From: a virus
Virus record (IMG/VR): IMGVR_UViG_3300009702_000490
Coordinates: 1 to 20,706 of that record
DNA length: 20,706 nucleotides
Reading direction: 5' to 3' (one strand)
This document shows, one piece after another, positions 1 through 20,706 of the stretch. Within the stretch, counting starts at the first letter, position 1. Each line of letters begins with the position of its first letter. The notes under the pieces were generated by a model. It worked only from the letters and a program-made list of their open reading frames with translations, did not search any database and was not told the DNA's origin. The position numbers were made by a program, and so were the translations under genes.

Positions 1-3
1 GTT

Positions 4-225
4 ATGGCTAAGTTCGCAGAGAATCCAAACGCATTCATTATTCTAGAATCCTCTATTGACGGACGCACGATTAACCCCTATACTATAGCTTCAACTACCG
101 CTTTAGAAGCTGTCTCAACTCTATACCCGGATGTCGATGCTAATTGGTTTAATATCGTTATCCGCGGCCGATTCCATCTAACCCAGCTTGAATTCGAAGG
201 CTCCCAGCCAACTAGGAAGAGGTAA
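4..225 (+). CDS. Small unknown protein at the window edge, possibly partial
   Basis: This is a 73-residue frame ending in a TAA that lies 3 bases before the next gene. The ATG is at base 4 and the frame is still open at bases 1-3, so the true start could lie outside the window; any ribosome binding site would also be outside. The protein is mixed alpha/beta in character with a basic C-terminus (PTRKR) and has no signal peptide, membrane segment or motif I recognise. It sits directly upstream of three virion protein genes on the same strand, so it is probably co-transcribed with them and may be a minor structural or assembly protein. That role is inferred from position only. Confidence 0.6.
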   Translation: MAKFAENPNAFIILESSIDGRTINPYTIASTTALEAVSTLYPDVDANWFNIVIRGRFHLTQLEFEGSQPTRKR

Positions 226-230
226 TTCTC

Positions 231-1121
231 ATGGCTACATTTACTAGTCTGGGCACAACTTTTAATGAACCGCAGAATACACAGGCTGAACTTTTTCGGA
301 ATGCTCTGCAGTCTGCTATTGGTAATAAGCCTATTGTTCAGTTTCAGAATCCTGATGGAACGCCAAATGGAACTTTATCTGGGGGTAGTACACTAACTCC
401 AGGACTTATTGCATTAACTCAGGATTTTATTGACTCAAATGCTGGCGTTAGGACTGAATTTCAACCTTCTCAACCTGACAAAAGACAGAAGCAAGCTAGA
501 ATAAATCGAAACCCATCTGCTTCTGGACGAACTAGTGCTGCAAGTGGGCGTTCTTCTGCCTCTGCTTCTGCTACGTCACAGTTGGCTAAGGAAGCCTTGC
601 CTGAGATTATTGCACTTGCTAGGAATATTGCGAGTCGCGGTGGCACAAATGAAGCAAAGAATGCTTCCAATGATTTAGCTTCTCTTCGTAATGATTTACA
701 GAACACATTCAACATGCTTTCTGTTGAGAATGCTAAAGGACTTGCTGGAGACGCTGTTCAGGAAGTATTGCGGCAGTTCCGTGAAGTTACCTTTCCTAAG
801 ATTACAGCAATTTCTGAAGCTGCTGGAACCTCAAAGAGTGCACTGCGAGCATTGCTTACTCAGGATGCTGAAGCTCGCGCAGGAGGCCAGGCAGCGAAAT
901 TGATTCTTGATACTGTAGCAAGATTTGCAGAGTTACAGAATCAGAATGCAAGTCAACAAGTAGCTGCGGCGCAGACTCCTGTATCGGACCAGCTGCTTAA
1001 ACTTTTACAGGTTGCTCCTGAGATTTTGACTAATACAAATAATCTTATTCGAACAAAGACTGGACGAGGCTTCGCTAGTGTGAGCGGGGCTCAGAATACA
1101 TTCCGAAATAGGGTAGGATAA
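231..1121 (+). CDS. Putative internal virion / ejection protein (first of three)
   Basis: The protein has 296 residues. A GAGG element sits 8 bases before the ATG. Residues about 1-90 are polar. Residues about 95-116 form a low-complexity Ser/Ala/Gly linker, and the rest is predicted to be largely helical, rich in Ala, Gln, Leu and Asn, with no Cys and no membrane segment. I recognise no enzyme motif. The context is the main evidence: it is followed by a 501-residue helical protein and a 1882-residue virion protein, the increasing-size order of the T7-like ejection proteins gp14, gp15 and gp16. The stop overlaps the next start as TAATG, so translation is probably coupled. The ejection role is an inference from synteny and composition, not from a sequence match. 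Confidence 0.65.
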   Translation: MATFTSLGTTFNEPQNTQAELFRNALQSAIGNKPIVQFQNPDGTPNGTLSGGSTLTPGLIALTQDFIDSNAGVRTEFQPSQPDKRQKQARINRNPSASGRTSAASGRSSASASATSQLAKEALPEIIALARNIASRGGTNEAKNASNDLASLRNDLQNTFNMLSVENAKGLAGDAVQEVLRQFREVTFPKITAISEAAGTSKSALRALLTQDAEARAGGQAAKLILDTVARFAELQNQNASQQVAAAQTPVSDQLLKLLQVAPEILTNTNNLIRTKTGRGFASVSGAQNTFRNRVG

Positions 1122-2626
1122 TGGCTAAACCTGTACCTACTATAACCTTAAACAAGGTAGCTCCTTCAGTTCGTAGACTACTTAGTTCTGCAGCTGAAGG
1201 TGCTAAAACTCCTGTACTTGATAATGAATCCGTTCGCCGTGCGTTTGGAATCCTAGAACTTGATGCTAAGATTGCTCCTCCTACTACGAGACAGACTTCA
1301 GAAAATCCTGCAGTTGATGCGCTGCTCGGTGCCAGAGATGCTCAGTCTCAGACACAGATACAGTTACAGGCACGCTCTGATGTTCTAGGAAGTAGAATTG
1401 CTTCTCGTATTGGAATTCCTGACACTCAGAGTAGACTTGAAGCATTGACTCAGGGTGTTCTATTTGGGGATAAGAATCCTGAGACCATAACCGAAATTAA
1501 GCGATTGAATGCGGTTCTGACAACACAGAATAATCTTTTAGCACAGGAATTGAAAACTACACTTTCCAAGGACCCTGAGATTATCCAACTTAATAAGCAG
1601 GCTGCTACAGATAAAGTCAGAGTAGCAAATGCACAGACAAATCTTACTCAAGCAAATGCTATTGCAGCTACGACACGAGCTGAGCAAGCTGCTGAACGTG
1701 GTCGAAGGGATGCTAGTAAAGTACAGGAAGCTGCTCGTAAGGCCGCATTATCAGATAGTGCTATAAATACAATAGGTAGACTTCTTAATATAGATGATAC
1801 GCAGGCTAGTAAAACTTTGTTATCTGGTGCAGTCCCTGTTTCAATCAAACCCTTGGCTCAAGCACTTGAAGCAGGATCTGATGCAGTAAATATTAAGTCC
1901 CAGTCTGTTAGAATTGATGATGTTTCAAGAAAGGCTTATAGAAACTTTGTATCTACATCGCCTCAGGTAACTGCTGAGAATCGAGATATTGTTCTTAAGA
2001 ATTATGATGAAGTAAGTCAACTTCTTGATAAGATAGATATTCAAGCAGGTGAGGCAGTTTCTACTGAGATCGCTACAACAGGTAACGTTCTCCTTAATAA
2101 GGATAAAGCTCTTATTGCTGCAAAGAAAGAAAGTCTGTTCAAGTTAAAGGCCGGACAAGCTGCCTTGGATCGCTTTAGCGCGCAGACTTTAGCAAATCCA
2201 GAATTGCTTTTGCCTAAGATAGGAGCTGCCGAGGATATTGCTCTTGCTAATGAATTGATTTCTTTAATGCAAGATAATACGGGTGGACAGAATGACTCCT
2301 TTCAGAATAGACTTACTACAGCAATTAAAAGTTTTGATCAAGGATTACGTAGAAAGGATAAGCGATCTGTTGCTACTAGATTTTTAGACGGTAGTCCAGA
2401 AATTATAGCTATGGAGAAGCAAGAAATTATTGTACTAAAGACAATGATTCATGCGGCTCTTGATCGTTATAATGCTGTGCATAAACAATTCGGTTTTGAT
2501 CTTTCTCCGAGTATTTCTGATAGTATTTTTCAAGCTGCTATAATTAATACAAAACTACCTGCAATAATTCGAGGACAAAGTAATGATTTACCTCTACAAT
2601 TACCTACCCCTCCATTTAGGTTCTAA
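1121..2626 (+). CDS. Putative internal virion / ejection protein (second of three), helical
   Basis: The protein has 501 residues and starts within the stop of the previous gene (TAATG). An AGGA lies only 2-3 bases ahead of the ATG, so reinitiation after the upstream stop is likely. It is almost entirely helix-forming, with long Ala/Gln/Leu/Lys/Glu-rich stretches and heptad-like spacing at about residues 150-215, which suggests coiled coil. I see no Cys-rich site, catalytic motif or signal peptide. The gene ends 3 bases before the giant virion gene. By order and composition it would be the middle member of an ejection-protein trio (compare T7 gp15). A scaffold or tail-tube-associated protein is the main alternative. 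Confidence 0.6.
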   Translation: MAKPVPTITLNKVAPSVRRLLSSAAEGAKTPVLDNESVRRAFGILELDAKIAPPTTRQTSENPAVDALLGARDAQSQTQIQLQARSDVLGSRIASRIGIPDTQSRLEALTQGVLFGDKNPETITEIKRLNAVLTTQNNLLAQELKTTLSKDPEIIQLNKQAATDKVRVANAQTNLTQANAIAATTRAEQAAERGRRDASKVQEAARKAALSDSAINTIGRLLNIDDTQASKTLLSGAVPVSIKPLAQALEAGSDAVNIKSQSVRIDDVSRKAYRNFVSTSPQVTAENRDIVLKNYDEVSQLLDKIDIQAGEAVSTEIATTGNVLLNKDKALIAAKKESLFKLKAGQAALDRFSAQTLANPELLLPKIGAAEDIALANELISLMQDNTGGQNDSFQNRLTTAIKSFDQGLRRKDKRSVATRFLDGSPEIIAMEKQEIIVLKTMIHAALDRYNAVHKQFGFDLSPSISDSIFQAAIINTKLPAIIRGQSNDLPLQLPTPPFRF

Positions 2627-2629
2627 ATA

Positions 2630-5600
2630 ATGTCTCTCAATCCTTTACTGGATGCAGACCTCGCGCACCAGGCAGAAAGTCTTTTCCAAGGAAAGACTGA
2701 TAGCTTTGAACTGAATGATTTGATTGAATTTCCTGCAGCAGTTGTTACAGATATTGGTGTTTCCTTAATTAATAGTTTCCTTCCGAAGAATGATGAAATT
2801 CAAACAGAGGATGTTCTCTCAAAGATAAGTACAGACCTTAGCGATTTCTATCTAAATCATAGAACAGGAGTTAATGTAACTTCCTTCATCGGAGGATTGA
2901 TTCTTCCTGGTGTTCTTGTAGGTAAGGCATTGAAGTTAGCCAAAGCGGGAAAGATTGGCTTAGCAGGACGCCCGTTTCAATTCTTTGATAATAAGATAGG
3001 ACAGAATAGAGATGCCGCCTTGCAACTTCTTAAGGATGGAGGAGATTCTACTCTTCAATTGATTCAAGCTAAGAGACGTTGGCGCGGCGCAGTCATCGGA
3101 CAGGCTGCTCTAGAGAGTGCTACCTTTGAGGGCGCAGTTGCTCTTATGCTGAATGGACATCCTTTCCTTGAGAATTATAATGAATCCGACTTTCTAATTG
3201 GGACAGCACTAGGCACAGCTTTTGTTCCTATTAAATTAATCTGGGAAGGAAACAGATTTAGAAAATTAGCACAAGAGATTGAGAGCAAGGACATCGCAGG
3301 CCCGGCTGTTCCGCTGGCTACGCAGACAATTATACCTACGCTGAAGGGGGCAAGGAATCTTGGTGAAGAGATTGGCCGCAGAGCTTTTCGTATTTCTGAG
3401 CAAGAGAATCTGCTTGCTAGTGATATAAATGCAACTACTCGAGAGATTGTAGATACGGAACTTGTTAAGACTAAGCGCAAACAAGCTGATGCTGTAGTTT
3501 CAATGATGACTCCTCGGTTGAAGGATACTTTGAGAAAGGCCGCAAATCTGACTGGAGATAAGTTAAACCTCGTAGGAGAAGCAAAAGATCCTTTCCTGAC
3601 AGATAGCCTTGGTCATATCCTGAGTGCAGTTAATTCTCGCTTTCAGAGCTTCATGGGCGTAGATAGATTTGATTTATTCACAACCAAGAGTGCTGTTTCT
3701 AAGGAAGCTGCGAAGGATTTAGGAATTAAACATGTCTTTGTGGATGCTAAAGATTCTGGTGGTGTCGGAATAGAATCCTTTGAAGGCGGCACTATTGCCG
3801 ATGTTCAAAGCTTTCTGCGATTGGGGAAGCTAGAGCCTTTTGCTTCTGAGACGAATGCTGCTAAGGCTATCTCTGAAAGCTCTGGCAGAGATATTACAGA
3901 GTTATTCAATGGAGATAAGATTCGTGTAGGCAATACTGATGTTCAGCTCCAGCGACAGGAGAATCATTTTACTCTTACACTGTTCGATTCAGATAAGGAG
4001 ATTGCAGAAAGGAGCCAACTTCGTAAGTTCGTTCAGGATACAGTAAGGATAATTAATAATCCCAATGCTACTATGGATGTCAAGATAGTCCAGACTGAAA
4101 TTCCTGTTGCAGGTCAGGGAGAACTTTCAAAGTTCTTCGACAAGGCACAGAAGCTTTCCGAGAGGGAAGCCAAGTTCTTAGTAGATGATACCGTTGGTAA
4201 CGCTTCTATGACACCTGGACAATTTACTGGAGAACAGCTTACAAATCCAAGACAGTTCTATATCTCTGGAGAAGGTCTAGCTACTGGACAGAGATTAATT
4301 GGTCCTGTCACAGGGGCTAGAACCTTTACCGATGTAACTCCTGAAGGTGGAAAGGTTGCTTTAATTGAAATTCCTAAGAATACTCGGATAGCTACTCCTG
4401 AGGACCTTCGTGCGCTCCGTGAAGTAGCAGCAGACCAAGGGATTAACTTCTTCAAAGGAAATAGAGTTCTTCCACTTGATAAGCTCATCACTCCAGAGAC
4501 AACTAGATTCTTGGCTAAGCAGGGCTTTGCTGGTGTGGATGTTAATCTTACTAATCCTGCACGAAGAACTTTTTCTACTCTTGGTGTTCATCTTTTTGGA
4601 AAGGGCGCTATTGTTCGACAGGGCGAGGTTGCTCAATCCCAACTTATAAAGGCAAGAGGACTTCCTGTATTTCCAAATGAACATGAGATTGCAGTCTATT
4701 CTCCTTTCCATGGGCGAGTTCTTCCTGCTTCTCAAGCGAAATTAGTTCTTGGAGCTGCGGATATTGAAGGTGGCTATGTCAGGAACTTTAAATATACTAT
4801 TGGTAAGATAGTTTCTGGACTTACTGACTTCGCTCCTTTTAGAGATGCTACTCATATTACCGAGGCACAATATCTGGATGCTATTGCGGCACTTCCTCAA
4901 GGTAAGTTTATTCCCAAGGTTATTGATGTTGCTATTGATGACCTGCCTAGGCTTAATGCGATAAGCACTCGGCCGGACTTAGTAGATAAGGTCCGTCTTA
5001 TTGGCCCAGGAGGAAAAGCCATCTCGACGGCAGGCGATCTTTCTTCTGAGCAGCTAACTGCTGTTCTTAACAGTGCAAAGGTAGAATGGGCAAGAGCTTT
5101 GCATGAGCGCGGTTATGCTATTGAACAGATAGTACGCTATACGAATACTCCTCAGAATACTGTTGAGAAGTTCTTGGCTGCGGATTTTAATCCCGAGCTG
5201 CTAAGAGACTTTGCAGATAAGACTGCACAGTTTCAAATCTTTGCTAGCAGTGAAGCAGGTTCGATAGCTAGATATCTGCGGCCGAAGATGCTTAAGCTTT
5301 CAGGAGATAAGCTGAATAGTCAGGACCTGATTCGTAACCGACAGATTCAGGAGTATGATAGGAAACTGCTTGATAATGCCGCAGATGCCGTAATTGAAGA
5401 AGTTACTAGTATTGCAGCTTCTGAAGTTCCTCTAGTTGGTGCGCTTATGGATATTGTACGTGATTCTCGCTTTGCTACTTTGATAGAGAATGGCCGCGAA
5501 TTCTTCACCAGCTTTGGTCTAGGAAAGTCTACAATAACTTCCAGAGATTTTACTCTTAGAAATCTACCTACAGTTGATGGAAGAAAGCTTGGCGACTTAG

Positions 5601-8278
5601 TAACAGGTGTGGGAGATAACATCGGGAATGCTATCAACAAAGCTATTAGCAACAAGGAAGGAACAGGTATTGTTGATAGAGCTAATAGAGCATTCCGTCC
5701 TATAGCAGATGATCCTGTTGCTACAGTGTTCTTTGGACAGATATTCAAATCGCTTAATAAAGTAGGCGATAAGCAAGCACGACAGATGCTTTATATTCCA
5801 GATAGTGAGACTACTGGCAAGATAGCTATAGCCTTTGAAACAACAGAAGGTGGCAGTGCAGTTCCTACAGAGTTTCTTCGTTATGTAAAAGCTAATGGAG
5901 AATTCTCAGATGAAGTGATTCATGTTAATATAGATTCCGTGCATAATCTTCTCTTGAATGCTTGGCCGAATGTGCAGCAGGATATGCTTGCACTTATAAA
6001 TGTCAATCGAGCCTTGATTGGAAAGCCAGATATAGTTCCTCGTGGTATTTGGTTTCCTTATAATGACCTTAGAAATTCTCACAAGGCATATTTGTTCGAT
6101 GGAATTAATCCTGATAATACTCGGGTAGTAATTGGTAAGACACCCGCAGAATTGGATGCGAAACTATTCGAGCTTAAGAAAGAACTTGATCCTAGTATTC
6201 AAGTAGTCAAGCAAAGTAATGTGGAGGATTTTAATAGACTATCTGCCTATGAAGCTACAAATGAATTCAAGCGTGCAGACGCTACGCTAAAGAAGTCAGG
6301 AGTTCTTGTAGAGAATGTTTCTGCTACTCCTGAATTGCTTGATGAAATTCTGCGCTCTCTTGAGGGAGATATCTGGAAGCATGGCAGAACTCTTGTGCGT
6401 CATGCAGGTTATAAATTGTTCGACCAACTAGATGCAATTACTACGCAGAGGCAAGCAAGTGCGCGTAGTGCTCTAGGGACATTTGCACAGAAGGCTGCTA
6501 CGAAAGCGGACATGGGTACTGTTGTAGCCAAAACAGTTCTTGGATTGAATCTTCTTGATAATAACCAATTACTTAACACAGCGAATAATCAATTCTCTTT
6601 CATGATTGATAGAAGTGCTAACATCGTGGCAGATGCTATGCAGGCTGCTGGGATTGGGAAGGCCGCGTCCAATGTCAGTCTTGCCACCTATGAGCAGTTG
6701 ATAAAGGATCTTTCTGCAAAAGGTATTCCCAATCCATATTCAGGCTGGGAACAGTTTGCTGCAGCTAATAGCAAGATTATTCAAGGAGCTGCTCCTGGTT
6801 TTGTGGCTCGTGCTAACTCTGCACTTGTTACATTGACTTTGCGAGCTTGGGAACTTTCACATGCTGCGGTTACTACAATGAGTCTGCCAATTGTACTTGG
6901 TGCGGAGCTGACTTCTCAAGGAGGTTTTACTTATCCACTGAAATATATGATGAAGGGAACTAAGAGTCTCTTCTCTTCGCTTCCTGAACATGTTACTAGG
7001 AGAGCGACTGCAGCAAGGAAAGGTTATACTAGCCTTATGACGGCAGAGCTTACAGAGAGCATGGAGAAGCTAGTCTCTGGTAGCACGATACTTGATAAGG
7101 TTGCAGATAATAAAGCTGCGCGGACTGCGTTCAGGATTCTTACGGCCGCATCCGATACTTCTGAGATTATCACAAGAGAGCTTGCCTATAGTAGTTTCTA
7201 TGAACTTGCAATTGATACTCTTGGCAAGGGCAGAGACTTAGTTGAATATGAAAACTTTGCCAATACTTTTACCAAACGAGCAATGGGGAATTATGTAGCT
7301 CGTCAGCGTCCTGTACTTTTCCAGGGAACTCTTGGTGCTACCTTTGGTCTCTTCCAGACCTTTATGCTTTCTATGGCGCAGCAGATGTTTCGCTTTGTAG
7401 AACAGAAAGACCTGGCGGCAATTACTGCACTTATAGGAAGCCAGATTGGAATATTCGGTACAAATACTCTTCCTCTTTATGATACATTGAATACGGCTAT
7501 TGGTGCTTATTCTGGTGAAAAGCATGGAGATTTGAATACTCTTACGTTTAAGCTCTTTGGGAATAATGAAGATCAATCAAGGACTGCGGCCGAAGCAATT
7601 CTATTCGGACTTCCTAGTTCTCTCTTCCAGACTGCATTCTATACTCGAGGTGAGCTGGAGCCTAGACTTCCTTTCTCTGCTGGACGAGGAGGATTGTCGG
7701 TTCTGCCTCCTGTAGTAAGTGCTGCCGTTCAACTTTTTCAAACTGCAAAAGATACTGCTACGAACATTATAGAGATTGCTGCGAATGCAGGAACGCCTAT
7801 TGACATTAGCAGAGCAGTGGGTGAGGGACTTAGTCTTCAGACAGTTTCGCGGCCAATTGCAAGAATAGCTGAACTTATCACGGGAACTTCTCGAGATAGA
7901 ACAGGAAGGATTATTGATGCGAATACTTCATTTCAGATGAATGTGGCTACAGTGAGCCGCGTCTTTGCTTCTCGGCCGCTAAAGGAACAAGTGCTACGGT
8001 CTCTTAATTATTCTAATGATTACTACACGGCTATTGATAATCAGAATCGTAAAGATGTAATTCGAGCTATGCGCTCACTCGTCACAGGTAATCCAGATAA
8101 TGAAACTTTTGGGAGTCTCTTCCAAAGATATATGGATGCTGGAGGAAGTTTGAAAGGGTTTCAGCAAGCGATGAACGAGTCAATGCTTTCTTTGAGCAAT
8201 GGACCCGCTCAGTCGCTTGCTGATGAAAGGAATAGACATACTGAAATAGATAAGATATTCCAGGGTTATCTGAATTAA
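2630..8278 (+). CDS. Giant internal virion protein (polyvalent-like), candidate ejection protein
   Basis: The protein has 1882 residues, the longest in the window. An AGG lies 8-9 bases before the ATG. Residues about 84-98 form a hydrophobic Gly-rich helix (FIGGLILPGVLVG). Residues about 545-665 contain a pattern seen in ART-like modules of phage polyvalent proteins: a strand plus IPKNTRI, then FLAKQGFAGVDV, then a terminal hydrophobic strand. The C-terminal third has hydrophobic, possibly membrane-active helices at about 1415-1440 and 1560-1620, including RPVLFQG and FGLFQTF near residues 1560-1580. I associate these with very large structural proteins of podovirus-like phages. I find no lytic transglycosylase (SLT) motif and no phage RNA polymerase motifs of the T7 or N4 type, which are the two functions usually found in proteins of this position and size. 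The gene ends on a TAA that overlaps the stop of the opposing gene. The virion location is likely; the enzymatic content is uncertain. Confidence 0.75.
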   Translation: MSLNPLLDADLAHQAESLFQGKTDSFELNDLIEFPAAVVTDIGVSLINSFLPKNDEIQTEDVLSKISTDLSDFYLNHRTGVNVTSFIGGLILPGVLVGKALKLAKAGKIGLAGRPFQFFDNKIGQNRDAALQLLKDGGDSTLQLIQAKRRWRGAVIGQAALESATFEGAVALMLNGHPFLENYNESDFLIGTALGTAFVPIKLIWEGNRFRKLAQEIESKDIAGPAVPLATQTIIPTLKGARNLGEEIGRRAFRISEQENLLASDINATTREIVDTELVKTKRKQADAVVSMMTPRLKDTLRKAANLTGDKLNLVGEAKDPFLTDSLGHILSAVNSRFQSFMGVDRFDLFTTKSAVSKEAAKDLGIKHVFVDAKDSGGVGIESFEGGTIADVQSFLRLGKLEPFASETNAAKAISESSGRDITELFNGDKIRVGNTDVQLQRQENHFTLTLFDSDKEIAERSQLRKFVQDTVRIINNPNATMDVKIVQTEIPVAGQGELSKFFDKAQKLSEREAKFLVDDTVGNASMTPGQFTGEQLTNPRQFYISGEGLATGQRLIGPVTGARTFTDVTPEGGKVALIEIPKNTRIATPEDLRALREVAADQGINFFKGNRVLPLDKLITPETTRFLAKQGFAGVDVNLTNPARRTFSTLGVHLFGKGAIVRQGEVAQSQLIKARGLPVFPNEHEIAVYSPFHGRVLPASQAKLVLGAADIEGGYVRNFKYTIGKIVSGLTDFAPFRDATHITEAQYLDAIAALPQGKFIPKVIDVAIDDLPRLNAISTRPDLVDKVRLIGPGGKAISTAGDLSSEQLTAVLNSAKVEWARALHERGYAIEQIVRYTNTPQNTVEKFLAADFNPELLRDFADKTAQFQIFASSEAGSIARYLRPKMLKLSGDKLNSQDLIRNRQIQEYDRKLLDNAADAVIEEVTSIAASEVPLVGALMDIVRDSRFATLIENGREFFTSFGLGKSTITSRDFTLRNLPTVDGRKLGDLVTGVGDNIGNAINKAISNKEGTGIVDRANRAFRPIADDPVATVFFGQIFKSLNKVGDKQARQMLYIPDSETTGKIAIAFETTEGGSAVPTEFLRYVKANGEFSDEVIHVNIDSVHNLLLNAWPNVQQDMLALINVNRALIGKPDIVPRGIWFPYNDLRNSHKAYLFDGINPDNTRVVIGKTPAELDAKLFELKKELDPSIQVVKQSNVEDFNRLSAYEATNEFKRADATLKKSGVLVENVSATPELLDEILRSLEGDIWKHGRTLVRHAGYKLFDQLDAITTQRQASARSALGTFAQKAATKADMGTVVAKTVLGLNLLDNNQLLNTANNQFSFMIDRSANIVADAMQAAGIGKAASNVSLATYEQLIKDLSAKGIPNPYSGWEQFAAANSKIIQGAAPGFVARANSALVTLTLRAWELSHAAVTTMSLPIVLGAELTSQGGFTYPLKYMMKGTKSLFSSLPEHVTRRATAARKGYTSLMTAELTESMEKLVSGSTILDKVADNKAARTAFRILTAASDTSEIITRELAYSSFYELAIDTLGKGRDLVEYENFANTFTKRAMGNYVARQRPVLFQGTLGATFGLFQTFMLSMAQQMFRFVEQKDLAAITALIGSQIGIFGTNTLPLYDTLNTAIGAYSGEKHGDLNTLTFKLFGNNEDQSRTAAEAILFGLPSSLFQTAFYTRGELEPRLPFSAGRGGLSVLPPVVSAAVQLFQTAKDTATNIIEIAANAGTPIDISRAVGEGLSLQTVSRPIARIAELITGTSRDRTGRIIDANTSFQMNVATVSRVFASRPLKEQVLRSLNYSNDYYTAIDNQNRKDVIRAMRSLVTGNPDNETFGSLFQRYMDAGGSLKGFQQAMNESMLSLSNGPAQSLADERNRHTEIDKIFQGYLN
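8275..8278. other. Convergent junction with overlapping stop codons and no terminator
   Basis: The rightward virion block and the leftward replication block meet inside the palindromic sequence TTAATTAA-like stretch at 8275-8280. The + stop TAA is 8276-8278 and the - stop TAA is 8275-8277. No GC-rich hairpin followed by a T-run is visible on either strand within the ends of the two genes. Transcripts would therefore be expected to run into each other unless termination occurs inside coding sequence or is factor-dependent. Confidence 0.85.
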
Positions 8279-8511
8279 TTACCTATTTTGAAGATGTCCT
8301 TTTTCTCCTCTGTGGTCAGGTCATTGAGTAGCTTGTTGTCCACCGCATATCTTGCGCCCAATCCATACTTCTCAGCCACAGTATTGCGCCTTTCCATGTC
8401 TGCCGTAGCATATTGTTCTTTACGGAAGAACTTGGATACTCGGCAGTTTTCCTGTGGATCTCTTACTAATGCTACAAAATAAACAGGTATTTTCTTCTCA
8501 CTCACTGTCAT
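8275..8511 (-). CDS. Small unknown protein, last gene of the leftward operon
   Basis: The protein has up to 78 residues and is charged and soluble, with no recognised motif. The C-terminal half is helical and Lys/Glu-rich. The start is ambiguous. The ATG at 8511 is only about 2 bases after an AGGAG, which is too close, whereas the in-frame GTG at codon 3 (8503-8505) is 7 bases after it, the normal spacing. I therefore favour translation from GTG, giving 76 residues. The AGGAG itself overlaps the stop codon of the upstream gene. Its stop overlaps that of the giant virion gene on the other strand. Confidence 0.65.
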   Translation of the reverse strand: MTVSEKKIPVYFVALVRDPQENCRVSKFFRKEQYATADMERRNTVAEKYGLGARYAVDNKLLNDLTTEEKKDIFKIGN

Positions 8512-8516
8512 TCTCC

Positions 8517-8750
8517 TTAGAAAGGTGGCTCTTCCTCTAGCTCATCTTTCTCTTCTTCCCCATATTCCCTTTCTGTAAGTGCCGCATGACACTCTGAGCG
8601 CACTTTCCCCGGATCGAATTTCTTTTCAATCCATTCCAGATAGGAAGAAGGAACAAGATACTCGCCATTGGAATCCTTTTCCCTCAGACCAAGTCCCTTG
8701 TGCTTACCAAAATAAAGAATGAAACCTTTATCTTCACTTTGTTCGGTCAT
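8517..8750 (-). CDS. Small FGKxKG-motif protein (DUF3820 / ExoX C-terminal-like)
   Basis: The protein has 77 residues. Residues 14-19 read FGKHKG and residues 36-40 read SYLEW. A glycine-containing FGKxKG loop followed by an S-Y-L-x-W helix is the signature of the small domain known as DUF3820, also found as the C-terminal domain of ExoX-like exonucleases. Here it is a stand-alone protein with a very acidic tail ending EEEPPF. GGAG lies 7 bases before the ATG. It overlaps the start of the next upstream gene by 17 bases. A second, diverged FGxxKG protein is encoded at 11188-11379 next to a DEDDh exonuclease, so this one may be an accessory nucleic-acid-binding subunit; that is inference. Confidence 0.6.
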   Translation of the reverse strand: MTEQSEDKGFILYFGKHKGLGLREKDSNGEYLVPSSYLEWIEKKFDPGKVRSECHAALTEREYGEEEKDELEEEPPF

Positions 8751-8922
8751 CTCTATACTCCGCTTCGTTAGATAGGTAGATAGCTAGATGCAAGAGAGCA
8801 CTGCTCAATTTCTCGAAAAGAACATCAGTCTGAGCAATGCTTCTTGCTTGGCACATCTCGGCTACTTCTTTAAGTTTCCTAATAAGTCGTTTCTTCTCCT
8901 CTCTTTGGTAGGCGGTAATCAT
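8734..8922 (-). CDS. Small helical unknown protein
   Basis: The protein has 62 residues, mostly predicted helix, with a basic N-terminal third (REEKKRLIRKLK) and an acidic C-terminus. No motif is recognised. GGGAG lies about 9 bases upstream of the ATG. It overlaps the dUTPase gene by 4 bases (ATGA) and the downstream FGKxKG gene by 17 bases, so it is translated as part of the dense operon. The length and polar, amphipathic composition fit a small DNA-binding or partner protein, but there is no direct evidence of function. Confidence 0.6.
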   Translation of the reverse strand: MITAYQREEKKRLIRKLKEVAEMCQARSIAQTDVLFEKLSSALLHLAIYLSNEAEYRDDRTK

Positions 8923-9380
8923 TGTCCTGTACTCCCGAAACCTCCTTCACCTCGCTGTGTTTCCTCAGTTAGAACCTTTCCCCAATGGAATCGAATTCCT
9001 GTTACTACTGGGAGGATAATAAGCTGAGCAATCTTATCCCCAGCTGTAACTGGATAAGAATCTGTCTGGCTAAAATTATGTAGCATTACCTGTAATTCTC
9101 CTTGATAACCTGGATCAATTATTCCAGGAGCATTCAGAACAGCCACCGAATGGTGAAGGGCTAAACCTGAGCGAGAACAGACTAGTCCAAAATAGCCATC
9201 TGGGAGAGCTATTCGAAAGCCTGTAGAGAAAAGCCGCGTAGCTCCTCGGTAGAGTACATATCTCATTGCATGTGGAGCTGCCCAGCGTAAATCATATCCT
9301 ACATCTCCACGAGTGGCTTGTTCAGGTAATCTATTATTGGGAGAAATAGATTCAATTACTATGTTAGGTTGGCTCATCAT
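8919..9380 (-). CDS. dut: dUTP diphosphatase (trimeric dUTPase)
   Basis: The enzyme hydrolyses dUTP to dUMP and pyrophosphate, lowering uracil incorporation and feeding dTMP synthesis. All five motifs of the trimeric family are visible in order: motif 1 RGDVGYDL (about residues 24-31), motif 2 CSRSGLA, motif 3 NAPGIIDPGYQGEL, which contains the catalytic Asp and Gly-Glu, motif 4 AGDKIAQL, and the P-loop-like motif 5 RGEGGFGSTG at the C-terminus. The final motif separates it from the related dCTP deaminases. Its 153 residues match the usual size. Two ATGs are adjacent; AGGAG is 3 bases from the first and 6 from the second (9375-9377), so Met2 is the likelier start. It overlaps the helicase gene by 17 bases. 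Confidence 0.93.
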   Translation of the reverse strand: MMSQPNIVIESISPNNRLPEQATRGDVGYDLRWAAPHAMRYVLYRGATRLFSTGFRIALPDGYFGLVCSRSGLALHHSVAVLNAPGIIDPGYQGELQVMLHNFSQTDSYPVTAGDKIAQLIILPVVTGIRFHWGKVLTEETQRGEGGFGSTGQ

Positions 9381-10638
9381 CTTCTCCTTTTCCTGTGGCT
9401 GCTGGATGTTCTTCTGGGGTAAGCATATTGTAATCTATTAGTCCATCCTCCCATTTATTAGTAACATCTATATTAGGCAAGAACATTGGGTTTCCATTTA
9501 TCACAACTCTCTGTAGTCGTCCTGCGTCCGTCATATTCTTTATAAGGTCTACCATTTCTGAGATTTTATTCAAGTCTTGACTTACTTTCTTCCACAATTC
9601 TTTCGCAGGTAGCGGACGCCGTGAGGCTTTTAGAACTTCCATCAAAGTATTAGCGACATTAGAGTTCTTGGCTTTTCCAAATTCACCTAGTGCATGTGGC
9701 ATATAAAGCTCAGCAGTGTGAAGGATTGTATTTGCCTTGATACAGATTTCTTCTGTTATTGTCAGCGTAAGATTTGCGGCGCAGATTATTTCTATAAGTT
9801 TAAGCAGGTGGACAAAACGCCGCGTCTGATAGTAATTGAAACGATAATCATCAATGCCTGGAAAGCGTTTGTAGATTCGGTCAAGAAGTTTTCTAGTTCC
9901 AGGACCAAAGATTATTGGACCGAGAAGACTAGAACCTATCTGCTCCAGTCTGCTAGTAATCTCTTTTATCAAACTAGTATCTGGAGGAGTAGGAAATGAA
10001 ATCATACGGTCTTCATCAAGACTAGCATTTCCATGCACAAAGATAATTCTGCTGAAGAATCCGCTGTTGATGGCTTCAGGGCCGAAGGCTTTAGCTATAT
10101 TCCCTGGAGTATTTCCTCCGAGGATATTGATAGTCGGCTTGATGATAAAGGAATTATCACTTCTCTTAGCTGAGGTTTCATACTGTTCTGGACAGTCCCA
10201 CATCTTAGAGAGTGCTGTAGCAAACTCTTCATTCTTGAGCCCGATAAAATCATTGAACTCATCTGCGACTATAAAGAGTTCCGTAGGAGCATCGAGTACA
10301 AAGTCTTCAAGACCGTCTTCATCTGTTTTCCCCTTCATTTGCATAGTTGTCATGTCCAGCCAAAGAGCTTCCTTAGATGTTCTATCTGCGGAGAAGTTCT
10401 CAAAGCCTGCCTTTCGTACAGCTTTCTTTCCTATATTTATTGCAGTTGATTTTCTAGTTCCAGGGGAGCCCATTAGCATGATGTATAGGTTCGGATAGAT
10501 ATAGCTATGACCAAAAGGAATATAGACAGAGCGACCTAGCAGGGCTCCGATTATAGAAAGGGCAGTCCATCGGTGGAATACCCTAGGACTTTCTGACTCC
10601 CCGACGAAGTCAAAATAAAGATTAAAGAAATCCTCCAT
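9364..10638 (-). CDS. Phage replicative helicase-type ATPase (DUF3987-like)
   Basis: The protein has 424 residues. The N-terminus resembles DUF3987-type phage helicases and primase-helicases: a FHRWTALSIIGALLGR segment at 21-36 and YPNLY before the P-loop. Walker A is GSPGTRKS at 57-64, with Lys63 and Ser64, and Walker B is LFIVADE at 121-127. A polar sensor-like strand (INILGGNTPG) follows. The C-terminal part (about 325-400) looks like a winged helix (a helix-turn-helix followed by a strand, IN-GNPMFL), then a short acidic tail. No primase catalytic domain is visible, so it is probably helicase only. The ATG has no Shine-Dalgarno ahead of it: the upstream exonuclease stop is 4 bases away in a TAATGAAATG context, so translation is probably by reinitiation. 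It lies beside the polymerase, exonuclease and dUTPase genes. Confidence 0.82.
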   Translation of the reverse strand: MEDFFNLYFDFVGESESPRVFHRWTALSIIGALLGRSVYIPFGHSYIYPNLYIMLMGSPGTRKSTAINIGKKAVRKAGFENFSADRTSKEALWLDMTTMQMKGKTDEDGLEDFVLDAPTELFIVADEFNDFIGLKNEEFATALSKMWDCPEQYETSAKRSDNSFIIKPTINILGGNTPGNIAKAFGPEAINSGFFSRIIFVHGNASLDEDRMISFPTPPDTSLIKEITSRLEQIGSSLLGPIIFGPGTRKLLDRIYKRFPGIDDYRFNYYQTRRFVHLLKLIEIICAANLTLTITEEICIKANTILHTAELYMPHALGEFGKAKNSNVANTLMEVLKASRRPLPAKELWKKVSQDLNKISEMVDLIKNMTDAGRLQRVVINGNPMFLPNIDVTNKWEDGLIDYNMLTPEEHPAATGKGEDDEPT

Positions 10639-10642
10639 TTCA

Positions 10643-11191
10643 TTAGATCAAATGTCGGCTTAGCATTAGTCTTACGGCTGCTATCTGAGCCAGGCAATCG
10701 GAGATAGCATTATGCTTATTTGGATTGGCAGGCCGTAAATCTTTTCCATGAAGATAGCGTAAAGTCTTAGCACACATTACACTAGATCGTTTATTAGTAT
10801 AGATAAATACCTTAGGAATATATAATTGATGCCGCCTAAATGCACTTAGCAGAATAGGAATATCAAAGGATGTTGGCCAACTCCAAATAACTGTCTTATT
10901 TGAAAGGTTGAACTCATCTAGCCATTTGCCGAATCTATACAGTACAATTGCTTCATCTTCTCCGTCGTCTAGGCATGTATATAGGAAATCAGCATTTGTC
11001 TTTATCCACCAATTTAATGTATTAAGATCAAATATACCTTGGGAAGGTTTGATAAGACAATTGAATACATCTTCCTTGAAATCAGACTCAGATTGCAAGG
11101 TAAAGGTGACTGCACCAATTTGAATAATGGGTGCATCTGGCAGAGTGCCAAGTGTTTCCAGGTCAATCATAATGTGTGTTGAATTCTTCAT
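10643..11191 (-). CDS. DEDDh 3'-5' exonuclease
   Basis: The protein has 182 residues and belongs to the RNase T/DnaQ-like fold of the type found in Rv2179c and ExoVIII-like exonucleases. The first acidic pair is IDLETLG near residues 9-15, followed by PIIQIGAV. The third acidic residue lies in SFDIPIL after a WSWP segment, and the HNAISD block near the C-terminus supplies the His and final Asp (HxxxxD). It removes nucleotides from a 3' end. Whether the substrate is DNA or RNA cannot be told. The polymerase gene in the same operon already has its own intact proofreading domain, so this is more likely a recombination, processing or degradation nuclease. GGAG is 9 bases upstream. Its start overlaps the stop of the FGxxKG gene (ATGA). 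Confidence 0.85.
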   Translation of the reverse strand: MKNSTHIMIDLETLGTLPDAPIIQIGAVTFTLQSESDFKEDVFNCLIKPSQGIFDLNTLNWWIKTNADFLYTCLDDGEDEAIVLYRFGKWLDEFNLSNKTVIWSWPTSFDIPILLSAFRRHQLYIPKVFIYTNKRSSVMCAKTLRYLHGKDLRPANPNKHNAISDCLAQIAAVRLMLSRHLI

Positions 11192-11379
11192 GTTTCTTCT
11201 CTCCAGTTGAATCCTGCTTTGACTTTGAAAGCCGCATTCAATGTCTCGAATAGAACGGCTCTATTTGGATTAATATCTAACAAAGCTGAATGTAATTGTT
11301 CCACAGTCAGGTCTGCAATACGCTTTCCTTTTTGTGGGCCGAAAGGCATGATTAGGTCTTGCTCTTCAGGTTGCTCCAT
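11188..11379 (-). CDS. Small FGxxKG-motif protein (DUF3820 / ExoX C-terminal-like)
   Basis: The protein has 63 residues. MPFGPQKGKRIADL at residues 11-24 matches the loop and following turn of the DUF3820/ExoX-C domain (FGK-x-KG-x-x-[LI]-x-[DE][LV]). The aromatic SYLxW helix of that family is replaced by VEQLHSAL. It is the immediate upstream neighbour of a DEDDh exonuclease, with a 4-base ATGA overlap, and in ExoX-like proteins this domain is fused to the same kind of nuclease. The two genes may encode the two parts of one enzyme. The order is reversed compared with the fusion. AAGGA lies 5 bases before the ATG. It overlaps the polymerase 3' end by 28 bases. Confidence 0.6.
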   Translation of the reverse strand: MEQPEEQDLIMPFGPQKGKRIADLTVEQLHSALLDINPNRAVLFETLNAAFKVKAGFNWREET

Positions 11380-13547
11380 ACTTTTCCTTCCTTCAATGTC
11401 GTGGGAATTCTGAGCTCTTGCCCGTGGATAATGATTGGCATATCCAGGGCTTCCTTTAATTGGGCCGCATAGCTATCGAACTTTTCCTCGACGGCCTCAA
11501 AGAATATGGAATCATGAATCTGAGCCAGTGGGATGAATTCTCCTTTAGATTCCAACCACATCTTCCAGGCTATTATCATCCCTTTGTTAATAGGATAGAC
11601 AGTTAAATGCTGCGGCTGATGAGCTACAGCATCTCGAAGAACTTTATGATTGCTTACCACATCTCCATGGAAATGTCGAGTCCAACCATCAGCAGTAGTT
11701 AACAGAGGAGATTTAATCAGAGAAATCTTTGTCAAATCCCACCAGACTTTTACATTAGGATAAGCTGAATGATAAAGGCCAAGGACATATTTGACAAATG
11801 CAGTCAAGGTTTCCTTGCTTGGCCGCTTAAGAATCCGCATGAATTCCCGCAGAGATGTAACTCCATTCGTATCGATGAAAGTCTGTACTCCCATCATGAA
11901 GTTAGTTCCATGCACAGTCTTTTTCATAAGCTGCCGTCTAGGATCAGACTTCTCAATCTCTGAGCCGAAGGAACGGAAAGCAAATTTACAATAGAAATCT
12001 TCTCCTGGAGTTTCCAGGTCCTGTTTTAGGATAGCATCTTTGGAAAGATAAGCTACGCTTCGAGCATCTGCTTGTTCCTTATCAATCTCTCCTAGCCTAT
12101 AGCCTGGGTCTGCAATCATACACTTCTTGAAATACGGCGGAATGTTCATTATCTGTGTGCCATAATTTTGATTCTTTCTAGCAGCCTCTGCGGGAGGAAC
12201 ATAAAGAGATGAACTATGTGCTGCCCAACGAGAAGTTGTAGTTCCATCAATCTGCTGATTGTACTTCAAGCGGCCATGGAAAAGGATAGCATTGTAGTAA
12301 GTAGAAACAGCTTTGCTCTGCTCACGGAATTGTAGAAGCTCATCAACTACCCTGGTGACTAAGGGATGCTGTGTGGCTATTTTCTTCAGAGTAACTTCAT
12401 CGGTTCCATAGCGGCTTTTGCTTCTCTTTGGCTTTATTGCGCCAATGATTGAATAGAGAAAGATTGCAACTTGCTTGTAGGAGCCTGGATTAAAGTCAGG
12501 TTCTCCTGTCATTAGTTGTAGATTGGACTTTTTCTCTTCAATTATCTCTGTGGCTTCTTCCTTAAGAGTCGCATGAACCTTGGTGTCTATCTTTACTCCG
12601 TAGAAAGCAAGCTGAATAGCAGAGAATACTTCGGGGAATTTCATATAATAATTAGCAAGCGCCCAGTCTGGTATTTGGTTAAGTAATGCAAGGAGAACTC
12701 TAGCAGTTGTTAAACAGTCTTTCGCGTTGTATTCGTATTGTTCCCATCTTGATTCTGAGTGGGCTTGTTCTTTCCAGTAGTAGGCGTCAAAGAGGAAGAA
12801 GCTCGCCAGAAAGTCCAATGACTTCGGGAGTTCCGCTTGCCAACAATACCATAGATATTCAGTATCGAGGATATAATTACTAGTGGCAATACCATAACGA
12901 AGGAGCTGATAATTATCAAAGGCACCATTATGGAAGCAGAAACGCTGCTCCTCTTTATGGAAGGTTCGTATTTGTCGGAAGACTGCTTCGTATTCATCTA
13001 GGCTTGACCACTCTTTTGGGAGGAAAGGAACTACGAAAGTGTTAATTCCTTTGGATGAGATTACGCTGTAGCCTATCATATCAATCTGATTTAGCATTGT
13101 AGTTTCAATATCACAAATGATAATGTCGGAAGGATTGATGGAGGCTAGCATTGTGCGCAGCTCGGCCGCAGACCTAACGAGTGTCCAAGCAAGTTTAGTA
13201 GCAGGTTTCTTCAGCGTGGAAAGTTTCTTCAGGTCATGTTGAAGTAGCCACTGACCGTAGGGAATAGTCTGGACGTGACTTAGCGGATTGATTACAAGAA
13301 CAGGGCAGCTGAACTTTAGAACACTGCCTCGCCAATCATTTAGATTCCCCTTGCCAGATACTAAGTTTTTTAGTGTGCCAGGATTAGCAAGGATAATACC
13401 ATCAGCTTTTATTTTAGCCGCGATTGCTAGCAGCTCAGATTGCTCGAAGACTTTAGGGGTGAGCTTAAGCTGATGATTGGGAAGCAGTTTCCCTAAGGAA
13501 TACTTGAACTTTAGATCATCTTTTGTTAGATTGACTATGAGGAGCAT
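11352..13547 (-). CDS. Family A DNA polymerase with 3'-5' exonuclease domain
   Basis: This is the replicative polymerase, 731 residues. Residues about 30-110 look like the C-terminal half of a uracil-DNA glycosylase fold (WRGS at 72-75, a PVLVINP strand-turn at 82-88, D105/K107), without the usual catalytic residues. The proofreading domain is intact: Exo I D146/E148, Exo II N207/D211, Exo III Y273/D277. Polymerase landmarks are GTTTSRW (435-441), motif A with D489 (IDKEQADAR), motif B R538-x3-K542-x3-H546-GTNF550, and motif C IHDS (677-680) with D679. Compared with E. coli Pol I, position 762 is His, 766 is Phe, 710 is Asp and 883 is Ser. Both catalytic Asp residues are kept, so it should be active. 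AGGAAG lies about 9-11 bases upstream. Confidence 0.93.
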   Translation of the reverse strand: MLLIVNLTKDDLKFKYSLGKLLPNHQLKLTPKVFEQSELLAIAAKIKADGIILANPGTLKNLVSGKGNLNDWRGSVLKFSCPVLVINPLSHVQTIPYGQWLLQHDLKKLSTLKKPATKLAWTLVRSAAELRTMLASINPSDIIICDIETTMLNQIDMIGYSVISSKGINTFVVPFLPKEWSSLDEYEAVFRQIRTFHKEEQRFCFHNGAFDNYQLLRYGIATSNYILDTEYLWYCWQAELPKSLDFLASFFLFDAYYWKEQAHSESRWEQYEYNAKDCLTTARVLLALLNQIPDWALANYYMKFPEVFSAIQLAFYGVKIDTKVHATLKEEATEIIEEKKSNLQLMTGEPDFNPGSYKQVAIFLYSIIGAIKPKRSKSRYGTDEVTLKKIATQHPLVTRVVDELLQFREQSKAVSTYYNAILFHGRLKYNQQIDGTTTSRWAAHSSSLYVPPAEAARKNQNYGTQIMNIPPYFKKCMIADPGYRLGEIDKEQADARSVAYLSKDAILKQDLETPGEDFYCKFAFRSFGSEIEKSDPRRQLMKKTVHGTNFMMGVQTFIDTNGVTSLREFMRILKRPSKETLTAFVKYVLGLYHSAYPNVKVWWDLTKISLIKSPLLTTADGWTRHFHGDVVSNHKVLRDAVAHQPQHLTVYPINKGMIIAWKMWLESKGEFIPLAQIHDSIFFEAVEEKFDSYAAQLKEALDMPIIIHGQELRIPTTLKEGKVWSNLKSKT

Positions 13548-13552
13548 GCGCG

Positions 13553-13750
13553 TTAGCTTCCTACTGTTCCCTTCATATGGTCCATTTTATCCTTAGCTTC
13601 TTGTAGTTCTTCGTAAGTAGCTTCTAATTCTCGGATATTTCGACGTAGGTCCTTATCTATTATCTCAATGACAACCTCATTCTTACCCTCTTTTATTCCC
13701 TTTATAAGTAAATCAAGTACATCATCCATAGTCATCTGTATTTTAGCCAT
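13553..13750 (-). CDS. Small coiled-coil protein
   Basis: The protein has 65 residues. After a short N-terminal segment (MAKIQMTMDD) it is nearly all predicted helix, with heptad-like hydrophobic spacing from about residue 25 to 58, very rich in Glu, Lys and Asp. Such a protein would form a dimeric coiled coil. No family is recognised. The ribosome binding site is weak (AAGAGA). It lies 5 bases upstream of the polymerase gene and 12 bases after the peptidase-like gene. The polymerase neighbourhood suggests a replication accessory role, but that is position only. Confidence 0.6.
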   Translation of the reverse strand: MAKIQMTMDDVLDLLIKGIKEGKNEVVIEIIDKDLRRNIRELEATYEELQEAKDKMDHMKGTVGS

Positions 13751-13762
13751 TGCTATATTCTC

Positions 13763-14173
13763 TTAAGGAATGAGTAACCCTTCGATAACAGGACCTTGAA
13801 TTTCTTGAGTTCCTGGATTGTATTGAACACCGCGTTTGCTAACGATAGCATGTAATCCAATTCTACCTGATTCTTTTGTTTGAAATATTTGAATAGAAGT
13901 CCATCTAGTTAGTACAATGTTGAGGGCCGCGGCCGAATAAACGTAGGCATTAGACTCAAGCGGCAAGTCCATAAGCTCATAACCTTCCCTGCTTACAAGA
14001 TGAACAGGGAAGAACGTTCTATTCCAGAGCAGATGGATAGCTTCCTGGATATTAATACCATCTAGGGCAGGATGACCCAGCTCCTTCATGATGTTCTCAT
14101 AACTATCTCCTGTTACCATAGCAATGCAACAGATTAAACAGTCATTCCTTGTCCGCATCTTTACAAGGTTCAT
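13763..14173 (-). CDS. Candidate C39 / papain-fold cysteine peptidase-like protein
   Basis: The protein has 136 residues. The N-terminus, RTRNDCLICCIAMVTGDSYE at 7-26, matches the active-site helix of C39-like and related papain-fold proteins, with Cys12 as candidate nucleophile. A second conserved-looking block, GLHAIVS at 106-112, supplies His108, and a YNP turn at 118-120 supplies Asn119 as the third residue where the family has Asp or Asn before Pro. The catalytic triad order Cys-His-Asn and the spacing fit a small single-domain enzyme. There is no signal peptide, transporter domain or substrate leader nearby, so it would act in the cytoplasm. A virus-encoded protein-cleaving, transglutaminase-like or catalytically inert role is possible. 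There is no clear ribosome binding site; the start overlaps the previous stop as ATGA. Confidence 0.55.
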   Translation of the reverse strand: MNLVKMRTRNDCLICCIAMVTGDSYENIMKELGHPALDGINIQEAIHLLWNRTFFPVHLVSREGYELMDLPLESNAYVYSAAALNIVLTRWTSIQIFQTKESGRIGLHAIVSKRGVQYNPGTQEIQGPVIEGLLIP

Positions 14174-14373
14174 GGCTTGGGTGCAGCGGGTGGCGGTAGC
14201 GTATCCATAATATGTGCTGTAAGCTCTATATATTCTCCCCTGGTTATAAGCTGCTTTTCATCCCTTGTTAGTTCATCGTAGGTAGCCCACCGAGGTTCTT
14301 TACCTTCATCATAAATCTTGAAGCCCCATTGCAGGATTCTACAAGCGAGCATATTAAACTTTCGTAAGTTCAT
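14170..14373 (-). CDS. Small unknown protein
   Basis: The protein has 67 residues. The N-terminal half is basic, aromatic and amphipathic (NLRKFNMLACRILQWGFKIYDEG). A charged helix follows (DELTRDEKQLITRGEY), and the C-terminus is Pro-rich (PPPAAPKP). No family is recognised. GGGAG lies 9 bases before the ATG, so the start is well supported. Its stop overlaps the start of the peptidase-like gene (ATGA), which couples the two. It is in the cluster of small unknown genes between the SSB-like and polymerase genes. Confidence 0.6.
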   Translation of the reverse strand: MNLRKFNMLACRILQWGFKIYDEGKEPRWATYDELTRDEKQLITRGEYIELTAHIMDTLPPPAAPKP

Positions 14374-14374
14374 A

Positions 14375-14608
14375 TTAATAATCTCCCTTTGAAATAAGTT
14401 TCCAGCCAGTATCTTCCAGTATTGATGTGCTTACTGTATCAATAACATGGTATAAAGTTAAGTCATCAAGTAGAGATAACTCTTTCATCTCATCAATAGC
14501 TTTCAACTTTGTTCTACATAATAGAATAGCATCTTCAGGGTTGGTATGAATAACTCGACTATAGCCATACATATATAAACCAGGGTGTTCTATTAAATAG
14601 TAGTTCAT
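14375..14608 (-). CDS. Small unknown protein
   Basis: The protein has 77 residues from the ATG at 14606-14608. The same frame is open further upstream to an ATG at 14656, but an AGGAG at 14616-14620 lies 7 bases ahead of the inner ATG and nothing comparable precedes the outer one, so I use the inner start. It begins MNYYLIEHPG and has mixed alpha/beta character, with one Cys (LLCRTK) and no motif I recognise. It starts 1 base before the stop of the upstream gene and ends 1 base before the next gene's ATG. Confidence 0.62.
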   Translation of the reverse strand: MNYYLIEHPGLYMYGYSRVIHTNPEDAILLCRTKLKAIDEMKELSLLDDLTLYHVIDTVSTSILEDTGWKLISKGDY

Positions 14609-14609
14609 A

Positions 14610-14975
14610 TCAATGCTCCTTCTTTTCCAGGTTCCCGCCCATGAAGAATTTCTCACGGAATTCTCTTTGATGTCCTGTTGGATCTTCTCCAGGGATTTCT
14701 TCTATGAGGAGAAAGCCGGCATCTGTGAACATCTGTTCAAGTTCAGGATTGGCTAGGATAATTAAGGAGGAAAGGATTATATTCTCAGAATCATCTGGCT
14801 CGAAATAGATATGTTCCATATCTTCCCAGACACGAGTAAAGTGGCCTTTAGCATTCCTTTGCATATCTGTGATGATGCGGAATAACTTGGCCCTAGCCTG
14901 CCTCATCTCGCTACTTTCTCCTTCTCTTGAGGCAGGCTTTCTCTGGAACCAGTATGGAGCCACATACTCAGTCAT
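14610..14975 (-). CDS. Unknown protein, about 121 residues
   Basis: The start is the ATG at 14973-14975 (MTEYVAPYWFQRK). An AGGAGA at 14985-14990 is 9 bases upstream, which rules against the outer ATG at 15011, and the inner ATG also overlaps the preceding gene by only 8 bases. The N-terminus is basic and helical (MRQARAKLFRIITDMQR). The middle is acidic (WEDMEHIYFEPDDSEN), and a hydrophobic segment, IILSSLIILANPEL, follows that is too short and broken for a confident membrane helix. No family is recognised. Confidence 0.62.
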   Translation of the reverse strand: MTEYVAPYWFQRKPASREGESSEMRQARAKLFRIITDMQRNAKGHFTRVWEDMEHIYFEPDDSENIILSSLIILANPELEQMFTDAGFLLIEEIPGEDPTGHQREFREKFFMGGNLEKKEH

Positions 14976-15228
14976 TGTTTGTTTTCTCCTGAGCATAGAT
15001 AAACATAGCATAGGCTACTATGTCCAGCCAATACTTGGAGGATTTCTTAGTATTGTTATTTATACGTATGCGTAAACGCTCCTTAAACTCCTCAAGAAAG
15101 TCTGGATCGTTCCAGCCACGATATCCTTGGATGGCTTTAGCAGATAGTCGCTCGTAGACATCATTTGCTACAGAGTCTACGAATCTATCCAGCCGCGTAA
15201 TTTCTCTGTCTTGTTCTGCACGAGTCAT
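14968..15228 (-). CDS. Small helical protein with weak MazG-like C-terminal pattern
   Basis: The protein has 86 residues, almost all helix. The C-terminal half, from GWNDPDFLEEFKERL to KYWLDIVAYAMFIY, resembles small phage proteins of the MazG/nucleotide pyrophosphohydrolase-like kind, in which a GW-x-DP turn precedes a helix and a W-x-D-[IV]-A-x-[YF]-A-[ML] helix closes the fold. The usual metal-binding EExxE motif is not evident, so enzymatic activity is doubtful and I give this as a weak resemblance. AGGAG is 6 bases upstream of the ATG. The start overlaps the stop of the upstream gene (15228). Confidence 0.55.
   Translation of the reverse strand: MTRAEQDREITRLDRFVDSVANDVYERLSAKAIQGYRGWNDPDFLEEFKERLRIRINNNTKKSSKYWLDIVAYAMFIYAQEKTNND
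14985..14990 (-). promoter_or_regulatory. Ribosome binding site deciding the start at 14975
   Basis: AGGAGA on the minus strand lies 9 bases before the ATG at 14975. It selects that start over the in-frame ATG at 15011. Confidence 0.7.
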
Positions 15229-15485
15229 TAGTGTCTCCTTGAATGTTTGACTTTAACCTGTGTCTTAATACCTCGGAACATATCTACCTTGTAGACCTTT
15301 GTTCCAACCTCTGCAAAGTCTAGAACTTTATTCGCATGGTCAATACTAGGAGTAAGTTCCAGAGTAGTATTGCAAGAGACTATCTCGAACATGATAGGAT
15401 TATCAAGAAAGCGAACCTTTTGCAAGGCGCCCTTGATTCCCTGTGCTGTGTAGCGGATGTAGTTTTCTATAGCTTGATTTCTCAT
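15228..15485 (-). CDS. Small unknown protein
   Basis: The protein has 85 residues. The N-terminal part is helical with aromatic residues (NYIRYTAQGIKGAL). The C-terminal half is beta-rich with alternating hydrophobic and charged residues and ends in a basic tail (KVKHSRRH). No family is recognised. AAGGAT lies about 7 bases before the ATG. It is the first gene after the 61-base spacer that follows the SSB-like gene, and it opens a run of seven small genes leading to the polymerase. Confidence 0.58.
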   Translation of the reverse strand: MRNQAIENYIRYTAQGIKGALQKVRFLDNPIMFEIVSCNTTLELTPSIDHANKVLDFAEVGTKVYKVDMFRGIKTQVKVKHSRRH

Positions 15486-15513
15486 TATCTTATCCTTTGG
15501 AAGAGGAAGGGCC

Positions 15514-15535
15514 GCCCCGCCATCCTTGGCAGAGC
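15514..15535 (-). promoter_or_regulatory. Possible RNA hairpin in the spacer after the SSB-like gene
   Basis: In the leftward transcript an 8-base-pair stem forms between GCUCUGCC and GGCGGGGC with a 6-base AAGGAU loop. Two of the pairs are G-U, so the stem forms in the leftward RNA but would be A-C mismatched in a rightward RNA. It sits in the only intergenic gap over 20 bases inside the operon (15486-15546). It is followed by pyrimidines but no U-run, so a transcript-processing or stability element, or a weak attenuator, is more likely than a classic terminator. Confidence 0.35.
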
Positions 15536-15546
15536 TTTCCTTTCTG

Positions 15547-16065
15547 CTAGACGTCAGCGGTGATTTTCACAAAACGCGTATTCTCATACGTGTTCTGTCC
15601 CTTGACCGTGGTGACCTTGGAAAGGACTGCCTCGAAAGGCTTTCCCTCATCGCCGTAGGTTCGTACAAGGAAGTCCAGCATATCCTTGAGCTTGACTCCT
15701 GCGATGTCACCGAGCAGCTTTTCCAGTCGGGCCTTAAGATACGGCGTACCCTCAGGAATGTTGAAGTTCTCCGAGAAGAGAGTTCCATTGGGTACAGGGT
15801 CTTCCGTATCTGCTGCGAGGCTCAGGGTCTCTCGAACGAAGTAGGCTATTATAACACGAACCGTCATCTCCCCTTCGCTATTCTGCTTCCGAGAAACCTT
15901 GGCCGACTTCACGCCCAGGCTGTAGTTGCCATTCGGAGGAGCGATGAAGTCTCCTGCGGCTTCCACGTTGTCCAGCGTCATGCCGTCGATATCAGCCATG
16001 TCCAACATGGAGATATCGTCACTGTCGGCGCCTATGTAACTGCTGAGTATACTAACTTTTTGCAT
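15547..16065 (-). CDS. Putative single-stranded DNA-binding protein (OB-fold, SSB-like)
   Basis: The protein has 172 residues. An acidic N-terminus (about 13-36) precedes a beta-rich core: NGNYSLGVKSAKVSR, VRVIIAYFVRE, then a GTLFSENFNIP segment, then a helical insert and a final strand pair ending near YENTRFVKITADV. This layout and its place immediately downstream of a Sak4-like recombinase, with a 14-base overlap, fit the phage SSB proteins that pair with Sak4. Base composition is clearly different from its neighbours: several 60-base lines are 52-63% G+C against about 43% nearby, with preference for C-ending codons, as expected for an abundant protein or a recently acquired gene. The ribosome binding site is weak. 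No catalytic site is seen. Confidence 0.58.
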   Translation of the reverse strand: MQKVSILSSYIGADSDDISMLDMADIDGMTLDNVEAAGDFIAPPNGNYSLGVKSAKVSRKQNSEGEMTVRVIIAYFVRETLSLAADTEDPVPNGTLFSENFNIPEGTPYLKARLEKLLGDIAGVKLKDMLDFLVRTYGDEGKPFEAVLSKVTTVKGQNTYENTRFVKITADV

Positions 16066-16942
16066 TTGCTTTGCTCTCGCTTTGATTGGCTGAAGGTGAT
16101 TGCGTGGCTGGCGCGAGTAGAGCCGTCATATCTCCTTTCTTTAGTTTCTCAAGGGCAATATCCTGTCGAGTTCCTGCAACAATATCACTGCGATAAGTGG
16201 GAGTGCTTATTCCCTTGAGTTTATTAAGCTCAATACAGCGATAGATAACAGAACCGAAAGCTTTTGCACATTGTGCGCTCTGATTTCTGCTACCAAAATT
16301 CGGGAAGATAACTTCCTTGCCTTCAGGATTCTCTGTCACACTGGTATGAGTTACTACGATGATGTTACTTTTACTTGTCTGTACCATTGTGAGGAAATCT
16401 GCGGTGAATTCAGCTACAATACCATAGTATTGTCGAAGGTCCTTGAAATCATATTTTACTTTGGCAAGAGCAAGAAAGCTGGCAGCAAGTTGAGAACCTG
16501 AGTCTATTATCTCTACCCAAGAAGAGTCTCGTTCGGAAGGGTCCAGAAGGAAACTGTCATCGGCCAGTTTGCAGCGGCTACAATCTACGCGGCCATGCTC
16601 AGCGCAAATAGAAATTCTAGTGCGGGTGGACATAACCTTGAGCATAGTGACTGCGGCAATTGGATTCGATGAAGTGTCAGGAATTGGGACGACAGTAATT
16701 TTCTCAAGGGCCGCGTCCGAGATGATTCGTTCTCCATCAGGATAGTGGGCGTGGACTATAGATTCCCAGCCATTCTCCAGGTCGTAAAGGATAACCTTTT
16801 TAATCTGCGGAGCTTCAGCGATGGTGGCCGCAAAGACTGTCTTTCCTGTCTTGGGCGCTCCATAGATTAGAGCTGTTCTAGCTCCTGCTTCTAGCAGTCC
16901 CTGTCTAGCCTGGTTTGCAAGTTCGAGTGCGTTCTTTGCCAT
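16052..16942 (-). CDS. Sak4-like RecA-fold ATPase, phage recombinase
   Basis: The protein has 296 residues. Walker A is GAPKTGKT at 28-35, and a Walker B-like strand WVEIIDSGS, with Asp147, lies at 142-150. The ILYDLENGW and IVVTHT strands and the NFGS loop are typical of AAA_24/Sak4-type phage ATPases, which promote annealing or strand exchange on SSB-coated single strands. An insertion between the Walker motifs carries C113-x2-H116-x4-C121-x2-C124, a potential zinc knuckle. The C-terminus is a low-complexity Ser/Ala/Gln/Lys tail. AGGA lies 9 bases before the ATG. It overlaps the SSB-like gene by 14 bases and follows the PD-(D/E)XK nuclease by 11 bases, so the nuclease, recombinase and SSB form one recombination cassette. 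Confidence 0.85.
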   Translation of the reverse strand: MAKNALELANQARQGLLEAGARTALIYGAPKTGKTVFAATIAEAPQIKKVILYDLENGWESIVHAHYPDGERIISDAALEKITVVPIPDTSSNPIAAVTMLKVMSTRTRISICAEHGRVDCSRCKLADDSFLLDPSERDSSWVEIIDSGSQLAASFLALAKVKYDFKDLRQYYGIVAEFTADFLTMVQTSKSNIIVVTHTSVTENPEGKEVIFPNFGSRNQSAQCAKAFGSVIYRCIELNKLKGISTPTYRSDIVAGTRQDIALEKLKKGDMTALLAPATQSPSANQSESKANAKS

Positions 16943-16953
16943 GAATTAATTTC

Positions 16954-17865
16954 CTATGTAAAGTTTTGCTGATTAAGTTCTAGCAATTGGTCAAAGGTTA
17001 CGACGATATCCCAGTCCTCTTCCTCTTGTTCTGCCGTAGCTGCGGCCTCAAGCTGAAGGTCACAGACGTTAATCAATGGACAGGTTCGTCCGTATCTATA
17101 GCAGCCAAGCTCACGCTGACGAAAGAAATCAAGCGCTATTCCTTGCTTAATTTCTGCCAGTTGTCCTTGGACCGTGAGAAGCCAATTGAGCCGGTCTAGC
17201 CTGGTCTTAGTAAAAGGAAGAGAATGGAGGATAGGATAGATATGCGGCTTTTTCAACTGGAAGACAATGTAGAAAACTGTGAAGAGATTTCCGCTAGGAG
17301 TGATGTCGTCAAGAACAATGCTGTAGCTGAGAGCTTGCGGACTGTGTTTATAAAGAGCTTCAAGATTAAAGAGATTCAAGCCTGTGGTTTTGCAATCAAT
17401 AACTGTGAGCTTTCCTGTAGGAAGATGCCGAAGAACAGCATCAACATATCCGCAATAATAATCTCCTTCGTCATTTAAAACGAGCTTGAATGAAAGCTCT
17501 GTTGCGGGCTTTCCATTAAAAGTTAAAAGTTCCCAAGAGGAAAAGTCCCATTCCTTGGAGGCTACCTCGATAGCCATGCAGGCTCGTTCAAAGGTTTTCT
17601 TTTCTTTCGTAGAATCCTCGGCAGTTTCTATCATCGGTTCATAGGCAAGGAAACAATCGAAGAGTGCGCGCTCTAGATCCTTGTAGGCTAGTAGACTTTG
17701 AAAGCCAGCACCTACAGCCTTGCCAAAGGAAAGGTGTTCGCTAGTCTCTGCCGCTTTTTCCTGGTAGATTAAGCGATTGATTTGAAATAGGCGCGGACAA
17801 GTTTCGTATTCTTTAAGCGCAGAATAGGAAAGACGCAGGGGGCTAGAAGTCATCAGGGGTTGCAT
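16954..17865 (-). CDS. PD-(D/E)XK nuclease, RecB/Cas4-like, with probable iron-sulfur cluster
   Basis: The protein has 303 residues. Nuclease motifs are in order: YETCPRLFQ at 20-28, GKAVGAG near 48-54, GYVDAVLRH with Asp142, IDCKTTG at 156-162 with Asp157/Lys159, and Q177-x3-Y181. Four cysteines, C23, C255, C262 and C268 (C-x6-C-x5-C at the C-terminus), match the split arrangement of [4Fe-4S]-binding Cas4/AddB-type nucleases. It probably trims DNA ends to expose single strands for the Sak4-like recombinase encoded just downstream. Two starts, Met1 and Met5, are both without a strong Shine-Dalgarno. It overlaps the upstream gene by 23 bases. The C-terminus is acidic (EQEEEDWD). Confidence 0.88.
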   Translation of the reverse strand: MQPLMTSSPLRLSYSALKEYETCPRLFQINRLIYQEKAAETSEHLSFGKAVGAGFQSLLAYKDLERALFDCFLAYEPMIETAEDSTKEKKTFERACMAIEVASKEWDFSSWELLTFNGKPATELSFKLVLNDEGDYYCGYVDAVLRHLPTGKLTVIDCKTTGLNLFNLEALYKHSPQALSYSIVLDDITPSGNLFTVFYIVFQLKKPHIYPILHSLPFTKTRLDRLNWLLTVQGQLAEIKQGIALDFFRQRELGCYRYGRTCPLINVCDLQLEAAATAEQEEEDWDIVVTFDQLLELNQQNFT

Positions 17866-18220
17866 CCATGATATCTTTTATCTCTGTAGTAGATAGCTTC
17901 TTTTTCTTTCCTGGCTTTTTCTTCTTCGTGGTAGCATCAATGATAGCCTTGTCCGTCTGGACCATCAGGCCGCGAGAGATTATGCCAATTTCTTCTGGCA
18001 GCATCTCTGCTACTATCTCAGGATGCTTTGAAAGAACCTCTCTTGTTTCTAGCAAGGCTGTCCGCAGAAGCTGGCCGCCTCCTAGATTGGCTGCAAGATG
18101 CTCTTCAATCTCCCTTAGTTTAGTCCTCGTGAAATCTGTGAGGAATTCTAAGGAAGCATCATCTGGAATGGTAGAGGATTCCTCGAGAACAAGGTCCTCG
18201 ATATTGTCTGAGTCTGCCAC
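17843..18220 (-). CDS. Unknown acidic-N, lysine-rich-C protein
   Basis: The protein has 125 residues and starts with GTG (18218-18220), supported by a GGAG 8 bases upstream. The N-terminal half is acidic and helical. A polylysine stretch, KKKKPGKKKK, appears near residues 98-107, followed by a short helix and an acidic end (DATPDDF). The polylysine run would suit contact with nucleic acid or an acidic partner. It overlaps the nuclease gene by 23 bases and shares a TAGTG stop-start overlap with the upstream gene. No family is recognised. Confidence 0.6.
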   Translation of the reverse strand: MADSDNIEDLVLEESSTIPDDASLEFLTDFTRTKLREIEEHLAANLGGGQLLRTALLETREVLSKHPEIVAEMLPEEIGIISRGLMVQTDKAIIDATTKKKKPGKKKKLSTTEIKDIMDATPDDF

Positions 18221-18435
18221 TAGTCTTTCTCCATTCTGTCAAGTGCGCGGCCATAAGCATAGATGATAGCCTGCTCGAACTTGGTCCGCACCCTGGAAAG
18301 TAGTACCTGTTCTGGCGGTGTTAGCTGAAACTGGTTTTCTATCTCACGGATAGAACGAGTAAAACGTACTTGTAGATCCCTGATAAAGAGAGTAGTCTGT
18401 GCTTTCTTAGCTTGTCTAGAGGTCGTCATCGTCAT
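18220..18435 (-). CDS. Small basic helical protein
   Basis: The protein has 71 residues from the first ATG, though Met3 (18427-18429) is the likelier start because an AGGTG is 7 bases from it and only 1-2 bases from the first ATG. It is basic and helical (RFTRSIREIENQFQL, then PPEQVLLSRVRTKFEQAII) with no motif recognised. The stop overlaps the GTG start of the next gene (TAGTG). It sits between two small unknown genes in the early part of the operon. Confidence 0.55.
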   Translation of the reverse strand: MTMTTSRQAKKAQTTLFIRDLQVRFTRSIREIENQFQLTPPEQVLLSRVRTKFEQAIIYAYGRALDRMEKD

Positions 18436-18736
18436 TCACCTGTACTATTGCTACTGGAATTTGAGAGTCCTGGATAAGCATTAGTCTTATCCTTTGGAAT
18501 CCCTTGCTTAGTTCTTCCTCGGTCTGCTGCAATCTCTTGCATTCAAAGCGGATTCCTGGAGGAGCGAGGTCCCCGTATTCTTGTTTATCTTTGTGTTTTC
18601 TTTTAGAGATTCCTCTACGAATTCTGTCAATGGAATCTCTTGGAACAGTTAGAGTAATATCCTCATGTTCACACAGGAAAGCATAGATGTCATCTAGTGA
18701 CATGTATTTTCCCTTCAAAGGTGTAGATTCTGTCAT
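18416..18736 (-). CDS. Unknown protein with basic core and acidic tail
   Basis: The protein has 106 residues. The middle is basic (RIRRGISKRKHKDKQE, about 43-58), a hydrophobic strand-forming section (QIPVAIVQV) is near the end, and it ends with DDDDL. A single Cys is present in FECKRL. An AGGA lies 7 bases upstream. It overlaps the downstream gene by 20 bases and the upstream gene as ATGA. The pattern of a basic core plus acidic C-terminus is seen in some small DNA-binding or SSB-interacting proteins, but no specific family is recognised. Confidence 0.58.
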   Translation of the reverse strand: MTESTPLKGKYMSLDDIYAFLCEHEDITLTVPRDSIDRIRRGISKRKHKDKQEYGDLAPPGIRFECKRLQQTEEELSKGFQRIRLMLIQDSQIPVAIVQVNDDDDL

Positions 18737-19152
18737 CCTCGTTTCCTATTGATGTAGAAGAGAAGTAGTGTGGATGCTATTCTATCCTCGTAGCCAGAGG
18801 CTAGAGTCAAGAGCTGAAACCGATTAATGGCAAGAGCTTGGTCCTTGCAAAGATGACAGCCAAGCCGCAAGAGGCCGCCTTGAATATCAAGTCGCAGGGT
18901 CTGGCAAGCAATACAGAAATCAGGAAGGAATTCACTTGTGCCATAGAGCATAGTTTCAAGAAAAGAGAATTCGCTTTGACGAGGAAGATTAAAAGCAAGG
19001 AATAAAATACCCTCGAATGTCCAATCATGGACTATGCCTTCCCAGACTGCTCCGATATTAGAGACTAAGCTGGAATCGTTGCAGAAGTTTATCTCGCTGG
19101 GGGTTGGACTCCATGACTCTTCTTGTTTCAACGATGAGGGTAGCATAGACAT
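18733..19152 (-). CDS. Zinc-ribbon protein overlapping the P-loop gene
   Basis: The protein has 139 residues. The N-terminal about 35 residues are Ser/Pro/Asn-rich and probably disordered. Residues 41-75 form aromatic beta-strands, and C80-x2-C83 and C99-x2-C102 make a likely zinc ribbon, followed by a helix and a hydrophobic segment (ASTLLLFYINRKRG). A good ribosome binding site (AAGGAAA, 8 bases before the ATG) lies inside the upstream gene. The first 95 bases overlap the end of that gene in another frame, which is unusually long for this compact operon. A later start is unlikely, because the next in-frame ATG is at about residue 68 and would remove the whole N-terminal domain. No function is recognised. 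Confidence 0.6.
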   Translation of the reverse strand: MSMLPSSLKQEESWSPTPSEINFCNDSSLVSNIGAVWEGIVHDWTFEGILFLAFNLPRQSEFSFLETMLYGTSEFLPDFCIACQTLRLDIQGGLLRLGCHLCKDQALAINRFQLLTLASGYEDRIASTLLLFYINRKRG

Positions 19153-19471
19153 AGTGGTATTTCCTTGCGAGAGTAAAATACGGCCGTAGCTCCCAGGTTT
19201 CAGAGAAGGTATTGGCTACGAAAATCTTCGCAGTTTCCAACTTCATCTCATTTTCTACATGCGCCTGACATACATCGTGTGCTTCCTGCAGTCTGGTTCC
19301 GTCAAATTCGTAGACGCCTTCATCGTTTATGAAGAAGTCATCTGCTACGAATAGCGGCCAGCCTGGAACCTCTTCGCCATCTTCGATGTCCATTGCAAGA
19401 TGACGAGCTACTAGGCCACGTCTTGAACCTGGTAGACCGCGCAGGATAAAAAGAATGTTTGGCTGTTTCAT
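19058..19471 (-). CDS. NEDD4BP2 / PNK-type P-loop protein with degenerate Walker A
   Basis: The protein has 137 residues. The fold is recognisable from beta-strand 1 ILFILRGLPGS, then VADDFF at 42-47, an FDGTRLQEAHDVCQAH block, VANTFSETWELRPYFTLA at 85-102 and a YVYATLIVE strand, all typical of the AAA_33/NEDD4BP2-N family related to T4 polynucleotide kinase. The P-loop, however, reads GLPGSRRG (12-19) where the family has GLPGSGKST: the invariant Lys is Arg and the Ser/Thr is Gly or Leu. ATP hydrolysis or phosphotransfer is therefore doubtful. The rest of the fold is intact, which argues for a retained binding or regulatory role rather than decay. GGAG is 7 bases upstream of the ATG. Confidence 0.78.
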   Translation of the reverse strand: MKQPNILFILRGLPGSRRGLVARHLAMDIEDGEEVPGWPLFVADDFFINDEGVYEFDGTRLQEAHDVCQAHVENEMKLETAKIFVANTFSETWELRPYFTLARKYHYVYATLIVETRRVMESNPQRDKLLQRFQLSL

Positions 19472-19698
19472 TAACGAACTCCAGTTAAGGGAATAAGAAC
19501 CGTATCATCCCAGATGAAACGAATATCTTTTAATGGGATGCCACGAGCTTGCTGATTACGAATATAATCGCGCTGAAAGGCTATCAGCTCTGATTCCATG
19601 CAGCGTACCGTGAAGCTGCCCGCACGAGTTACGATGGTGAAGTGGCGCTTGGGCTCATCTTCAGGATACGGCCAGCGAGACTGGGAATTGTAAGGCAT
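19471..19698 (-). CDS. Small unknown protein
   Basis: The protein has 75 residues. The N-terminus is polar and aromatic (SRWPYPEDEPKRHF). It then alternates two strands (FTIVTRAGSFTVRC), a basic helix (FQRDYIRNQQARG) and a closing strand (FIWDDTVLIPL). No family is recognised. An AGGAG 7 bases upstream supports the start. Its stop overlaps the start of the P-loop gene and its start overlaps the stop of the dNMP kinase gene by 1 base, so all three are coupled. Confidence 0.6.
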   Translation of the reverse strand: MPYNSQSRWPYPEDEPKRHFTIVTRAGSFTVRCMESELIAFQRDYIRNQQARGIPLKDIRFIWDDTVLIPLTGVR

Positions 19699-20258
19699 TA
19701 GAATGCTCCTTTATTGTAAAGTTTGAAGACTTGTGTTTGAAAGCCCAAGAGACTTAGGCTTGGTGGATTTTCCAGAATAAAGTCCTGGTCCCAGATAGGA
19801 AGCCGATGTTCGCTGGCATGTTCAGGAGTTTCTTCTTCTGTTTCTGTGCGGATAACATGAACAAGCCCTCCGTGATTTCTTACCCAGACTGCTTCATTCT
19901 CGAAGCGAACATCGTCGATGAGAATAATAGCATTCATTGGGAGCTCAGCTTTCTTCACGCGATTTTCTAGATGGCGAATCCATATATCCTCGCCAAAAAT
20001 ATTCCTTCCTGCTTCAGTTCCTACTTGCTGAAGCATCTCTCTTGCTGTAAGCTTCCAGAAAGGATGAGGTTTATCTTCTCTTTTGTGCGTTCTTAGATAG
20101 CTAAGGGAAACGTCGAAGATTTTCGAGGCCGCATCATAGACGGGAGCGGCGAAGGAATAAGACTGATAGCGGGCCTCAGCCTTTAGAAGAGTATGTGCTG
20201 CGGTACTCTTTCCAGAACCAGCTAGCCCAGTGAAACCAATTACTTTATTTAGCATCAT
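19698..20258 (-). CDS. Deoxynucleoside monophosphate kinase
   Basis: The enzyme phosphorylates dNMPs to dNDPs and is family-related to the T4 gp1-type kinases. Motifs, numbered from the later Met (20255): P-loop GLAGSGKS (10-17), SYSFAAPV, RTHKREDKPHP, TAREMLQQVGTEAGR near 63-78, EDIWIRHL and LIDDVRFENEA. I take the start as the ATG at 20256-20258 or the adjacent one at 20253-20255 (186 or 185 residues), because a GGAG at 20266-20269 is 7 bases upstream. An outer ATG at 20294 gives 198 residues but would overlap the upstream gene by 50 bases. It works with the dUTPase in supplying dNTPs. Confidence 0.9.
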   Translation of the reverse strand: MMLNKVIGFTGLAGSGKSTAAHTLLKAEARYQSYSFAAPVYDAASKIFDVSLSYLRTHKREDKPHPFWKLTAREMLQQVGTEAGRNIFGEDIWIRHLENRVKKAELPMNAIILIDDVRFENEAVWVRNHGGLVHVIRTETEEETPEHASEHRLPIWDQDFILENPPSLSLLGFQTQVFKLYNKGAF

Positions 20259-20577
20259 TTTCTTTCTCCATTGTTTCTCGTATAATGAGTACACTTATGA
20301 GGCCAAGAATATCTTGGACTGCTTCATCAAAGGCTATCTGGTCTTTCATTCTTTTCGCATGACATACTTTGTAATAAGCAGAGAATTTACAATACTTTGC
20401 TTTCGTATACTGTTCTACAGGACAGCCAAAGCAATCCATAGCGGGATGCGTATGTATTCTATACTTATTGCATAGAGGACAGGCATCTCCACTAGTATCC
20501 GCATTGAGAACACCCGCTACCTGATTATCTAGCCAATGTTCTTCCGTTGCCTTAAGTAATTCAAGTCTAGTCGTCAT
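20245..20577 (-). CDS. Cys-rich small protein, first gene of the leftward operon
   Basis: The protein has 110 residues. Six cysteines lie at 33, 36, 49, 52, 63 and 72, with two CxxC pairs (CPLC, CFGC) and a CPVEQ segment, so metal binding, most likely zinc, is expected. The LKATEEHWLDNQ start and the CPLCNKY/CFGCPV pattern resemble a small family widespread in phages, of unknown role. The C-terminal half is helical. AGGAG (20586-20590) lies 8 bases before the ATG, directly after a tandem heptamer array. It overlaps the kinase start. Confidence 0.68.
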   Translation of the reverse strand: MTTRLELLKATEEHWLDNQVAGVLNADTSGDACPLCNKYRIHTHPAMDCFGCPVEQYTKAKYCKFSAYYKVCHAKRMKDQIAFDEAVQDILGLISVLIIRETMEKENDAK

Positions 20578-20585
20578 GGCGGCGG

Positions 20586-20590
20586 CTCCT
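20586..20590 (-). promoter_or_regulatory. Ribosome binding site of the operon's first gene
   Basis: AGGAG on the minus strand lies 8 bases before the ATG at 20577, separated by a CCGCCGCC spacer. The last repeat unit abuts the Shine-Dalgarno directly. Confidence 0.85.
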
Positions 20591-20632
20591 AGCGATTAGC
20601 GATTAGCGATTAGCGATTAGCGATTAGCGATT
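20591..20632. repeat. Tandem heptamer array, six perfect copies of AGCGATT
   Basis: Six head-to-tail copies of the 7-base unit AGCGATT (AATCGCT on the transcribed leftward strand) occupy 42 bases, preceded by a T and followed by AAACC. No copy differs. The array sits in the 5' leader of the leftward replication operon, abutting its first Shine-Dalgarno. Possible roles are iterons for an origin-binding protein, an operator array, or a slippage-prone leader. An assembly collapse or expansion artefact is also possible. Confidence 0.95.
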
Positions 20633-20706
20633 AAACCAAGCTATCCTAGTCGCAGAAACAGGAATCTTATGAAGGGCCGATGGATAGATGTTACGATACT
20701 GTGCCA
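20633..20706. other. Non-coding leader or promoter region upstream of the leftward operon
   Basis: No gene fits here on either strand. Read leftward it should contain the operon promoter or lie just downstream of it, but I see no convincing -35/-10 pair: a TAGGAT sits about 19 bases from a poor TTCATA, which I would not call. No second heptamer array and no inverted repeat longer than 5 base pairs are evident. The region continues beyond the window. Confidence 0.6.

Follow-up and report, generated by a model that had tools for sequence, protein, structure and literature searches.

The window analyzed here, a stretch of 20,706 bases that makes up the whole of a linear virus record (IMG/VR IMGVR_UViG_3300009702_000490), carries near its end a perfect tandem array of a heptanucleotide, which is most likely a spacer made by slippage and belonging to a type that is familiar from many bacteria and that other phages also have. 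Read on the strand of the neighbouring genes, the unit is TAATCGC, and the array probably belongs to the TAA-containing intergenic heptanucleotide simple-sequence repeats, having grown by slippage and been tolerated as untranslated DNA. By itself it is an ordinary non-coding repeat, and control of an entire operon is not supported. The array and its surroundings are composed of the following features.

20590..20633, minus strand: tandem array (TAATCGC)6 followed by TA, as read on the gene strand, with stops in all three frames and its last base common to AGGAG.
20587..20591, minus strand: AGGAG, Shine-Dalgarno of the 110-aa gene, overlapping the array end (from reading of the sequence; an SD-bearing start was detected 12 nt past the array).
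20245..20577, minus strand: gene encoding a cysteine/histidine-rich protein of 110 aa, directly downstream of the array, with no family match above the cut-off.
19698..20294, minus strand: deoxynucleoside monophosphate kinase gene (PHROG 139, Pfam DNMK), second after the array.
20626..20706, minus strand: possible 3' end of an upstream gene, an open frame of 26 codons (...SATRIAWFNR*) taking its TAA stop from the array and cut by the contig end.

Tandem Repeats Finder reported the array with a period of 7, 6.3 copies and 100% matches, corresponding to six AGCGATT heptamers on the plus strand (AATCGCT on the minus strand) plus two bases. The array is real and far beyond chance: its period-7 run covers 44 bases, as compared with 16 for the longest run in the remaining window and no more than 18 in 300 dinucleotide-preserving shuffles, and the iid expectation for such an array is about 3e-18. 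The heptamer AGCGATT occurs ten times in the window, six times in the array and four times as scattered singles. The description given in the initial annotation, namely a perfect six-copy array whose unit is not found in tandem elsewhere in the window, was therefore confirmed, and so was its view that the array is not explained by coding. Stop codons are present inside the array in every frame of both strands, because a TAA recurs in each unit (a TAG on the opposite strand) and a period of 7 shifts the frame from one unit to the next; moreover, the array lies upstream of the ATG of the 20577-20245 gene and overlaps at most with the stop codon of the preceding one. Two properties expected of an intergenic heptanucleotide simple-sequence repeat, a run length beyond chance and a location outside coding sequence, were thus found.

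On the minus strand, which is that of the neighbouring genes, the junction reads TAATCGC...CGCTA, then GGAGCCGCCGCC, then ATG. The array runs into GGAGCCGCCGCCATG without a gap, its final base serving as the A of AGGAG, so that the array does touch the Shine-Dalgarno, as had been noticed; AGGAG stands 9 nt, and the end of the array 12 nt, before the ATG at 20577. On its other side, the 73 bases beyond the array (20634-20706) are open in two minus frames, one of which stops at a TAA of the array. The stop of the upstream gene would accordingly lie in the array itself, an end that the codon score did not confirm; these last 26 codons gave no convincing match to any named gene. Neither a promoter nor a terminator was found on the minus strand at the junction, and a scan restricted to sigma-70-like promoters gave no match there. 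Folding of the leader RNA compared with shuffles (z 1.15) indicated no extra stability, the leader being neither unusually structured nor unusually unstructured. As a separate observation, the contig breaks 73 bases past the array, where a mixture of copy numbers or a second copy of the array elsewhere could have halted the assembly.

On sequence comparison, the window is a linear fragment, about half of the genome, of a podovirus related to Pseudomonas phage 119X (Fredfastierviridae). The genes for the giant virion protein, polymerase, primase, Sak4-like protein and exonuclease show 25-46% identity and a conserved order in EBPR podovirus 3, Polaromonas phage Tiera and Pseudomonas phage 119X, and polymerase alignment recovered 66 related loci from IMG/VR (best polymerase identity 49%). 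Peptide patterns in IMG/VR retrieved no relatives of the 110-aa gene, the kinase or the primase; no DNA-level match was found in phage records, and no relatives of the polymerase in bacterial genomes (prophages). Past the exonuclease gene, the leftward early block extends over 8-9.6 kb in the three named phages versus 2.8 kb here before the contig end. A helicase is annotated in this block in two of the three; in the closest pair of IMG/VR relatives, it lies upstream of the exonuclease gene and ends 3-4 kb away from it. Because the early block of relatives extends beyond the point where the window ends (20706), synteny suggests that the array is most likely a junction inside a longer operon, near a contig break, rather than a leader. 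The array had been described as lying in the only leader region of a 12 kb operon, a claim which fails because the contig end was taken for the operon start: the fragment is cut 73 bases upstream of the array, relatives carry the helicase and more genes further up, and the leftward block contains a second gap, of 61 nt, at 15486-15546. This second gap is G-rich and has an AAGGA site before the next gene and no repeat, the block being otherwise tightly packed.

No perfect period-7 array of at least 26 bases was found in the 69 related loci (1.07 Mb), which suggests that the array is recent or lineage-restricted. In addition, no relatives of the 110-aa gene were detected and the kinase gene occupies a different genomic position in those relatives that have one, so that the junction itself has no counterpart. 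The pair formed by the 110-aa and kinase genes (19698-20577) is missing from this position in L008 and L009, the closest relatives, and two other loci (L010 and L011) have a kinase relative directly upstream of the polymerase.

The TAATCGC unit was next sought outside this phage group. Three copies of it (23 bases) were found in no other IMG/VR contig, while at least 118 stretches of bacterial genomes carry arrays of three or more copies. Among the matches listed, the genomes include those of Cyanobacteria, Vibrio, Shewanella, Bacteroidetes, Acidobacteria, Planctomycetes and others, and none of 121 arrays lies inside a gene. At same-strand gene junctions, the listed arrays show no strand preference (23 forward versus 27 reverse). 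Among the same matches, convergent junctions are enriched (41/104 arrays versus 116/557 junctions, p=9e-5) and divergent junctions depleted (p=0.03), bacterial genes being simple ORF calls for which single distances are rough. Taken together, the lack of strand preference and the convergent enrichment argue against a promoter, operator or leader element, for which the opposite would be expected. Of the other tandem arrays in these bacterial loci, the searched unit being excluded, 69 are of period 7, as against 13 for the remaining periods between 4 and 12 taken together (among the matches listed). Since TAATCGC reads the same backwards once rotated, the reversed pattern was unusable as a control and a scrambled heptamer was used instead. 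Of 292 cyanobacterial genomes, 0 had the scrambled heptamer and 4 the real unit, one of these four being the centre genome chosen for carrying it, numbers too few to claim a preference for the unit. Our literature search returned no paper reporting the TAATCGC unit.

Heptanucleotides have been described as the most frequent class of long simple repeats in the majority of bacterial genomes, with polymerase slippage proposed as their origin (Mrazek 2007, as cited in PMC4679880 and PMC4692102). As far as these citing papers relate it, the bacterial repeats resemble the present array in their perfect head-to-tail 7-nt units, their intergenic location, the period itself, which is the commonest, and the slippage proposed for them. 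The TAATCGC unit itself is present in bacteria; the difference is that the array is found here in a phage and that its copy number is known from one sequence. Also similar are the TAACTGA direct repeats of Beggiatoaceae, Cyanobacteria and Bacteroidetes, present in 2-6 copies (MacGregor 2015, PMC4679880), which share a TAA-containing heptamer, stops in all forward frames and a position just before a start codon, some sets also overlapping the upstream stop codon. As in those repeats, the array is in the forward orientation near a start codon (12 nt before the ATG). However, its unit is TAATCGC and not TAACTGA, it is the only array in 20.7 kb, about half of the genome, as opposed to many sets per genome, and it is followed by a strong Shine-Dalgarno, which is rare (about 10%) in the TAACTGA case. 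The GGGNATC and GGGGA(C/T)T repeats of Xanthomonas and Nostoc (Rehm 2015, PMC4692102) are likewise intergenic heptamers of variable length, but they are G-rich and quadruplex-forming, whereas the present unit, with one G and a G-poor partner strand, cannot form a G-quadruplex.

Related heptamers were also found in phages. The degenerate cousin TAAYYRC in three copies is present in 115 IMG/VR stretches and TAACTGA arrays, known from bacteria, in 66, the sister heptamers in phage contigs being TAACCAC, TAATCAC, TAACCGC and TAACTGA. In one contig (L301), the TAA that terminates a 92-codon open frame is also the first of (TAACCAC)5, an array with AGGAGCCCCTCATG at its end; in another (L298), 11.7 copies of TAACCAC end in AAGGAGGCATCATG. 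As in the window, a TAA-containing heptamer array runs into a Shine-Dalgarno in both, and L301 also reproduces the order of a stop codon opening the array, AGGAG and ATG, although in both contigs the unit is TAACCAC and the genes are unrelated. Bacterial-type heptanucleotide intergenic repeats therefore also occur in phages, including in the arrangement stop codon, array, Shine-Dalgarno and start. In three further contigs (L277 at 3101-4187, L212 and L253), several heptamer arrays lie at different junctions and in both orientations, so that some phages hold whole sets.

These data support a slippage-prone repeat as the likely nature of the array, a kind already known and found here at a phage junction. 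We propose that replication (polymerase) slippage multiplied seven bases lying where two early genes meet. The array may have been tolerated because, after the stop of one gene and ahead of the Shine-Dalgarno of the following one, 7-base insertions or deletions would break no frame, and it would halt ribosomes in all frames immediately ahead of the following ribosome-binding site. A change in copy number would shift the two genes apart in 7-base steps and leave the SD-to-ATG spacing fixed; any effect on translation of the 110-aa gene is therefore expected to be local and at most modest. We infer that the array is near-neutral, an effect on translation being possible. The initial annotation had considered a slippage-prone leader changing in 7-base steps, of which the slippage-prone repeat type is retained and the role as leader of the whole replication operon is not. 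It had further suggested that copy number or a bound protein could act on the whole replication block; judging from the layout, a change in copy number would act directly on the junction gene only.

It is rather unlikely that the array serves in translational control, a role in which ribosomal protein S1, a cold-shock protein or a phage RNA-binding protein would bind the repeat in the mRNA, and the array would tune the loading of ribosomes on the 110-aa gene, its copy number acting as a rheostat. Such a role would fit an array that ends in a Shine-Dalgarno, a layout shared by L301, L298 and several other phage loci, and it has been proposed by MacGregor for TAACTGA arrays before start codons (PMC4679880), where it is itself a proposal. 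It would also fit the phage TAAYYRC arrays, which have a start codon within 40 nt more often on the sense than on the antisense side (59 versus 30, p=0.003), as well as a start codon with a Shine-Dalgarno (19 versus 6, p=0.015). This sense-side bias hints at a placement preference beyond neutrality. The phage TAACTGA arrays, however, show the reverse (sense 9, antisense 25), and no common placement rule is visible across the two sets, which are non-redundant by flanks only and whose statistics ignore phage kinship. Furthermore, the window has a single array in 20.7 kb that is not conserved in relatives, the bacterial TAATCGC arrays show no strand preference and favour convergent junctions, the structure of the leader is ordinary, and the Beggiatoaceae arrays mostly replace the Shine-Dalgarno (PMC4679880), of which a strong one is present here. 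Unlikely as well is the generalization that TAA-heptamer arrays fused to a Shine-Dalgarno form a recurrent phage element insulating or tuning translation between neighbouring operon genes, with copy number as a rheostat set by slippage. Phage arrays, provided that their copy number changes quickly, would offer a clean system for testing whether such repeats affect translation at all, which the bacterial papers leave open.

Origin iterons or protein-binding operators had also been suggested. Known iterons usually measure about 17-22 bp. Iterons, or a DNA operator of the early operon, would be compatible with direct repeats in a gap without coding sequence close to replication genes, but either is very improbable for a 7-bp unit repeated without spacing, which is scattered in unrelated bacteria, mostly at 3' junctions, and absent from relatives that have the same replication genes (69 loci). 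In the window, which extends to 20706, the arrangement of origin iterons, next to an initiator gene and with an AT-rich region, is not found at the array, the adjacent genes encoding the small 110-aa protein and the nucleotide kinase; no promoter-like match was found on the minus strand upstream of 19741, and the GC skew turns only once, at the strand switch near 8 kb. The array is thus probably neither a replication origin nor a control region of the whole operon.

Equally improbable is a phase-variable promoter or leader in which 7-base steps would switch expression as in hmw1A of Haemophilus influenzae, the one 7-bp repeat with a measured effect that we found in the literature (PMC8262952). 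This precedent establishes that 7-bp tandem repeats upstream of a gene can act on its expression, but the hmw1A repeats lie in the promoter in more than 20 copies, while the present array adjoins the Shine-Dalgarno from upstream without affecting its spacing to the ATG, no promoter elements were found around it, and the downstream genes do not encode surface proteins. Lastly, the contig end 73 bases past the array could point to an assembly artefact, which is hardly credible given that 44 bases are shorter than a sequencing read and that like arrays occur at like junctions in independent contigs.

Tandem repeats of other periods were noticed in two of the named relatives. Polaromonas phage Tiera carries a perfect 72-bp tandem duplication in a gene-free stretch near its right end (L006:43928-44072), and Pseudomonas phage 119X has a hexamer array, AGGATT in 5.8 copies (L007:23037-23071), inside its last leftward gene, where the 6-base unit keeps the frame.
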